Shown here one piece after another: positions 1 through 64,000 of a stretch of 64,000 nucleotides of DNA. The stretch spans positions 1 through 64,000 of the forward strand of contig NZ_KK088615.1 of the NCBI RefSeq assembly GCF_000600335.2, in the 5' to 3' direction. Origin of the DNA: Rubellimicrobium mesophilum DSM 19309. GTDB lineage: Bacteria; Pseudomonadota; Alphaproteobacteria; Rhodobacterales; Rhodobacteraceae. The position numbers were made by a program, and so were the translations under genes. The number at the start of each line of letters is the position of its first letter. The first letter of the stretch is position 1. The notes beneath the pieces are model-generated. The model was not told the DNA's origin, ran no database searches, and saw only the letters and a program-made list of their open reading frames with translations.

Positions 1-157
1 CCAGCAGAAGCCCCGCCCCCACAAGGTCGAAGCCGCGCTTGGCCAGCGGATAGGCCCGGCCCGCGCCCGCGCGCCGCCCCCCCAGCCGCCGCAGCCCCGG
101 CGCAGGCCCCACAGGAACGCCGCCCGCGCGCGGCATCTGGCTCGACCAACCCAACAT
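1..157 (-). CDS. Undecaprenyl-phosphate sugar transferase, N-terminal part (runs off the window)
   Basis: This is the first 52 codons of a minus-strand gene that leaves the window at base 1. After a Gly/Pro/Arg-rich leader, residues 38-52 read LAKRGFDLVGAGLLL. That is the Lys-Arg-x-Phe-Asp motif and start of the membrane helix that opens the bacterial sugar transferase family (initiating phosphoglycosyl transferases such as ExoY/WcaJ), which put the first sugar of an exopolysaccharide repeat on undecaprenyl phosphate at the inner membrane. The ATG at 157 is used; a second ATG at 136 is also possible. The call rests only on this motif, because the catalytic domain lies outside. A CtrA-type box lies about 36 bases upstream. 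Confidence 0.62.
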   Translation of the reverse strand, partial: MLGWSSQMPRAGGVPVGPAPGLRRLGGRRAGAGRAYPLAKRGFDLVGAGLLL

Positions 158-193
158 GGCTGTCCCTCGTCTGTCCCCGCGCAGATCGCAGGG

Positions 194-208
194 TTAACGG
201 GCCGTTAA
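194..208. promoter_or_regulatory. CtrA-type box (TTAA-N7-TTAA), perfect
   Basis: TTAA, seven bases, TTAA, lying inside a 17-base palindrome (193-209). This matches the established full CtrA binding consensus of alphaproteobacteria exactly, in DNA where TTAA is rare. It sits about 36 bases upstream of the sugar transferase start at 157, so CtrA-type control of that gene is inferred. Confidence 0.5.
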
Positions 209-322
209 CACCCCACAACCGGAGCGAAAAGATGACCAAAGCGGGGCGGCTTGGTGACCCGTGGCTTGTGGCTCGAACACCTCAGCACCTGGCGGGCCTG
301 CCACATGGACGTGACACTCTTC

Positions 323-344
323 GCGTGAAGATTTCGCTTCACGC
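323..344. repeat. Small inverted repeat / hairpin
   Basis: Perfect 8-bp arms with a six-base loop, not followed by a T-run. It is not adjacent to an obvious gene end, so its role is unknown. Confidence 0.35.
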
Positions 345-704
345 AGGCCTCCGCCTCAGGCCGAGGCCGAACGAAACTCGCAGCGCGTTTGTTGAGCCGA
401 GCAGTTCGTGTATGGTCATCTTGTCGGCACTGTCGGGGGATCCCGGTCGCCCTCGCTGTCGACGGTCGACTCGTTCGACGATACTGGCCGGGAACTGACA
501 GAAGGACCACTGCGATCCGGCAGGTTCCCGGCACTCCAGAACCTGGCCTCGGAACCCTAGTCACTGCGAGGGGAATGGGTGCGCCGCGCCGCGCGAGGTG
601 GATTGTCGTGGCCGAAGTGTCCCTCGATGGGGGGACCACGCCATGCCACTTCCTGACACTGTGCCGCCCTTGGGAGCAGGCGCCACCGGAGAGAAGCGGA
701 ACGG

Positions 705-1652
705 TCAGGCGTCTCGCAGCCAGTCCAGCGCCGGGCCCTTGGGGACAATCCCGGTGGGGTTCAGTGCCTTGATCGAGTAATAGCCACGCTTGACGTGGTC
801 GATGCTGACCGTGCCGCGCACGCCTGGGAGATCTAGGACCCTGATCATGTAACCCTGCAGCGCAGGATAGTCCGCGATGCGGCGCAGGTTGCATTTGAAG
901 AGGCCGTGGTAGGCGACGTCGAAGCGGATGAGTGTCACGAAGAGGCGGATGTCGGCTTCGGTCAGCCGGCCGCCGAAGAGGAAGCGGCGCCCGTCCGAGA
1001 GCCGTGTCTCCAATTCGTCGAGCTGGGCGAAGACTTCGCCGAAGGCCTCCTCGTAGGCGACTTGCGTCGTGGCGAAGCCCGCTCGATACACGCCATTGTT
1101 GAGACGGGGATAGATGCGGTCGTTAAGAGCATCGATCTCGGGCCGCAGATCCTCGGGGTAGAGGTCGGCCCCGGAAGCGAGGGTGCCGAATCCGGAGTTG
1201 AGCATCCGCAGGATGTCGGCGGATTCGTTCGAGACGATGGTCCCGGTCTGCTTGTCGTAGAGCACCGGCACCGTGGCGCGTCCCGTGAAGACCGGGTCGG
1301 CGGCGGTGTAGATCTCGTGAAGGTAGGTCGCGCCCGTTACCGGATCCCTGCCTTTCGGGAAGCGCCAGCCTTTTGCGGTCAGTTCGGGCTCCACGACCGA
1401 GACCGAGACGGCGTCCTCGAGCCCCTTCAGCGTCCGCCCTATCAGCGTGCGCGAGGCCCAGGGGCAGATAAGGGCCACATGGAGGTGGTAGCGTCCCGCC
1501 TCAGCCGGGAACCCGCCGATGCCGGTCGGGCCTGGTGCGCCGTCCGGCGTCACCCAGTTGCGGAAGGATGAGACCTGGCGGACGAATCCGCCCTTCGCGT
1601 CCTTGGCCTGCACGGGCTGCCAGTCGGCCACCCAGCGTCCCTGATAGAGCAT
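705..1652 (-). CDS. Glutathionyl-hydroquinone reductase (GST Xi class, YqjG/PcpF type)
   Basis: A 315-residue cytosolic enzyme of the S-glutathionyl-(chloro)hydroquinone reductase family, which removes glutathione from glutathionyl-hydroquinones with a second glutathione. The diagnostic catalytic motif CPWA is present (Cys63 in ICPWASR), followed by a thioredoxin-fold GST domain and an all-helical C-terminal half with the family phrase RFDVAYHGLFKCN. The length is normal for the family (about 310-330). The start is supported by a GGAAGG ribosome site about 7 bases upstream. It stands alone on the minus strand. The family is linked to quinone detoxification and recycling, and no regulator is visible nearby. 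Confidence 0.88.
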   Translation of the reverse strand: MLYQGRWVADWQPVQAKDAKGGFVRQVSSFRNWVTPDGAPGPTGIGGFPAEAGRYHLHVALICPWASRTLIGRTLKGLEDAVSVSVVEPELTAKGWRFPKGRDPVTGATYLHEIYTAADPVFTGRATVPVLYDKQTGTIVSNESADILRMLNSGFGTLASGADLYPEDLRPEIDALNDRIYPRLNNGVYRAGFATTQVAYEEAFGEVFAQLDELETRLSDGRRFLFGGRLTEADIRLFVTLIRFDVAYHGLFKCNLRRIADYPALQGYMIRVLDLPGVRGTVSIDHVKRGYYSIKALNPTGIVPKGPALDWLRDA

Positions 1653-1705
1653 CTGTCGTTCCTTCCATGAAGATGGGGAGCCCGGGTCGAGAGCGGAACG
1701 TCCGC

Positions 1706-1864
1706 TCAGGCCCCGCGCTGGTAGGTGGGCGCGATCTTGGTGCCGAGGTCAAAGCCTTGACTCCTATGGATGTTGAGCATCCCTGGCCGTTCCAGCAGCC
1801 GCATGGCGGCGAGGTCGCCTACGCCGAGGACATCGAGACCGAGGCTCGATACGAAGTCAGTCAT
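1706..1864 (-). other. Short unidentified reading frame, possible gene remnant
   Basis: A 52-codon frame upstream of the hydroquinone reductase, opening MTDFVSSLGLDVLG and ending APTYQRGA. Codon choice is strongly G/C at third positions, as in the neighbouring real genes, but I cannot name a family. There is no convincing ribosome site, and the longer frame that extends upstream to 2227 looks non-coding. It may be the C-terminal stub of a larger deleted gene, since this 1.6-4.2 kb zone also holds a decayed GH3 gene. The rest of 1653-2240 shows nothing else. Confidence 0.25.
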
Positions 1865-2240
1865 GGTCTTTGGTGGGCATTCAGCGTTGCCGGGCCTATC
1901 GGTGGTGGCCTTCCCCGTGGCGGAACCCTTATAGCCGAGCATGACGTGCTGCCTCGCCCCAGCGGAAGGCGAGGCTGAGGTCCCGCCCATGTTGCGGCTT
2001 CCGAGAATTGCAGCCTGCATGTCCGTTCTCCCCTTCGCGGGTATGCGGACCAAATAGACCTTCTCGATTTGCAGGATAATCCCGATACGGAGCATTTCAT
2101 TCCATCCAGATGGGAAGGAATTATGTCGGCTGAAACGTAAGCCGAAGCTACGTCGGGCCGCCTTGCCTACATCAGAGCAGGCAGGCCGATAGAGACCACG
2201 AGGCTGATCCCAGTCTTCCATGCCCATTGGAGATGGGGAT

Positions 2241-2597
2241 ATGGATGATGTTCAAGATCACCCCATGTCCCGGAGGAGTCCGAACCTGCTGTTGCACTGT
2301 GTCTTCTGCGCAGTCCGCTCCGACGCGGACCCGGGCGAGCTCCGTTTCGTGATGGCGGAACTTGAGGCCTTGCGGGCCGTCGTCGAAGGGATGCTCGATT
2401 TCCGCCACGGCCCGAACCGCGACTATGAGGCCAAGAGCGAGGGCCACCCCTACGGTTTCGTCATCGCCTTCCGCGACAGGGCCGCGCACATGTCCTATGA
2501 CGGCCACCCCCGGCACAAGGCAGCGGGGGCGCGTCTCGTGGCGCTCTGCGAAGGGGGTGCCGATGGGATCGTCGTCTACGACATCGAGGCGGAGTAA
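2241..2597 (+). CDS. Dabb (stress-responsive A/B barrel) domain protein
   Basis: A 118-residue protein with one Dabb domain, a dimeric ferredoxin-like fold. Visible family features are an early strand LLLHCVFCAV, a central HGPNRDYEAKSEGHPYGFV region, the phrase HPRHKAAGARL, and a closing IVVYDIEAE strand. Dabb proteins range from plant stress proteins to polyketide cyclases, and the substrate cannot be inferred. I chose the ATG at 2241 because GGAG lies eight bases upstream; an ATG at 2220 in frame has no such site. It is convergent with the flavin oxidoreductase, 12 bases apart. Confidence 0.75.
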   Translation: MDDVQDHPMSRRSPNLLLHCVFCAVRSDADPGELRFVMAELEALRAVVEGMLDFRHGPNRDYEAKSEGHPYGFVIAFRDRAAHMSYDGHPRHKAAGARLVALCEGGADGIVVYDIEAE

Positions 2598-2609
2598 CCT
2601 CCGCGGCCC

Positions 2610-3653
2610 TCAGGCCGCGGCCTCGAGATCCAGCAGCTCGCGCACGCGAGGAATCACCTTCTCGCCATAAAGGCGGAGGCAGGCCATCAGCTCCTCGTGC
2701 GGCTGGGTGCCAGTCGCATATTTCAGGTCGAACCGCTGGATGCCGAGTCCTTGGACGGTGCGCACGATCTTGCGGGCCACCGTCTCGGGAGAGCCCACGT
2801 AGAGCGCACCCTGCTCGACCTCCGCGAGGAAGCGCTCTTTGGTCACCGGGGGCCAGCCCCGCTCGCGACCGATGCGGCCGAACATCGTCTGGTAGTGGGG
2901 CCAGAGCGCCTCGCGCGCGGCTTCGTCCGTCTCGGCCACGAAGCCCGGTGAGTGGACGCCGATCGGGCGGGGCGCGCGGTCGAGCTGCTGGCAGGCGCGG
3001 TGATAGAGCTCCACGAAGGGTTTGAACCGCAAGGGATCGCCGCCGATGATCGCCAGCATGAGCTGAAGGTCGTGGCGCACGATACGGACGACGGACTCCG
3101 GGCTGCCGCCTACCCCCACCCAGGTCGTCAGCCCCTCGGGTCCGAGCCGTGGATAGACGGTCGCGTTCTGGAGCGGCGTGCGGGTCTCGCCCTGCCACGT
3201 CACCTTCTCCTCGCGCAGGAGGCGGACGAAGAGGTCCAGCCGCTCCTCGAAGAGGAGGTCGTATTCCTGAAGGTCGAAGCCGAAGAGAGGGTAGCTTTCG
3301 GTGAAGGACCCGCGCCCCAGGATCGCTTCGGCCCGGCCGTTCGACACGGCGTTCAGGGTCGAGAAGCGTTCGAACACCCGCACCGGGTCATCGGTCGAGA
3401 GCACGGTGACGGCGGTGCCGAGATGAATGCGGGAGGTGCGCCCAGCGATGGCGGCCAGCACGATCTCGGGCGAGGAGATGGCGAAGTCCGGGCGGTGGTG
3501 CTCGCCCAGTCCGATGAAGTCGATGCCGACCGAATCGGCCAGCACCGCCTCCTCGACCACATCGCGGAGGACCTGATCCATGGGCTTTGGCTTGCCATCC
3601 GCCCCGAGGGTGACGTCGCCGAACGTATCGAGGCCGAGGGAAAGGGCGGTCAT
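2610..3653 (-). CDS. LLM-class flavin-dependent oxidoreductase (bacterial luciferase-like)
   Basis: A 347-residue TIM-barrel flavoprotein of the luciferase-like monooxygenase family, using FMN (or F420 in some members). Family landmarks are GLGEHHRPDF, then HLGTAVTVLSTDDPVRV and GRAEAILGRGSF, and a C-terminal segment VGSPETVARKI that closes the barrel. The substrate is unknown; relatives act on alkanesulfonates, aldehydes or aromatic compounds. I use the ATG at 3653 (MTALSLGLD), since the extra 25 residues upstream are low quality. It stands alone and is convergent with the Dabb gene. The 188 bases upstream to the GH3 remnant show no other feature. Confidence 0.85.
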   Translation of the reverse strand: MTALSLGLDTFGDVTLGADGKPKPMDQVLRDVVEEAVLADSVGIDFIGLGEHHRPDFAISSPEIVLAAIAGRTSRIHLGTAVTVLSTDDPVRVFERFSTLNAVSNGRAEAILGRGSFTESYPLFGFDLQEYDLLFEERLDLFVRLLREEKVTWQGETRTPLQNATVYPRLGPEGLTTWVGVGGSPESVVRIVRHDLQLMLAIIGGDPLRFKPFVELYHRACQQLDRAPRPIGVHSPGFVAETDEAAREALWPHYQTMFGRIGRERGWPPVTKERFLAEVEQGALYVGSPETVARKIVRTVQGLGIQRFDLKYATGTQPHEELMACLRLYGEKVIPRVRELLDLEAAA

Positions 3654-3841
3654 GGCGGTCTCCGGGTGCCGGGCGTGTGGAACGGGAGCTATGGGTCTCC
3701 AGGTCCAGCGTAAAGGGCCGGGATGCACAGGCGCTGTGCGGCATCGGGCTGACGCGGGGTGGCGAGGACCGATGCGTGCTGCTCCGTCGGGCGCTCGGGG
3801 GGTATCGGTCCCGGAGCGATTCAGTTCTTGAGGAAGATGCC

Positions 3842-4179
3842 ATGCGCGACGCCGACACCAAGGCTCGCATGGCCGACCTAATGGAGGCCAAGGCGCTGGA
3901 GGAACAAGTCAGCCTTCTCCCGGGCCGGGACTTCTGGTCCCTACCGTCCTCGTGCGGCTGGGGATCGGGAGGATCTGCATCGTGGATGGGCCCAACGGTG
4001 CCCGGGGTGGCGGCTCGCTTGTTGGAGGAGTGGGGTCCAAGTCAGCTCATGTGTCGCTCGCTCCGGCAGTGAACCTGCATCGCGTCCAGACCAGCGGACG
4101 CAACTTCGAAGACTACTCGGAGGATCCGGTGCTCACGGCCGAGCGGGCCGTGTCGACCAAGCGGAGCTGGAAGCCCTAG
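3842..4179 (+). pseudogene. Decayed GH3 beta-glucosidase remnant
   Basis: Two frames hold pieces of the N-terminal part of a glycoside hydrolase family 3 enzyme. The first frame (from 3842) reads ALEEQVSLLPGRDFW. The second (from about 3952) reads CIVDGPNGARG, then LAPAVNLHR and GRNFEDYSEDPVLTA, which are hallmark GH3 sequences. A frame change joins them, and roughly 40 residues normally between the DGPNGARG and APxVNLHR blocks are missing. The piece stops at 4179, where the remaining 600 or more residues of a normal GH3 enzyme are absent. With internal deletion, frameshift and truncation it cannot be functional. Its end abuts the kinase stop codon at 4176. Confidence 0.8.
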
Positions 4180-5639
4180 GCCCCCAGCACCTGCGCAAGG
4201 GCGTGGCGCCAGCCCTTAAGGATCGCCTCGCGGCGGCAGGGGTCCATGTCGGGCTCGAAGGTGGTCGTCTGCCCTTCGCCTGTGACCGATATCCCCAGGG
4301 ACTCGAAGGCCATCGTCGCGACGCCGAGCGCGCCGACCTCGGCCACCTCTCCGCGATGGACGGGACGGTCGAGCAGGTCGGCTTGGAGCTGCATCAGGAA
4401 GCCGTTCGCCGAGGCCCCGCCGTCGGCGCGGAGGGAGTCGAGACGCTGGCCGATATCCTGCTCCATGGCCGCAAGCACGTCCGCGATCTGGAGCGCGATG
4501 GCCTCGAAGGTCGCCCGCGCGACATGGGCGGGCTTGCTCGCGAGCGTGAGGCCGCCGACGGTGCCGCGCGCCGCGTCGGTCCAGTGCGGCGCGCCGAGGC
4601 CCGCTAGCGCCGGGACGAAGGTCACGCCCTCGGAGCATTCCACCGTCTGCGCGAGGTCCGAAAGGGCGGCGGCATCCTTGATGCCCAGGAGCTGCGCGGC
4701 AAAGGCGGCGGCCTGCGCGGAGACGGTGATGTTGCCCTCGATCGCGTAAGCGACGCCATTGGCGCGGGTCGACCAACCGATGGTGCCCGAGAGACCGTGC
4801 GAGGAGGCGATCCGGCCCGGCGTCAGCGCCATGAGGGAGGAGCCGGTGCCATAGGTCGCCTTGACCGCGCCGGGCCCGCGCACCCCATGTCCATAGAGCG
4901 CCGCGTGGCTGTCGCCCATCATGGCGAGCACCGGCGTCCCGGCGGGCAGGGCGGTCCCCTCCGCCAGCTCGCCGAAGCGGCTGTCCGATGCGCGCGGCTC
5001 GGGCAGGGCCGCGACGGGGGCGCCGAACAGCTCGCCCAGCTCCTCGGACCACTCAAGCCACCCGGTGTCGAAGAGTTGTGTGCGCGAGGCGTTGGAGTGA
5101 TCGGTCGCGAAGCTTGCGCCCTTTGTAAGGTTCCAAAGGAGCCAGCTATCGACCGTCCCGGCGCGCAGGCGTCCTTGTGCAAGCAGATCTCTCGCCTCGG
5201 GAACGTTCTCCAGCACCCAACCAAGCTTCGAGGCTGGGAAGAGGGGGTTGATGCCGAGGCCGGTCAGCTCCTGCACCCGCGCGTCGTGCCCGGCGGCGAT
5301 GAGGGCCGCGCAGGCGCCAGTCGTGCGGCGGCATTGCCAGATGATCGCGGGGGCGACAGGGCGGTGGGTCTCGGCGTCCCAGACCACCAGCGTCTCGCGC
5401 TGGTTGGCGATGGCGAGGCCGGCTATACCGTCCGTGCCCACCTGCGCGACGATGCCGGCAAGGGCTGCCTTGACGCTCTCCCAGATCGCGTTCGCGTCCT
5501 GCTCGGCCCAGCCGTCGCGGGGATAGCTCGACGCCAGCGGATGGCTTGCACGGGCGACGGCGGTCCCGTCCGGCTCGAACAGGACTGCCTTGGTGCTGCT
5601 CGTGCCCTGGTCGATGGCCAGAATGCGGGTCGGCGCCAT
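4176..5639 (-). CDS. FGGY-family carbohydrate kinase (candidate D-apulose kinase)
   Basis: A 487-residue ATP-dependent sugar kinase of the FGGY family (glycerol kinase/xylulokinase fold). It opens with the phosphate-binding strand IDQGTSSTKAVLFE (residues 9-22) and has the second-domain ATP motifs ATYGTGSSL and RADGGASANGFLMQ. It is the last of four co-directional genes, and its ATG shares one base with the stop of the transketolase C subunit (TGATG). With an isomerase and a split transketolase in the same operon, the most economical substrate is a ketopentose made by the isomerase; D-apulose is my preferred reading, D-xylulose or L-fuculose the alternatives. The family call is firm and the substrate is inference. 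Confidence 0.9.
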   Translation of the reverse strand: MAPTRILAIDQGTSSTKAVLFEPDGTAVARASHPLASSYPRDGWAEQDANAIWESVKAALAGIVAQVGTDGIAGLAIANQRETLVVWDAETHRPVAPAIIWQCRRTTGACAALIAAGHDARVQELTGLGINPLFPASKLGWVLENVPEARDLLAQGRLRAGTVDSWLLWNLTKGASFATDHSNASRTQLFDTGWLEWSEELGELFGAPVAALPEPRASDSRFGELAEGTALPAGTPVLAMMGDSHAALYGHGVRGPGAVKATYGTGSSLMALTPGRIASSHGLSGTIGWSTRANGVAYAIEGNITVSAQAAAFAAQLLGIKDAAALSDLAQTVECSEGVTFVPALAGLGAPHWTDAARGTVGGLTLASKPAHVARATFEAIALQIADVLAAMEQDIGQRLDSLRADGGASANGFLMQLQADLLDRPVHRGEVAEVGALGVATMAFESLGISVTGEGQTTTFEPDMDPCRREAILKGWRHALAQVLGA

Positions 5640-6598
5640 CACGCCCCCTTGCGGGCGAGCGCACGACGCGCGGCAGAGGCGATGCCCTCGGGCGACAGGC
5701 CGTATTCCTCGAAGAGCCACTCGACCGAGCCGGTGGGCAGGAAGCCTGGGAAGCCGACCATCTCGATGGGGACGGGGCGGTTCTGCGACGTGACCTCCGC
5801 GACGGCGCTGCCGAGGCCGCCGTGGACGTTGGCCTCCTCGACGGTGACGATGGCGCCCGTTCCGGCGGCGGCGAGCACCGCGTCGCGGTCGAGCGGGCTG
5901 ATCGTAGCCATGTTCAGGACCCGCGCCCGGACCCCCTCTCGGGCCAGCCGGTCGGCGGCCTCGGCGGCGAGGTGGACCGTGGTCCCGCTAGCGATGATGG
6001 CGAGGTCGCCGCCGTCGCGGACCATCTCGGCCTTGCCCGCCTGGAAGCGGCGGTTGGGGACGTCGAGCTCGGGGACCGGCATCCGGCTCACGCGGATGAA
6101 GACGGGCCCTTCGTGGGCGGCGGCCCAGCGGATGGCCTCGGCGGTCTCCCAGGGGTCGGAGGGGACGATGACCGTGAGGTTGGTCAGCGGCCGCAGCCAG
6201 GCGAGGTCCTCGATGGAGTGGTGCGTCGGCCCGAGCTCGCCGTAGGCGATGCCGGAGGACTGGCCCACGAGCTTCACGTTGACGTTCGAGTAGGCCACGT
6301 CCGCCTTGACCTGCTCGAGCGCGCGACCCGTCAGGAAACAGGCGGCGGCCGAGACGAACGGCACCTTGCCGCCGTTGGCGAGGCCGGCGCCGACGCCGAC
6401 CATGGTCTGCTCCGCGATGCCGACGTTCACGAGCCGCTCGGGGAAGGCCTTCTGGAAGCCGCCGAGCTTGGAGGAGCCGACCGAGTCGTTGACCACCGCG
6501 ACGATGCGGGGGTCCTGGGCAGCGAGGGTTTCGAGGGTGGCGGCCCAGGCCTCGCGGCAGTCGTAGAGGCCGGCCTGCTGGGGAGCGGGTTGCGCCAT
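5639..6598 (-). CDS. Transketolase, C-terminal (pyrimidine-binding) subunit
   Basis: A 319-residue half transketolase. It carries the pyrimidine-binding domain (RLVNVGIAEQTMVGVGAGLA, with the conserved Glu that activates thiamine diphosphate, around residue 65) and the C-terminal regulatory domain. Together with the N-terminal subunit encoded two bases upstream it forms one active transketolase, transferring a two-carbon ketol unit between sugar phosphates in the cytosol. Split transketolases are typical of dedicated pathways, for example AptA/AptB for D-apulose 4-phosphate, rather than the housekeeping pentose phosphate enzyme, which is a single chain. Its position between kinase and isomerase supports a dedicated catabolic role. 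Confidence 0.92.
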   Translation of the reverse strand: MAQPAPQQAGLYDCREAWAATLETLAAQDPRIVAVVNDSVGSSKLGGFQKAFPERLVNVGIAEQTMVGVGAGLANGGKVPFVSAAACFLTGRALEQVKADVAYSNVNVKLVGQSSGIAYGELGPTHHSIEDLAWLRPLTNLTVIVPSDPWETAEAIRWAAAHEGPVFIRVSRMPVPELDVPNRRFQAGKAEMVRDGGDLAIIASGTTVHLAAEAADRLAREGVRARVLNMATISPLDRDAVLAAAGTGAIVTVEEANVHGGLGSAVAEVTSQNRPVPIEMVGFPGFLPTGSVEWLFEEYGLSPEGIASAARRALARKGA

Positions 6599-6600
6599 GG

Positions 6601-7425
6601 TCACACGAGCTCCTTCATCGCTTGCTCGAACTGCTGGGCGTTGGGGACGCCGTGGTGCCAGGAGGCCTTGTTCTCCATGAACGACACGCCCTTGCCCTTC
6701 ACCGTGTCCGCGATCACGCAGAGCGGCTTCGCGCGGTCGCCGATGGGGGCGCCCAGGACATCGAGGAGTGCGGCGTGGTCGTGGCCGTCCACCTGCTCGA
6801 CGTGCCAGCCGAAGGCGCGGAACTTGTCGTCGAGGGGGTCGAGGCCGTTCGTCTCTTCGGTGCCCGCGCCCTGCTGGAGGCGGTTGCGGTCCACGACCAG
6901 CGTGAGGTGCGAGAGCCTGCGGTGGCCGGCGGTCATCGCCGCCTCCCAGTTGGAGCCCTCCTGAAGCTCGCCGTCGCCGGTCAGGACGAAGGTGCGGAAA
7001 CCGGCCTTGTCCATCTGGCCCGCGATGGCGATGCCGACCGCGACCGGGAAGCCGTGGCCGAGGGGGCCGGTGTTGGTCTCGATGCCGGGCAGGTAGTTGC
7101 GGTTCGGGTGCCCGTTCAGGAGCGACCTGGGCTTCATGTAGGTGTCGAGCCACTCCTCCGGGAAGAATCCCGCGGCGGCGAGGGCGGTGTAGATCGCGCC
7201 CGTCGCGTGGCCCTTGGACATGATGAAGCGGTCGCGGCCGGGCGCGCGCGGGTCCTCGGGGTCATGCCGCAGCACGCCGAAGTAGAGCGTCGCAAGGATG
7301 TCGGTCGCCGAGAAGTCGCCGCCGGGATGGCCGAGCTGGGCCTCGTGCACCATGCGGAAGGCCTGGCGGCGCATCCAGAGCGCCTTTTCGCGGATCAGGG
7401 GAAGGGGGTCGTTGGGGAGGGTCAT
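6601..7425 (-). CDS. Transketolase, N-terminal (thiamine diphosphate-binding) subunit
   Basis: A 274-residue protein with the diphosphate-binding domain of transketolase: HPGGDFSATDILATLYF, then SKGHATGAIY, and the Mg/ThDP motif GDGELQEGSNWEA (Gly-Asp-Gly followed by Asn). It ends where a single-chain transketolase would continue into the pyrimidine domain, which the next gene supplies after a two-base gap. The ATG overlaps the isomerase stop (ATGA). The pair should be co-translated and form a heteromeric enzyme. In the proposed pathway it would split a branched or linear ketopentose phosphate into a triose phosphate and a two-carbon unit passed to an aldose phosphate acceptor. Confidence 0.92.
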   Translation of the reverse strand: MTLPNDPLPLIREKALWMRRQAFRMVHEAQLGHPGGDFSATDILATLYFGVLRHDPEDPRAPGRDRFIMSKGHATGAIYTALAAAGFFPEEWLDTYMKPRSLLNGHPNRNYLPGIETNTGPLGHGFPVAVGIAIAGQMDKAGFRTFVLTGDGELQEGSNWEAAMTAGHRRLSHLTLVVDRNRLQQGAGTEETNGLDPLDDKFRAFGWHVEQVDGHDHAALLDVLGAPIGDRAKPLCVIADTVKGKGVSFMENKASWHHGVPNAQQFEQAMKELV

Positions 7426-8968
7426 CGGAGTCCCTTCAGAAGCGGCGGGGCGGGGGGACGGGGGACGAGCATGGGCTCGGGCGCGGTGTCGTGGTCGTAG
7501 AGCGGCCAGCCGAGGTAGCGGGTCAGGGCCTCGTTCACGACCTCGGCGTGGTGGCCGCGGACCATGGCGACGTGATGCTCGAAGCCGTTCTGGGTCACGA
7601 AGCGCATCAGGTTGCGCAAACGCGGCACCCGGCAGACAGCGATGCCGCCGTCCATGCCGTAGGGGTCGTCGGTGAACTCGCCCTGGCCGAGATAGGCCTT
7701 GAGCGTGCCCGCGCGGTCGTCGCTCGACACCCGGAAGTAGGTCATTGGACCGGCCTTCACCTTGCCCTTGACGGCGCCGAAGCACTTCTCGCGGCCGATG
7801 GTCTCGCCCAGCACGTCCAGCTCGCCGATCTCGGGGGTGTCGCCGATGAACTTCTTGGGGAAGTTGCCGCAGTGCGTGCAGACGCACATGTCGGGCTCGC
7901 GCGCGAAGTTGTTGTTCCAGTCGAGGATCGCAGGCGGCGCGCCGGAGGCCAGCGCAAGGGCGTACATCGAGAGGGCGCCCATGATGTCCACCTCGCAGGC
8001 GGAGGGCATCAGCTCCTCGCCCATCATCGACATGGTCACGCAGGTCGCGCAGCCGAAGTTGTCCTGGAGCGAGCGCCAGCACTGGATCGCCGAGGCGTCG
8101 CAGCCGTTCTCGACGATCCAGCGGTCGACGGTGAGGGACCACTTGGCCTGACGCAGGATCTGGGCGGGCTGGATGTGGGCGGGGATGCGGCCGTAGGCCT
8201 TGATCCGCTCCATCTTGGCCAGGAGGTCGGGGTCGCTGTCGCTCAGGCGGTTGGCGGCGCCCATCATCTCGGAGAGGTCCACGGTGACGACGGTGATGCC
8301 GGAGTCCTGCAGGAGCTTCTCGCTGTAGCGCATCGTCTGGAACGCGCCGGTGCGGGCGCCGATGGACCCCAGGCGGGCGTTGCGGAGGCCGCGCACGGTG
8401 CGACAGACGCGGGCGAAGCGGTCGAGGTCGGCGGCGAACTCGGGCCGCCGGCGTCGACGGTGTGGAACGTCGTCTCGCTGAACGGGATGCCGTACTGCCA
8501 GAAGTTGTTCGAGACGCTTATCTTGCCGCAGAAGGCGTCGCGCCGTTCCTTGACCGAGACCTTGTCGTTCTCGTCGTTGGAGGCCTGGAGCAGGATCGGG
8601 ACGTTCAGCTTGGCGCGGTTCACCAGCTCGACGACCGCGATCTCGTCGCCGAAGTTGGGGAGGCAGATGACGAGGCCGTCGATGACGTCGCGGTGCTGCT
8701 TGAAGAAGTCGGCGTAGAGCTGGGCGTCGGAGATGGACTGGACGGCGCCGTTGTGGGTGGCGTCGAATGGGAGAATCAGGGCGCGGACGCCGAGGGCCTG
8801 GAGCTGGCCGAGGACCTCCTCGCGGGCTTGGCGGCACGGGGCGCCGTTGAAGAAGGCGCGGCTGCCGATCACCACGCCCAAGGTCACCTCGCGGCGAATC
8901 TGGGGAGTGACAGGGACGGAACCCGCCTCCTGCGTCGTGACGTTCTCGCCCATGATGGTCAGCGTCAT
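7422..8968 (-). CDS. L-fucose isomerase-like sugar isomerase (frameshifted in this sequence)
   Basis: About 515 residues once one frameshift is repaired. Residues 1-176 (to about 8445) are in one frame (MTLTIMGENV through TTFHTVDAGGP); the rest continues in the neighbouring frame from PEFAADLDRF to the stop. Adding one C near 8441 restores a continuous protein. It belongs to the L-fucose/L-arabinose isomerase superfamily, which interconverts aldoses and ketoses with a divalent metal. It heads the minus-strand operon (isomerase, transketolase N, transketolase C, kinase), with a strong GGAGGAG ribosome site. The aldose may be D-apiose; L-fucose is less likely because no fuculose-phosphate aldolase is present. 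The frameshift may be a sequencing error. Confidence 0.8.
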
Positions 8969-9003
8969 GGCTCCTCCTCTCCTTCCTGGCCTGCCTTGCG
9001 ATT

Positions 9004-9023
9004 GGTTTCGTTTGGTTGCGTTT
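9004..9023. promoter_or_regulatory. Tandem direct repeat resembling an AgaR/DeoR-family operator
   Basis: GGTTTCGTTT at 9004-9013 is followed directly by GGTTGCGTTT at 9014-9023. The pattern of phased TTT/TTTCGTTT blocks is like the published AgaR (DeoR family) consensus. It lies 36 bases upstream of the isomerase start. A second exact TTTCGTTT lies on the opposite strand at 9161-9168, next to the putative importer promoter. The DeoR gene at 13543 is the natural candidate to bind both. Confidence 0.45.
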
Positions 9024-9142
9024 ACCGCGCTTGAAGTCAGCTTGCAACAGGAAGCTAGCAGCCGGAGGTTAATGGCTCGTTACCGCAACGGGCGTTGCGT
9101 TGCCCCTCCCGGAATCGCTTGGCTGTTGCCACGGTGCCATAA

Positions 9143-10192
<1,050 letters not shown>

Positions 10193-10201
10193 GCGTTCCC
10201 G

Positions 10202-10230
10202 GCGGCCCGGTCCCCTATGGGCCGGGCCGC
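10202..10230 (+). terminator. Intercistronic hairpin after the binding-protein gene
   Basis: Perfect 9-bp arms GCGGCCCGG/CCGGGCCGC with an 11-base loop, 9 bases after the binding-protein stop, without a T-run. Such hairpins usually cause partial termination or protect the upstream mRNA 3' end, so that more binding protein than membrane component is made. Confidence 0.6.
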
Positions 10231-10257
10231 GACATCTTCCTTGCTCCGGCCCTCCCC

Positions 10258-10900
10258 ATGACCCGCTCCCTCTTTGCCTGCCTCGTCGCGGTCGCGATGC
10301 TGGGTGGCTGCAAGATCGTCCAGAAGATGCCCGAGGCCGTAGCCGGGGAGGGCGCGTCCGCCTCCGCGCCGGCCGACCATGTGGGGCAGGTGGTGCAGGA
10401 CACCTACGAGACCCGGCTCGTTCCCCCATGTGTCGCAGGGAGCGGTGGAGATCGCGGACCTGAAGGCCGCCATCGCGGGCGGGCTGGAGGCGGCCGGCGC
10501 GGCGCATGGCAACCAGGCCGCGGGCGGAGGCGCCTGGAACTTCCTTGCCAAGGGCGAGGGCACGGTGGTGGGCGCCGACCGCGAGTCGCGGGCCGCGACC
10601 CTCGACGTGGACGTGGACGGGGACGGCACGGGCGACGTGCAGATCCAACTCGGGCCCGTGGTGAAGGGGACCGCCCTGCGCGATGCCTCTCCCTTCTACC
10701 TGTTCACCGACTTCAAGGATCAGATCGAGTTCGCGGCCCTGGCGCGGGCGCTGAACACCAAGGCGACCGAGGCTCTGACCCTGCCGGAGGGCGACCTCAC
10801 GGGCAAGCACGTGAGATTCGAGGGAGCCTTCGCGCTGCGTTCGGCCAGCGAGCCGATCCAGGTCGTGCCGACGAGGCTGACGCTGGGGGATAGGGCGTGA
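10258..10900 (+). CDS. DUF2291 lipoprotein of sugar ABC operons (frameshifted in this sequence)
   Basis: About 213 residues after removing one C from the run at 10423-10427. The first frame gives a lipoprotein signal MTRSLFACLVAVAMLGGCK with lipobox LGGC (Cys18) and reads to DTYETRLVP; the other frame continues with HVSQGAVEIADLKAAI and the DUF2291 body to the stop at 10900. DUF2291 proteins are periplasmic lipoproteins found almost only between binding protein and ATPase genes of ribose-type ABC importers, which is exactly the position here. Their molecular role is not established. The stop overlaps the ATPase start (GTGA). The frameshift is in a homopolymer and is probably a sequence error. 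Confidence 0.72.
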
Positions 10901-12420
10901 CCGAGCATCCCATCGGCCTAACGATCCGGGGCGGGACCAAGGTCTATCCGGGGACGCGGGCTCTCAAGGACGTCGATTTCGACCTGCGGATGGGCGCGGT
11001 GAACGTCCTCGTGGGCGAGAACGGCGCCGGCAAGTCCACGCTGATGAAGGTCATCGCGGGCGTGGAGGAGCTGACGGAGGGGCGGATCGAGATGGACGGC
11101 CAGCCCGTCCGCTTCCGCTCCACCCGCGAGGCGGAGCGGCACGGCATCGGGATCGTGTTCCAGGAGCTGAACCTGTTCCCGAACATGAGCGTCGCGGACA
11201 ACATCTTCATCGCGCACGAGAAGACGCGCGTCGGCGTGGACATCGACGCCGGTGCCCAGCGCGAGGCCGCGGGGCGGCTCATGGAGCGGCTGGAGCAGGA
11301 CATCGACCCCGACACGCCCGTGGGCGACCTGCGGATCGGGCAGCAGCAGATCGTGGAGATCGCCAAGAGCCTCGCCCGCGACGCGCGCATCCTGATCCTG
11401 GACGAGCCGACCTCGGCGCTCTCGGCCACCGAGGTCGAGGTGCTGTTCCGGGTGATCGCGGACCTCAAGGCTCATGGGGTGGGGATCGTCTACATCTCCC
11501 ACCGGCTCGAGGAGCTGATCCGGATCGGCGACTACATCACTGTCCTGCGCGACGGGGTCATCACGGGCGCGCGGGCGATGGCGGGCGTGGACGTGCCCTG
11601 GATCGTGCGGAACATGATCGGCGACGCCTCGAAGGACTTTCCGCGCGAGGGGGCCGCCCAGTTCGGGCCGGAGGTGCTGCGGGCCGAGGAGGTCTGCCTG
11701 CCGCGACAGGGCGGAGGGTGGCTCGTGGACCACGTCTCGCTCTCGGTGCGCGAGGGGGAGATCGTCGGCATCTACGGTCTGATGGGCGCCGGGCGGACGG
11801 AGCTTCTGGACTGCATCATGGGGCAGCATCCCCATGCGACGGGGCGCGTCTTCATCGGCGGCGAGGCCCTGGTCGGCGACGTCGCGGGCCGCATCCGGCG
11901 AGGGGTGGCGCTGATCCCGGAGGATCGCAAGCGCGACGGGCTCATCGGCACGATGGCCATCCGCGAGAACCTGACGCTGTCGTCCTTGCGCGACTTCACG
12001 CGTGCCGGGCGGCTGGACCTGAAGGCCGAGGCGCGCAAGGCCATCGACTTCGTGAAGCGGCTCGGGATCAAGGCAGCCTCGGTCGAGAATCCGGTGTTCT
12101 CGCTCTCGGGCGGGAACCAGCAGAAGGTGGTGATCGGCAAGGCGCTGATGACGCAGCCCCGTGTCCTCCTGATGGACGAGCCCTCGCGCGGGATCGACAT
12201 CGGCGCCAAGGCCGAGGTCTTCCGGGTCATGCGCCAACTCTCGGCGCAGGGGCTCGGCATCGTCTTCGTCACCTCGGACCTCGACGAGGTCCTGTCGCTG
12301 TCGGATCGCATCGTCGTCATGGCGAACGGCCGCATCTCGGCCAGCTTCGAGGCCCGGGAGGCCGACGCCGCGCGCGTCGCCCGGGCCGCCGCCCCCACCC
12401 AACTGGAGGACGCCGCATGA
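10897..12420 (+). CDS. Sugar ABC transporter ATP-binding protein (RbsA/MglA type, two ATPase domains)
   Basis: A 507-residue cytoplasmic ATPase with two fused nucleotide-binding domains. Domain 1 has Walker A GENGAGKST (residues 40-48), a degenerate signature LRIGQQQ and Walker B LILDEPTSAL. Domain 2 has the altered P-loop GLMGAGRTELL usual for the second half of RbsA, the signature LSGGNQQK and Walker B LLMDEPSRGID. The start is GTG at 10897, overlapping the DUF2291 stop by four bases, and the end overlaps the permease start (ATGA). It energises uptake of the same sugar as the binding protein at 9248. Confidence 0.95.
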   Translation: MTEHPIGLTIRGGTKVYPGTRALKDVDFDLRMGAVNVLVGENGAGKSTLMKVIAGVEELTEGRIEMDGQPVRFRSTREAERHGIGIVFQELNLFPNMSVADNIFIAHEKTRVGVDIDAGAQREAAGRLMERLEQDIDPDTPVGDLRIGQQQIVEIAKSLARDARILILDEPTSALSATEVEVLFRVIADLKAHGVGIVYISHRLEELIRIGDYITVLRDGVITGARAMAGVDVPWIVRNMIGDASKDFPREGAAQFGPEVLRAEEVCLPRQGGGWLVDHVSLSVREGEIVGIYGLMGAGRTELLDCIMGQHPHATGRVFIGGEALVGDVAGRIRRGVALIPEDRKRDGLIGTMAIRENLTLSSLRDFTRAGRLDLKAEARKAIDFVKRLGIKAASVENPVFSLSGGNQQKVVIGKALMTQPRVLLMDEPSRGIDIGAKAEVFRVMRQLSAQGLGIVFVTSDLDEVLSLSDRIVVMANGRISASFEAREADAARVARAAAPTQLEDAA

Positions 12421-13482
12421 CCGCCGTCTCTGCCCCTTCCCGCGAGGCGCCTGCCTCGGGCTCCACGCTGCTCCTCCTGCTGCGGCTGCGGACCTTCGTG
12501 GCGCTGTTCCTGGTCTTCGCGGTCTTCGCCTTCGCGGCGCCGAACTTCCTGACGGCCGAGAACTTCCTCATCATGTCCAAGCACGTCGCGCTGAACGCCT
12601 TCTTGGCGATCGGCATGACCTTCGTCATCATCACCGGCGGGATCGACCTCTCCGTGGGCTCCATCGTGGGCCTTTGCGGCATGGTGGCCGGCTGGCTGGT
12701 GCTGAACGGGCTGGACCTCGGCTTCGCATGGACGATCCAGTTCAACACGTTCGAGATCTGCCTGATCGTGATCGCGGTGGGGGTCGGCGTGGGGATCGTC
12801 AACGGCCTCCTCATCACGCAGCTCAACGTGGCGCCCTTCATCGCGACGCTGGGGACGCTCTATGTCGCGCGGGGGCGGCGCTGCTGTCCTCGGAAGGGAA
12901 GACCTTCCCGAACCTCAACGGGAACCCCGGACTACGGGTCGGACACGTTCCGGGTGCTCGGGGCGGGGAACCTGCTCGGCATCCCCGTGTCCATCTGGCT
13001 CCTGATCGTCGTGGCTCTCGCGGCCGGGGTATGTCGCGCGGCGGACGCCGCTCGGACGGCACATCTACGCCGTGGGCGGCAACGAGAGGGGGGCGGCGCT
13101 GTCGGGCGTCAAGGTCAACCGCGTGAAGATGGCCGTCTACATGTTCTCGGGCTTCTGCGCGGCGCTCGTGGGGCTGGTCATCTCCTCGCAGCTCCAGGCC
13201 TCGCACCCCGCGACCGGCGAGACCTTCGAGCTCAACGCCATCGCGGCGGCGGTGCTGGGCGGGACCTCCATGTCCGGCGGGCGGGGCAGGATCGGCGGCA
13301 CCATCGTCGGCGCCTTCGTCATCGGCATCCTGTCGGACGGGCTCGTGATGATGGGCGTGTCGTCCTTCTGGCAGACGGTCATCAAGGGCCTCGTCATCAT
13401 CGCGGCCGTGGTCGTGGACCAGGCCCAGAGCAAGCTCCAGGCCCGCGTGGTGCTGCAGCGGCAGGCGGCGCTGGGGCGGTGA
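12417..13482 (+). CDS. Sugar ABC transporter permease (RbsC type), three frameshifts in this sequence
   Basis: About 354 residues after correction. Frame one encodes MTAVSAPS through TLYVAR with the conserved permease phrase TGGIDLSVGSIVGL. The middle piece GAALLSSEGKTFPNLNGNP lies in a second frame, PDYGSDTFRVLG returns to the first, and YVARRTPLGRHIYAVGGNER to the stop lies in the third. The simplest repairs are one missing base near 12871-12875 (G run), one extra near 12925-12930 and one extra G at 13026-13029. Multiple hydrophobic helices and the cytoplasmic loop GGNERGAALSGV identify the RbsC family. It is the inner-membrane channel of the importer. Three homopolymer indels in one gene suggest sequence error, but true inactivation cannot be excluded. 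Confidence 0.8.
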
Positions 13483-13542
13483 CGCGCGGCCGGATGGCCA
13501 GGCCCCGCCGGGCACCATGACTGGGGACGCGACGCCGAGAGG

Positions 13543-14361
13543 GTGCCGGGAGTGGACACGAAGCCGAGCGAGTTCCGGATGGACGTGCAGCCCGGCCTAT
13601 TGTCGGAGCCGCGGCGGCGTCGGATATTGGAGTGGCTGCAGGAGGAGGGGAGCGCGCGGGTGCGCGACCTTGCGGCCGCCTTTCAGGTGTCGGAGGCCAC
13701 CATCCGGCAGGACCTGGAGCGGCTGGAGGCGGAGGGGCAGGTCACGCGCGAGCACGGCGGGGCCTATCTCAACACCGTGCCGCAGCAGGTGGGGGCGCTG
13801 GCGCTCCAGCACAGCGAGAACATGGAGCAGAAGCGCCGCATCGGGGCCTTGGCGGCCTCGCTGGTGGCGGACGGCGAGACGCTGATCCTGGACGCGGGGA
13901 GCACCACCACCGAGGTGGCGCTGCGGCTGCGGGAGCGGCGCGAGCTCACCGTCATCACGCCGGCGCTCAACATCGCGCTGATCCTGGGGGCGGTGCCGGG
14001 CTTTGCCGTGCACATGCCGGGCGGCCAGTTCAAGGCGCCCACGCTGTCGCTCTCGGGCGACGCCTCGGTGGAGTACTTCGGGCGCATCTTCGCCGGCAAG
14101 CTGTTCCTGGCCACCGCCGGCGTGGGGCTCGACTCGGGGCTGACCTACCCCAGCTTCGCCGACCTCCAGCTCAAGCAGGCGATGATCCGCGCCGCCGCCC
14201 GCGTCTACCTCGTCGCCGACTCCACCAAGATCGACAAGCCCGCCTTCACCCGCCTCGGCAGCCTCGAGGTCGTCCACGCCCTCCTCACCGACAGCGGCAT
14301 CTCCGACCGCGACGCCCAGGCCTTCGAACGCCGCGGCATCGACGTCCTCGTCGCTGCGTAG
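13543..14361 (+). CDS. DeoR/GlpR-family transcriptional regulator
   Basis: A 272-residue DeoR-family repressor. The N-terminal winged helix-turn-helix reads RRRRILEWLQEEGSARVRDL then FQVSEATIRQDLERLE (about residues 24-61). It is followed by the sensor domain that binds phosphosugars, with DAGSTTTEVALRL, LTVITPALNIAL and the ligand loop phrase VADSTKIDKPAF. It closes the importer operon, 60 bases after the permease. Its effector is likely a phosphorylated intermediate of the pathway, and its likely sites are the TTTCGTTT repeats between 9004 and 9168. The start is GTG at 13543; a later ATG at 13579 still keeps the whole DNA-binding domain. Confidence 0.9.
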   Translation: MPGVDTKPSEFRMDVQPGLLSEPRRRRILEWLQEEGSARVRDLAAAFQVSEATIRQDLERLEAEGQVTREHGGAYLNTVPQQVGALALQHSENMEQKRRIGALAASLVADGETLILDAGSTTTEVALRLRERRELTVITPALNIALILGAVPGFAVHMPGGQFKAPTLSLSGDASVEYFGRIFAGKLFLATAGVGLDSGLTYPSFADLQLKQAMIRAAARVYLVADSTKIDKPAFTRLGSLEVVHALLTDSGISDRDAQAFERRGIDVLVAA

Positions 14362-14433
14362 AAGCCTTGCACGAATCGCGCCTTCGGGCGGATTCTGCGG
14401 ATGAACCCGGGTCGGCAGGGATGAGGTCCCCAG

Positions 14434-15954
14434 ATGGCACGGCACGACGTCCTGATCGCCGGGGCGGGGCCCACTGGCCTCGTGCTGGCGCTTTGGCTCA
14501 CTCGGCAGGGCCTGTCCGTCCGCATCGTCGACCGGGGCGAGGGCGTGGCCGCCACCTCCCGCGCGATGGTCGTCCATGCCCGGACGCTGGAGCTCTATCG
14601 GCAGCTCGACCTCGCGGAGCAGGTCATCGCGGACGGTCGGCCGAACCCGGCCCTCAACCTCTGGGCCCGGGGGCGGCGACGCGTGCGGGTGAGCTTCGGC
14701 TCGGCGGGCGCCGATCTCACGCCCTTTCCTTTCGTGCTGGTCTACCCGCAGGACCGGCACGAGAGGCTGCTCGCCGCGCGGCTGGAGGCGATGGGCGTCC
14801 GGGTCGAACGAAAGACCGAGCTCGTGGGCTTCGAGGACCGGGGCGACCATGTCGCGGCGCGCCTGCACGGGCCCGACGGGGTGGAGGTGACCGAGGCCGT
14901 GAGTTGGCTTGCCGGCTGCGACGGGGCGCATTCGACCGTGCGCCACGGGACCGGGACCGGCTTCGAGGGCGGGACCTACCCGCGCGTCTTCTACGTGGCC
15001 GACGTGGAGGTCTCGGGCCCGGCGGTCAACGGCGAGGTGAACGTCGCGTTCCAGGGCTCGGACTTCGTCCTGCTGTTCGCCACCGGCGACGAAGGGCAGG
15101 GGCGCCTGATCGGCACGGTGCGCGACGACCGCGCGGGGGCGGAGGAGCGGCTGGGCTTCGATGACGTGAGCCATGTGGCGATCGGGAGCCTGGGGCTGCG
15201 GATCCGAAAGGTGAACTGGTTCTCGACCTACCGCGTCCACCATCGCGTCACCGGGCATTTCCGGCGGGGGCGCGTGTTCCTCCTGGGGGACGCGGCCCAT
15301 GTCCATAGCCCGGCCGGCGGGCAGGGGATGAACACCGGGATCGGCGACGCGGTGAACCTCGCCTGGAAGCTCGCGGCCGTGCGGAGGGGCGAGGCGCCCG
15401 ATGCGCTGCTGGGCAGCTACGAGGCCGAGCGGATGGCCTTCGCGCGGACGCTGGTGGCGACCACGGACCGTGCCTTCACCCTCGCCACGGCCGAGGGGAC
15501 GCTGGCCGACCTCGTGCGGACGCGCGTCGTCCCGGTCCTGACGGGGACCGCCTTCCGCCTCGCCCCGCTGCGCGAGATGATGTTCCGCCTGGTGTCGCAG
15601 ACCCTGGTGAACTATCGCGGAGGTCCGCTGAGCGCGGGCCGGGCCGGGCAGGTGGAAGGCGGCGATCGGCTGCCCTGGGTCAGGGAGATGGACAACCACG
15701 AGCCCCTGAACGACATCGCCTGGCAGGTCCATGTGTACGGGCCCGGCCGAGCGCCGGGTTGCGGGACTGGTGCGACGGGGCGACTCCCGCTCCACGTCTT
15801 CGACTGGGGTCCCGGGCCCGCGAGGGCAGGGCTGGCGCAGGACGCCGCCTATCTGGTCCGACCGGACAGCCATGTCGCGCTCGCGGATGCGGAGGGCTCG
15901 CCCGAGGCGCTCCGGGGCTACCTCGGCGCGCGGGGCATCACATTCGCGGGCTGA
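14434..15954 (+). CDS. FAD-dependent aromatic-type monooxygenase (PheA/TfdB family)
   Basis: A 506-residue flavoprotein hydroxylase. It has the Rossmann motif IAGAGPTGLVLALWL (about residues 8-22), the DG motif GCDGAHSTVR near 165-174 and the FAD-ribityl motif LLGDAAHVHSPAGGQGMN near 285-302, in the order expected for class A flavin monooxygenases. The C-terminal thioredoxin-like part (VRPDSHVALADAEG) fits the phenol/2,4-dichlorophenol hydroxylase branch. It uses NAD(P)H and O2 to hydroxylate a ring substrate, which is unknown here. A GAGGT ribosome site lies about 12 bases before the ATG. No ring-cleavage gene is present in the window. Confidence 0.85.
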   Translation: MARHDVLIAGAGPTGLVLALWLTRQGLSVRIVDRGEGVAATSRAMVVHARTLELYRQLDLAEQVIADGRPNPALNLWARGRRRVRVSFGSAGADLTPFPFVLVYPQDRHERLLAARLEAMGVRVERKTELVGFEDRGDHVAARLHGPDGVEVTEAVSWLAGCDGAHSTVRHGTGTGFEGGTYPRVFYVADVEVSGPAVNGEVNVAFQGSDFVLLFATGDEGQGRLIGTVRDDRAGAEERLGFDDVSHVAIGSLGLRIRKVNWFSTYRVHHRVTGHFRRGRVFLLGDAAHVHSPAGGQGMNTGIGDAVNLAWKLAAVRRGEAPDALLGSYEAERMAFARTLVATTDRAFTLATAEGTLADLVRTRVVPVLTGTAFRLAPLREMMFRLVSQTLVNYRGGPLSAGRAGQVEGGDRLPWVREMDNHEPLNDIAWQVHVYGPGRAPGCGTGATGRLPLHVFDWGPGPARAGLAQDAAYLVRPDSHVALADAEGSPEALRGYLGARGITFAG

Positions 15955-16050
15955 GGCGCTGCGCGAGGAACCCCTGGTGGGAGCGGACGTTTCCGGCCTG
16001 AACCGGTCCGCTCCGGTCTGCCGGGCGCGGTCATCCCGAGGGAGGATCCG

Positions 16051-18375
16051 ATGAACGACCGCGAGGACTCGGGGGACCCGAGGAACCGGTACGAGGAGCT
16101 GCGCCAGAACCCCGACACGCCGTACTACGACCAGGCGACGGGCGGCTGGGGCTCGCTGCGGGGCATCGCGAGCGTGCTGGCGGACCAGAAGCCCTCGGCG
16201 GGGGCGATGCGAACGCTGATGCGGCAGAACAAGCCGGGTGGGCACATGTGCACCTCCTGCGCCTGGACCAAGCCCGCCGAGCCGCACCTCTTCGAGTTCT
16301 GCGAGAACGGCGCAAAGGCGACGATCTGGGACCTGACGCTGGGCCGCTGCACGCCCGATTTCTTCGCCGAGCACACGGTGGCCGAGCTGCGCGGCTGGTC
16401 GGACCACGACCTGGAGGAGACGGGGCGGCTGACGCATCCGATGCGCTACGACCACGCGTCGGACCGCTACGTGGAGACCACCTGGGACGAGGCGTTCGAG
16501 GGGATCGGGGCCGGCTTGAAGGCGCTCGATCCCAAGGGCACGGTCTTCTACATGTCCGGGAAGGGCAGCCTGGAGACGGCCTATCTCTATGCGCTGTTCG
16601 GGCGGCTCTATGGGCACAACAACCTGCCCGACAGCTCGAACATGTGCCACGAGACCACGAGCGTCGGCCTCAAGAAGGTGACGGGGTCGCCGGTGGGGAC
16701 CTGCATCCTCTCGGACTTCGACCACTGCGACCTGATCCTGTTCTTCGGGCAGAACACCGGGTCGAACAGCCCGCGCTTCCTGCACACGCTGCAGGAGTGC
16801 AAGGAGCGGGGCTGCAAGATCATCACCTTCAACCCGATCCGTGAGCGGGGCCTTGTGGAGTTCGCGAACCCGCAGAGCCCGGTGCAGATGACGACCGGCC
16901 CCACGACGACCATCTCGGACCTCTACCTGCAGGTCCGGCCCGGCGGCGACGTCGCGGCGATCGCGGGGGTCATCAAGCGCGTGCTGGAGCTGGAGGCGAT
17001 GCAGGGCGGCGTGCTGGACCGCGCCTTCATCGACGAGAACACGAAGGGGTTCGACGAGCTCGCCACGCGGCTGGGCGAGGTGTCCTGGGAGGAGATCGAG
17101 CGGGAATCGGGCCTGCGCCGCGCCGAGCTGGAGGTGGTCGCGGACCTCTATGCCCGGTCGGAGAAGGTGATCGGCATCTACGGGATGGGCCTCACGCAGC
17201 ACGTCCATGGCTGGCTCAACATCGGGATGCTGGTGAACCTGCTGCTGCTTCGCGGCAACATCGGGCGCGAGGGGGCAGGCATCTCGCCGGTGCGCGGGCA
17301 TTCCAACGTGCAGGGGCAGCGCACGGTCGGGATCAGCGAGAAGCCGGAGCTCGTCCCTCTCGACAAGCTGAAGGATCTCTACGGCTTCGAGCCCCCGCGC
17401 GAGACGGGGCGCACGACGGTGGAGGTCGCGGAGGGGGTGCTCGACGGGTCGGTGAAGGGCTTCGTGTCCCTGGGCGGCAACTTCGCCCGCGCGATCCCGG
17501 ACAACCGGCGGATCGAGGCGGCGTGGCAGCGGCTGGAGCTGAACGTCCAGATCGCGACGAAGCTCAACCGCTCGCACCTGTTCCCCGGGAAGGCGAGCTG
17601 GCTCCTGCCCTGCCTCGTGCGCGCCGAGGAGGATCTGCAGGCGACGGGGCCGCAGGCCGTGTCCATGGAGGATTCGCTCAGCATGATCCATGGCTCGCTG
17701 GGCAAGCGGAAGCCCGCCTCGCCGCATCTGAGGTCCGAGGTGGCCATCGTCGCGGGGATCGCCAAGGCGACGGTTCCGCCGAACCCCAAGGTGCGGTGGG
17801 ACGACTGGGTGGGCGATTATGGCCTGATCCGCGACGCCATCGAGGCGACCTACCCCGACAAGTTCAGCGACTTCAACCGGCGACTCTTCACGCCGGGGGG
17901 CTTCTACAAGGGCAACGCCGCGCGCGACCGCACGTGGAAGACCGAGAGCGGCAAGGCCGAGTTCACCGCGCCCAAGGTGCTGTCCTCGCTGGGGCAGGCA
18001 CCGGAGGGGGAGGAGCTGACGCTGGTCACGCTGAGGTCGAACGACCAGTTCAACACCACGATCTACGGCTTCCGCGACCGGTTGCGAGGCCTTGACGGGC
18101 CGCGCGACGTGCTGCTCGTCAACCCGGAGGAGATGGCGCGGCGCGGGCTGTCGGAGGGGCAGCGGGTCACGGTCGAATGCGCGGTGGCGGACGGGACGGA
18201 GCGGAAGGTCGCCGGCCTGAAGGTCGTGCCCTACGATCTGCCGGACGCCTGCGTCGCGGCCTACTACCCGGAGGCCAACCCGCTGATCCCGGTCGGCTAC
18301 CACGACGAGCTGTCCAAGACCCCGGCCTACAAGGGCGTGCCGGTGCGGATCAGGACCGACGGCGCCACGCCCTGA
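16051..18375 (+). CDS. FdhF/YdeP-like molybdopterin oxidoreductase
   Basis: A 774-residue member of the formate-dehydrogenase-alpha-like FdhF/YdeP family. Visible are a cysteine pair CTSC (Cys67, Cys70), the phrase PDSSNMCHETTSVGLKK with a Cys in the region of the Mo ligand, FFGQNTGSNSPR and ITFNPIRERGL of the cofactor domains, RGHSNVQGQRTVGI, and a C-terminal molydopterin dinucleotide-binding domain with LRSNDQFNTTIYGF. Members of this branch reduce or oxidise unidentified substrates; YdeP is tied to acid resistance in E. coli. The GGGAGG site before the ATG is strong. No electron-transfer subunit or FdhD is adjacent, so redox partners lie elsewhere. Confidence 0.88.
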   Translation: MNDREDSGDPRNRYEELRQNPDTPYYDQATGGWGSLRGIASVLADQKPSAGAMRTLMRQNKPGGHMCTSCAWTKPAEPHLFEFCENGAKATIWDLTLGRCTPDFFAEHTVAELRGWSDHDLEETGRLTHPMRYDHASDRYVETTWDEAFEGIGAGLKALDPKGTVFYMSGKGSLETAYLYALFGRLYGHNNLPDSSNMCHETTSVGLKKVTGSPVGTCILSDFDHCDLILFFGQNTGSNSPRFLHTLQECKERGCKIITFNPIRERGLVEFANPQSPVQMTTGPTTTISDLYLQVRPGGDVAAIAGVIKRVLELEAMQGGVLDRAFIDENTKGFDELATRLGEVSWEEIERESGLRRAELEVVADLYARSEKVIGIYGMGLTQHVHGWLNIGMLVNLLLLRGNIGREGAGISPVRGHSNVQGQRTVGISEKPELVPLDKLKDLYGFEPPRETGRTTVEVAEGVLDGSVKGFVSLGGNFARAIPDNRRIEAAWQRLELNVQIATKLNRSHLFPGKASWLLPCLVRAEEDLQATGPQAVSMEDSLSMIHGSLGKRKPASPHLRSEVAIVAGIAKATVPPNPKVRWDDWVGDYGLIRDAIEATYPDKFSDFNRRLFTPGGFYKGNAARDRTWKTESGKAEFTAPKVLSSLGQAPEGEELTLVTLRSNDQFNTTIYGFRDRLRGLDGPRDVLLVNPEEMARRGLSEGQRVTVECAVADGTERKVAGLKVVPYDLPDACVAAYYPEANPLIPVGYHDELSKTPAYKGVPVRIRTDGATP

Positions 18376-18520
18376 TCCGCGCCATTGTTGGAGACGGTCG
18401 GGGGTGGCTGGGCCCGGGCCCCTGGCCCATGCTGGCGATTGCAAAGCTTGGAATGGAAACAATCCGTAGTTGTAATTTCCATCGCATTGTGTGGATTCGA
18501 CACTTATGCCCTGCATGTCA

Positions 18521-18535
18521 TTAACCTAGCTGTAA
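18521..18535. promoter_or_regulatory. Near-consensus CtrA-type box
   Basis: TTAA, seven bases, GTAA: seven of eight core positions match TTAA-N7-TTAA, and the first half continues as TTAACC, the preferred CtrA half-site. It lies about 50 bases upstream of the small membrane protein gene at 18584, in an unusually AT-rich island (about 18440-18560). Confidence 0.3.
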
Positions 18536-18583
18536 GCTCTATGATATTGTTTGGAGGCCAGGATCAGCGCTGGCGGGTGGAAC

Positions 18584-18838
18584 ATGACGATTGCCTCTGT
18601 AATGGGCACCGAGCGGCCGACGAAACGACCCTGGCATCCCTCGGGACCGCGACGGTCCGAGCCTCGGGAGGGATCGCGTCCCCAACCCGACCCGGAGGAT
18701 GAGAAGGAGCCGCCGTCGCCCTGGGGCGACCCGGTGCCGTACGAGCCGGAGGATGACCTCGCCCTGGCCCGGATGCTCGGCTGCGCGCTTCTCATCGGGA
18801 TCGCGGGCGTTATCGGCCTCGCGTTGCTGATCTTCTGA
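18584..18838 (+). CDS. Small single-pass membrane protein, hypothetical
   Basis: An 84-residue protein with a charged, Pro/Glu/Arg-rich cytoplasmic-type region (residues 8-55, including EDEKEPPSPWGDPVPYEPED) and one C-terminal membrane segment MLGCALLIGIAGVIGLALLIF at the very end, as in tail-anchored proteins. I recognise no family. The ATG at 18584 has a weak GGTGG site; an ATG at 18602 is an alternative. The upstream AT-rich island with a near-CtrA box supports a real promoter. Codon bias is in line with real genes and a matching antisense frame has no family support. Confidence 0.5.
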   Translation: MTIASVMGTERPTKRPWHPSGPRRSEPREGSRPQPDPEDEKEPPSPWGDPVPYEPEDDLALARMLGCALLIGIAGVIGLALLIF

Positions 18839-19245
18839 TCGGGCCTGCTGGCCGGAAATGCTCCGTCGCCGACGCACGAGGTGGGCGGCGCTGTCGTGAC
18901 GGCCGGAGCATCGGGGCGGGCGCGCGTAGGGTGCAAGGGACATGGCGGGATCCTGGAAGATGGGTGATTCGAAGCCCAGGATGCCGGAGCGGGGTTAACG
19001 AATTGCTACGGCTGCGCGCGTTGCGTCGCCCCGAGCAGACGGGCTTGGGAGTGGCCGAAAGGGCACGGGGGTGATTCGCGGAGCGGGCGGGCCCGGCTCA
19101 CCCGGCGCGTGACCGACCACCGTCGCGGGGCGCGGGGCAGAAGGTCCCGTGGAGCCGGGCGGCCCCGCTCGCCGGGCCGAGGCGGCGGCGGGATCGAAGG
19201 GCGTTCGCATCGCGCAGGTCGTTGCGGCCGGACGGCGGTCGCTGC
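18839..19245. other. Gene-poor stretch between small membrane protein and GH1 gene
   Basis: No supported gene. A short inverted repeat (ATGCTCCG at 18858-18865, CGGAGCAT at 18904-18911) could serve as a terminator-like hairpin for the small membrane protein gene. The remainder is GC-rich, low-complexity sequence. Confidence 0.4.
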
Positions 19246-20589
19246 CTACCACCCGCCAGGAGGGCCGGGGGAGCGGATCGGGCCGCTGGGACCGGAGCGG
19301 TTGCCGGGGCGGCGGACGTGGCGCAGGGCGTGGCGCCGGAGGCGCTCGTCCTTGGTGCCGCCGTCCCGCTCCGATTCGGATTCGTCGGGCATATCAAGTG
19401 GCAGAACCAGGGCGTGGCTCATGGCGGGGAGGACGCTCGACCAGTCCTGAATGATCTGGCGGTAGCATTCGCCGACCTTGCGGATGTTGCGGTCGAGGTC
19501 GAAGAGGCCCAGCGCGTTGACGTTGCCCCGGTCCTCGCGCAGCGCCGAGTCCCAGTCCACCTGGTCGGTGATCGAGTACCAGGTGAAGCCGACGATGGGG
19601 ATGCCGACGTTGCGCACCCGCAGCACGTTGGCCCATTCCTTCCAGAGCCAGTTCACCGCCTCCTCGCCGGTCGGACCCTCGACGAGGTTGGTCTCGGTGT
19701 GCATGACCGGCATCTGGTAGCGCTCGTGATACTGGCGGGTGAGCTCGTCGTAGCCGAAGATCTCGCCCGAGGCCTCGATGCGGCCGTCGGCGAAGACGCG
19801 GTGCTCGTTGGTGACGTAGTAGTCCGTCCCCATCACGCAGTGCCGCTTGAGCCGGTTCTCGAGGAAGAAGTGGTATTCGTCGCGCGTCATGCCGTTGTCC
19901 ATGAGGAACTCGTACATGTCGCTGTTGACGCGCTGGCCGTAGTTGAGGTCGAGCGACAGGAAGCGCTGCTGGTTGTACATCTCGGCGATCTGGATCGCGG
20001 CGGGCGAGGAGGCGTGGAAGTATTCCGACGACTCGCTCTGGATGAAGAGCGCGTCGGGGCGCGGCTCGAGGATCGCGCGCATGGCGAGGACGTTGGCCCG
20101 GACGAGGTGCTTGAGGGCGGTGACGAAGCCCCGGTCGGTCGTCATCTGCTCGTTCCACCAGCCCCAGCGGCCGGAGAACTGGGCGCAGATGAACATCTCG
20201 TTCACCGGCGTGTAGAGCTGGACCCAGGGGAAGCGGGTGGCGAAGTCGCGGGCGTAGGTCTCGAAGAGGGCGGGGAAGTCGCCGTTCTGGAAGTTGCCGA
20301 TCCAGTCGGGCACGCCGAAGTGGCAGAGGTCCACGATGGGCATGATCCTGAGGCGCTGGAGCTCGGCGAAGGTCTCGTCGGCGAAGTCCCAGTCGTAGCG
20401 GCCGGGGCCGAGCCAGGTGCGGTGGATCGGCGGGCCGTAGCGGAGGAACTTGATGCCGATCTCGGTCACGCATTCGAAGTCGCGCTTCCAGTGGAGATAG
20501 TGGCCGCACTTCTCCATCTCGTCCACGCGGCGGCCCCCGACCGTGGGGTAGCTGTTCTCCACCCCGGTGGCGAAGATGAAGCCGCTCAT
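19246..20589 (-). CDS. GH1-like glycoside hydrolase
   Basis: A 447-residue TIM-barrel protein related to glycoside hydrolase family 1 (beta-glucosidases). The acid/base signature is TPVNEMF (Glu131) and the nucleophile signature is HTETNLVEG (Glu299), both intact, so retaining beta-glycosidase activity is plausible. The last 45 residues or so (from about 405) are low-complexity and basic, unlike the family, and may be read-through past a lost stop or a late frameshift. It has no signal peptide, so it acts in the cytosol on imported glycosides. The ATG overlaps the stop of the aldo-keto reductase (ATGA), so the two are co-translated. A second GH1-like enzyme lies divergently at 21945. Confidence 0.8.
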   Translation of the reverse strand: MSGFIFATGVENSYPTVGGRRVDEMEKCGHYLHWKRDFECVTEIGIKFLRYGPPIHRTWLGPGRYDWDFADETFAELQRLRIMPIVDLCHFGVPDWIGNFQNGDFPALFETYARDFATRFPWVQLYTPVNEMFICAQFSGRWGWWNEQMTTDRGFVTALKHLVRANVLAMRAILEPRPDALFIQSESSEYFHASSPAAIQIAEMYNQQRFLSLDLNYGQRVNSDMYEFLMDNGMTRDEYHFFLENRLKRHCVMGTDYYVTNEHRVFADGRIEASGEIFGYDELTRQYHERYQMPVMHTETNLVEGPTGEEAVNWLWKEWANVLRVRNVGIPIVGFTWYSITDQVDWDSALREDRGNVNALGLFDLDRNIRKVGECYRQIIQDWSSVLPAMSHALVLPLDMPDESESERDGGTKDERLRRHALRHVRRPGNRSGPSGPIRSPGPPGGW

Positions 20590-21617
20590 CGGCCGCCCTC
20601 GATCCGGCGATGGCGCTGGTCGACGCCCTTCTGGCCGTAGGGGTAGTCGCCGACCGAGGGGCGGCTCGCGTCGTCGAGGCGGGCCATGTCGTCCGGGGAG
20701 AGGCGCAGGTCGGCGGCCTTGAGGTTCTGGGCGAGCTGCTCGGGCGTGCGGGCGCCGAGGATGACGGAGGTGACGGCCGGCTTCTGGGCGAGCCAGGCGA
20801 GGGCCACCTCGGCCTGGGAGCGGCCCTGCGGCCCGCCGATCTGCTGGAGGGTGTCGAGGATCGTCCAGGTCTGCTCGCGGGTGGCGCGGGGGCCGTAGGC
20901 CTCGACGCCGCGGTTGGGGTCCTCGCCGAGGCGGGTGGCGCCGGTGGGGCTTTGGTCGCGCTTGTACTTCCCCGTCAGCCAGCCGCCGCCGAGGGGCGAC
21001 CACGGCAGGAGGCCGATGCCGGCGTCGAGGCAGGCGGGGACGACCTCGTGCTCGATGTCGCGGGCGAGGAGGTTGTACTGGGGCTGGAGCGTGACGGGCG
21101 GGGCGAAGAGGTGGGCCTTGGCCACATGGACGGCCTTGGTGATCTGCCAGCCGAGGTAGTTGGAGACGCCCCAGTAGGCGATCTTGCCCTGGCGGATGGC
21201 GTCGTCGAGGAAGCGGAGGGTCTCCTCCAGCGGCGTCAGGGCGTCCCAGGCGTGCACCTGGTAGAGGTCCACGATCTCCACGCCGAGGCGGCTCAGGGAG
21301 GCGTCGAGGGCGCGGGTCAGGTGGTGGCGCGAGAGGCCAAGGTCGTTGGGCCCGCCGCCCATGGGGAAGCGGCCCTTGGTGGCGAGGACGAGGCCTCGGG
21401 CCTCGGTGGGGCGGGCCTTGAGCCAGCGGCCGATGATCTCCTCGGAGGCGCCGGCGGTGTAGACGTCGGCGGTGTCGATGAAGTTGCCGCCCGCCGCCAC
21501 GTAGTCGTCCATCATCCGGAACGACTGCTCCTCGGTCGACTCGGCGCCGAAGGTCATCGTGCCGAGGCACAGGTGCGAGACCGCCGTGCCGCTGTGGCCC
21601 ATCCGCCGAAATTCCAT
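20586..21617 (-). CDS. Aldo/keto reductase
   Basis: A 343-residue NADPH-dependent oxidoreductase of the aldo/keto reductase family (AKR, YajO/Tas-like branch). The catalytic tetrad is visible: Asp and Tyr in FIDTADVYTAGASE, Lys in VLATKGRF, His in DLYQVHAWD. The NADP-binding end is LGARTPEQLAQNLKA. A strong GGAGGGG site lies before the ATG at 21617. It is the first gene of a two-gene operon with the GH1-like hydrolase, so it may reduce or oxidise the sugar that the hydrolase releases; the substrate is not determinable from sequence. Confidence 0.9.
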   Translation of the reverse strand: MEFRRMGHSGTAVSHLCLGTMTFGAESTEEQSFRMMDDYVAAGGNFIDTADVYTAGASEEIIGRWLKARPTEARGLVLATKGRFPMGGGPNDLGLSRHHLTRALDASLSRLGVEIVDLYQVHAWDALTPLEETLRFLDDAIRQGKIAYWGVSNYLGWQITKAVHVAKAHLFAPPVTLQPQYNLLARDIEHEVVPACLDAGIGLLPWSPLGGGWLTGKYKRDQSPTGATRLGEDPNRGVEAYGPRATREQTWTILDTLQQIGGPQGRSQAEVALAWLAQKPAVTSVILGARTPEQLAQNLKAADLRLSPDDMARLDDASRPSVGDYPYGQKGVDQRHRRIEGGR

Positions 21618-21739
21618 GTCGCCCCTCCGTGCTGTCGACCGGCCCCGTCCGGCCCCCGCAGGAGATAGGGCGGTTTGCCGTCGGGCCACCCCGAGGGAAA
21701 TCGTCGGAAACCCGCCCGATCAGCGAGGCGAGACGGGAA

Positions 21740-21756
21740 CTCTCCCGGCGGGAGAG
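21740..21756. promoter_or_regulatory. 17-base palindrome in the divergent promoter region
   Basis: CTCTCCCG, one base, CGGGAGAG: a perfect inverted repeat lying between the divergent aldo-keto reductase (start 21617) and second GH1-like gene (start 21945). It is well placed to be an operator for both directions. I see nothing else in this 327-base gap; no regulator gene is adjacent. Confidence 0.4.
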
Positions 21757-21944
21757 GGCGTTAGGGCAGTGTCGTGCAGGGGAAGGACGAGGCTCCGCAT
21801 GACGGCCTGGGCCGGGGATGGACAGGAAAAGCGGGACGCCTCCGGGTTGTGCGCGGGGCGCTCCGGGCTAACTGCCGTTCCGCGGGCCCCGGCGCCGGCA
21901 TCCACGTCCAGCCCGACCCACTGGCCAGAGAACCCGGAACCCAC

Positions 21945-23309
21945 ATGACGAGACACCTGTCCAGACAGATCATCGCAGACGTCCTCGCGTCCGAGCCGAG
22001 GGAGCGGCCCCAGACCGCCGTGCCGCGGCTGACCTACCTCACGGGATTCGAGGGGACGCAGATGTTCGGCCACGCGACCGACGTGCTCGACACCACCGAG
22101 CATACGGTGCGCTACAAGGAGGACCTCAAGCTCCTCGTGGCCGACGGCATCGACACGTTCCGGGCCTGCATCCCCTGGCACAAGATCGAGAGGGTGCGCG
22201 GCGTCTACGACTGGGCCTGGACGGACCGCTACCTGGGGTATGTCCGCCGTCTGGGGCTGCGGCCCATCGCCGATCCGCTGCACCACACGAGCTTCCCGCA
22301 GTGGCTGGAGCACGGCTTCGCCAACCCGGAGTTCCCGCAGGCCTACCGCGACTTCGTGCGCGCCTTCGCCCGGCGCTATCCCTGGGTCACGGACTACACC
22401 GTCATCAACGAACCGCTGGCGACCGCCGTGCTCGCCGGGTTCATGGGCGAGTGGTATCCGCATTGGCGCGACAGGGCGGGGATCGTTCCGATCATCCTCG
22501 GCAAGGCCCGCGCGATCTGCCTCGTGACGCCGATGCTGGAGCGGATGGTCCCGAACCTGCGCATCGTCCACGTGGACACCTGCGAGAGGCACCAGGCGCT
22601 CGACCCGCAGTCGCAGTACCACACCGACTTCGGCAACGACCTGCGCTTCGTGGTGCTGGACCTGATCCTGGGGCGCGTGGACGAGCGGCATCCGCTCTGG
22701 GGGACGCTGGTCGAGCACGGGCTCTCGGTCGAGGAAGCGGCCTGGTTCCGCGACAACCCGGCGCGGATCGACGTCCTGGGGCTCGACTACTACGCGCACA
22801 GCGAGCTCGGCTGGAACGTGCATGGGCAGAGCGACGAGTTCCGGCCCGTGGGCTTCAGGCAGGTCGCGCTGGACTACGTGGAGCGCTATCCCTTCCCGGT
22901 CATGCTGACCGAGACCAACGTCCGGGGCCGGATCGAGGACCGGATGAGCTGGCTCAAGTACATGGTGCAGGAATGCGAGGCGCTGGTGCCGGAGCTGGAG
23001 CGGCGCGGCCTGCCCTTCGAGGGGTTCTGCTGGTACCCCTACCTCGATTCGACGGACTGGTGCTCGCTCTGCCGCCAGCCGGACCGGGCCATCGACCCGC
23101 AGGGGATCTACTACCTGGACGGGACCTTCAATCGGAGGGGATCGGAGCTGTCGCTGCTCTACGCGCGCCTCGCGCGGGGCGAGATCGGCTCGGCCGAGCT
23201 GCCGGCCTACCGCTTCGAGGAGCCGGTGCTCGACGGGCGTGGCGTGCGGAAGTTCCTGCCGCTGATGGAGGGCTGGGACTGGAGGGAGGGGCAGCCGAGC
23301 GTCGAGTGA
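21945..23309 (+). CDS. GH1-like glycoside hydrolase
   Basis: A 454-residue protein of the GH1-like superfamily. Acid/base YTVINEPLA (Glu156) and nucleophile MLTETNVRGR (Glu323) are intact, and the barrel closes with FCWYPYLDSTDW. It has no signal peptide, so it is cytosolic. It is only distantly similar to the GH1-like protein at 19246, with a different N-terminal extension, so the two are unlikely to be recent duplicates. Proteins of this type also occur fused to RmlD-like sugar-nucleotide reductases, so a biosynthetic rather than degradative role is an alternative. The ATG follows CCCGGAACCCAC, a weak ribosome site. Confidence 0.82.
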   Translation: MTRHLSRQIIADVLASEPRERPQTAVPRLTYLTGFEGTQMFGHATDVLDTTEHTVRYKEDLKLLVADGIDTFRACIPWHKIERVRGVYDWAWTDRYLGYVRRLGLRPIADPLHHTSFPQWLEHGFANPEFPQAYRDFVRAFARRYPWVTDYTVINEPLATAVLAGFMGEWYPHWRDRAGIVPIILGKARAICLVTPMLERMVPNLRIVHVDTCERHQALDPQSQYHTDFGNDLRFVVLDLILGRVDERHPLWGTLVEHGLSVEEAAWFRDNPARIDVLGLDYYAHSELGWNVHGQSDEFRPVGFRQVALDYVERYPFPVMLTETNVRGRIEDRMSWLKYMVQECEALVPELERRGLPFEGFCWYPYLDSTDWCSLCRQPDRAIDPQGIYYLDGTFNRRGSELSLLYARLARGEIGSAELPAYRFEEPVLDGRGVRKFLPLMEGWDWREGQPSVE

Positions 23310-23330
23310 CGGCCCGGCTGCCGTCCGGCC

Positions 23331-23936
23331 TCAGGCGGCCTTGTCCTGGCGGGTGGGTTCCTCGGCCGACCCGGGCCGCAGGGTCTTCAGCGCCACGGCC
23401 CATTTGTGGAGCTCGTCCAGCAGGAGGCGGGCGCCGTCCTGCATCGGCGGGGTGGCCCGGAAGGCGCCATCCTCGGCCAGATGCTGCGGGACGAAGGGCA
23501 CCGGGACGGCCTGCGGCAGGGGGTGGACGTTCACGTTGACGAGGAGCTGGCGAAGCTCCTGCCCGGCGCGCAGGCCGCCCGAGATGCCGCCGTAGCTCAC
23601 CACCCCGGCGGGCTTGTAGGCCCATTCCTTGATGAGGACCTGCACCGCGTTGACGAGGGCGGCGGGCGGGAAGAAGTCGTATTCGGGCGTGACGAAGAGG
23701 AAGGCGTCCGCCGAGTCGACGCTTTGGCTCCAGCGCCGGGTCGGCTCGTTGGCGTAGGCCTGGAGCCGGGGATGGGCGGCCTCGTCGAGGAGGGGCAGGC
23801 CGAAGTCGGCGAGGTCCACCAGCTCCACCTTGAAGGCGCCGTGCTCGGCGGCGACGTCGGCGATCCAGCGGGCGACGGAGGGGCCGACGCGGCCGGGACG
23901 GGTGGATCCGATGATGACGTTCAGCTTGAGGGCCAT
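23331..23936 (-). CDS. NADPH-dependent FMN reductase
   Basis: A 201-residue flavodoxin-fold quinone/FMN reductase (FMN_red family). The FMN phosphate loop is IIGSTRPGRVG (residues 8-18), the flavin-facing segment is TPEYDFFPPAALVNAVQ, and the third loop is YGGISGGLRAGQELR. It supplies reduced flavin or reduces quinones by two electrons in the cytosol. An AAGGAA site sits before the ATG. It is convergent with the GH1-like gene (21 bases between stops) and has no operon partner. The length is normal for the family. Confidence 0.9.
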   Translation of the reverse strand: MALKLNVIIGSTRPGRVGPSVARWIADVAAEHGAFKVELVDLADFGLPLLDEAAHPRLQAYANEPTRRWSQSVDSADAFLFVTPEYDFFPPAALVNAVQVLIKEWAYKPAGVVSYGGISGGLRAGQELRQLLVNVNVHPLPQAVPVPFVPQHLAEDGAFRATPPMQDGARLLLDELHKWAVALKTLRPGSAEEPTRQDKAA

Positions 23937-24144
23937 GCCGATTCCTTTCTGGGCGCGGGGCGCCGGGGGTTCCTTGGCCGATACCTGGGCGCGGCGGGGT
24001 CAGGGCGCCCTGCGACACGGCGACACGCTTGACGAGGGAGCATGGCGGCCTTGCCCGAAGCGGCGGGCCCGGTCCCTTCGAGATCGGTCTTGTCCCCGGG
24101 CCGGGACCGCTAGCTTTGAGCGGGAGCAACCCGAGGAGAGACCG

Positions 24145-24972
24145 ATGACGCCACCATCCCCCCTCCTGACCCTCAACGACGGCCGCACCATGCCCCAGAT
24201 GGGATTCGGCCTCTGGCAGGTGCCCGAGCGCGAGACGGCGCGCCTGGTCGTGGACGCGGTCAAGGTCGGATACCGGCTCTTCGACGGTGCCGCGCTCTAC
24301 GGGAACGAGAGGGGGCTAGGGGAGGGGGTGCGCCACGCGGAGGTGCCGCGCGACGACATCTTCGTCACGACCAAGGTGTGGAACGACCGCCAGGGCTATG
24401 ACAGCACCTTGCGGGCGGTGGAGGAGAGCCTGGAGCGGCTGGTGCTCGACCGGGTGGACCTCGTGCTGATCCACTGGCCGGCCCCGGCGCGGGACCTCTA
24501 CGTCGAGACCTGGCGGGCCCTGGTGCGGCTGCGCGAGGAGGGGGTCGTGACCTCGGTCGGGGTGTCGAACTTCCTGCCGGAGCACCTCGACCGGATCGTG
24601 GCCGAGACGGGGGTCGTGCCGGTCGTGAACCAGGTCGAGCTGCACCCGGAGCTGCCGCAGGGGGAGTTGCGGGCGCGGCACGCGGAGAGCGGGATCGTCA
24701 CGCAGAGCTGGACGCCGCTGGGGCAGTCGCGGAGCTTCGGGAGCGCGGCGGTGCGCAAGGCCGCCGAGAGGACCGGGGCCAGCCCGGCGCAGGTGATCCT
24801 GGCCTGGCATCTGGCGCTGGGCTGCTCGGTCATCCCGAGGTCCACGAAGCCGGAGCGGCTGGAGGAGAACCTGCGGGCGCTGGAGGTGGAGCTGACGCCC
24901 GAGGAGGTGGCGGCCATCGAGGCGTTGGAGAACGGGCACCGGACCGGGCCGGACCCGCATACCTTCTCATGA
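24145..24972 (+). CDS. Aldo/keto reductase (2,5-diketo-D-gluconate reductase-like)
   Basis: A 275-residue aldo/keto reductase of the short DkgA/DkgB-like branch. The catalytic residues are in LFDGAALYGNERGLG (Asp, Tyr), VTTKVWN (Lys) and LVLIHWPAP (His); the coenzyme segment is SVIPRSTKPERLEENLRA. The usual Asp-Thr-Ala is Asp-Gly-Ala here, an unusual but non-catalytic change. Enzymes of this branch reduce ketosugars, 2-oxoaldehydes or similar carbonyls with NADPH. A GAGGAGAG site precedes the ATG at 24145. It stands 59 bases before a small cysteine-motif protein on the same strand. Confidence 0.9.
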   Translation: MTPPSPLLTLNDGRTMPQMGFGLWQVPERETARLVVDAVKVGYRLFDGAALYGNERGLGEGVRHAEVPRDDIFVTTKVWNDRQGYDSTLRAVEESLERLVLDRVDLVLIHWPAPARDLYVETWRALVRLREEGVVTSVGVSNFLPEHLDRIVAETGVVPVVNQVELHPELPQGELRARHAESGIVTQSWTPLGQSRSFGSAAVRKAAERTGASPAQVILAWHLALGCSVIPRSTKPERLEENLRALEVELTPEEVAAIEALENGHRTGPDPHTFS

Positions 24973-25031
24973 GGGTGGAACCATCGGAGCGGCGGCCCGG
25001 TTGACGGGGCGCGACCGGCAGGGAGGCGATC

Positions 25032-25190
25032 ATGGCCAGCGACGAGACACCCGAGGAAGTCCCGCCCGGCACGGTGGGCTCAGGCGAGAACACCTGCCGC
25101 AGGTGCGAGGGCACGGGCAGGGTGGACGGGAAGGACTGCCCGGACTGCGGCGGCACCGGGAAGGTCACGACGCCCATCGGCGGCGCGTGA
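25032..25190 (+). CDS. 52-residue protein with two CxxC zinc motifs (DnaJ zinc-finger-like)
   Basis: A small protein with an acidic N-terminus and two repeats of the DnaJ-type zinc-finger pattern: CRRCEGTGR and CPDCGGTGK, each Cys-x-x-Cys-x-Gly-Thr-Gly. Together the four Cys should bind one zinc ion, as in the central domain of DnaJ or in stand-alone chaperone-like peptides. A GGGAGG ribosome site lies just before the ATG and codon bias is coding-like. It follows the aldo-keto reductase by 59 bases and is followed at once by a strong hairpin, so it may be translated from the same mRNA. The function is unknown. Confidence 0.72.
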   Translation: MASDETPEEVPPGTVGSGENTCRRCEGTGRVDGKDCPDCGGTGKVTTPIGGA

Positions 25191-25194
25191 GCCA

Positions 25195-25214
25195 GGGGGC
25201 GGTCGCCCGCCCCC
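25195..25214. terminator. Hairpin between convergent genes
   Basis: Perfect 8-bp arms GGGGGCGG/CCGCCCCC with a TCGC tetraloop, between the small zinc-motif gene and the convergent GH2 gene end. No T-run follows, but the stem is very stable and could terminate or stop transcripts from either side. Confidence 0.5.
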
Positions 25215-25221
25215 CATGCGG

Positions 25222-27102
25222 TCAGAAGCCCTGCGCCCAGAGCTCCCGCGCGCGCTGGTTGGCGAGGCGCACGGCCTCGCCCGCGTATTTCGGGTTGCCC
25301 CGCCCGTCGAGGATGCCGTTGATCTCCCCGCGCGAGGACTCGTCGTCGGGATCGTTGCCGGCGTCGCGCGTCTGCGTCAGCACGTAGCCGCCGCGCACCA
25401 CCGGAAGCTCGCCCATGAGGGTGATGAGGTCCGAGAGCTCCTGCGCCCAGGAGTCGGGGTCGCGGTGGATGCGGCCATAGGCAAAGACGCCCTTGGCGGT
25501 GCGGTTGAGGAGCGCGCGGCCGCCGATCTCGGACATCACGATGGGGGTTCGGCCGTCATAGCTGTAGTCCGGCGAGTGGAAGACATGGCGGGGGTTCTTG
25601 CCCCAACTGCCGGGGGCAGGGAAGCGGGGGATCCGGCCGTAGATGCGGCGGATCAGGTCGTTGCCCGCGTATTCGTGGATGTTGAGCATCAGCCGCTCGG
25701 TGTCCACGCGGCTGACCTTCTGCCCCCGCCTGCGGGCGGTGACGACGCGCCAGCCGTCGTTGGCGGCGTAGGGCATCCCGGGAGGCGCCACCTTCTCCGT
25801 CGCCTCCGCGAGCTCGAACTGGAAGCCCTCGCGGTGCTTGGGGGTGGCGGGGACGCGGTGGTGGGGGTGCTCGAGGAGGCCCCAGTCCTCGTTGCCGGGA
25901 GCGAGGAAGAACACCGATGGGTGGTTCCAGGCATAGGCGCGGACGATGCGCTTCCACTGCTCGACGGCCTCGGCGCGGACGCGGCGGTCGAGGAGGTTGC
26001 GCGCGGAGGGCATCTCGATGGAGAGCCAGTAGCCCATCCGGTCCGCGAGCCAGAGGTCGCGGTGGCGCGGCGTGGTCTGGTGCCGCCTCTCGCCGTTGAA
26101 GCCCTGCCGGAGAGTGTGCTCGTAGTCGGTGAGGGTATGGGCGTCGGTGGGGGTGTAGAGCGTGTCGGGGTAGATCGCCTGGTTGAGGAGGCCCTGGAGG
26201 TAGAAGGGCTGGCCGTTCAGGCGGTAGTAGCCCTCCTTCATGACGAAGTCGCGGAAGCCCACGTAGGTCTCGATCTCGTCGACCGAGCGTCCGTCCCCGT
26301 CGAGGAGCGAGAGCGAGCCGAAATAGAGGTTCGGCGTGGCGGTGGACCACACCTGCACGTCCTCGACGCGGCCGATCAGGGTCGCGCGCCCGCCGACGAC
26401 CTCGCCCCGGAGCGCGATGGCGCTGCCGTCCTCGTGCGCGAGGTGGAGCGCGACCTCGTGGCCCTCGCGGGCGCCGGCGACCTCGACGGTGACGCAGAGG
26501 CGGCCCGAGGCTTCGGCCACGACGAGGAAGTCATGGATGCGGCATTCGGAGACGCGCTCGATCCAGACGGACTTCCAGATGCCGGACATGTTGCCGTAGA
26601 AGATCACGCCCTCGGCGGCCTGACGCTCCTGCTTGCCCGAGAGGATCGTGCGGGCGCGGGAGTTGTCGCGCGCCGTGACCTCGACCTTGTGAAGCATGGT
26701 CGCCTCGGCGGCGAGGCCGCGGGCCAGCACCTCGCGCGGGATGAAGACGCCGATGGGGTCCCAGGCGCCGGTGTGGCGTGCGAGAGGGACGTCGTTCACC
26801 AGGATCTCGGCCTCGTGGTCCACGCCTTCGAGGTGAAGGAGCGCACCGGTCCAGTCGGAGGGCAGCTCGAAGGTGGTCGAGTAGCGCAGCACGGCGTCGC
26901 CGTCGGGGACGCGGATGCCGTTCACCTTGGCCTGGGGCGCGAACGGAACCTGCACGGGCTCGATGGCGCCGCCGTTGACGGACAGGTTCCATAGCCCGTC
27001 GAGCGGCAGCGTCTCGCGCCGCATCCGGGCGGGGTTGGGGGCCGTGTCCCGGGTCAGGACCGGCAGCGCGCTCAGTCCGAAGTCGTCCGCTCGGGTCTTC
27101 AT
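25222..27102 (-). CDS. Glycoside hydrolase family 2 protein (beta-galactosidase/glucuronidase type)
   Basis: A 626-residue GH2 enzyme: N-terminal jelly-roll sugar-binding domain (about 30-190), immunoglobulin-like domain (about 190-290) and C-terminal TIM barrel. The acid/base is in APGNEDWG (Glu405) and the nucleophile in VMSEIGG (Glu525). It lacks the domains 4-5 of E. coli LacZ, so it is nearer to beta-glucuronidase size. It has no signal peptide and is probably cytosolic. Beta-galactoside, glucuronide or mannoside is possible. It stands alone, divergent from an AT-rich control region with a palindrome at 27161. It adds to the local set of glycosidases (19246, 21945 and the GH3 remnant). 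Confidence 0.88.
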   Translation of the reverse strand: MKTRADDFGLSALPVLTRDTAPNPARMRRETLPLDGLWNLSVNGGAIEPVQVPFAPQAKVNGIRVPDGDAVLRYSTTFELPSDWTGALLHLEGVDHEAEILVNDVPLARHTGAWDPIGVFIPREVLARGLAAEATMLHKVEVTARDNSRARTILSGKQERQAAEGVIFYGNMSGIWKSVWIERVSECRIHDFLVVAEASGRLCVTVEVAGAREGHEVALHLAHEDGSAIALRGEVVGGRATLIGRVEDVQVWSTATPNLYFGSLSLLDGDGRSVDEIETYVGFRDFVMKEGYYRLNGQPFYLQGLLNQAIYPDTLYTPTDAHTLTDYEHTLRQGFNGERRHQTTPRHRDLWLADRMGYWLSIEMPSARNLLDRRVRAEAVEQWKRIVRAYAWNHPSVFFLAPGNEDWGLLEHPHHRVPATPKHREGFQFELAEATEKVAPPGMPYAANDGWRVVTARRRGQKVSRVDTERLMLNIHEYAGNDLIRRIYGRIPRFPAPGSWGKNPRHVFHSPDYSYDGRTPIVMSEIGGRALLNRTAKGVFAYGRIHRDPDSWAQELSDLITLMGELPVVRGGYVLTQTRDAGNDPDDESSRGEINGILDGRGNPKYAGEAVRLANQRARELWAQGF

Positions 27103-27588
27103 GCTCGCCTCGCTCGAGTAGAGGGGACCGGGGTCCCTGGACCGCTTCTTCGGCGGTTCATCGCCTTATATTATGGCGAAATGTGGTCTCTTTGTTGTTT
27201 CTTTGGAAACAATCCGCGTCGTCGCGCTTGATTGTTGCCTGTCGGCTTCATCCCAAGCGGGATTGGTCCTGCCGTGTCATGGGAGCCGACCCTCCGGGAT
27301 TAGTCTGGAACCGGGACGAACCCGATCCGAGGTCGAGATAGCAGGGCAGGAACCACGCCGTCGAGACTTGTCTGCGTCCGGTTCCCTCCGGCTCGCTCAC
27401 ATTTCGGTGTGCGGCCGGTTGGGCCGAAGGCAGGTGTGCGTCCAGGGCGGACCGGGCGCGGTTTGGGCCGGATCATCGCGAAGGCTCATGCAGTTGTCCC
27501 GCGACGCGAAATGGGGAGCGGCGGTAGGCTCGGCAACGGGCCTGAGGTCCCGGAGAGCGGCGCTCACGCAGGTGTGCGACGCGATCGC
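27103..27588. other. Non-coding stretch with control elements
   Basis: The part near 27150-27220 is AT-rich and holds the palindrome at 27161-27179 and the 13-base word TGGAAACAATCCG at 27204-27216, which recurs once at 18454-18466. I see no supported gene; the open frames here have poor codon bias. Confidence 0.4.
27161..27179. promoter_or_regulatory. AT-centred inverted repeat upstream of the GH2 gene
   Basis: TCGCC, nine AT-only bases, GGCGA. It lies 59 bases upstream of the GH2 start. The AT-rich core could contain a -10 element (TATATT) and the flanks an operator, so a repressor-controlled promoter for the GH2 gene is possible. Confidence 0.35.
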
Positions 27589-28173
27589 CTAGCCCCCCCT
27601 GTCGTTGCCGTTCGCGGCCTCCAGCTCGTCGAGGACGGCCTCCGGGGCCACGTCCTGCTGGACCTCGGCCAGGTCCGCGTCCGCTTCGGTGCGGACCTCC
27701 AGCCGGTCGGCGATGGCGGCGACGAGGGTCGCGAGCTTGGTGATCTCGTGCTCCGCCAGGAGGCTGATCTGCAGGTCGAGGTCGGCGCGCTTGTCGGCGC
27801 TGGCGGCCATGCGGTTCTGGCTGATGAGCACGAAGGTCGAAAGGAAGATGGCCTCGACGGAGGCCCACATGGCGAGCACCACGAACGACTTGTCCCACCG
27901 CGGCACGCCGGGGATCCAGCCGAGGTTCGCCACGATCCAGAAGCCGAAGAAGGCGAGGTGGATGTACACGAAGAGCATCGAGCCCGTGAAGCGGGTGATC
28001 GCCTCGGCCACCTTCTCCTGGACCGTCGCCTCGGCCTCCTCGCGGCGCTTGCGGTCGGTGAGCGACTGGATGTTGCGCTCGAGGACCGAGCTCAGGCCCG
28101 AGGCGCTGGGCGGGGGCCAGGTCGGGCTGGCCGGGCGACCCGGGATGGGCGTGTCCTTCGCGGTGGCGGTCAT
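27589..28173 (-). CDS. DUF1003 membrane protein
   Basis: A 194-residue protein of the DUF1003 family. After a Pro-rich N-terminus come a helical region (SSVLERNIQSLTDRKRREEA), two membrane segments (FVYIHLAFFGFWIVANLG and VVLAMWASVEAIFLSTFVLI) and the family hallmark ISQNRMAASADKRADLDLQI, then a cytoplasmic coiled-coil tail. Family members are inner-membrane proteins of unknown function, sometimes linked to metal or stress genes. The ATG at 28173 (MTATAKD) is used; an upstream in-frame ATG at 28215 has less support. It is divergent from the ZIP-type transporter, 200 bases away. Confidence 0.85.
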   Translation of the reverse strand: MTATAKDTPIPGRPASPTWPPPSASGLSSVLERNIQSLTDRKRREEAEATVQEKVAEAITRFTGSMLFVYIHLAFFGFWIVANLGWIPGVPRWDKSFVVLAMWASVEAIFLSTFVLISQNRMAASADKRADLDLQISLLAEHEITKLATLVAAIADRLEVRTEADADLAEVQQDVAPEAVLDELEAANGNDRGG

Positions 28174-28373
28174 CCGTGGTGTCCTGACAAGGCCGGTGGA
28201 GAGGTGGTCCGGCACCCTTCAACTGCGCCCTTCCATCCAGTGTTCCCGGATTCTTCCCGCTCCTGCCCGGGAACAAGGGCGTGGCACTGCCGTTGAAAAA
28301 CCGACGCCAAGTCGTTCAGGAGCTTCCCATGTCCCATGCCGCCCCTCCCCGGCGCCGCGACGGCTGAGGGGCC

Positions 28374-29141
28374 GTGGCGGTCTGGGTGCAGGCGGGCCTT
28401 CGGGGCCTTCTGGGCGGCTCGGCCCTCGTGATCGGGGCGGCGCTGGCCTACATCGCGAACCTGCCCCGCCGGGTGACGGCCAGCATCATGGCCTTCGGCT
28501 GCGGCGTGCTGATCTCGGCGGTGGCCTACGACCTGATCCTCGAAGGCTTCGAGCTGGCCAGCTTCCGGCCCATCCTGATCGGGACGGTGGTGGGCTCGCT
28601 CGCCTATACCGGCGCGAACTGGCTGGTGAGCCAGGGCGCCGTGACCGACAAGGCGCGGCACCGCAAGCGGTCGGGCGAGCAGCAGACGGATGCGGGCGAC
28701 GGTGGCGGCCTCGCCATCGCCGTGGGCTCGCTGCTCGACGGCATCCCGGAATCGGTGGTGCTGGGCGTGGGCCTGCTGAGCGGTGGCGGCGTGAGCCTCG
28801 CGGTGCTGTCGGCGATCTTCCTGTCGAACCTGCCCGAGGGGCTGTCGAGCGCGGTGGGGATGCGCAAGGCGGGGCGGAGCGCGCTCTACGTCTTCGGGCT
28901 CTGGATCGGCATCGCGGTCGCCTCCGGGCTCGCCTCGGCGGCCGGGGCGGCGCTGATGGGCGGGGCCTCGCCGGACCTCCTCGCGATGGTGAGCGCGCTG
29001 GCGGCGGGGGCGCTGCTGACGATGATCGCCGACACGATGGTCCCCGAGGCGGTGGAGGGGGAAGGCGGGCTCGCCGGGCTCTTCGTCGTGCTGGGGCTGC
29101 TCACGGCCTTCGCGCTGTCCAAGGTGCTCGGGGGAGGGTGA
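28374..29141 (+). CDS. ZIP-family metal transporter-like membrane protein
   Basis: A 255-residue integral membrane protein. Two motifs mark the ZIP fold: LLDGIPESVVLGVGLL in the fourth helix, with the Asp, Pro and Glu of the metal site, and LSNLPEGLSSAVG in the fifth. A hydrophilic His-poor loop (RHRKRSGEQQTDAGDG) stands in the place of the His-rich cytosolic loop of zinc transporters, so the metal and direction are uncertain. The start is GTG at 28374 (MAVWVQAG). It is followed after 11 bases by a second membrane protein, so an operon is likely. Confidence 0.8.
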   Translation: MAVWVQAGLRGLLGGSALVIGAALAYIANLPRRVTASIMAFGCGVLISAVAYDLILEGFELASFRPILIGTVVGSLAYTGANWLVSQGAVTDKARHRKRSGEQQTDAGDGGGLAIAVGSLLDGIPESVVLGVGLLSGGGVSLAVLSAIFLSNLPEGLSSAVGMRKAGRSALYVFGLWIGIAVASGLASAAGAALMGGASPDLLAMVSALAAGALLTMIADTMVPEAVEGEGGLAGLFVVLGLLTAFALSKVLGGG

Positions 29142-29152
29142 GGGAGGATGCC

Positions 29153-29920
29153 ATGTCGCCGCTCGTGATCGCCGCGCTCGTCGCGCTCCTGGCCCTGGTG
29201 CTGGTCCATGTCGTGACGCCCTACCTCAGGTTCCTGGAGGGGACGCCCCGCAGCATCTGGCTCTCGGTCGCGGGGGGCGTGTCGGTGGCCTATGTCTTCG
29301 TCCACTTCATGCCCGAGCTGGCCGAGAGCCGCGAGACGGTGGCGAAGGCGGCGGGGGAGCTGGGCCTTGCCGACCGGCACGTCTTCCTGATCGCGCTGGC
29401 GGGGCTCCTCACCTTCTATGGCCTCCACCGCCTCGCGCAGACCTCGCGGTCCAGGCGGGAGGGCGAGCCGGTGCAGGGCGGGCGCGGCTCGGAGGGGAGG
29501 GCGGAGGCCTCGACGAGCCCCCGGGTGTTCTGGATCCACATGGCCTCGTTCTCGGTCTACAACGCGCTGGTGGGCTACCTGCTGTTCCACCGGGAGGTGA
29601 TGACGCTGCGGTCGCTCGCCTTCTTCGCCACAGCCATGGCGCTGCATTTCGTGGTCACGGACTACGGGCTCAACGAGGACGACAAGGAGCCCTATCGGCG
29701 GATCGGGCGCTGGGTTCTGGTCGCCGCGGTGGTGGCGGGGTGGCTCCTGGGCCTGCTGACCGACGTGCCGGAGGCGGCGGTCGCGGTGCTGACGGCCTTC
29801 CTGGGCGGGGGCGTCGTGCTCAACGTCCTCAAGGAGGAGGTGCCCTCGGAGCGGCAGAGCCGGTTCTGGGCCTTCGCCGGAGGGGCGGCGGCCTATTCGG
29901 CGCTGCTGCTGGCGCTGTGA
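29153..29920 (+). CDS. Multi-pass membrane protein, family not named
   Basis: A 255-residue protein with about seven hydrophobic segments, beginning MSPLVIAALVALLALVLVHV. Conserved-looking polar positions within helices include YVFVHFMPELAES, YNALVGYLLFHRE and ALHFVVTDYGLNEDDK, with several His and Glu that could bind metal. An internal hydrophilic loop (about residues 100-122) divides the protein. The GGGAGG site before the ATG is good, and it follows the ZIP-like gene by 11 bases; the pair may act together in metal handling, which is inference. The 280 bases after it hold no gene but a terminator-like palindrome. Confidence 0.7.
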   Translation: MSPLVIAALVALLALVLVHVVTPYLRFLEGTPRSIWLSVAGGVSVAYVFVHFMPELAESRETVAKAAGELGLADRHVFLIALAGLLTFYGLHRLAQTSRSRREGEPVQGGRGSEGRAEASTSPRVFWIHMASFSVYNALVGYLLFHREVMTLRSLAFFATAMALHFVVTDYGLNEDDKEPYRRIGRWVLVAAVVAGWLLGLLTDVPEAAVAVLTAFLGGGVVLNVLKEEVPSERQSRFWAFAGGAAAYSALLLAL

Positions 29921-30131
29921 GGGGTGCCTCTCCCGAGGGAGGGATCGAGCGGGGTGTCACCTAGGTAACAGACCCGGGGGCGCGAATCGTGCGATCCGGG
30001 ACCAGCCGGATGGGTTGCCGAGTGAGTTCGACGAGTAGGCCCAGTTTCCGTGTCGTGTAGGTTGGTCCGGTCGGGTTCGCCCGGCGGCGTCGGGATGCGG
30101 CGGCATCCCATGTGGGCGCTGCCGGGCACCC

Positions 30132-30187
30132 GCCGCCCGGGGGCCGCGTCCCCGTTCCCCATGTCTCCTTCATGGCCCCCGGGCGGC
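30132..30187 (-). terminator. Long inverted repeat after the potassium-channel gene
   Basis: Perfect 14-bp arms (30132-30145 and 30174-30187, GCCGCCCGGGGGCC and its complement) with a 28-base loop, starting 14 bases past the channel stop in the minus direction. No T-run follows. It is a strong candidate for transcription stop or mRNA 3'-end protection. Confidence 0.55.
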
Positions 30188-30200
30188 CCCTCCCGGGGCC

Positions 30201-30962
30201 TCAGTCGAGCCCCTCGTCCGGGATGTTGAGGAGCGTCCCGCAGGCCTTGCAGTGGACCGCGTCGGGATCGTGCCGGAGGAGCCCGCAGGTGGGGCAGCGG
30301 AAGCGCACCTTGTGGGGCCGGAACAGCACCTGCGCGAGGCGCAGGAACAGCGTGACGCCGAAGATCATGATGAGGACGGTGAGCATCCGCCCCGAGGTCC
30401 CGGGGAGGGTGATGTCGCCGAAGCCCGTCGTCGTCAGCGCCGTCACGGTGAAGTAGAGCGCGTCGGCGTAGTTGCCGATGTCCGGGTTCCGCCAGTGCTG
30501 GGTCTCGTAGACGACGGCTGTCATCACGAAGATGAAGACGAGGAGGTTGGCGATCGCCATGACCGTCTCCTCGTTGCGGGTGATCGGGCCCTGGCGGTCG
30601 CGGAAGTCGTTCAGCATCGTGTAGGTGCGCAGGACCCGCAGCGTCCGCAGCACGCGCAGGAAGCCCCCCGCCTCGCCGGTGACCGGGGCGACCAGCGAGG
30701 CGATGGCGACGAGGTCGGCCCAGGTGCTCGGCCGCAGGAATTCGCGCCCGCGGGCGCGGCTGGCGGCGATGCGCGCGACGAACTCGAGGCCGATGAGGAT
30801 ACCGAGGACCACGTCGATGTGCTCGACCAGCGGTGCGCGCGGGGCGAAGGAGGTCGCCACGATGAAGGCCAGCGTGACGAGGTCGAAGATCAGGAGGGCC
30901 CGGCGGAAGCGGTGCGCCCGCTCGGATCGGCCTTCATAGAGTTCGCGGAGCGTGGCCAGCAT
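30201..30962 (-). CDS. Voltage-gated-type potassium channel with C-terminal zinc ribbon
   Basis: A 253-residue inner-membrane channel subunit. Six membrane segments are visible: an S4-like Arg ladder FLRVLRTLRVLRTY (101-114), a pore helix and the selectivity filter TTTGFGD (177-183; the classic filter is TVGYGD, the GFGD form is common in bacterial homologues), then the last helix. After it, residues 221-245 form a zinc ribbon with Cys223, Cys226, Cys238 and Cys241 (CPTC and CKAC), which is unusual for such channels and might sense metal or redox state. Channels of this kind form tetramers and conduct K+ out or in along its gradient. It stands 12 bases after the gene at 30975. Confidence 0.88.
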   Translation of the reverse strand: MLATLRELYEGRSERAHRFRRALLIFDLVTLAFIVATSFAPRAPLVEHIDVVLGILIGLEFVARIAASRARGREFLRPSTWADLVAIASLVAPVTGEAGGFLRVLRTLRVLRTYTMLNDFRDRQGPITRNEETVMAIANLLVFIFVMTAVVYETQHWRNPDIGNYADALYFTVTALTTTGFGDITLPGTSGRMLTVLIMIFGVTLFLRLAQVLFRPHKVRFRCPTCGLLRHDPDAVHCKACGTLLNIPDEGLD

Positions 30963-30974
30963 GGACGGGGCGGC

Positions 30975-32062
30975 TCAGGTCCCCGTCGCCGCGAGGTCCT
31001 GCGGACGGAGCGCCCGGGCCAGCTCGCGCGCCCGGGCGAGGCCGGTATGGCGGGCGAGGACCCGCGTCCGGGCCGCCCGACCCAGCGCGAGCGCCTGGCC
31101 TTCGGGCAGGGCGAGGGCGCGCAGCACGTCCTCGGTGCCGTGGGCGACGACGAGGGAATCCTCGGGCAGTAGGTCCGAGAGGCCTCGCCAGGGGTCCGAG
31201 ACGATGGGCGTGCCGCAGGCGGCGGCCTCGAAGAGTCGGACCGAGGGCGACCAGCCCATCCGGCGCATCGCGGCGCGGGTCACGTTCAGCGTGAAGCGTT
31301 GCGCGTTGTAGAAGCCCGCGTGGCCGGCGGGGGAAGATGGTCGATCCGCTCGACGTTCGGGGGCCAGTCGATGGTGTCGGGATACATGGGGCCGGCGACG
31401 ACGAACCCGAGGTCCGGGCGCCGCCGCGCGGGCTCGAGGAGCAGCGCCTCGAGCGTGGGCTGGCGGTCGTCGCTGTAGGTGCCGAGATAGCCGAGGTCCC
31501 AGCGCTTCGCGGCCGCGGGATCGGACTCGTAGGCCGTGGGGTCCACCGAGCAGTAGAGCGCCTCGGCGCGCCTCACGCCGCGCTCCCGTTCGAGGTGGTC
31601 GAGGACCTCGCCACCGGAGAAGGAGAGATAGATGTCGAAGAGGGGAAGCTGGCGGGCGGCCACGTAGTCCTCGCGCCCGGCGTCGAGGGCGGCGAGGGTG
31701 ACCGGCGTGTCGATGTCGTAGAAGCAGAGCTGCCGGGGGCGCATGGCGGCCAGGCGGTCGATGAGCTCGATTCCGTCGGGGACATAGGATCCGACGATGA
31801 CGGCGTCCGCCGCACGCAGCCTGGCGCGGTGCGCCGCCAGCATCCCGCCGAGGTCGTCGTAGAGGTCGAACTCGCAGAAGTCGGGCTCGGGCAGGTCGCG
31901 GTTCGGCCCGGAATACCAGGGCACGTCGCGTTCGAGGAAGAGGACCCGGTGGCCCTCCTCGCGGAGCCCCTTGAGGAGCGCGCGGAACGTCGTCGCGTGG
32001 CCGTTGCCCCAGGAGGAGGAGAGCGAGAGCCCCAGGATGACGATGTCGAGGGGCGGCGTCAC
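30975..32062 (-). CDS. CgeB-like glycosyltransferase, third tandem copy (frameshifted in this sequence)
   Basis: About 362 residues when one base is added to the G run at 31329-31333 (read as C on the coding strand). The first frame gives MTPPLDIVILGLSLSSSWG to HLPP; the other continues GHAGFYNAQRFTLNVTRAAM and the GT domain hallmark GWSPSVRLFEAAACGTPIVSD to the end. This C-terminal block (SVRLFEAAACGT) is the family's nucleotide-sugar site. Relatives are the CgeB/GT1 type (Glyco_trans_1_2) of surface-glycan clusters. It overlaps the preceding gene (ATGA) and is the last gene of a six-gene operon. The donor and acceptor are unknown. Confidence 0.75.
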
Positions 32063-33150
32063 TCGGCGGCCTCCCGGCGGGCCTGCGCCTGGAACAGCGC
32101 GTCGGCCTGCGCGGCGCGCTGGTCGTAGGTGTGGTGAGCGAGGACGCGCTTCAGGGCGGCTTGGCCGATCCGCTCGGCCCGCTGCGGCGTGACGGTGCGG
32201 ACGAGCTCGGCCACGTCCTGCCCGTCGCGGGCGACGAGCACCTCCTCGTCGGGCTGGAGGAACAGCTCGATCCCCTCCCAGGCGTCGGTGACGAGGCAGG
32301 CGCCGGCGCCGGCGGCCTCGAAGACGCGGGTGGCGGGGGAGAAGCCGTTCGACGCCATGCTGTCGCGGGCGACGTTCAGCACCATGCGCGGCGTGCAGTT
32401 GAGCGCGTTGTGATCGGCGGTGGGGACGTGTCCGATGGCCCGGACGTTCGGGGGAAGGTTCGAGCCGGGCCAGCCGTTGCCGCCGAGGAGGAAGCTCCGG
32501 TCGGGAAGGCTTGCGGCGGGTTGCAGGAAGAACTCATGCACGCGCGCCTCGCGGTCGGGGAGGCGGTTGCCCAGGAACGCAAGGTCGCAGGCGAAGCGCG
32601 GGTCCGGCGGGACGGGGTGGTGGGTGTCCGGGTCGAGCGCGTTGTAGACGGGCACGCATTCGCGGGCGCCGAAGCCCTGGTAGGCAGCGACCACCGGGTC
32701 GCCGCCCCCATAGGTCAGGACGAGGTCGAGCGAGGGCAGCATCCGGCGGAGCGCATGGTCGGGGGAGTCGCGCATCTCGGCCAGGGTGGCGGGGGCGTCC
32801 ACGTCCCAGAAGACCTTGAGGGCATCGGGGCGGGCGGCGGCCATCACCTCCTGCAGGATGAGGTCGTCCTCGAAGCCGACGCCCGATGCCTTGACGACGA
32901 TGTCGTGGCGGGCGGCCTCGGCGGCGACCTTCCTCAGCGCGTCGACGGTGCCGTCGTAGACCACGACCTCGGCCCACGCGGGCGGGTCGATGTCGCGGTT
33001 CTTCTGCCGGTCGTAGACGTCGGGCTCGTAGAAGGTCGTGCGGTAGCCGCGCTTCGCCAGCGCCCGGATCATCCCGCGATAGTAGGTCGCCGCCCCGTTC
33101 CAGTAGGCCGAGAGGAGCGACGAGCCGTAGAAGGCGATGGTCTTGGTCAT
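32059..33150 (-). CDS. CgeB-like glycosyltransferase, second tandem copy
   Basis: A 363-residue GT-B-type glycosyltransferase. The N-terminal Rossmann domain begins MTKTIAFYGSSLLSAYWNGA with a glycine-rich loop; the C-terminal domain has NVARDSMASNGFSPATRVFE followed by AAGAGACLVTDAWEG, the same nucleotide-sugar-binding block as in its two neighbours. Paired domains and the sequence VFWDVDAPATLAEMRD identify a homologue of the CgeB-like genes on both sides. It acts in the cytosol on a sugar nucleotide, most likely adding one residue to a surface glycan. The ATG overlaps the preceding stop, and its own stop overlaps the next start. Confidence 0.85.
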   Translation of the reverse strand: MTKTIAFYGSSLLSAYWNGAATYYRGMIRALAKRGYRTTFYEPDVYDRQKNRDIDPPAWAEVVVYDGTVDALRKVAAEAARHDIVVKASGVGFEDDLILQEVMAAARPDALKVFWDVDAPATLAEMRDSPDHALRRMLPSLDLVLTYGGGDPVVAAYQGFGARECVPVYNALDPDTHHPVPPDPRFACDLAFLGNRLPDREARVHEFFLQPAASLPDRSFLLGGNGWPGSNLPPNVRAIGHVPTADHNALNCTPRMVLNVARDSMASNGFSPATRVFEAAGAGACLVTDAWEGIELFLQPDEEVLVARDGQDVAELVRTVTPQRAERIGQAALKRVLAHHTYDQRAAQADALFQAQARREAAE

Positions 33151-34250
33151 GCGGTCTTCCTTGCGGGGGCGCGCAGATCGGAGAGGATGCCCAGCAGCTC
33201 CTCGACCCGGTGGCGGCAGGTGTGGCGGGCCTGGATGGTCTCGAGGCCCCCGGCGGCCTGCTCGGCGCGCAGCGCGGGGTCGTTGACGAGCGCGCGCAGG
33301 TGGCTCCGCATCTCCGCGCCGTCCTTGGCCCAGAGGAAGTCGCCGGGGCGGAACAGGCCCTCGGCGTCGTCCCAGGGGGCGGAGACGAGGGGGATGCCGC
33401 AGGCCAGCGCCTCGAAGGGGCGGATGGTCGGGATGCCGGGAAGCTGCTCGACGTAGGGGCGCCGGGGGACATGGACGGTCACGCGGCGGCGGGCGAAGGC
33501 GCGGGGGACCTCGGCATTCGGGATCCAGCCGCCATAGGCGATGTCGGCCTCGGAGAGGGTGCGGAGCGCCGTCTCGGGGTAGCGGACGCCACGCACGCTG
33601 GTCCGAAGGTGGAGGTCGCGGGCGGGCCCTATCAGGAACTCGTAGAGCTCGGCCGTGCGCTCGTCGTCGCCCCAGTTGCCGATCCAGATCAGGTCGCCCT
33701 CCTCGGGCTCGCCGGGCATCGGATGGAAGAGCGCGTCGTCGGCGGCCTCGTGCCAGGTGAAGACCTGGCGACCCCAGCCGGCCTTGAGGTAGCGCTCGCG
33801 GAGCGCCTCGCCGAAGGCGAGGATGCCGTCGTAGCCGGAGAGGTCCATCGCCTCGATGTCGCCCTCGGCCGAGACGGCGCGGTGGTGGGTGTCGTGGAAG
33901 AGGAGCGTGAAGCGGCCCCCGCGTTTCCGCGCCGCACCGATGCGGGCGACCAGCGCGGGCTCGGTCCATTCGTGGACGACCACCACGTCGGCGGCGTCGA
34001 GCACGGCCTCGTGGTCGAACTCCTCGGGGTAGATGCGCGTGGCAAGCTTCGGGAAGTCGCGGTGGAAGGCGGCGACGGCCTCCTCCCCCCGGTCGGCGAC
34101 GAGGTTCTCGCGGCTCCAGGCGCCTGCGGGCTCCAGCGCCAGCGCCTCGTGGCCGCGCCGGAGGAGGTCGCGCATGATGCCGCGCAGGAAATGGGCGTTG
34201 CCGTGGTTCCAGTCCGAGATCAGGGAATGGGTATAGAAGAGGAAGCGCAT
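33147..34250 (-). CDS. CgeB-like glycosyltransferase, first tandem copy
   Basis: A 367-residue glycosyltransferase of the same fold as the two following genes. It starts MRFLFYTHSLISDWNHGNAH with the same N-terminal strand-loop. Further on, IRPFEALACGIPLVSAPWDD is the counterpart of the RVFEAAGAGACLVTDAWEG block. Compared with its neighbours it has diverged most. The three genes in a row with four-base overlaps look like an old triplication with separate specialisation. Its ATG lies one base downstream of the preceding stop codon. The role in a multi-sugar glycan is inferred from context. Confidence 0.83.
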   Translation of the reverse strand: MRFLFYTHSLISDWNHGNAHFLRGIMRDLLRRGHEALALEPAGAWSRENLVADRGEEAVAAFHRDFPKLATRIYPEEFDHEAVLDAADVVVVHEWTEPALVARIGAARKRGGRFTLLFHDTHHRAVSAEGDIEAMDLSGYDGILAFGEALRERYLKAGWGRQVFTWHEAADDALFHPMPGEPEEGDLIWIGNWGDDERTAELYEFLIGPARDLHLRTSVRGVRYPETALRTLSEADIAYGGWIPNAEVPRAFARRRVTVHVPRRPYVEQLPGIPTIRPFEALACGIPLVSAPWDDAEGLFRPGDFLWAKDGAEMRSHLRALVNDPALRAEQAAGGLETIQARHTCRHRVEELLGILSDLRAPARKTA

Positions 34251-34251
34251 C

Positions 34252-35337
34252 TCACCTCGCGGGGACGGGGACGAGCCCTTCGTAGAGCGACAGCATGGCC
34301 TGGGCCTGCGCCTCGGCCGTAAAGCGGCGGGAGCGCAGGCGCGCGGCCTCGCCCAGGCGCCGGCGCTGGTGCGGGTCGGAGGCGAGGCGGTCCAGCGCGA
34401 CGGCCAGCTCCTCCGGGTCGCCGGGCGGGACGAACCAGGCGACGTTGTCCCAGAGCTCGCGGAACGTGGGGATGTCGGAGAGGACCAGCGGCAGGCCCAT
34501 CCGACCTGCCTCGGCCACCGCGAGGCCGAAGGGCTCGTAGAGCGAGGGCGAGACGAAGATGCCCGCCTCCCGCATGAGAGCGATGGCCTCCGCGTGGGGC
34601 AGCTCGCCGTCGAGCCGGGCGTTCTCGGCGGCGAAGGCCGCTCCGTTGGGGCCGTGGGTCGGGCCGAGGAGGCGGACCGGCCAGTTCGTCAGATCGGCCG
34701 CCGCGTCGAGGACCCGACCGCCCTTGCCCTCGTCCCACCAGCGACCGGAGGCGATGACGATGGGCTTCTCGGGCAGGCGCGTGGGCTCGGGCGTGGTGAC
34801 GGCGTTGAGGACGACGCGGAGCCGGGGCAGGGGGCCGTAGCAGGCCCGGAGCGCCTCGCCGTGCGACTGGGACGGGGCGACGATCAGGTCGGCGCGGGCG
34901 AGGCCGCGGGCGTTCAGCTCGCCCTGCCACTCCCAGCCGGGAGGCAGGCCCGAGTTCCGGACGGCACGGAACCAGGTGGTCACGCAGGAATGCGAGACGA
35001 CGAGAAGCGGCCTGTCGGTCTCCAGCCCCGCCGCCTGGGTGGGCATGTTGACCTGGAGGAGGTCCACGCCGTGCCGCCGCGCGGCATCGTCGATCAAGCC
35101 GGGCACGCGGGCCAGGGCGGATTCGTCCTGCACCAGCCAGTCGAGCGGCGCGTCCGCCCAGTCGAGCTTGCCCAGCACCTCGGCCTCGGCGCGCTGCGCC
35201 GGCGAGGGTGGAGGGCCGAAGCCCAAAAAGACGGTCTCCACGCCGGCCGGGCGCAGGGCCCCCGCGAGGTCCATCGCGTAGCGCCATACCCCCCCGACCG
35301 AGTCGAGGGTCATCAGGAGACTGAGTCTCTCGGTCAT
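34252..35337 (-). CDS. Glycosyltransferase family 4
   Basis: A 361-residue GT-B retaining glycosyltransferase. The N-terminal domain begins LMTLDSVGGVWRYAMDLAGAL, the Gly-Gly-x-x-x-x loop of GT4 enzymes. The C-terminal domain has IASGRWWDEGKGGRVLDAAA and the donor-binding E-x7-E motif in SPSLYEPFGLAVAEAGRMGLP. It transfers a sugar from a nucleotide donor to a growing glycan in the cytosol. It is third in the operon, overlapping the epimerase stop (ATGA), and sits next to three CgeB-like transferases; together four transferases imply a glycan of at least four residues. Confidence 0.9.
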   Translation of the reverse strand: MTERLSLLMTLDSVGGVWRYAMDLAGALRPAGVETVFLGFGPPPSPAQRAEAEVLGKLDWADAPLDWLVQDESALARVPGLIDDAARRHGVDLLQVNMPTQAAGLETDRPLLVVSHSCVTTWFRAVRNSGLPPGWEWQGELNARGLARADLIVAPSQSHGEALRACYGPLPRLRVVLNAVTTPEPTRLPEKPIVIASGRWWDEGKGGRVLDAAADLTNWPVRLLGPTHGPNGAAFAAENARLDGELPHAEAIALMREAGIFVSPSLYEPFGLAVAEAGRMGLPLVLSDIPTFRELWDNVAWFVPPGDPEELAVALDRLASDPHQRRRLGEAARLRSRRFTAEAQAQAMLSLYEGLVPVPAR

Positions 35338-36392
35338 GCGCGGATGCGCTCGGGCTCGGGCGCCGCGAGGCCGGGGCGGTTGGCCCTCAGCCAGTCCGCG
35401 AGGCCCTGGAGCCCCTCGCGCCAGCCAGTGCGCGCCTGCCATCCGGTCTCGGCCTGCAGCCGCGAGGTGTCGGCCACGAACCAGAGCTGGTCGCCCTGCC
35501 GCCAGTCGCCGAAGGAGACGGGCACGTGCCGCTCCGCGACCCGCTCGATCTCGCGGAGGAGGCCAAGGAGGCTCACGGCGTTCCGGGGACCGCCGCCCAG
35601 GTTGAAGGCGCGGCCCTTGAGGCGGCTGATGTCCTTGAGGACCGTCCGGTAGGCCGCCACCGCGTCCGAGACGTGGAGGATGTCGCGCACCTGCCTGCCG
35701 TCGCCGTAGAGGGTGATGCCTTCGCCCGAGAGCGCCCGGATCAGGAAGTGGGCCACCCAGCCCTGGTCCTCGGTCCCGAATTGGCGGGGGCCGTAGATGC
35801 AGCTCATGCGGAGCACCGCCGAAGGGATCCCATAGGATCTAGCGTAATCGAGCACGTACTGGTCCGCGACCCCTTTCGAGCAACCGTAGGGCGAATGGAA
35901 GTCGAGCGGCCGATCCTCGCCGATGCCCTTGGCGCGGAGCGTCTCGTCGGCGGGGAGGTGGCGGTCGGCGGCCTCGGCCATGGGCAGGTCCGAAAGGCAG
36001 CCGTAGACCTTGTTGGTGGAGGCGAAGAGGACGGGGATGGGACGGCCCGTCGCCCGCACGGCCTCCAGCACGTTCAGCGTGCCGCGCGCGTTGACCTCGA
36101 AGTCCGCGAGAGGATCGGCGAGGCTCGTCGTCACGGCGGTCTGGGCGGCGAGGTGCACGACGGCCCCTGCCTCGCGCATGGCGTCGCGCAGGGCGTCCTC
36201 GTCGCGCAGGTCGGCGGTCACCGGGTGGACGCGGTTGCCGTGCCGGGCCTTGAGCCAGTCGAGGTTCTGCTCGACGCCGGGGCGGGAGAGGTTGTCGAGG
36301 ACGAAGACCTCGTGGCCGTCCTGAAGGAAGCTGTCGGCCAGGTTCGAGCCGATGAAGCCCGAGCCCCCGGTGACGAGGACCGGCCCGCTCAC
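35334..36392 (-). CDS. NAD-dependent nucleotide-sugar epimerase/dehydratase
   Basis: A 352-residue extended SDR. It begins SGPVLVTGGSGFIGSNLADS with the NAD motif TGGSGFIG, has the active-site pair Tyr-x-x-x-Lys in YGCSKGVADQY preceded by FASTNKVYG, and carries LHVSDAVAAY and FNLGGGPRNAVSL of the C-terminal sugar-nucleotide domain. This pattern is near CDP-paratose/CDP-tyvelose 2-epimerase and related enzymes (the SxNKVYG form), so a 2- or 4-epimerisation is plausible; I do not assign the substrate. The start is GTG at 36392, overlapping the preceding stop (GTGA). The N-terminal extension to 36467 is not coding-like. Confidence 0.85.
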   Translation of the reverse strand: MSGPVLVTGGSGFIGSNLADSFLQDGHEVFVLDNLSRPGVEQNLDWLKARHGNRVHPVTADLRDEDALRDAMREAGAVVHLAAQTAVTTSLADPLADFEVNARGTLNVLEAVRATGRPIPVLFASTNKVYGCLSDLPMAEAADRHLPADETLRAKGIGEDRPLDFHSPYGCSKGVADQYVLDYARSYGIPSAVLRMSCIYGPRQFGTEDQGWVAHFLIRALSGEGITLYGDGRQVRDILHVSDAVAAYRTVLKDISRLKGRAFNLGGGPRNAVSLLGLLREIERVAERHVPVSFGDWRQGDQLWFVADTSRLQAETGWQARTGWREGLQGLADWLRANRPGLAAPEPERIRA

Positions 36393-37495
36393 GACACGAG
36401 CCCCCGCTCCTGGAGCTGGCGCTGCATCTCGGCGCCGCGGTCCACCACGGCCTCGCCCCGGACCCATTCGACGAACTCGTCCAGGGAGTCCTCGAGGCGA
36501 TGCTTCGGCTCGAAGCCCAGCAGGTCGCGCGCCTTGGCGATGTCCGAGAAGCAGTTGCGGATGTCGCCCGAGCGGGACTTGCCCAGGATCTCGGGCTGGA
36601 GATGGGGCAGGTTCATGGCGCCGGCCAGGAGGCGTGCGACGCCGGAGATGGTGTAGGCCTGACCGGACCCGACGTTGAACAGCTCGCCCTTGGCCTCGGG
36701 CCTCTCGTAGGCGAGGCGGAAGGCGTGGGCCACGTCGCGGACGTGGACGAAGTCGCGCCGCTGCTCGCCGTCCTCGAAGATCGTCGGCCGCTCGCCCGAG
36801 GCGAGGCGCGAGGCGAAGTTGGCCAGGACCCCGGTGTAGGGATTGGAGAGCGCCTGCCCGGCCCCGAAGACGTTGAAGAGCCGCAGCGCCACGGCCTCCA
36901 CGTCGTAGGCCTCGCCGAAGATCAGGACCTCGCGTTCCTGCGCGTATTTAGTCAGCGCGTAGATCGAGGCGAGGTCCACGCGCTTGTTCTCGTCGGTCGG
37001 CCGGGGCGTCAGGGGCTCGCCGTCCGGGCCGGTGGGGTTCCAGCGCCCGGCGCGGACGTCCTCGGGGCGGCGGCGGATCGTCTCCAGCAGGCGGCCGTCG
37101 GGGGTGGCGTAATAGCCCTCGCCATAGACGCTCATGGAGGAGGCGACGACGATGCGCTGCACGGGGTGGTCGAGCATCGCCTCGAGCAGCACCGCCGTGC
37201 CGAGGTCGTTGGCGCCCACGTAGCGGGCGATCTCGTACATCGACTGCCCGACGCCCACCTCGGCGGCGAGGTGGATCACGCCGTCGCAGCCCTGGATCGC
37301 CTGCCGCATCCGGTCGGCGTCGCGGACGTCGCCGCGCACGACCTCGGCGCCCTCGGGGAGGTGAACTTGGGAGACGCCGTGCACCTGGTCGATCATGGCA
37401 TCGTAGAGACGGACCTCGTGGCCGTGCGCCAGCATCTCCTCGGCGACGTGCCGCCCGATGAAGCCGCAGCCGCCGGTAATGAGTACTTTCGTCAT
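36389..37495 (-). CDS. NAD-dependent nucleotide-sugar epimerase
   Basis: A 368-residue extended SDR, first gene of the glycan operon. The NAD motif is ITGGCGFIGRHVAEE, the catalytic Ser is in ASSMSVYGEG, and the Tyr-x-x-x-Lys is in YALTKYAQE. FRDF-type substrate loops include RRDFVHVRDVAHA and FNVGSGQAY. A long insertion (about 140-170: RRPEDVRAGRWNPTGPDG) distinguishes it from plain GalE and is known in some UDP-glucuronate or dTDP-sugar epimerases; the substrate is unassigned. Upstream lie about 290 bases shared with the divergent MDR dehydrogenase gene and presumably the operon promoter. Confidence 0.85.
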   Translation of the reverse strand: MTKVLITGGCGFIGRHVAEEMLAHGHEVRLYDAMIDQVHGVSQVHLPEGAEVVRGDVRDADRMRQAIQGCDGVIHLAAEVGVGQSMYEIARYVGANDLGTAVLLEAMLDHPVQRIVVASSMSVYGEGYYATPDGRLLETIRRRPEDVRAGRWNPTGPDGEPLTPRPTDENKRVDLASIYALTKYAQEREVLIFGEAYDVEAVALRLFNVFGAGQALSNPYTGVLANFASRLASGERPTIFEDGEQRRDFVHVRDVAHAFRLAYERPEAKGELFNVGSGQAYTISGVARLLAGAMNLPHLQPEILGKSRSGDIRNCFSDIAKARDLLGFEPKHRLEDSLDEFVEWVRGEAVVDRGAEMQRQLQERGLVS

Positions 37496-37787
37496 GGGGA
37501 CCCCTGCCGTGACGCCCGTTCGCGCCCGTGGTGCCCAAACTCCGGTGAGCTACTAAGGTTCCCGAAGACGTGACGCAGCGCGCCGGACGGGACCCGGGCG
37601 CATTCCGCCCTATCACTCATGGGAGAGCCGGCGCCGACCAGCTCGCTCAGGACGAAGCGGGGCCGTGCGGCCCCGGAACGCAATCCCTGCCCGGCGGTTT
37701 CCCTTGCTCGAGCCGCGCGGGCCGCCGAAAGGAAGTCGCCATGCGCCGATGCCTGCCCTCCTTCCCCAGCGTCCCGGAGGCGTCCCG

Positions 37788-38757
37788 ATGAGCGCCGGGA
37801 TGCGCGCGGCGCGCATCGTCGGGCCGGGGCAGGTCGAGGTGGTGGACCTTGCGTTGCCCGAGCCCGGGCCCGGCGAGCTCCGTGTCCGGCTGGAGGGCTG
37901 CGGCGTCTGTGCCTCGAACCTCGAGCCCTGGGCGGGACCCGACTGGATGCAGTTCCCGACCGAGCCAGGGGGCCTCGGACACGAGGGCTGGGGCGTGGTG
38001 GACGCGGTGGGGGATGGCGTGCAGGGGTTGGCGCCCGGGGACCGGGTCGCGGTCCTGAACCAGCACGGCTACGCCACCCACGACGTCGTCCGGGCCGAGC
38101 AGGCCGTGCGGCTCCCTCCCGGGCTCGCCGGTGTTCCCTTTCCCGGCGAGGCGTTCGGCTGCGCGGTGAACATCGCCCGCCGGAGCCGGATCGAGCCCGG
38201 GCAGACGGTGGCGGTGATCGGCATCGGCTTCATCGGGGCCGCCGTCACCCGGCTTGCCGCGCAGGCCGGGGCCACCGTCATCGCCATCTCGCGGCGGGAC
38301 AGCTCGCTCGCGCTGGCGCGCGAGATGGGGGCGGCGCACACGATCCCGATGCAGGACCACTGGGGCATCATCGAGGAGGTCCGGCGCGTGACCGACGGGC
38401 GGATGTGCGACGTGGTGGTCGAGGCAGTGGGCAAGGAGTGGCCGCTCAACCTCGCCGGCGACATCGTCGCCGAGGGCGGGCGGCTGGTGATCGCGGGCTA
38501 CCACCAGGACGGGTCCCGGACGCTCAACATCGGCGGCTGGAACTGGCGCGGTCTCGACATCGTCAACGCGCACGAGCGCGACCCGCAGGTCAACCTGCGC
38601 GGCCTGCGCGAGGCCGTCGAGGCCGCCGCGAGCGGACGGATCGCACCCCCGGCCGCTGGTCACCCACCGCTTTCCCCTGGAGCGGCTCGACGAGGCGCTG
38701 AACGCCACGCGGGACAAGCTGGACGGCTTCGTGAAGGCCTGGATCGCCTTCGATTGA
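37788..38757 (+). CDS. Zinc-type MDR dehydrogenase (frameshifted in this sequence)
   Basis: About 322 residues after deleting one C from the run at 38646-38650. The frame to about 38645 encodes the catalytic part, with ELRVRLEGCGVCASNLEPW and the zinc His/Glu in GLGHEGWGVV, and the Rossmann motif VIGIGFIGAAV. The neighbouring frame supplies the expected end RPLVTHRFPLERLDEALNAT and VKAWIAFD. The four-Cys structural zinc loop is missing, as in the smaller MDR branches. GGAG lies 8 bases before the ATG. It is transcribed divergently from the glycan operon and toward the UDP-xylose-synthase gene, so a role in glycan precursor metabolism is inferred only from position. Confidence 0.72.
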
Positions 38758-38863
38758 GGGCCGAGAGCCCGAGGGCGGAACGGCTCGGTCAAGGGAGGAT
38801 CGTCGCGCGGGCCGCGTCGGCCAAGCTCCGCCCGTCCGGCCCGCCGCCGTTTCCCCTCGCTCC

Positions 38864-38877
38864 ATCAACGGGTTGAT
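38864..38877. promoter_or_regulatory. Perfect palindrome upstream of the UDP-xylose-synthase-like gene
   Basis: ATCAAC, two bases, GTTGAT. It is the first of two tandem palindromes (see 38883) in the 247-base gap before the gene at 39005, and a plausible operator. Confidence 0.4.
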
Positions 38878-38882
38878 TCAGG

Positions 38883-38900
38883 GAACTTAGATCTAGGTTC
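38883..38900. promoter_or_regulatory. Near-perfect 18-base palindrome upstream of the UDP-xylose-synthase-like gene
   Basis: GAACTTAGATCTAGGTTC, with one mismatched pair (T/G) around a perfect TAGATCTA core. It begins 6 bases after the first palindrome and ends 104 bases before the start codon at 39005. It is low in GC for this genome, which fits a regulated promoter region. Confidence 0.45.
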
Positions 38901-39004
38901 TTCGTTCAAGCTTCCGTGCGCGGCCCGGGAGGCCCGTGGCGGAGGACCGCCGCGAGCGGCGGGCCGCATGACGGCGCGATCCGCGCCCCCCAATCGAGGT
39001 GCTC

Positions 39005-40012
<1,008 letters not shown>

Positions 40013-40030
40013 GCCGCGGGGGGCCCGCGA

Positions 40031-40056
40031 TCCGCAGGGCGGGCTTCGGCTCGCCA
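40031..40056. repeat. REP-like element, copy 1
   Basis: TCCGCAGGGCGGGCTTCGGC followed by TCGCCA. It recurs at 55387-55412 with three base changes in 26, in both cases a few dozen bases after a gene end. Its GGC-rich, TTC-centred palindromic layout resembles the scattered intergenic REP-type repeats of Rhodobacteraceae. Confidence 0.5.
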
Positions 40057-40097
40057 TGCTCCACCGGTCCCGAGCGCGGGGCAGGCCGAGGCCCGTC

Positions 40098-40643
40098 CTA
40101 GGACCCTTCGAGCTGATACCGAGCCAGCTCGTCGTGGATCGCGCCCTTGGGCCGCAGCGTCGAGCGCCAGAGGCCGAAGTCCGTGACCATGAAGGGCGGG
40201 GAGGGAAACCCCTCCCAGCGCGACAGGAAGCGCGCCAGCCGTTCGTGCTCCGGAGGGCCGGAGCGGTCGAAGCGGGCCAGCGTGACGTGGGGGCGGAAGC
40301 GACGACGCTCCAGCGGCAGCCCGGCGCCATGGAGCGCGGGCAGGATGCGGTCGTGCAGGGCCTTCACCTGGGTCGCGTCCCTGATGCCCGCCCAGAGGAC
40401 GGTCGGCTCGCGGTTGCCGAAGGTGCCGAGACCCGAGAGCCGCAGCTCGAAGGCCGGGAAGCGGATGCCCCCAAGCGCGTGATGCGCCGCCTCGATGAGA
40501 TCGTCCGGCTGCTCGCCCAGGAAGGCGAGGGTCAGGTGCATCTGGTCGGGATCCACCGGCTTGCCCAGCGGCATGGCCTCCTGCAGCGCCTCCAGGGCGG
40601 AGATCACCGGGTCCGGCAGGTCGATGGCGACGAAGGCGCGCAT
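40098..40643 (-). CDS. thpR: RNA 2',3'-cyclic phosphodiesterase (LigT/ThpR)
   Basis: A 181-residue 2H phosphoesterase. Both His-x-Thr/Ser-hydrophobic motifs are present: HLTLAFLG (His36) and HVTLARF (His119), about 80 residues apart as usual, with the opening RAFVAIDLP typical of the family. ThpR opens 2',3'-cyclic phosphates on RNA ends and ligates tRNA halves in vitro in E. coli. It is a cytosolic single-domain protein of normal length. It stands between the UXS-like gene (convergent) and the esterase-family gene (same strand, 36 bases upstream of its start). It is unrelated to the glycan genes. Confidence 0.92.
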   Translation of the reverse strand: MRAFVAIDLPDPVISALEALQEAMPLGKPVDPDQMHLTLAFLGEQPDDLIEAAHHALGGIRFPAFELRLSGLGTFGNREPTVLWAGIRDATQVKALHDRILPALHGAGLPLERRRFRPHVTLARFDRSGPPEHERLARFLSRWEGFPSPPFMVTDFGLWRSTLRPKGAIHDELARYQLEGS

Positions 40644-40679
40644 GGGCTTGGTGTGGCAGGCCTGCGTGGCACGAACAAG

Positions 40680-42005
40680 TCAGAGGCCGAAAGGCCAGGT
40701 CTCGGGCGTGCGGCCGGTGTGGTGCTCGGGCTCCAGCGGCGTCACGGCGGTGGTCTCGTCGAACCAGACCCAGCCGTCGAACTGCCGGGGCAGGACCGCC
40801 TTGGCGTAGTGGCTCGCGAGCTCCGTCTCGGGCCGGTAGATCACGCCGATGAACCTCTCCAGGCGGGGCTCCTCCAGTCGCCGCCGCAGGTCCTCGTCGC
40901 GCTTGAGGTCGAGGAGGAAGCGCGGGATCCCGGCATCGTGCGAGACCCGCTCGTAGCTCCCCTCGCGCGAGGGGCGGACCTGCTTCACCTCCATGTCGCC
41001 GTCCCAATGGGTGGCGGCGGCGACGATCCCGGCGTGGGTGCCGAAGCCGATCAGCGCGGCCTCGTCCTCCCACCATTGTCGGCAGAGCTGGCCGATGTTC
41101 AGCTCGCCCCGCCGCATCCCCATGTCGGTCGCCCGCGCGTCGCCGATGTGGGAGTTGTGCGCCCAGACCACCGCGCGCGACTGCGGCCCCCGGGACTCGA
41201 GGATGCTCTGGAGCGTCTCGAACATATGCGAGTCGCGCAGGTTCCAGCTCTCCGCGTCGCCGTGGTACATGATCCGGTAGTAGCGCTCGGCCGCCGCCAC
41301 GAGGCGGGCGTTCCTCTCCGCGTCGAGGAAGCCCTCGCCGTCCTCCGCCGCGTAGGCGAGGCGCTTCTCCAGCAGGTCGCGCCACTGCTGCACGACGGGC
41401 TTCTCGCAGCGGCGGTAGCCCTCGGTCAGCACGGCCCGGCCATATTCGGCGGGCTCGCCGTGCCAGGGCATGAGGCAGCCATAGCGCTCGCGCGCCACGG
41501 AGGCCGCCTCGGGGTCGATCTCGTCGAGGTAGCTCAGCACGGAGCGGATCGAGGCGCTCATGTTGTAGATATCGAGGCCGTAGAACCCCGCCTGCCGCTC
41601 GCGCGGGCGGTTCGCGTTGAACCCTCGAAGCCAGTCGAGGAAGGCCGCGACCTCGGTGTTGCGCCACATCCAGGTCGGGAAGCGCTGGAAGGGCGGCTCC
41701 TCTCCGTCCCGGCGCGGACGATGACGGACATGGGCGTCGAGGACCGCCGCATCGGGCCAATCGGCCTCGACCGCCACCACGTCGAATCCATGATGCTCGA
41801 TCAGGTGCCGGCTGATCGCCGCACGGGCGCGGTAGAACTCGGCCGTGCCGTGGCTCGCCTCGCCCAGGAGCACGACGCGCCGGTCGCCCCAACGATCGAA
41901 CAGACGGCCGAAGGCGGGGTCGTCCAACGCGGGCAGGGGCTCGGCGGCCTCCGCGATCATCTCGGGGAGGGTGCGGGTGCGGACGGGATCGGCGGCGTGG
42001 CTCAT
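40680..42005 (-). CDS. Erythromycin esterase family protein
   Basis: A 441-residue protein of the erythromycin esterase / EreA-like superfamily. The catalytic motif LLGEASHGTAEFY (Glu49, His52) and the second His region WAHNSHIGDARATDMG are intact. The family hydrolyses macrolide lactone rings in resistance enzymes, but most environmental members have other, unknown esterase or succinoglycan-linked roles, and nothing here indicates macrolide resistance. The start at 42005 (MSHAADPVRT) is the first plausible one; the long open frame upstream to 43832 is antisense to mfd and spurious. It is a monocistronic-looking gene downstream of the Mfd-like gene. Confidence 0.88.
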   Translation of the reverse strand: MSHAADPVRTRTLPEMIAEAAEPLPALDDPAFGRLFDRWGDRRVVLLGEASHGTAEFYRARAAISRHLIEHHGFDVVAVEADWPDAAVLDAHVRHRPRRDGEEPPFQRFPTWMWRNTEVAAFLDWLRGFNANRPRERQAGFYGLDIYNMSASIRSVLSYLDEIDPEAASVARERYGCLMPWHGEPAEYGRAVLTEGYRRCEKPVVQQWRDLLEKRLAYAAEDGEGFLDAERNARLVAAAERYYRIMYHGDAESWNLRDSHMFETLQSILESRGPQSRAVVWAHNSHIGDARATDMGMRRGELNIGQLCRQWWEDEAALIGFGTHAGIVAAATHWDGDMEVKQVRPSREGSYERVSHDAGIPRFLLDLKRDEDLRRRLEEPRLERFIGVIYRPETELASHYAKAVLPRQFDGWVWFDETTAVTPLEPEHHTGRTPETWPFGL

Positions 42006-42042
42006 GGCGGCGTCTCCTTCGGGCGCCGACTCAACCCGGCGG

Positions 42043-42061
42043 GTCCGGGCTTGTTCCGGAC
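42043..42061 (-). terminator. Small hairpin after the Mfd-like gene
   Basis: Perfect 6-bp arms GTCCGG/CCGGAC with a seven-base loop, 10 bases after the Mfd-like gene stop in the minus direction. No T-run, so at best a weak terminator. Confidence 0.35.
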
Positions 42062-42070
42062 GCCTCCGGG

Positions 42071-45000
42071 TCAGGCGATCTCCTCCAGCAGGTCCAGCAC
42101 CAGCGCCATCCGCGCATCCGCGTCCGCGCTGGCCTGCCGCAGCACCAGCCGCCCCTTGAGCCATTGCAGTCGCCCTCCCGAGGCCTCGACCGTCTCGGCA
42201 TGATGCTCCTCCGCCCCGCTCCCCGGCTCGAAGTCGAGCGCCACGGCCTCGGGCCCGGCCGAGATGCGGGTCACGCCCAGGGCCCGCGCCAGCGCCCGGA
42301 TGCGCGCCGCGCGCAGGAGGGCCACGACCTCCGGGGGAGGGGGCCCGAAGCGGTCGGCGACCTCCTCCTCCATCCGCTCCACGTCGGAGGCCGCCAGCGT
42401 CCGCGCGAGGCGATGGTAGAGGTTGACCCGCACCTCGGGCTCCGGGATGTAGTCCGGCGGCAGGGTGCCCATCGCCTCCGCCCGGAACTCCACCTCGCGC
42501 CGGATCGCGGGCTCGCCCCGCGCCGCGCGGATCGCGTCGGCCAGCAGCTCCTGGTAGAGCGCGAGGCCGATCAGCCGGACGTGCCCCGTCTGCCTTTCCC
42601 CGAAGAGCTCGCCCCCGCCCCGCAGGTCGAGGTCCTGCGCGCTGATCGCCATGCCCGCCCCCAGCCGGTCGAGCGCCTGGAGCGTCCCGAGGCGCTTGAC
42701 CGTCGCGGGGGACAGCTCCTGCCCCTCCTCGGTCATCAGGAGGCAGTAGGCCTGCGCGCCGCCACGCCCGACGCGGCCCCTCAACTGATGGAGCTGCGCG
42801 AGCCCGAACAGGTCCGGCCGCAGCACGACCATGGTGTTCGCGCGCGGCACGTCGAGCCCGGATTCGATGATCGAGGTGGCGAGCAGCACGTCCCCCTCGC
42901 CCTCGGCGAAGGCGACCATGACCTCGTCGATCTCCTTCGCCGGGAGCTGCCCATGCGCGACCCTCAGGTCGAACCGGGGCAGGAGCCGCTGCAGTTCCTC
43001 GGCCATCGGCCCGACGTCCTCGACGCGCGGGACGACGACGAAGCTCTGCCCGCCGCGCCGCTTCTCGCGGAGAAGGGCCTGCCGCAGCGTGGCGGCGTCG
43101 CGGTTCGACATGGTGGTGCGGATCGGCCGCCGTCGCGCGGGGGGCGTGGCGATCACCGACAGGTCCTGCAGACCCACCAGCGCCGATTGCAGCGTGCGCG
43201 GGATCGGCGTCGCGGTCATGGTCAGGAGGTGCCCGTCGCCCGCCAGCGCGCGGACCCTGTTCTTGTGCTCCAGCCCCAGCCGCTGCTCCTCGTCGATGAT
43301 GGCGAGGCCGAGGTCGGCGAACTCCACCGTGTCGCTCAGCAGGGCTTGGGTCCCCACGACGATGCGGACGCCGCCGTCGCGCAGGCCCGCCTTGACGCGC
43401 TTGGCCTGCGACGCGCCGACCAGCCGGGACAGGTGGGCGACCTCGACGCCCGACCCCTCGAAGCGGCGCTGGAGGTTGCGGTGGTGCTGCCGTGCGAGCA
43501 CCGTGGTCGGCGCCAAGAGCATGACCTGCCGCCCCGCGAAGGCGCAGGCCGCCGCCGCGCGGATCGCCACCTCGGTCTTGCCGAAGCCCACGTCGCCGAT
43601 CACCAGCCGGTCCATGGGCGTGCCCGAGGCCATGTCCGCGAGGGCGTCGCGGATCGCCCGGGCCTGGTCCGGCGTCTCCTCGTAGGGAAAGCGCGCGGCC
43701 ACCGCCTCGTAGGGCGCGGGCTCGGGGACGAGCTTCGGCGCCGTCCGTGCCTGCCTCTCCCCGGCGGCGCGGATCAGCCCCCGCGCGGTCTCCGCGAGTC
43801 CCCTCATCACCTTGGCGCGGCGGCGGTCCCATCCCGCCGTGTTCAGCCTGTCGAGCGCGACCTCGCCCTCGTCCGAGCCGTAGCGCCAGACCCGCCCCGC
43901 CTCCGAGGACGGCACGAGCAGCCGTTGCCCCTCGGCATAGCCGAGCGCGATGGCCTCGCCGTCGAGCCCTTCCACCTCCACGGACTCGAGCCCGTCGAGC
44001 TTCGCCACCCCGTGCTCAAGATGGACGACGAGGTCGCCTTCGTGCAGCTCCGTCGCCACGACGGCCCAGGCGGTGGCCGAGCCCTCGGCGCGGGCCACGC
44101 CGGCACGGCTCCCGAGCACCTCGCGGGGGGAAATCACGGCCAGCCTCCGGGCCTCGTCCACGAAGCCCCGGTCGAGCCCCGCCGCCAGCGCCACGACCCT
44201 CCCCGGCTCGGCCGCCAGCACGGCGTCCCAGTCCGGCACGGTCGCCGGGCTCTCGCCGGTCGCCTCGCGCAGGCGCCGCGCGAGCCTTGCCTTGTCCCGC
44301 CCGGCATGGCCCATCAGGACGATCCGCCGGCCCGCCTCGCCCTGCGCGCGCAGGAATCCGGCGAGGGCCCCGCGCGGCCGGTTGGCCTCGGCGAAGGCGG
44401 GCACCGATCCCGCCCCCGCCGCGTCCATCTCGACGGTCCCCCGCTCGGATGCGAAACGGTCCCAGTCCTCGGCGGACAGATAGAGCCTCTCGGGCCCGGG
44501 GACGCGGCCCGAGGGGCCGTCGTGGCGCCGCCGCTCGGCGAAGGCCTCCGCGATCACGGCAAGCGCTCCGTCGCGCGCCCGCGCCGCGCCGGGGCCAAGC
44601 GTGAGCCGCGCCCCGGGCAGGTGGTCGAAGAAGGGAACGAGCGTCGGATAGGCGTCGAGGAGGCGCCGGTCGATGCCGCGCTCCTCCTCGTCCTCGGCAC
44701 GCCCCGGAACCTCCGAGGCCGCGTCGATCACCAGCCTGTCGATGTCCTCGACGGAGCGCTGGGTCGCGGGGTCGTAACGGCGGATCGCCGTCACCGTGTC
44801 GCCGACCTCGATCCGGTAGGGCCAGCCCTCGTCGGGATCGAAGAGGTCCACGACCTCGCCCCTGATCGCCACCTCGCCCGGCTCGTCCACCCGCTCGTCG
44901 AGGCGATAGCCCGCGCCCGCGCAGAACGCGCGCAGGGCCTCCGGATCCAGCGGCTCGCCCACCTGCGCCGTGAACTGTCGCTCCGCGCCCACAGGGGGCA

Positions 45001-45310
45001 CGCGGCGGAGGAGGGCGGCGGGCGTGGCGACGACGATCCCCGGCGCGGCGCCGGGGTCGGCGAGCTGCCGCAGCACCGCCATGCGCCGCCCCATGGCCTG
45101 CGGCGAGGGCGCCGCCCAGTCGTAGGGCAGCACGTCCCAGGGCGGGAAGGCCACGGCGCGTGTCTCCGGCGCGACCTCGCGCAGCAGCCGGGCGATGTCC
45201 TCCGCCCGCGTCTCGCCGGCCGTCGCATGGAGAATGGGCGTCCTGCCCCCGTCTCGCCAGAGCGCAAGGAGCCGCGTGGCCTCGAGCCCCAGGGGTATTC
45301 CGTTGATCAT
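42071..45310 (-). CDS. mfd: Mfd-type transcription-repair coupling factor, possibly a paralogue
   Basis: A 1079-residue DNA translocase. In order: UvrB-homology N-terminal module (PPWDVLPYDWAAPSPQAMGRR), RNA-polymerase-interaction CarD-like domain (DLVVHLEHGVAKLDGL and RYGSDEGEVALDRL), RecG-like motor with Walker A VIGDVGFGKTEVA and IIDEEQRLGLEH, translocation motif TMTATPIPRTL, and the C-terminal TRCF domain (YIPEPEVRVNLYHRLAR). It displaces stalled RNA polymerase and recruits UvrA. The RNAP-interaction sequence is more diverged than in canonical Mfd (DHGIGRYLGL form), and the protein is somewhat short, so it may be the second Mfd-like copy known in some alphaproteobacteria. The start is ATG at 45310; upstream residues to 45379 are poor. 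Confidence 0.85.
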   Translation of the reverse strand: MINGIPLGLEATRLLALWRDGGRTPILHATAGETRAEDIARLLREVAPETRAVAFPPWDVLPYDWAAPSPQAMGRRMAVLRQLADPGAAPGIVVATPAALLRRVPPVGAERQFTAQVGEPLDPEALRAFCAGAGYRLDERVDEPGEVAIRGEVVDLFDPDEGWPYRIEVGDTVTAIRRYDPATQRSVEDIDRLVIDAASEVPGRAEDEEERGIDRRLLDAYPTLVPFFDHLPGARLTLGPGAARARDGALAVIAEAFAERRRHDGPSGRVPGPERLYLSAEDWDRFASERGTVEMDAAGAGSVPAFAEANRPRGALAGFLRAQGEAGRRIVLMGHAGRDKARLARRLREATGESPATVPDWDAVLAAEPGRVVALAAGLDRGFVDEARRLAVISPREVLGSRAGVARAEGSATAWAVVATELHEGDLVVHLEHGVAKLDGLESVEVEGLDGEAIALGYAEGQRLLVPSSEAGRVWRYGSDEGEVALDRLNTAGWDRRRAKVMRGLAETARGLIRAAGERQARTAPKLVPEPAPYEAVAARFPYEETPDQARAIRDALADMASGTPMDRLVIGDVGFGKTEVAIRAAAACAFAGRQVMLLAPTTVLARQHHRNLQRRFEGSGVEVAHLSRLVGASQAKRVKAGLRDGGVRIVVGTQALLSDTVEFADLGLAIIDEEQRLGLEHKNRVRALAGDGHLLTMTATPIPRTLQSALVGLQDLSVIATPPARRRPIRTTMSNRDAATLRQALLREKRRGGQSFVVVPRVEDVGPMAEELQRLLPRFDLRVAHGQLPAKEIDEVMVAFAEGEGDVLLATSIIESGLDVPRANTMVVLRPDLFGLAQLHQLRGRVGRGGAQAYCLLMTEEGQELSPATVKRLGTLQALDRLGAGMAISAQDLDLRGGGELFGERQTGHVRLIGLALYQELLADAIRAARGEPAIRREVEFRAEAMGTLPPDYIPEPEVRVNLYHRLARTLAASDVERMEEEVADRFGPPPPEVVALLRAARIRALARALGVTRISAGPEAVALDFEPGSGAEEHHAETVEASGGRLQWLKGRLVLRQASADADARMALVLDLLEEIA

Positions 45311-45638
45311 GTCGTGTTCCCGCCTCGGGCGCCGGCCCGACCTCGAAGCTGCAGGCGCCACCGTTCCAGCAGCAAACACGCGGGACGGGAGGTCTGTTCC
45401 AGGGCGCGGGATCCCGCCCGTACTCGCGTCAAGCGCGATCCCGGTTCCGCCGGATTCGCGTGTCGGGCGAGTCCGATCGGCGGTCTTCCGCCACCTCCCG
45501 GAACCTTGGTGGGGTGACGACGTTTAGGGACCGCGCTGATTTGCAAGGCGCATCGGACCAGGCCCCACAGATTTCGCCGCTTTGGCCAGCCCTTCCGGGT
45601 CGGGTCCCAACCGTGGACAGTTTGGATCAGGAGACACG
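45311..45638. other. Divergent intergenic region, no feature recognised
   Basis: 328 bases between the Mfd-like gene and the Glf fusion gene. It must hold both promoters, but I find no clear hexamers, palindromes or small gene in it. A ribosome site CAGGAGACACG ends at the Glf start. Confidence 0.4.
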
Positions 45639-47983
45639 ATGCCGGACGCGACCCCTATTCCCTTGAACGACCTCTCGGCCGGCCCCTTGATCTGCTTCTC
45701 TCACCTGCGCTGGGACTTCGTCCTGCAGCGGCCGCAGCACCTGATGGGTCGCTTCGCCCGGACCCGCCCGGTCTACGTCTGGGAGGAGCCGGTCCCCACG
45801 ACCTATGACAAGCCCTTCTACGAGGTCCATCCCGTCAAGGGCACGTCGGTCCGGGCGATCCGCCCGGCCATCCCCAACGCCGCGCCGCCCGGGGAGCGCG
45901 AGTCCATCGTCAAGCGGCTCTTTGACGACTTCCGCCAGCTCCTCGGCGCGCAGAAGCCGGTCCTGTGGTTCTACACGCCGATGATGTGGCCGCTGGCCGA
46001 GGGCGTCGAGGCCGAGGCCATCGTCTACGACTGCATGGACGAGCTCTCGCAGTTCAAGTTCGCCCCGCCCGAGCTCAAGGCGCGCGAGCAGGCGCTTCTC
46101 GAGGCCGCCGACGCCGTGTTCACCGGCGGCTGGAGCATCTACGAGGCCAAGAAGCTCCAGCACGACAACATCCACCCCTTCCCCTCCTCGGTGGACGGCC
46201 CGCACTTCGCGCAGGCCCGCAAGGGGATGCCGATGCCCGACGACATGGCGACGATCCCCGGCCCGCGCCTCGGCTTCTACGGCGTGATCGACGAGAGACT
46301 CGACCTCGCGCTCCTCGACCACCTCGCGCAGGCGCGGCCCGACTGGCACATCGTCATGGTCGGCCCCGTGGTGAAGATCAGCGAGGCCGACCTGCCCAAG
46401 CGGCCGAACATCCACTACCTCGGCGGCAAGGGCTACGCCGAGCTTCCCGCCTACCTCTCCGGCTGGGACGTGGCGCTGATGCCCTTCGCCATCAACGAGG
46501 CCACGCGCTTCATCTCGCCCACCAAGACGCCCGAATACCTCTCGGCCGGGCGTCCCGTGGTCTCCACGCCGATCCGCGACGTGGTGCGCCACTACGGCAA
46601 CCTCGACGGCGTCAAGATCGCCGACACGCCCGAGGCCTTCGTCCAAGCCTGCGACGAGGCGCTCGCCCTGTCCAAGGCCCCGGAGATCTGGCTCCCCGAG
46701 GTGGACAAGGTGCTCGCCGACATGAGCTGGGATGCCACCTTCCGCCGGATGGACCGCCTCGTGACCGAGGCCGCCCAGATGCGCCGCGCCCGCCGCGCGC
46801 CCGACCGCTTCGCCGCGCCGGGGATCAAGCGGGGCGGGGCCAAGCCCTACGACGTGGTGATCGCCGGCGCGGGCTTCGCGGGCAGCGTGATGGCCGAGCG
46901 GCTCGCCGAGGGCTCGGGCAAGCGCGTCCTCGTCATCGACAAGCGGCCCCACGTCGCCGGGAACGCCTACGACCACCACGACAAGGCGGGCATCCTGATC
47001 CACCAGTACGGCCCCACCATATCTTCCATACCAACAGCGATCAGGTCGTGGACTACCTGTCGCGCTTCACCGCCTGGCGCCCCTACGAGCACCGCGTGCT
47101 CGCGCAGGTGGATGGCAAGCTCCTGCCCATGCCGATCAACCGCACCACGCTGAACGGCCTCTACGACCTGAACCTCCAGACCGACGAGGATGCGGCCGCC
47201 TTCCTCGCCGCGCAGGCCGAGCCGGTGGAGAAGATCGAGACCAGCCGCGACGTCGTCGTGAACGCGGTGGGCACCCACCTCTACGAGACCTTCTTCCAGG
47301 GCTACACCCGCAAGCAGTGGGGCCTCGACCCGTCCGAGCTGGACAAGTCGGTCACGTCGCGCGTGCCCACGCGCACGAACCTCGACGACCGCTACTTCCT
47401 CGACAGCTTCCAGGCCATGCCGCGCGACGGCTTCACCCGGATGTTCGAGAAGATGCTCGACCACCCCAACATCGACCTCGCGCTGGGCGCCGACTACCAC
47501 GACCTCAAGCCCTCGGAGCTCGCGCCGCTGACGGTCTACACCGGCCCCATCGACGCCTTCTTCGGCCACCGCTTCGGGCCGCTCCCCTACCGGAGCCTCC
47601 ACTTCCGGCACGAGATCCTCGACCAGCGGCGCTTCCAGGAGGTGGCGGTGGTGAACTACCCAGACGAGGCGGTGCCCTACACCCGGATCACCGAATACAA
47701 GCACCTCACCGGCCAGGTCGCGCCTCGGACCTCGATCACCTACGAGTATCCCTCGGCGGAGGGCGACCCCTACTATCCGATCCCCCGCCCGGAGAACCAG
47801 GCGCTCTACAAGAAGTACGAGGCCCTCGCCAACCAGCGGGACGACGTGATCTTCCTCGGGCGGCTAGGCACCTACCGCTACTACAACATGGACCAGGTGG
47901 TCGGGCAGGCGCTCGCCACCTACCGCCGGCTCGCCGAGCGGATGGCCATCCAGACCGGCGCCGCCTCCACCGCGGCGGAGTGA
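45639..47983 (+). CDS. glf: Glycosyltransferase / UDP-galactopyranose mutase fusion (frameshifted in this sequence)
   Basis: About 781 residues after adding one C to the run at 47012-47015. Residues 1-385 are a GT-B transferase (opening ICFSHLRWDFVLQRPQHL; donor domain INEATRFISPTKTPEYLSAG). From about 405, KPYDVVIAGAGFAGSVMAER begins UDP-galactopyranose mutase with FAD motif GAGFAGS and ...IDKRPHVAGNAYD. The frame changes just before HIFHTNSDQVVDYL, and the mutase continues with FFQGYTRKQWG, FLDSFQAMPRDGF and RLGTYRYYNMDQV. The mutase makes UDP-galactofuranose; a fused transferase could use it at once. A CAGGAG site precedes the ATG. Such fusions occur in other proteobacteria. Confidence 0.82.
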
Positions 47984-48028
47984 CCGGACCATCGCGACTC
48001 CGCCCGGGCGGGGTCGCGGCCAAGGGGC

Positions 48029-48508
48029 TCAGCCCCGGAAGATCTGCCCCGGCCCAAGCACGACAGCGCGGTCCATGTTCACGGGGACCGACGCGGTCTC
48101 CCGGAGCGCCCACTGATGGACGTGGCGGGCCCCGGCCGGAAAGTCGGGGCTGCCCGTCCCCGCCGCCAGGCCGCCCGGGAAGTCCGCCGTCAGCTCGTAG
48201 CTGTATTCGGACGGGTTGGGCAGCCGCAGAAGGTCGTAGACGACCGCGCCGTTCCGCAGGGAGTCGACATGGAGCCCCAGGTCGCGCCGCATGAACTCCG
48301 GCGTCAGGCCGATCAGGAACCGGGCCATCGTGAAGTAGCCCGAGACCCGGTGCGTGGTCGACGGCACCGGACCCAGCCGGGGCTGCGCACCCGCGGGCAG
48401 AGTCGGCGGCGCGTCCACGACCTTGACGAGACGGTTCGGCCCGGTCCGCGTCCAGGGCTCGAGCCGCACGGCCATCTCGATCTCCCGCTCCCAGTCGTGC
48501 CGCCCCAT
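48029..48508 (-). CDS. Hypothetical protein, about 159 residues
   Basis: I do not recognise the family. The protein opens MGRHDWEREIEMAVRLEPW and contains conserved-looking stretches STTHRVSGYFTMARFLIGL and DLLRLPNPSEYSYELTADFP and ends ARHVHQWALRETASVPVNMD. It has no signal peptide or membrane segment. A GGGAGG site eight bases before the ATG supports the start at 48508; the open frame continues far upstream on the same strand but is antisense to the SRPBCC and dehydrogenase genes there. Codon bias agrees with coding. It is divergent from the SRPBCC gene, 183 bases apart. Confidence 0.6.
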   Translation of the reverse strand: MGRHDWEREIEMAVRLEPWTRTGPNRLVKVVDAPPTLPAGAQPRLGPVPSTTHRVSGYFTMARFLIGLTPEFMRRDLGLHVDSLRNGAVVYDLLRLPNPSEYSYELTADFPGGLAAGTGSPDFPAGARHVHQWALRETASVPVNMDRAVVLGPGQIFRG

Positions 48509-48691
48509 CACGCCGTCCTCCCGCAAGCCGCGACCCGAGCCTAGCAGGCCCGGCCCCTCGTTTCCAACCGCGCGGTGCCGCGCCTGTCCCGGCCGAATTC
48601 CTCCTGCGGCGACCCCTCGATCGGACCCAAGTTCCACCTTCCGCGTTGGGGGCCCGACCGGCCAAGCGCCCGACCATCCACAGGAGTTCCC

Positions 48692-49549
48692 ATGGACCAA
48701 GATCGCTCCGACTGGCTCCACCAGCCCCGTCCCACCTGGCCCCCCGAGTCCCGGGACCCCATATCCTCCGACCCCGGCTTCTCCGCGGTGAACCGCCGGA
48801 TCGACGAGCACCTGTCGCAGGGGCGAGTGTCCCGGCTGACCGATCAGCTCACCGAGCACAAGGCCGTGGCCGCCGCGACCGTGCTGGGCCTCGGCGCGCT
48901 CGCGGGTCTCGCCGCCTACTCGCTGATGGGACCGTCCCAGCCCCAGGTCCAGCGCCACGCCGAGATTCCGCGCCTGCCCGACGACGCCCCGGGCCGCACG
49001 GCCAAGCAGGCGCGCTTCGGCGACTACGCCGTCGCCGGCCGCAGCGTCACCATCGACCGCCCCCGGCAGGCGATCTTCGAGTTCTGGCGCGACTTCCGCA
49101 ATCTCTCCAAGTTCATGGAGAACATCGAGGACGTCCGCGAGGTCTCGCCCGGGGTCACCGCCTGGACCATCCGCGCCCCGCTCGGCATGACGATGCAGGT
49201 CACGTCCCGCATCGTGAACGAGAAGCCCGGCGAGCAGATCGCCTGGCGGTCGACGGAGGACTCCCAGATCGAGACCGAGGGCAAGGTCTCGTTCCGCGAT
49301 GCCCCCGGCGGGCGCGGCACCATCGTCGAGGCGCACGTCGCCTACCGGCCGCCCATGGGCGCGCTGGGCCAGATGGTCGCCAAGGTCTTCTCGGCCGAGC
49401 CCTCCATCCAGTCCCGCCGCGACCTCAAGCGGCTCAAGATGCTCCTTGAGACCGGCGAGATCGCCACCAACAAGAACCAGCGCGGCGAGGGCGGCAAGTT
49501 CCAGAAGGCCGTCGAGCGCGACATCCAGAACAACATCGCCGCCGTCTGA
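48692..49549 (+). CDS. SRPBCC-family protein with membrane anchor
   Basis: A 285-residue protein. A hydrophobic segment AVAAATVLGLGALAGLAAYSLMG (about residues 58-80) anchors it, followed by a polyketide-cyclase/START-like SRPBCC domain (about 115-260) that opens YAVAGRSVTIDRPRQAIFEF and has FRNLSKFMENIEDVREVSPG. Such proteins bind hydrophobic ligands or lipids in a deep cavity; the ligand is unknown. The CAGGAG site precedes the ATG at 48692. It is the first of three genes with a zinc alcohol dehydrogenase and an SDR, a recurring neighbourhood in alphaproteobacteria linked to general stress, which I infer from context and not from a promoter motif. Confidence 0.82.
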   Translation: MDQDRSDWLHQPRPTWPPESRDPISSDPGFSAVNRRIDEHLSQGRVSRLTDQLTEHKAVAAATVLGLGALAGLAAYSLMGPSQPQVQRHAEIPRLPDDAPGRTAKQARFGDYAVAGRSVTIDRPRQAIFEFWRDFRNLSKFMENIEDVREVSPGVTAWTIRAPLGMTMQVTSRIVNEKPGEQIAWRSTEDSQIETEGKVSFRDAPGGRGTIVEAHVAYRPPMGALGQMVAKVFSAEPSIQSRRDLKRLKMLLETGEIATNKNQRGEGGKFQKAVERDIQNNIAAV

Positions 49550-49561
49550 GGAGGACCCCCG

Positions 49562-50842
49562 ATGCGCGCTCTCACCTATCACGGCAAGCACGACGTCCGC
49601 GTGGACACCCATCCCGACCCCCAGATCGTCAACCCCCGCGATGCCATCATCGAGATCACGTCGACGGCCATCTGCGGCTCGGACCTGCACCTCTACGACG
49701 GCGTCATCCCCGCCGTCCTCAAGGGCGACATCCTGGGCCACGAGTTCATGGGCCGGGTGGTCGAGGTCGGCCCCTCCTCGACGCTCCAGGTCGGGCAGCG
49801 GGTGATCGTCCCCTTCACCATCTCCTGCGGCCAGTGCTTCCACTGCCGCAACCAGGAGTTCTCGCACTGCGACAACTCCAACCCCGCCGAGAAGCAGGAT
49901 ATGTCCGAGTCGCTCTACGGCCACCCCATGTCCGGGCTCTTCGGCTACTCGCACATGACCGGCGGCTATCCGGGCGGGCAGGCGGAATACGTCCGCGTCC
50001 CCTTCTCGGACGTGGGTCCCCTCGTGGTCCCCGACCATCTGGAGGACGAGAAGGTCCTGTTCCTGACCGACATCCTGTCGACCGGCTGGATGGCCGCCGA
50101 CCAGGCCACCGTGGAGCCCGGTGACACCATCGTCGTCTGGGGGGCCGGCCCCGTGGGCCTCTTCGCCGCCCAGAGCGCCGTGGTCATGGGCGCCGAGCAA
50201 GTCATCTCCATCGACCACCACCCGCACCGGCTGGAGCTCGCCCGCCAGATCGGCGCCAAGGTGATCGACTACACCCAGACCAACGTCCTCGAGGCGCTGC
50301 TCGAGATGACGGGCGGGCAGGGGCCCGACGCGGTGATCGACGCCGTCGGCATGGAGAGCCACGGATTCGAGAACTTCAACCCGATCGACACCCTCAAGCA
50401 GAAGGTCGGCATGGGCGCCGACCGCATCGGCGTGCTCCGGCAGGCGATCCTGGCCGTGCGCAAGGGCGGGCGCGTCTCGGTCCCCGGCGTCTACGGCGGC
50501 TTCTCCGACAAGTTCCCGACCGGCGCGCTGATGGAGAAGGGCCTGACGCTGCGCACCGGCCAGACCCACGTCCAGCGCTACTACCGCGACCTCCTCAAGC
50601 GGATCGAGGAAGGGCAGATCGACACCACCTTCCTGATCTCGCACACGATGTCGCTCGAGGACGCGGCCCAGGGCTACAAGAACTTCGCCTACAACCAGAA
50701 CGAATGGACCAAGGTCGTGCTCAAGCCCAAATGGGCGAAAGGACGGCAGGAGGCGGGCCGCGCTAACATCGCCAACCGCGCGGGGCTCTCCAGCGCGCCG
50801 GGCTCGGTCCCGGCCGGCTCCGGGGCGGTGGTCGATGCCTGA
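49562..50842 (+). CDS. Zinc-dependent alcohol dehydrogenase
   Basis: A 426-residue medium-chain dehydrogenase. The catalytic zinc ligands are Cys38 (AICGSDLH), His60 and Glu61 (GHEF); the structural zinc Cys are 89, 92, 95 and 103 (SCGQCFHC and SHCDN). The Rossmann motif is VVWGAGPVGLFAAQS. The length and the extra loop YGHPMSGLFGYSHMTGGYPGG place it near glutathione-independent formaldehyde dehydrogenase and related enzymes. It uses NAD(P). It follows the SRPBCC gene by 12 bases and its last eight bases overlap the start of the SDR gene, so the three are one operon. The C-terminus (AGRANIANRAGLSSAPGS) is longer than the core family. Confidence 0.92.
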   Translation: MRALTYHGKHDVRVDTHPDPQIVNPRDAIIEITSTAICGSDLHLYDGVIPAVLKGDILGHEFMGRVVEVGPSSTLQVGQRVIVPFTISCGQCFHCRNQEFSHCDNSNPAEKQDMSESLYGHPMSGLFGYSHMTGGYPGGQAEYVRVPFSDVGPLVVPDHLEDEKVLFLTDILSTGWMAADQATVEPGDTIVVWGAGPVGLFAAQSAVVMGAEQVISIDHHPHRLELARQIGAKVIDYTQTNVLEALLEMTGGQGPDAVIDAVGMESHGFENFNPIDTLKQKVGMGADRIGVLRQAILAVRKGGRVSVPGVYGGFSDKFPTGALMEKGLTLRTGQTHVQRYYRDLLKRIEEGQIDTTFLISHTMSLEDAAQGYKNFAYNQNEWTKVVLKPKWAKGRQEAGRANIANRAGLSSAPGSVPAGSGAVVDA

Positions 50843-51626
50843 CCGCAAGCTCGCCGTCGTCACCGGCGCCTCCTCCGGCATCGGGCGGGAGCTCGCCCGG
50901 TGCGCTGCCGAGGACGGCTGCGACCTCGTCATCTGCGCCAACGAGGCCGCGATCGAGGAGGCGGCGCGCGACGTGCGCCAGCTCGGCGGCCAGGTCGATG
51001 TGGTGCAGGCCGACCTCTCGACCGAGGAGGGGGTCCTGACCCTCTGGCATCAGGTCGGCGCGCGGGAGGTGGACTACCTCATGGCGAACGCCGGCCTCAC
51101 CCTCGGCCACGCCTTCGCCGATCAGGAATGGCCCCGCATCCGCGAGTTGATCGGGCTCAACGTGCTGGGCACCACGCTCCTGCTCCACCGGGTCCTGCCC
51201 CGGATGCAGGCGCGGGGCGAAGGGCGGGTGCTGGTGACGGGCTCCATCGCGGGCTTCATCCCGGGCAGCTACCAGGCCGTCTACAACGCCACCAAGGCCT
51301 ATCTCGACAGCCTCGCCTTCGCGCTGAACGACGAGATGAGGGAGCGGGGCGTCACCGTCACCTGCCTCATGCCCGGCCCGGTGGACACCGAGATCTTCCG
51401 GCGCGGCGACATGGAGGATTCGCCCATGGGCGAGACCTCGCTCAAGGACACGCCCGAGCACACCGCGCGCCTTGGCTACGAGGCGATGAAGGCGGGCCGG
51501 GCGGGCATGACGCCGGGCCTGATGAACAAGCTCGTCACCACCTTCGCGGGCGTCCTGCCCGAGCCGGTGCTGGCCCGCATGAACCGCTGGGTCTCCGAGA
51601 CCGAGCGGGACGAGAAGGCCGGCTGA
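50835..51626 (+). CDS. Short-chain dehydrogenase/reductase
   Basis: A 263-residue classical SDR. The NAD(P) motif is TGASSGIG (10-17), the NAG motif is MANAGLTLG, and the catalytic Ser and Tyr-x-x-x-Lys lie in VTGSIAGF and YNATK (Tyr150, Lys154). The substrate is unknown; the operon context suggests an aldehyde or ketone related to the alcohol dehydrogenase upstream. The ATG at 50835 sits inside the end of that gene. The C-terminal part with PVDTEIFRRGD is normal for the family. It is followed by 104 bases before the exported esterase. Confidence 0.9.
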   Translation: MPDRKLAVVTGASSGIGRELARCAAEDGCDLVICANEAAIEEAARDVRQLGGQVDVVQADLSTEEGVLTLWHQVGAREVDYLMANAGLTLGHAFADQEWPRIRELIGLNVLGTTLLLHRVLPRMQARGEGRVLVTGSIAGFIPGSYQAVYNATKAYLDSLAFALNDEMRERGVTVTCLMPGPVDTEIFRRGDMEDSPMGETSLKDTPEHTARLGYEAMKAGRAGMTPGLMNKLVTTFAGVLPEPVLARMNRWVSETERDEKAG

Positions 51627-51730
51627 GGCGCCGCCATACGACCTTGTGATAGGGCGGGGCCCGGAACCGGCGCCCCGCTTTAACATTTGTAACATCATGT
51701 TCCCAGCGGATCCCGAAAGGACCCACTTCC

Positions 51731-53119
51731 ATGAAATCTCTATTGAAGACGACGACCGCGAGCGCGGCGCTCGCGGCGGCCTTGTCCGTTTCGCCCATTG
51801 CCCTCCTGGCCCAAGAGGCCGCCACCGACGATGCCGCCACGGCCGCCCCGGCCACCGGCGATGCCGCCGCCCAGGACACCATGACCGCCCAGGACGCCAC
51901 CGGCGCCGCGGACACGACGGGCGATACCATGACGGCCGACGCCTCGATGGCCGCCGACGCCATGGCGGCGGGCGAGGTGGCCAACCCGCCGGACCAGCCC
52001 AACGAGCAGATGCAGGCCGTCCTCGACAAGCTCCAGGAGCTCGGCGCCCCGCCCATCGGCACCGTCTCGGTCGAGGAGCAGCGCGCCGCGCCCGAGCCCG
52101 CCGATGCCGTCATGGCGGTGATGCAGGACCAGGGCATCGAGATGCCGGCCGAGCTCGCCGCCATCAAGACGCGCGACGTGACCTACCCGGCCGGCGACGG
52201 CTCCCAGCAGCCAGCCCGCGTCTACACGCCCGACGGCGAGGGGCCCTTCCCACTGATCGTCTACTTCCATGGCGGCGGCTGGGTGATCGCCGACATCGAC
52301 AGCTACGACGCCTCGGCCCGGGCGCTCTCGGCCGGCGCGGACGCGGTGGTGGTCTCCGTCGAATACCGCCACGCCCCCGAGAACCCGTTCCCGGCGGCGC
52401 ATGAGGACGCGAACGCGGCCTTCGACTACTTCGTGGAGAACTCCGGCGACCTCAACGCCGACACCGAACGTCTCGCCGTCGCGGGCGAGAGCGCGGGCGG
52501 CAACCTCGCCTTCGACGTGGCGGTCCACGCGCGGGACAACCAGCTCACGCCCATCGACCATATGCTGCTGGTCTACCCGGTGGCGGGCAAGGACATGACC
52601 ACGCCGTCCTACACCACCTACGCCGACGCCCAGCCGCTCTCGAAGATGGCCATGGAGTGGTTCGTGAAGAACGTCTTCACCGACCCGTCCCAGGCCGCCG
52701 ACCCGCGCATCGACCTCGTGAACCGCGACGACCTCCAGGGCCTGCCCCCGGCGACCATCGTCAACGCCGAGATCGACCCGCTCCAGAGCGAGGGCGAGAT
52801 TCTGGCGCAGAACCTCCAGCAGGCCGGCGTCGAGGTCCACCAGATGACCTATCCGGGCGTCACCCACGAATTCTTCGGCATGGGCGCCGTGGTGCCCACC
52901 GCCAAGGAAGCCGAGGACTTCGCCATCGCCGACCTGCGCGCCGCCTTCGGTGCCGAAGCCGCCCAGCCGGCGACGGCCGACGCCACGACCGGCGAGGTCT
53001 CGGACGTGGAGGCCACCGCCGCCGAGGCGCCCGACGCGATGACGGGCGACGACGCCGCGCAGGCGGAGGGCACCGCCGAGCCGGTGGAGGAAGGGACCGC
53101 CACCGACACGGGGAACTGA
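51731..53119 (+). CDS. Exported alpha/beta-hydrolase esterase (HSL family)
   Basis: A 462-residue secreted carboxylesterase. The signal peptide runs MKSLLKTTTASAALAAALSV with cleavage near LLAQ-EA (about residue 28). It is followed by a low-complexity Ala/Asp/Thr-rich linker (about 30-82) and then an alpha/beta hydrolase: oxyanion motif HGGGW (180-184), nucleophile GESAGG (Ser254), Asp near 349 and His379 (GVTHEF). A second Ala/Thr-rich tail (about 400-462) looks like the linker. Such hormone-sensitive-lipase-type enzymes cleave short-chain esters. The flanking low-complexity segments may attach it to the cell surface, which is a guess. It ends with a good terminator. Confidence 0.9.
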   Translation: MKSLLKTTTASAALAAALSVSPIALLAQEAATDDAATAAPATGDAAAQDTMTAQDATGAADTTGDTMTADASMAADAMAAGEVANPPDQPNEQMQAVLDKLQELGAPPIGTVSVEEQRAAPEPADAVMAVMQDQGIEMPAELAAIKTRDVTYPAGDGSQQPARVYTPDGEGPFPLIVYFHGGGWVIADIDSYDASARALSAGADAVVVSVEYRHAPENPFPAAHEDANAAFDYFVENSGDLNADTERLAVAGESAGGNLAFDVAVHARDNQLTPIDHMLLVYPVAGKDMTTPSYTTYADAQPLSKMAMEWFVKNVFTDPSQAADPRIDLVNRDDLQGLPPATIVNAEIDPLQSEGEILAQNLQQAGVEVHQMTYPGVTHEFFGMGAVVPTAKEAEDFAIADLRAAFGAEAAQPATADATTGEVSDVEATAAEAPDAMTGDDAAQAEGTAEPVEEGTATDTGN

Positions 53120-53159
53120 CGCCCGAGCCCTTGGTCCCCCAAGGGACGGGACGTCGGGG

Positions 53160-53191
53160 CGCCCGGGGGCGGTTCGCTCCCGGGCGTCTTT
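53160..53191 (+). terminator. Rho-independent terminator after the esterase
   Basis: Perfect 8-bp arms CGCCCGGG/CCCGGGCG with an 11-base loop, followed by TCTTT. It lies 41 bases after the esterase stop and 20 bases before the convergent DUF1194 gene end, and may serve both. Confidence 0.75.
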
Positions 53192-53210
53192 GACGGGCGC
53201 CTAGCCGTTC

Positions 53211-53969
53211 TCAGCCGGCGTGCCCTTCCGCCGGCCAGCCGCTCACCGCGGGCGTCGTGAGCTCGCGCAGGAGCTTGGCGGTCATGGCGCGCTGGAAGTC
53301 CTCGTAGCCGTCGGCCAGGACCCAGAAGGCATCCCGGCCGCGAAGGACGTTGGACTGGAACCAGAGCGTCAGCTCGTCGTCGCCGCTCGGATGGCCGCCA
53401 CCCTGAACGCCGCTGCTGACCACGAGGGCGTTCACCGTCACGCCGTCGAACGGGTAGTTCGCATAGACGTAGCGCGGATCGAAGCCGACGTTGCTCCGCC
53501 CGTCCCCCGACACGTCCACCGTGCGGGCCGCGCAATCCGAGGCGGCGCCCAGCGCCTCCCCGGCATGGATCAGCGCCGCTCCCACGGCCGTGGAGCGCTG
53601 GCGGTCATGGGCGCCCGTCCGGGGATGCTCGAGGAGGGTCGTCGCCACCCGCGCGAGGTCGTCCTCGGTCTCCACCAGCACCCAGTCCGGCAGCAGCGCC
53701 TCCTGCATCGAGGGGCTGGCCCACTCGAAGACGTAGAGCGCGACCGGGTCGCCCGTCAGGAAGAGCCGCGCCACCTCCGGGTCCACCAGCGCCCGCGCCA
53801 GCCCCTCGCGCTGGAGGCCGTATTCGGCCTCGTCCACGGAGGACGACACGTCGAGCGCCAGCACGAGGGCGAGGCGGCAGCCGCCCGCCCCGGCAGGCGA
53901 CGCCAGCGCCAGCAGCACGGCCAGGCCCCCTCCGGCAACCCGAGCCACGCGCGCGCGGACCGGGCTCAT
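53211..53969 (-). CDS. DUF1194 exported protein with von Willebrand A-type domain
   Basis: A 252-residue secreted protein. The signal peptide is MSPVRARVARVAGGGLAVLL with cleavage after AGA/AGG near residue 29. The mature part begins with a MIDAS-type motif ALDVSSSVDEAEYG (Asp-x-Ser-x-Ser) of a vWA domain, which binds a divalent ion, and continues with VDVSGDGRSNVGFDPR, typical of DUF1194. The family is restricted largely to Rhodobacterales and neighbours, and its role is unknown. It lies four bases after the stop of the small exported protein at 53974, in the same direction. A GAGGAG ribosome site abuts the ATG unusually closely. Confidence 0.85.
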   Translation of the reverse strand: MSPVRARVARVAGGGLAVLLALASPAGAGGCRLALVLALDVSSSVDEAEYGLQREGLARALVDPEVARLFLTGDPVALYVFEWASPSMQEALLPDWVLVETEDDLARVATTLLEHPRTGAHDRQRSTAVGAALIHAGEALGAASDCAARTVDVSGDGRSNVGFDPRYVYANYPFDGVTVNALVVSSGVQGGGHPSGDDELTLWFQSNVLRGRDAFWVLADGYEDFQRAMTAKLLRELTTPAVSGWPAEGHAG

Positions 53970-53973
53970 CTCC

Positions 53974-54474
53974 TCATGGCCCCGCCTGGCTGACGAGGAG
54001 CGTGCCCGTCCGGGTGAAGCGAGTGGTGCCATGGGTGCCGATCCAGATGACATAGTCCCCCGCCTTGGGAGCGTCGATGACGACCAGCGGGTCGTGGCCC
54101 CGGCCATTGTCGTCGAAGAGCCAGATGCCCTCGGGACCGTGGATCAGGAGGAAGGTGTCCTCGTCGAACTCGGTGCCGACGACGAGCTGCCCGGCCTCGC
54201 CGCGCCAGTGCAGGAGGAGGTCCGGCCGTATGTCGACGAGGCCGTCCCCTCGGAATCCCGTGAGAGCCTCCCCCTCGAGGCCGCAGTCCCGGAGGTTCCA
54301 GACGCCCCCGGCCTTGGTCGACATCGACAGGTCGCTCAGCCCGTTGTGCCCGCTGAAGGTGAGCTCGCCCAGGAAGGGCGTCGCGGTCCAGTCCGGGCCC
54401 GGGTCGGGGCAGGCCAGGGCGGGACTTGTAGTCACGGCAACGAGGACGGAGACGACACAAGAGGACAGCGGCAT
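53974..54474 (-). CDS. Small exported protein, family not recognised
   Basis: A 166-residue protein with a signal peptide (MPLSSCVVSVLVAVTTSPAL, cleavage after ALA near residue 21). The body is beta-rich with Gly-Asp turns, for example FLGELTFSGHNGLSD, LLIHGPEGIWLFDDNG and GDYVIWIGTHGTTRFTRTG; the last resembles the pre-peptidase C-terminal (PPC) type of strand arrangement in exported proteins. I cannot assign a function. A GGAGG site sits eight bases before the ATG. It is co-directional with DUF1194 and probably in the same transcript. Both are exported, so a shared envelope role is possible. Confidence 0.65.
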   Translation of the reverse strand: MPLSSCVVSVLVAVTTSPALACPDPGPDWTATPFLGELTFSGHNGLSDLSMSTKAGGVWNLRDCGLEGEALTGFRGDGLVDIRPDLLLHWRGEAGQLVVGTEFDEDTFLLIHGPEGIWLFDDNGRGHDPLVVIDAPKAGDYVIWIGTHGTTRFTRTGTLLVSQAGP

Positions 54475-54605
54475 CGTGGCCTCCCATCCCGGGAACGTCG
54501 CGAAGGCATTTTCCCTGATTCAGGATACCACCTTCCGACCTCCCCAACAACGAACTCCCGATGTCCGGAAGTGCGGGGGGCCGTGGCGTCCAAGTGAAGG
54601 GGCCA

Positions 54606-54620
54606 TTAACGTTCCATTAA
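54606..54620. promoter_or_regulatory. CtrA-type box (TTAA-N7-TTAA), perfect
   Basis: TTAA, CGTTCCA, TTAA, inside an 11-base direct repeat (CCATTAA at 54603 and 54614). It lies 44 bases upstream of the thermonuclease start, in a locally AT-rich stretch. It matches the CtrA consensus exactly. Confidence 0.5.
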
Positions 54621-54663
54621 TATTTGCGTTTGAATTAAGACGGAATTGGGGCAGATATTGGGC

Positions 54664-55371
54664 ATGGCCCATCGCTTCCTCATCCTGGCGGCCATCGCCG
54701 CGCTGTTCGGCATCTCGGTCGAGCGGGAGGCACCTCCCGCCGGTCCCCACGGCCGGCTCCGCGTCATCGACGCCGACACCTACGACGTGGGCGACACCCG
54801 CGTCCGCCTCCATGGCGTCGACGCGCCGGAGAAGCATCAGACCTGCCTCGACGCCGATGGCGCGGAATGGGACTGCGGCGCCTGGGCCATCGAGCAGGCC
54901 CGCGCCCGCTGGGAGGGACGCCAGGCCACCTGCGAGGCGCTCGACACCGACCGCTACGGCCGCACCGTCGCCCGATGCATGGTGGGGGGCGCGGACATCG
55001 GCGCCATGCTCGTCGCGGGCGGCATGGCGCTGGCCTACCGCGACTATTCCACGGATTACGTCGTGCAGGAGGCGCACGCGCAGGGCGCCCGCGTCGGTGT
55101 CTGGAGAGGCCAGTTCCGGCGGCCCGAGGACTACCGCCGCGACCCGGATGCCCCCATCGTCGCCGACGCGGACATCGGGATCACCGACGTGGAGGTCCTG
55201 AGCGCGCCCGAGGGCTGCGAGATCAAGGGCAACATCTCGCCTTCGGGCCGCATCTACCACCTCCCTGGCAGCGCCCTCTACGGCCGCACCACCATCGACG
55301 AGTCGAAGGGCGAGCGCTGGTTCTGCTCCCCCGACGAGGCCGAGGCCGCCGGCTGGCGTCCGGCGCGGTAG
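54664..55371 (+). CDS. Thermonuclease family protein with sunset-type C-terminus
   Basis: A 235-residue protein of the staphylococcal nuclease family. A hydrophobic N-terminus (MAHRFLILAAIAALFGI) marks export or membrane anchoring. The nuclease core contains RVIDADTYDVGDTRVRLHGVDAPE with the catalytic Asp/Arg and Glu, then CEALDTDRYGRTVARCMVGG. The C-terminal domain (from about 180) reads CEIKGNISPSGRIYHLPGSA and ends TTIDESKGERWFCSPDEAE, which is the small Cys-containing sunset-type module found in some nucleases of this kind. It should cleave nucleic acid with Ca2+. Predicted CtrA control comes from the box at 54606. Confidence 0.85.
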   Translation: MAHRFLILAAIAALFGISVEREAPPAGPHGRLRVIDADTYDVGDTRVRLHGVDAPEKHQTCLDADGAEWDCGAWAIEQARARWEGRQATCEALDTDRYGRTVARCMVGGADIGAMLVAGGMALAYRDYSTDYVVQEAHAQGARVGVWRGQFRRPEDYRRDPDAPIVADADIGITDVEVLSAPEGCEIKGNISPSGRIYHLPGSALYGRTTIDESKGERWFCSPDEAEAAGWRPAR

Positions 55372-55385
55372 GGAAGAAGCCCACG

Positions 55386-55466
55386 GTCCGCAGGGCAGGC
55401 TTCAGCCCGCCACGTCACCTCGGCCACCGGCGCACGGACGGACGGGCCGAAGCCCGACCTGCGGAC
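55386..55466. repeat. REP-like inverted repeat, copies 2 and 3, between convergent genes
   Basis: GTCCGCAGG at 55386-55394 pairs perfectly with CCTGCGGAC at 55458-55466, and the arms continue with GGCTTC/GAAGCC and GCCC/GGGC with mismatches between, a stem of about 20 bp. The left arm is the same element as 40031-40056. The pair lies between the thermonuclease end (55371) and the convergent catalase-like gene (55484), so it would also serve as a bidirectional transcription stop. Confidence 0.55.
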
Positions 55467-55483
55467 GCCACCATGCGGCGGCG

Positions 55484-56581
55484 CTAGACCGCCACGGCGC
55501 CCGGCAGCTCCCCGACCGACGGCTCGTGCACCGGGCAGCCGTTGACGCGGGACCGGAACGCCGCCGAGGCCTCGTAGACCGGCTTCCTCACCCGGTTGAT
55601 CGCGCCCAGCGGCCGGTGCGCCTCCAGCCCCGTCCAGGGCGAGAAGCGCATGGGATCGTCCACCCGCGCCGCCCGCTCGGGGTTCCACGACCCCTGCGGC
55701 TCGGCCCGCAGGCGCGCGACGGCCACGAACGGGCTCTCCGCCTCGTCCCAGACGACCGTCGGGTCCTCCACCGGCATGGTCTCCGGGTCGCGGCAGAGCT
55801 GCGCCCGCAGCTCCCACTCCATGACGCCCTCGCGCGTGTCGCGGTCCATGACCTCGCGGATCGTGTCCCGTCCCTCGATCGCGATCTCCTCACCCGCGTG
55901 GCGCGTCAGCGCCGGCGACACCGGCGCCAGGGAATACTTCGCCACGAAGTCCCCATGCCGGAAGGCGGTCTGCGAGAAGTAGGTCTCCCCCAGCGGATGC
56001 ACGTTCGCCGCCCCGCCCAGGGTCTTGAGCGTGGCGCTCTCGCCCCCCACCGCCTCCAGCCCCTTCTCGGCCGTCCGCAGCACGGCCGACAGCGCGACCT
56101 TGGCCCATTCCGCCCGGTCGGTCGTCTTGGCGAGCATCCTGAGGTTGCCCAGGAACTGCTTGGCCGACCTCGCGGCGAACGCGGGCCCGTTCACCAGCAG
56201 GAAGTCCTGCGTGGCCTCGTCCTCCGACCCGTGCAGCCGGGCGCCCTCGACCTCCAGGACCTTGAGCGCGGCCCCGCGCGGCAGCGACACGCGGTCGGGC
56301 AGCAGGTCCCCCGGATTGGTCGAGATGCGAAGAAGGGCAGGGTGCTCGCCGGCCCTGGCGAACAGCCCCTGCGCCAACTCCGGCGGCAGGCCGGGCAGCA
56401 CCGAGAGCGTCCCCACGATCAGCGCATGGCTCTTGGCGTGCACGGACCGGATCGCATGGCCCAGATCCTTGGCCGTGGTCTCCATGATCTCCCGCAGCGC
56501 CTCCTCGAGGCCTGCGACGGTGTCGGCCTCGTCGGCCTCGGGCCTCTCGAGGTCGAGCGTGTAGCGGATCGGGTCCTTCAT
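55484..56581 (-). CDS. Catalase-family heme protein
   Basis: A 365-residue protein of the catalase-related (SrpA-like) family. Catalase blocks include RSVHAKSHALIVG with the distal His, LRISTNPGDLL, QDFLLVNGPAFA and YFSQTAFRHGDFVAKYSLAP. The core ends with RPLGAINRVRKPVYEASAAFR. It is shorter than monofunctional catalases (about 480 or more residues), and I do not see the proximal-Tyr heme motif in its usual form, so true catalase activity is doubtful and peroxidase activity is more likely. It stands alone, convergent with the thermonuclease gene and facing the REP-like inverted repeat. Confidence 0.82.
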   Translation of the reverse strand: MKDPIRYTLDLERPEADEADTVAGLEEALREIMETTAKDLGHAIRSVHAKSHALIVGTLSVLPGLPPELAQGLFARAGEHPALLRISTNPGDLLPDRVSLPRGAALKVLEVEGARLHGSEDEATQDFLLVNGPAFAARSAKQFLGNLRMLAKTTDRAEWAKVALSAVLRTAEKGLEAVGGESATLKTLGGAANVHPLGETYFSQTAFRHGDFVAKYSLAPVSPALTRHAGEEIAIEGRDTIREVMDRDTREGVMEWELRAQLCRDPETMPVEDPTVVWDEAESPFVAVARLRAEPQGSWNPERAARVDDPMRFSPWTGLEAHRPLGAINRVRKPVYEASAAFRSRVNGCPVHEPSVGELPGAVAV

Positions 56582-56656
56582 CGCGGGGTCCTCCGGCCGG
56601 GCGCGGCCAGCCCGCGCGGACTCGCCCCAACGGAGCGGTCCGTGCCTCGGTTCCCG

Positions 56657-57862
56657 TCAGCCCTCCGACGTCCCCCGCACGAGGAGGAGCGAGAACCCGG
56701 CCAGCGCCGCGCTCCCCGCCATCAGCGCCTGGAGCGGCCAGGGACCGGTCTCCACGGTCAGCACGGAGGCGGCGAGCATCGACAGCGCCGCGCCGCCGGC
56801 CGTCATGATCGCGCCCGAGAGCCCGCTCGCCGTCCCGGCGAGGTCCGGCCGCACCGAGATCGAGCCCGCCATGGCGTTGGGCAGCGTCATCCCGTTGCCC
56901 AGGCCCAGCGCGAGGCAGAAGCCGAAGAACAGGAGGGGATGCGACAGCCCCGCCAGGGTGAGCAGCAGCGAGGCCCCGAGTCCCGCCGCCGCCACGACGC
57001 AACCCCAGGCCGCCATGCGGTCGATCCCCACCCGCATCGAGTAGCGCCCCGACAGGTAGTTCCCCGCGACGTAGCCGATGGACGGCGAGCCCAGCGCGAT
57101 CCCCGTCCAGAGCGGCGTGAGGCCGAACAGCCGCTCCGCCACGAAGGCCGCGCCGCCCAGAAGCGCGAAGAAGGCCCCCGACGCGAAGGCCGAGCAGAGC
57201 GAGTAGCCCCAGAACCGCCGCGACCCGAGCAGCGCCGGATACTGCCGGAGCTGCGCCCCGAGGCCCTCGCCACGCCGCCCCATCGTCTCGCCCTGGTCCG
57301 CCGCCACGAGCGCGAGCACCAGCGCCCCCGAGACCGCGAGCAGCAGGAAGGAGGCCCGCCAGTTCCAGGCCTCGTCCAGCGCCCCGCCGGCCATCGGCCC
57401 GACCATCGGGATCAGCGCCATGCCCATCGTGATGTAGCCGAGCTTGGACGCGGCCTCGGTCGGGCCCACCGTGTCGCGCACCACCGCCCGCGACAGCACG
57501 ATCCCCGCCACGACGGTCGATTGCGCCATTCGCGCCGCCAGGAAGATCCCCGCCGTGGGCGCGACCAGCGCGGCCAGCGTCGCCAGCACGAAGATCGCGA
57601 TCGCCCCCAGCATCACCGGCCTCCGCCCCAGCGTGTCGGCGACGGACCCCACCACGACCTGCAGCACCGCCGTCATCGCCAGGTAGCCCGAGACCGCGAT
57701 CTGCATCACCGCGTAGGACGTCTCGAAATGCTCGGCCATATGCGCGAGCGACGGCAGGAAGATCGTCTGGTTCAGCGACGAGATCCCGGAGCAGAGGATC
57801 AGCGTCGCGATGTGGGGCGGCGTCGTCCGGTCGAGGAACCGGACTTGGGGAACGGCAACCAT
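56657..57862 (-). CDS. Bcr/CflA-type MFS transporter
   Basis: A 401-residue major facilitator of the drug-resistance DHA1 (Bcr/CflA) branch. Twelve hydrophobic segments are visible; loop 2-3 has the family signature GSVADTLGRRPVMLGAIAI, and MAQSTVVAGIVLSRAVVRDTV follows in helix 5 as in Bcr. It is an inner-membrane proton antiporter that probably exports drugs or metabolites, but the substrate is not determinable. The N-terminus MVAVPQVRFLDRTTPP is the usual start. It is second of two co-directional genes after the DUF486 gene, four bases apart. Confidence 0.9.
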   Translation of the reverse strand: MVAVPQVRFLDRTTPPHIATLILCSGISSLNQTIFLPSLAHMAEHFETSYAVMQIAVSGYLAMTAVLQVVVGSVADTLGRRPVMLGAIAIFVLATLAALVAPTAGIFLAARMAQSTVVAGIVLSRAVVRDTVGPTEAASKLGYITMGMALIPMVGPMAGGALDEAWNWRASFLLLAVSGALVLALVAADQGETMGRRGEGLGAQLRQYPALLGSRRFWGYSLCSAFASGAFFALLGGAAFVAERLFGLTPLWTGIALGSPSIGYVAGNYLSGRYSMRVGIDRMAAWGCVVAAAGLGASLLLTLAGLSHPLLFFGFCLALGLGNGMTLPNAMAGSISVRPDLAGTASGLSGAIMTAGGAALSMLAASVLTVETGPWPLQALMAGSAALAGFSLLLVRGTSEG

Positions 57863-57866
57863 CGGC

Positions 57867-58208
57867 TTACCACTTATGGAAGATGAAGAACGCGCCCATG
57901 GCGATGAAGGCGAATCCCACGAGGTAGTTCCAGGTGAACGGCTCGCGCAGGTAGGTGACGGAGAACACCGCGAAGACCGACAGCGTCAGCACCTCCTGGA
58001 TCGTCTTGAGCTGCGCGGCCGAGAACACGGCCGACCCCCAGCGGTTCGCCGGCACCTGCAGGCAGTATTCGAAGAAGGCGATCCCCCAGGAGACCAGGAT
58101 CACCAGCGCCAGGGACGCGCCCTTGAACCGCAGGTGCCCGTACCAGGCGAAGGTCATGAAGACGTTGGAGGCGGCCAACAGGGCAATCGTCACGATGGAA
58201 ACAGGCAT
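57867..58208 (-). CDS. DUF486 / DMT-family small membrane protein
   Basis: A 113-residue protein with four membrane segments, beginning VSIVTIALLAASNVFMTFAW. The family landmarks LKTIQEVLTLSVFAVFSVTY and NYLVGFAFIAMGAFFIFH are both present. DUF486 belongs to the drug/metabolite transporter superfamily at half the usual size, and dimers are expected. The function is unknown. It is the first gene in a tight pair with the MFS transporter (four bases between them). The 200 bases upstream are shared with pccB, and no promoter motif was recognised there. Confidence 0.87.
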   Translation of the reverse strand: MPVSIVTIALLAASNVFMTFAWYGHLRFKGASLALVILVSWGIAFFEYCLQVPANRWGSAVFSAAQLKTIQEVLTLSVFAVFSVTYLREPFTWNYLVGFAFIAMGAFFIFHKW

Positions 58209-58408
58209 GGGGCACTCCGGGCAATGCGGCTTCCTAGCCGAAGCGCGTCGTGCCGCACAATTGCGGGTTTCCGGACGAAGGCCCGTTCCAGCGCGACACG
58301 ACGTGACGGAATCGTGCGTCTCCCGATAGAGGGCCCCCCGCCGCCGGGGATTGGCTTTGCGCCCCGGTTGCGCTTGTCTGGCCTCCGCACCGTCCGTGAG
58401 GGTCCCCC

Positions 58409-59920
<1,512 letters not shown>

Positions 59921-59940
<20 letters not shown>

Positions 59941-60484
59941 CTGGCCCGCGCGCGCGGGCGCGCTCGCCATGGCGCTCGGCGTCGGCGGCCCGCTGGCCGC
60001 GCAGGAATTCCAGCTCCCCTCCGGCCACGCCGCGACCCTCTTCGACGTGGTGCTGGAGGAGGCCGGGGATGTCATGGCCCCCGACGCCGGCACCGACCCC
60101 GAGGCCCTGCCCGAGGGCGAGCTCGACGAGAGCGAACCCCTCGACCAGCCGCCGCCCGACAACCCGGACGCCGCCGAGGACCCCGAGGCCGCCGCCGACG
60201 CGGGCGAGGGGGGTGCCGCGACCGGCGGCCTCGCCCGCTTCCGCCTCGTCGTCCCGGGACTGGGAGGGGAGGGCGCGGCCTACGAGGACGTCGCCCAGGA
60301 CTTCGCCTGGCTCTGCGAGTCGCTGGCGCTCCCCGCTCTCGACGCCAACGGCTGGAGCCCGACCGAGGTGGTGATCGCCCTCTCCGATCGCGAGGTCCCC
60401 TTCGGCGAGGCGGACCCCGAGGCCGTGCAGTTCTTCGAGGGCTTCCGTATCGCCGACGGCGCCTGCATCGCCCAAGCCTTCTGA
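59921..60484 (+). CDS. Exported hypothetical protein downstream of pccB
   Basis: A 187-residue protein. The N-terminus [20 protein letters not shown] with GGPLAAQEF looks like a signal peptide cleaved near residue 28. An acidic Pro/Glu/Asp-rich linker (about 52-100) is followed by a compact domain [20 protein letters not shown] then [20 protein letters not shown] and [14 protein letters not shown] do not recognise the family, but proteins like this accompany pcc genes in Rhodobacteraceae. The start overlaps the pccB end by 20 bases, so translation is coupled. An uneven, low-complexity linker suggests an envelope-located protein. Confidence 0.65.
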
Positions 60485-60497
60485 CGGAGTCCCTCTG

Positions 60498-60854
60498 ATG
60501 GAGAAACACAAGGGCTTCCCGGGCCGCCTGCCGGGGACCGACTTCCAGTTCACCATCCGCCACGGCTCCAAGAAGGGCGCGACCCGCATCGTCGCGCGCG
60601 AACGCTGGCGCGACCGCAAGGCCCTCGACCGCGCCGCCGACGAGGCCTTCATGGCCGCCCTCTGGGACCATTTCGGCGAGGAGCCCTTCGTGCGCGGCAA
60701 CCTCGACGCGGGTCGCCTGAGCTGGCTCTTCGGCCGCGAGGTCGTCCCGGCGGAGGAGAACTTCGATCCCGAGAGCTACGACGCCCTCCTTCGCATCGAC
60801 GTGGCCAAGGCCCGCGCCGCCTTCCCGGACGTCTTCCTCGACGAGGAGGAGTGA
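60498..60854 (+). CDS. Small hypothetical protein, 118 residues
   Basis: The protein starts MEKHKGFPGRLPGTDFQFTI with RHGSKKGATRIVARERWRDR, and the second half contains LWDHFGEEPFVRGNLDAGRL then FDPESYDALLRIDVAKARAA. It has no membrane segment or signal peptide and a strongly alternating charge pattern. I do not recognise a family. It is 13 bases downstream of the previous gene and in the same direction, so it is probably in the pccB transcript. Codon bias agrees with coding. It ends with an acidic tail DEEE. Confidence 0.6.
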   Translation: MEKHKGFPGRLPGTDFQFTIRHGSKKGATRIVARERWRDRKALDRAADEAFMAALWDHFGEEPFVRGNLDAGRLSWLFGREVVPAEENFDPESYDALLRIDVAKARAAFPDVFLDEEE

Positions 60855-61175
60855 CCCAGGCGCCGCAACCTAGGCGGGAAGTTGCCGAGATTTATACACG
60901 CTGGGATTTAGGTGATGACCGAATCGCGCCGGTCGTGCCACATTGTGTTCGCGGGGGGATGCTCCAGCAGGCAGCCTCCCGCTGATCACCCAAATCGTCA
61001 CCCTTCCCCAGGGGGTGGTTCTGCCGAGAGGCAGGACCACCCCCACCCCATTCGTAGCCCCTTGCATCAGGTCGGCGGGTTTTTCCGCATGGGAGGGAAA
61101 CCCTGCCTTGCACGCCATGGGCGGGAGTGGCATCCCTCTCCGCATCTGGGGCCACCATCATTCTGGAGAACCACA
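60855..61175. other. Non-coding stretch with strong RNA-type hairpin
   Basis: No supported gene. The outstanding feature is the hairpin at 61011-61044. The part near 60890-60960 is AT-richer, and a T-run following GGCGGG (near 61078-61085) lies beyond the hairpin, so a short transcript is conceivable. Confidence 0.4.
61011..61044 (+). ncRNA. Candidate structured RNA or mRNA leader: 15-bp stem with GAGA tetraloop
   Basis: Arms GGGGGTGGTTCTGCC (61011-61025) and GGCAGGACCACCCCC (61030-61044) pair over 15 positions with one G-U pair; the loop GAGA is of the GNRA type. It begins 165 bases before the lipoprotein gene at 61176. It may be a 5' leader stem of that gene or a separate small RNA; no direct evidence of transcription is visible. 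Confidence 0.4.
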
Positions 61176-61391
61176 ATGACCCTCACCATCCGGACGCTCG
61201 CCGTCCTCGCCTTCGCCGCCGCGCTTTCCGCCTGCGGTGAGACCGACGTCGAGCGGGCCGCCACCGGCGCCGCCATCGGTGGCGCCGTCGCCGCCGCGAC
61301 CGACGGCAACCTGGCCGAAGGCGCGCTCTACGGCGCCGCCGCCGGCGCGATCTCGTGCAACGTCGCGCCCGGCGCTCCGAACTGCTACTGA
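61176..61391 (+). CDS. Small lipoprotein with glycine-zipper motif
   Basis: A 71-residue lipoprotein. The signal ends with lipobox LSAC (Cys20), so it is lipidated and exported. The mature part is a glycine-zipper region: ATGAAIGGAVAAATDGNLAE then GALYGAAAGAISC, with Gly/Ala spacing of the type that spans or lies on membranes. Two Cys (in ISCNV and PNCY) at the end could form a disulfide. A TGGAGAA site precedes the ATG at 61176. Proteins like this act as envelope or osmotic-stress lipoproteins, though the exact role is unknown. A strong terminator follows. Confidence 0.8.
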   Translation: MTLTIRTLAVLAFAAALSACGETDVERAATGAAIGGAVAAATDGNLAEGALYGAAAGAISCNVAPGAPNCY

Positions 61392-61421
61392 TCCCCGGGG
61401 CCCACGGCCCCTGATCGAGAA

Positions 61422-61459
61422 GGGCCGCCGGGGGCAACCTCCGGCGGCCCTGTCCTTTT
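61422..61459 (+). terminator. Rho-independent terminator after the lipoprotein
   Basis: Perfect 10-bp arms GGGCCGCCGG (61422-61431) and CCGGCGGCCC (61441-61450), a nine-base loop, then TGTCCTTTT. It lies 30 bases after the lipoprotein stop and 12 bases from the convergent DUF4174 gene end. Confidence 0.8.
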
Positions 61460-61470
61460 CAGGGCAGCCC

Positions 61471-61983
61471 CTAGTTGATCGGCTCGTCCCCGGCCCCGTT
61501 CCGCAGCTCCTCCCGCCGCAGCGGCGTGCGGTCGATGGCCCGCGCGATCTCCCGGACCGACAGCGGGGCCGGGCGCCGCAGCGTCACCCGCCCGTCCTTG
61601 TCGAGCAGCACCAGCGCGAACCCCCGGGGCCGCAGGGCCTGCCGCACGGCACTCCGCGCCGAGGGGTCGGTGTCCACGATGACGGCCACGTCCCGCCCGG
61701 CGAGGTCGCCGATCTCCCGCTCGATCAACCGGAGCTGCTCGACCACCTGCGGCTGCAACGGGCTGTCCCCGAAGACCACGAGCGGCCGGGCGAGGTAGCG
61801 GAAGGCCGCGAGGTCCACGCCCTCGGCCGACAGCACGCCGGTCGGCTCCGCCTGCCACATCGCGACGGGATCGCCGGCCAGGCCCGCCTCGCTCTGCGAC
61901 GCCTCGCTCCCCGGCAAATCCTGCGCGAGGGCGGCTTGCGGTGCGGCCAGAAGGATGAGGAGGGCGGCGAGGGCATGGATCAT
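61471..61983 (-). CDS. DUF4174 exported protein
   Basis: A 170-residue exported protein. Its signal peptide is MIHALAALLILLAAPQAALA, cleaved after ALA (about residue 20), followed by a short acidic linker. The DUF4174 domain begins with LAAFRYLARPLVVFGDSPLQ and contains IEREIGDLAGRDVAVIVDTD and RGFALVLLDKDGRVTLRRPA, a thioredoxin-like fold without the Cys pair. Its role is unknown; the family is common in Rhodobacteraceae. The stop is convergent with the lipoprotein gene. The start ATG at 61983 is the one that gives the signal peptide; the longer frame upstream to 62256 is antisense to the VOC gene. Confidence 0.82.
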   Translation of the reverse strand: MIHALAALLILLAAPQAALAQDLPGSEASQSEAGLAGDPVAMWQAEPTGVLSAEGVDLAAFRYLARPLVVFGDSPLQPQVVEQLRLIEREIGDLAGRDVAVIVDTDPSARSAVRQALRPRGFALVLLDKDGRVTLRRPAPLSVREIARAIDRTPLRREELRNGAGDEPIN

Positions 61984-62134
61984 GCCTACGATATAGGCGC
62001 GGCCGACGCTTCCGCGAAGGGGGCGGGGCACCCTGCCTTGGCGACCGCTCCCGGCCATGCCACAAACGCCCCGACGTGATCGGGAGGCCCCGGATGCCCC
62101 AGACGACCCCAACGACGCCCCGAGGTGCGCCCTG

Positions 62135-62740
62135 ATGGAGCTGGACCACCTCGCCATCACCTGCGCCTCGCTGGAGGACGGCGCCGCCTGGGCCGAGTCC
62201 CGCCTCGGCGTCCCGCTGGAGCCCGGCGGCCAGCACGCCCATTTCGGCACGCACAACCGCCTTCTCTCCCTCGGTCCCGGCCTCTACCTCGAGGTCATCG
62301 CGCCCGACCCCGAGGCGCCCGACCCGGGCCGCCCGCGCTGGTTCGCCCTGGACGAAGCCCGCGAGCCCGCGCTCGGCAACTGGATCGCCCGCGTCCCCGA
62401 CCACGCCCAAGCCCTCGCCGAGGCCCCGCCCGAGGCCGGCCAGCCCCTCGACCTCACGCGCGGCGACCTCGCCTGGACCGTCGCCGTCCCCCCGGACGGC
62501 AGCCTCCCCTGGGGCGCGGCCTTCCCGACGCTGATCCAGTGGCGCGCGGGCGGCCACCCCGCCGAACGCCTTCCCGACCGGGGCGTCCGCCTCCTCGCGC
62601 TGGAGGTCGGCCATCCCCGCGCGCCCCGCCTGCGCGAGCTCCTCGCAGGCCTGCGCGACCCCCGCGTGACCGTCGTTACCAGCGACTCGCCGACCCTGCG
62701 CGCGCGCCTCTCCACCCTCCACGGCGAGGTCTCGCTGTGA
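62135..62740 (+). CDS. VOC / glyoxalase-like domain protein
   Basis: A 201-residue protein of the VOC (glyoxalase I / dioxygenase) superfamily. The start [19 protein letters not shown] has a metal His (His5) and the strand pattern of the fold; [15 protein letters not shown] and [12 protein letters not shown] supply the second half of the first module with Glu on the metal side. The wider second half (from about 100) is a degenerate second module. The reaction is unknown. Its stop overlaps the start of the GNAT gene (GTGA). The start ATG at 62135 has a weak GAGGTG upstream. Confidence 0.8.
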
Positions 62741-63211
62741 TCCGCCCCGCCGAGCCGCGCGACGCCGCCGACCTCCACGCCATCTGGACCCCCGTGATCC
62801 GCGAGACGACCTCGATCTTCCACACCACCGAGCGCACCCCCGACGAGATCGCCGCCCTCACGCAGGGTCCCGACCCCTTCCTCGTCTGGGACGACGGCAC
62901 CCGCGTCCGGGGGCTTCGCCCGCTGCTTCCCGTTCCGCGCCGGCAACGGCTACACCCGCACCGTGGAGCACACGATCCTCCTCGCCCCCGACGCGCAGGG
63001 CAGGGGCATCGGCCGCCAGCTCATCGACGCCCTCGCCCAGGCCGCGAGCGACCAGGGCAAGCACACCATGATCGGCGCCATCTCCGCCGAGAACGCCGCC
63101 GGCCTCGCCTTCCACGCCGCCTGCGGCTTTCAGGAGCATGGACGCCTGCCCGAGGTGGGCTACAAGTTCGGCCGCTGGCTCGACCTCGTCCTGATGGGGC
63201 GCCGCCTGTGA
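62737..63211 (+). CDS. GNAT N-acetyltransferase (frameshifted in this sequence)
   Basis: About 157 residues after removing one G from the run at 62909-62913. The first frame (GTG start, overlapping the VOC stop by four bases) encodes [20 protein letters not shown] and the acceptor region; the neighbouring frame supplies [20 protein letters not shown] followed by the acetyl-CoA motif [17 protein letters not shown] (Q-x-x-G-x-G/A) and the closing [18 protein letters not shown]. The order matches the phosphinothricin/antibiotic acetyltransferase-like branch. The substrate is unknown. The frameshift in a G homopolymer is probably a sequence error. Confidence 0.76.
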
Positions 63212-63237
63212 ACCTCGTCGTCCCGAAAGGGGGCCTC

Positions 63238-63930
63238 ATGTCCGTCTGGACCCGCGTCACCGAGACCCTGGCCCGCCTCAAGGGCGGCGAGGCCCTGTCC
63301 ACCCTCTTCGACCGCCTCAGGACCCCGCCCGAGAAGACCGTGGGCTTCGCCATCGCCACCGTCGCGCTGGGCGCCAAGATCGCCAAGGCCGACGGCCTCG
63401 TGACCCGGAACGAGGTCGCCGCCTTCCGCGAGGTCTTCATCATCCCCGACGGGGAGGAGGCGAACGTCGCCCGCGTCTACGACCTCGCCCGGCAGGACGT
63501 CGCGGGCTTCGAGGACTACGCCCAGCGCATCCGCCGGATGTTCGGCGAAGGCGCGGCCCAGCTCGCCGACCTCCTCGAAGGGCTCTTCCACATCGCCGTC
63601 GCCGATGGCGACTACCACCCGGAGGAGAACCAGTTCCTGAACGCGGTGGCCCGCATCTTCGGCCTCCCCGAGCACGAGTTCCTGCGCATCCGCGCCGAGT
63701 TCGTCCCCGACGCCGAGCGCGACCCCTACGACGTGCTGGGCGTCCCCCACGGCGCCCCCGTCGAGGAGGCCCGCAAGGCCTGGCGCGCCCTCGTGCGCGA
63801 GACGCACCCCGACCGCCTCATGGCCCACGGCCTCCCCGAGGAATGCCTCCGCCTCGCCGAGAAGCGCCTCATCGCCGTGAATCAGGCCTGGGAGCACATC
63901 AGCGGCGGCAGCCCCCGGCCCGCGCCGTGA
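63238..63930 (+). CDS. DjlA-type protein: TerB-like domain plus J domain
   Basis: A 230-residue protein. Residues about 35-150 form a tellurite-resistance TerB-like all-alpha domain (IATVALGAKIAKADGLVTRN then LEGLFHIAVADGDYHPEENQ). Residues about 160-230 form a J domain (RDPYDVLGVPHGAPVEEARK) with the HPD tripeptide in ETHPDRLM, which stimulates Hsp70 ATPase. It resembles the co-chaperone DjlA but lacks the N-terminal membrane anchor, so it is probably soluble. The ATG at 63238 follows a GGGGG site; a GTG at 63208 is an alternative. It is co-directional with the GNAT gene, 26 bases away. Confidence 0.88.
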   Translation: MSVWTRVTETLARLKGGEALSTLFDRLRTPPEKTVGFAIATVALGAKIAKADGLVTRNEVAAFREVFIIPDGEEANVARVYDLARQDVAGFEDYAQRIRRMFGEGAAQLADLLEGLFHIAVADGDYHPEENQFLNAVARIFGLPEHEFLRIRAEFVPDAERDPYDVLGVPHGAPVEEARKAWRALVRETHPDRLMAHGLPEECLRLAEKRLIAVNQAWEHISGGSPRPAP

Positions 63931-63940
63931 GGCCCGAATC

Positions 63941-64000
63941 TTGAGGATCGCGACCTACAACTGTCAGTGGTTCGACCACCTCTTCGACGACCACGCCCGC
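63941..64000 (+). CDS. Endonuclease/exonuclease/phosphatase-family protein, N-terminal part (runs off the window)
   Basis: Twenty codons from a TTG start, reading LRIATYNCQWFDHLFDD, which matches the first strand and catalytic Asn of the endonuclease/exonuclease/phosphatase superfamily (usual form RIATYNVEWF). The rest lies outside. The start is 10 bases after the DjlA-type stop. The call rests on the first strand only. Confidence 0.6.
   Translation, partial: MRIATYNCQWFDHLFDDHAR

Follow-up and report, generated by a model that had tools for sequence, protein, structure and literature searches.

The six-gene operon at positions 30975-37495 of the window (the whole 64,000-nucleotide stretch analysed, i.e. 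positions 1-64,000 of the forward strand of contig NZ_KK088615.1 from Rubellimicrobium mesophilum DSM 19309, assembly GCF_000600335.2) is one half of a two-locus pathway that is widespread in Alphaproteobacteria and, judging from its promoter sequence, is apparently under the control of EcfG, the sigma factor of the general stress response. We give about an even chance to the reading that the two loci together constitute an EcfG-controlled pathway whose cytoplasmic product is a soluble hetero-oligosaccharide or glycoside.

The operon lies on the minus strand in the order epi1-epi2-GT4-cgeB1-cgeB2-cgeB3. It begins with epi1 (36389..37495; PF01370, 4.4e-52), encoding a GalE-like SDR nucleotide-sugar epimerase, and continues with epi2 (35334..36392, with a GTG start), a member of the CDP-tyvelose 2-epimerase-like (C-2 epimerase) subfamily, a GT4 glycosyltransferase (34252..35337; PF00534, PF13692 and PF13439) and three PF13524 glycosyltransferases, namely cgeB1 (33147..34250; 2.9e-33), cgeB2 (32059..33150; 9.4e-42) and cgeB3 (30975..32062). 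Open reading frames and Pfam matches bear out the preliminary description, which had listed two nucleotide-sugar epimerases, a GT4 and three tandem CgeB-like transferases; the epimerase-like proteins belong to the SDR type. The overlaps of one to four bases that it had reported throughout are found at four junctions, each of 4 nt, whereas GT4 and cgeB1 are separated by a 1-nt gap. The six genes that it had delimited are all present, but cgeB3 is split and three further genes adjoin them. One of these, encoding a K+-channel-like membrane protein (30201..30962, minus strand; PF00520 and PF07885), begins 12 nt after cgeB3 and stands behind it in five (L036-L039 and L043) of six loci inspected in this genus, L040 being the exception; the position is seen in this genus only, so the operon may count seven genes here. 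The other two are located on the opposite flank: a divergent zinc-type alcohol dehydrogenase gene (37749..38759, plus strand, both ends approximate and the frame broken near 38648; PF00107 and PF08240) and a gene for a UDP-glucuronate decarboxylase (UXS; 38999..40012, plus strand; 2b69, 1.7e-105), predicted to supply UDP-xylose. Both are part of the same conserved cluster. Of 80 named loci (the best 80 of at least 543), 56 have a dehydrogenase homologue in their flanks and 72 have UXS.

The span of cgeB3, 1088 nt, is no multiple of three, and the gene is read as two open reading frames (31286-32062 and 30975-31283), the frameshift falling somewhere from about 31253 to 31337. Frameshifts also affect the dehydrogenase gene and the nucleotidyltransferase gene of the second locus; if they are real, the cluster would be decaying in this strain and no longer functional. 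We regard this as quite improbable, because both parts of cgeB3 are still 62-81% identical to six same-genus loci, and because three frameshift sites each in the window and in the second locus, as opposed to 0, 0, 0, 0 and 1 in relatives, suggest sequencing indels. The cgeB3 frameshift is probably an assembly error. A programmed frameshift was also considered and is less likely, given that same-genus relatives carry the two parts in register in a single frame and that the assembly has several such sites.

The synteny search across Alphaproteobacteria that the preliminary description had proposed recovered the core order epi1-epi2-GT4-cgeB1-cgeB2-cgeB3 in 74 of these 80 named loci, more than chance would give. 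The earlier statement that no known system has this order stands insofar as no named pathway was found, but the order itself is common across Alphaproteobacteria, and NCBI protein models for members of the gene set exist. These are the NCBIfam hypothetical equivalogs TIGR04290 (meth_Rta_06860) and TIGR04295 (B12_rSAM_oligo), single-protein models without a described function, both of which match cluster genes of relatives above their cut-offs (365 bits against 300 and 711 against 400, respectively). TIGR04295 had no match in the seven same-genus genomes tested; that "oligo" in its name stands for oligosaccharide is our guess. The second locus comprises a TIGR04290 methyltransferase (on another contig, C36, in this genome), an inositol-phosphate synthase, a phosphatase, a nucleotidyltransferase, a fourth CgeB-like transferase (cgeB4) and a glycosidase. 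The GT-B-type transferases in this genus number six (two GT4 and four CgeB-like). The two loci go together: of 385 genomes, cgeB2 and TIGR04290 match an identical set of 16, and among further genomes cgeB2 is present in 11/11 with TIGR04290 and in 0/20 without it. TIGR04290 itself was found in 14 of 398 genomes of the phylum, all from the same class.

The EcfG consensus described in PMC6599016 is GGAAC-N17-20-GTT, in most cases no more than 100 bp from the start, and the cluster resembles the EcfG regulon in the sequence of the promoter, in its spacer and in how far it lies from the gene start. A GGAAC-N17-GTT site (37538..37562, minus strand) ends 43 nt before epi1, and across loci GGAAC-N17/18-GTT occurs in the sense orientation within 400 nt upstream of epi1 in 73 of 100, with 35 of 82 sites beginning 61-70 nt before the gene. 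When the spacer was varied from 8 to 29, a length of 17 gave 64/100 loci, 18 gave 10 and any other at most 5; letter-permuted motifs (n=83) were found in a mean of 1.4/100 loci, and the best of them, at 17, retains GGAAC. After grouping of similar upstream DNA the site is still seen in 58 of 82 groups (18 of 36 with a looser cut). The 300 nt upstream of the operon-internal genes are nearly devoid of it (epi2 0/96, GT4 0/93, cgeB1 1/98, cgeB2 0/99, cgeB3 0/98). An exact site is missing upstream of epi1 in 27 of 100 loci. The window as a whole holds 13 sites, compared with 1.61 expected, a number reached in none of 100 shuffles. The motif search placed two of them facing the dehydrogenase gene (37675..37699, plus strand) and 93 nt before the UXS gene (38882..38906, plus strand), the latter not being general (3/51 UXS genes of other loci); another (28221-28246) accompanies the gene of a DUF1003 protein (27589..28215, minus strand; PF06210, 3.3e-27), a neighbour of the cluster whose membership in the pathway is putative only.

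The second locus likewise has EcfG-type sites ahead of each of its two transcription units: among same-genus loci, one lies 71-73 nt before cgeB4 in 5/5 and 62-75 nt before the phosphatase gene in 6/6. In other loci, sites directly before such genes are rare (cgeB4 1/15, IolG 0/54, MT 1/41, GHx 0/40, NTase 0/15), which is expected only if these genes sit inside operons. The genes for PhyR, NepR (scoring below the Pfam cut-off) and an ECF sigma factor are neighbours in the genome. We could not connect the cluster to the EcfG targets reported for S. melonis Fr1: it is not recognizable in the part of the top-target table available to us (#2499 dehydrogenase, #3506-3509 transferases and others), and the 13 motifs of its Table 1, allowing up to four mismatches, had no match in 11 Sphingomonas loci.

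Some more specific predictions can be made for the sugar-nucleotide enzymes. The solved structures nearest to epi2 are those of CDP-tyvelose 2-epimerase (TyvE; 9rl0, 2.6e-82, and 1orr, 7.7e-78). Like TyvE, epi2 has the Thr-Asn-Lys segment together with the catalytic Tyr and Lys (residues as given in PMC13098431); these positions and the catalytic Thr are conserved in 97-99 of 99 aligned rows each. Trp207 and Phe211 are retained in 99/99, but unlike TyvE, 98 of the 99 cluster proteins have His for the CDP-binding Trp210, and 98 have Val for Met85, the remaining row being a gap. With the CDP-binding set of Trp207, Trp210 and Phe211 incomplete, epi2 is filed as TyvE-like rather than as TyvE. Together with the lack of a recognizable CDP-glucose dehydratase or paratose synthase within the cluster, these replacements indicate that its substrate probably differs from that of TyvE. 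The UXS gene, at 353-356 bits to solved UXS enzymes against 143 for the next family, is clearly closest to these enzymes, and the corresponding activity is predicted.

The three CgeB-like transferases had been described as triplicated, hinting at a recent event. The tree speaks otherwise, as cgeB1-3 are old paralogs, each forming its own clade (100/100 for cgeB1), and a recent triplication is thereby ruled out. What had been said of their divergence and of a shared block agrees with our data: identity is 26.5% between cgeB1 and cgeB2, and 32.6% and 26.6% between the N-terminal part of cgeB3 and cgeB2 and cgeB1, respectively (38-41% to both for its short C-terminal part), and cgeB2 contains the RVFEAAGAGACLVTDAWEG block, of which cgeB1 and cgeB3 have diverged forms. 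All three score above the curated cut-off of 25 bits for PF13524 (Glyco_trans_1_2), which we take to be the CgeB family, with 115.3, 142.8 and 70.3 bits, the match in cgeB3 concerning its 3' part only. The structural model of cgeB2 (pLDDT 91.7) has a GT-B fold and matches GT-B enzymes in the PDB from E 2.5e-13, including MshA, BshA, GlgM, PimB' and pterin glucosyltransferases. Identity over the listed matches is only 9-15%, but small-molecule transferases such as MshA and BshA share the fold, and the second locus has an INO1-like synthase and a phosphatase. The resemblance to MshA, BshA and pterin glucosyltransferases would fit a pathway that glycosylates a protein, or a small cofactor or thiol, instead of making a free oligosaccharide. 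So would the inositol-phosphate synthase, which matches the INO1 model of mycothiol synthesis, albeit under the cut-off (451 vs 638 bits). We consider this very improbable: no ligase, acetylase or other gene of a thiol pathway was recognized in the cluster, and six transferases exceed the need of such cofactors.

The pathway enzymes look soluble from their sequences, a transmembrane window being absent in 18 of 19 representatives (one per protein) and marginal in one, the dehydrogenase. This bears on the surface glycan suggested by the preliminary description, i.e. a capsule, part of LPS or an exopolysaccharide with export machinery encoded elsewhere. The co-occurrence of epimerases, UXS and several glycosyltransferases is compatible with such a product, as is a polysaccharide pyruvyl transferase near the S. 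meliloti locus, but no family of flippases, polymerases, exporters or other transporters recurs in at least 10 of 81 loci. Besides the cluster genes just two families do so; a family resembling the DUF1003 protein by eye is present in 14 of the 81. The hallmarks of Wzx/Wzy, ABC or synthase systems (a membrane initiating transferase, flippase, polymerase or exporter) thus do not recur at 10 or more of these loci, and the representatives of the cluster enzymes lack clear transmembrane stretches. Surface-antigen clusters are typically fast-changing, unlike the conserved core order reported above. A surface polysaccharide is thus unlikely. We see a similarly low probability for a stress-induced glycolipid. 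Since enzymes of the GT-B type may associate with membranes even when they lack transmembrane stretches, the acceptor could be a lipid, e.g. an inositol lipid or glycosyl-diacylglycerol, and PimB' among the relatives of cgeB2 and the inositol-phosphate synthase, present in 13 of 24 genomes, point in this direction; its absence from the other 11 (one of the 24, G001, lacks cgeB1) and the lack of any recurrent lipid synthase family in the flanks argue against it.

Under the preferred scenario of a soluble cytoplasmic product, stress signals would free EcfG via the PhyR-NepR switch, an established mechanism whose genes are found here, and EcfG would transcribe the epi1 operon, the divergent dehydrogenase gene and the two second-locus units, as their promoter sites suggest. 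UXS would provide UDP-xylose and epi2 would invert C-2 of a nucleotide hexose, while family membership suggests that epi1 and the second-locus nucleotidyltransferase may furnish other donors. The six transferases in this genus would then add sugars singly to a small acceptor, conceivably inositol or methyl-inositol made by the inositol-phosphate synthase, phosphatase and methyltransferase; with the synthase confined to 13 of the 24 genomes, this acceptor would not be general unless inositol is imported. The glycosidase-like enzyme would trim or transfer, and the product, considering its regulation, would most likely protect against drying, osmotic or oxidative stress.

The general stress response aids the survival of alphaproteobacteria on leaves, in soil and in symbiosis, and many of its effectors are unknown. 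We propose, tentatively and at somewhat less than even probability, that an undescribed oligosaccharide, induced by the general stress response and kept inside the cell as a novel compatible solute or protectant, is common to eight or more alphaproteobacterial families. Four to six soluble transferases would assemble it from UDP-xylose, a hexose epimerised at C-2 and, in some of these bacteria, methylated inositol, and its glycosidase would exist in two forms, related by circular permutation, that replace each other between clusters. A published description of the cluster was not found in literature searched mostly outside subscription journals, nor in the accessible parts of PMC12542648, PMC7851689, PMC13098431, PMC6599016, PMC6180224 and PMC3188799, which supports the earlier view of a glycan operon with an undescribed product. 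Gene tags of the S. meliloti locus, guessed from position, occur in three papers; in one of them, PMC12542648, the tag denotes an ABC transporter protein. The conserved gene set with its putative stress promoter is present in genera with well-used laboratory strains, such as Sinorhizobium, Methylobacterium and Sphingomonas, which makes the question testable.

A Foldseek search with the model of the glycosidase returned generic barrels only, a result that a sequential method may give for a permuted chain. The second-locus glycosidase is a circular permutant of the domain that replaces it in other clusters, the permuted enzyme being of the TIM-barrel type and the other form a fused domain. The cluster thus offers a naturally permuted TIM-barrel glycosidase in addition to a distinct subfamily of C-2 sugar-nucleotide epimerases.

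The six genes lie on the minus strand in the order epi1 (36389-37495), epi2 (35334-36392), GT4 (34252-35337), cgeB1 (33147-34250), cgeB2 (32059-33150) and cgeB3 (30975-32062, split by a frameshift). The gene content proposed in the preliminary description, i.e. two SDR epimerases, one GT4 glycosyltransferase and three CgeB-like (PF13524) transferases, is backed by Pfam; the overlaps that it had placed throughout the operon hold at four junctions (4 nt each), but GT4 and cgeB1 are separated by a 1-nt gap. The frame of cgeB3 is broken somewhere within about 31253-31337 and that of the divergent dehydrogenase gene is lost near 38648, with a third frameshift site in the window (28095-28191) based on one protein only. 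A second locus of the same genome (L060, on contig C36) likewise has three sites, at about 10352, 11192 and 16880, and its nucleotidyltransferase gene is also split. Since five same-genus loci are mostly free of such sites (0, 0, 0, 0 and 1), these frameshifts more likely stem from sequencing indels; the assembly comprises 126 contigs and is 91.6% complete. Directly 3' of cgeB3, and in five of six same-genus loci, there is a gene for a K+-channel-like protein (30201-30962), whose C-terminus resembles a zinc ribbon by eye. An ORF at 45540-47153 may represent a fusion or a frameshift: in it a TuaH-like glycosyltransferase runs into a short initial piece of a UDP-galactopyranose mutase-like domain.

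The core order is kept on a single strand across Alphaproteobacteria in 74 of the 80 loci named from a contig scan (the best 80 of at least 543). The six deviating loci include three of the Roseomonas type with the genes in two blocks, two with only cgeB2, cgeB3 and the UDP-glucuronate decarboxylase gene (UXS), and one with an extra epi2 in front. Partner genes in the same best 80 of at least 543 loci, with counts that are lower bounds because the flanks stop at 10 kb, encode UXS (72), a methyltransferase (66), a dehydrogenase (56), an inositol-dehydrogenase-like protein (51), a permuted glycosidase (34), inositol-phosphate synthase (INO1; 32), X, a domain fused to epi2 and an alternative to the glycosidase (27), a fourth CgeB-like protein, CgeB4 (13), and a radical SAM protein (9). 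At the level of the class, epi1 occurs in 18 of 385 genomes and cgeB2 in 16 (both at E <= 1e-60); the methyltransferase model TIGR04290 (E <= 1e-30) marks 16 of the 385, and its genome list is identical to that of cgeB2. Three epi1-positive genomes (G064, G102 and G176) have no other core genes nearby and no cgeB2 match, and one genome (G173) has cgeB2 and no epi1 match. A second sample of 398 genomes from the phylum yielded TIGR04290 in 14, every one in the same class; cgeB2 was found in all 11 of the new genomes among these, versus none of 20 TIGR04290-negative genomes, all of which belong to the window's own family and four of which were already part of the 385-genome cgeB2 survey. Relatives of cgeB2 further occur in 148 plasmid records; in the one examined, S. 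meliloti 1021 pSymB, the cluster resides at about 242-258 kb, and genes for a polysaccharide pyruvyl transferase and an F420 hydrogenase beta-like protein adjoin the pathway glycosidase (L142:96-2571). Regarding the suggestion that the system is undescribed, our literature search, conducted without most subscription journals, found no description of the cluster, but in databases this gene order is no rarity, and it is tagged by two NCBI models.

A tree of 66 CgeB-like proteins (21 CgeB1, 21 CgeB2, 20 CgeB3 and 4 CgeB4) was inferred from 20 hand-picked loci, the window and the second locus, with the window's CgeB3 left out because it is broken. Each paralog occupies one side of a single branch (support 100/100, 100/99, 99/92 and 100/98), although the program warned that long branches meet between the paralog groups. 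The sequences thus indicate that the copies predate the spread of the cluster. In the tree, Microvirga falls beside Roseomonas and Belnapia, and Rubellimicrobium beside Paracoccus; together with the patchy distribution, this suggests horizontal transfer of the cluster.

The second locus contains cgeB4, a nucleotidyltransferase gene, a second GT4, a GNAT-like gene, a histidine phosphatase gene, TIGR04290, a glycosidase-like gene and INO1. The order cgeB4-nucleotidyltransferase-GT4-phosphatase-methyltransferase-glycosidase-INO1 recurs in four further loci (L143-L146), and L147 has only its last four genes. Because most of these genes sit next to the main cluster in Microvirga and Mesorhizobium, the two loci probably serve one pathway.

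Among the enzymes, the UXS assignment is clear and the predicted structure of CgeB2 has a GT-B fold. Epi2 is TyvE-like. Of the residues listed in PMC7851689 and PMC13098431, 97-99 of 99 cluster proteins conserve Thr, Asn, Lys, Tyr and Lys, and all 99 conserve Trp207 and Phe211, but Trp210 of TyvE is replaced by His, and Met85 by Val, in 98 of 99 each. We predict from these sequences a C-2 epimerase acting on a different nucleotide or sugar.

The glycosidase-like TIM barrel proteins (L060:16009-16932, plus strand; L052:7733-8668, minus strand; compare L045:8234-9208, minus strand) are circular permutants of X. The second-locus protein (~300 residues) has WNEPNN, the strand-4 motif of clan GH-A glycosidases, already at residue 8, and the part expected first stands at its end. 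In BLAST against X, the halves of the protein align in exchanged positions (E 1.6e-21 and 1.1e-11); with the doubled sequence, a single 321-column alignment spans the junction (E 4e-33). In the structural model (pLDDT 79.8, loops of low confidence), eight strands follow one another as in a barrel. Pfam returns only a borderline Glyco_hydro_cc match; a profile of the protein itself matches PslG at E 9.7e-7 with its N-terminal part (residues 3-185 on PslG 132-320). Among the best 80 of at least 543 loci, 61 carry one of the two forms, never both, and 19 neither; genome G384 has both, its X being 36% identical. X and the permuted glycosidase appear to be alternatives for the same step.

The product had been envisaged as a possible surface glycan. 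No exporter-like family recurs in 10 or more of 81 cluster loci and the enzymes look soluble, and we therefore favour a cytoplasmic oligosaccharide or glycoside; a glycolipid is possible.

As for regulation, 100 loci in which the epi1 match reaches 48% identity and begins near the N-terminus were searched, over the 400 nt before the gene, for sites of the type recognised by EcfG, the general stress response sigma factor. GGAAC-N17/18-GTT occurs in 73 loci in sense and in 67 in antisense, facing the divergent genes. Spacer 17 alone accounts for 64 sense and 50 antisense loci, spacer 18 for 10 and 21, and every other spacer from 8 to 29 for 0-5; the best letter-permuted motif, which still contains GGAAC, gives 17. 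Some of these loci are close relatives, and at least one pair is a duplicate (L039/L062); with upstream DNA grouped at 80% identity, the site is present in 58 of 82 groups, and with looser grouping in 18 of 36. It starts 61-70 nt before epi1 in 35 of 82 sense sites, with a minority at about -170 or -220. Operon-internal genes have it in 0-1 of 93-99 loci each, UXS in 3/51, the dehydrogenase gene in 23/40, INO1 in 21/37, the phosphatase gene in 7/39 and others in 0-1. Second loci within the genus have a site 71-73 nt ahead of cgeB4 (5/5) and 62-75 nt ahead of the phosphatase gene (6/6); in G384, whose second locus is separate, sites lie 48 and 142 nt ahead of INO1. For S. melonis Fr1, PMC6599016 gives the consensus GGAAC-N17-20-GTT and notes its enrichment within 100 bp of the start. 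In the genome studied here, genes for PhyR, NepR (21.0 bits, under the cut-off of 25.7) and an ECF sigma factor adjoin one another. Taken together, the site statistics, the published consensus and these genes make EcfG control of the cluster likely. The 64-kb window has 13 EcfG-type sites, spread over 15028-56654, versus 1.61 expected, among them sites preceding epi1, the dehydrogenase gene, UXS and the TuaH-like gene; five of the 13 have no gene of our hand-made list behind them. The window may be a stress-response island. Several sites front genes unrelated to the glycan, namely those for DUF1003, a multi-transmembrane protein without a Pfam match (28374-29141) and an erythromycin-esterase-like protein, the last preceded by one more of the 13, ~28 nt before its start. 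A second EcfG-like sigma gene, whose query match contains one in-frame stop, is located on the contig of the second locus (L148, C36:43000-43482).
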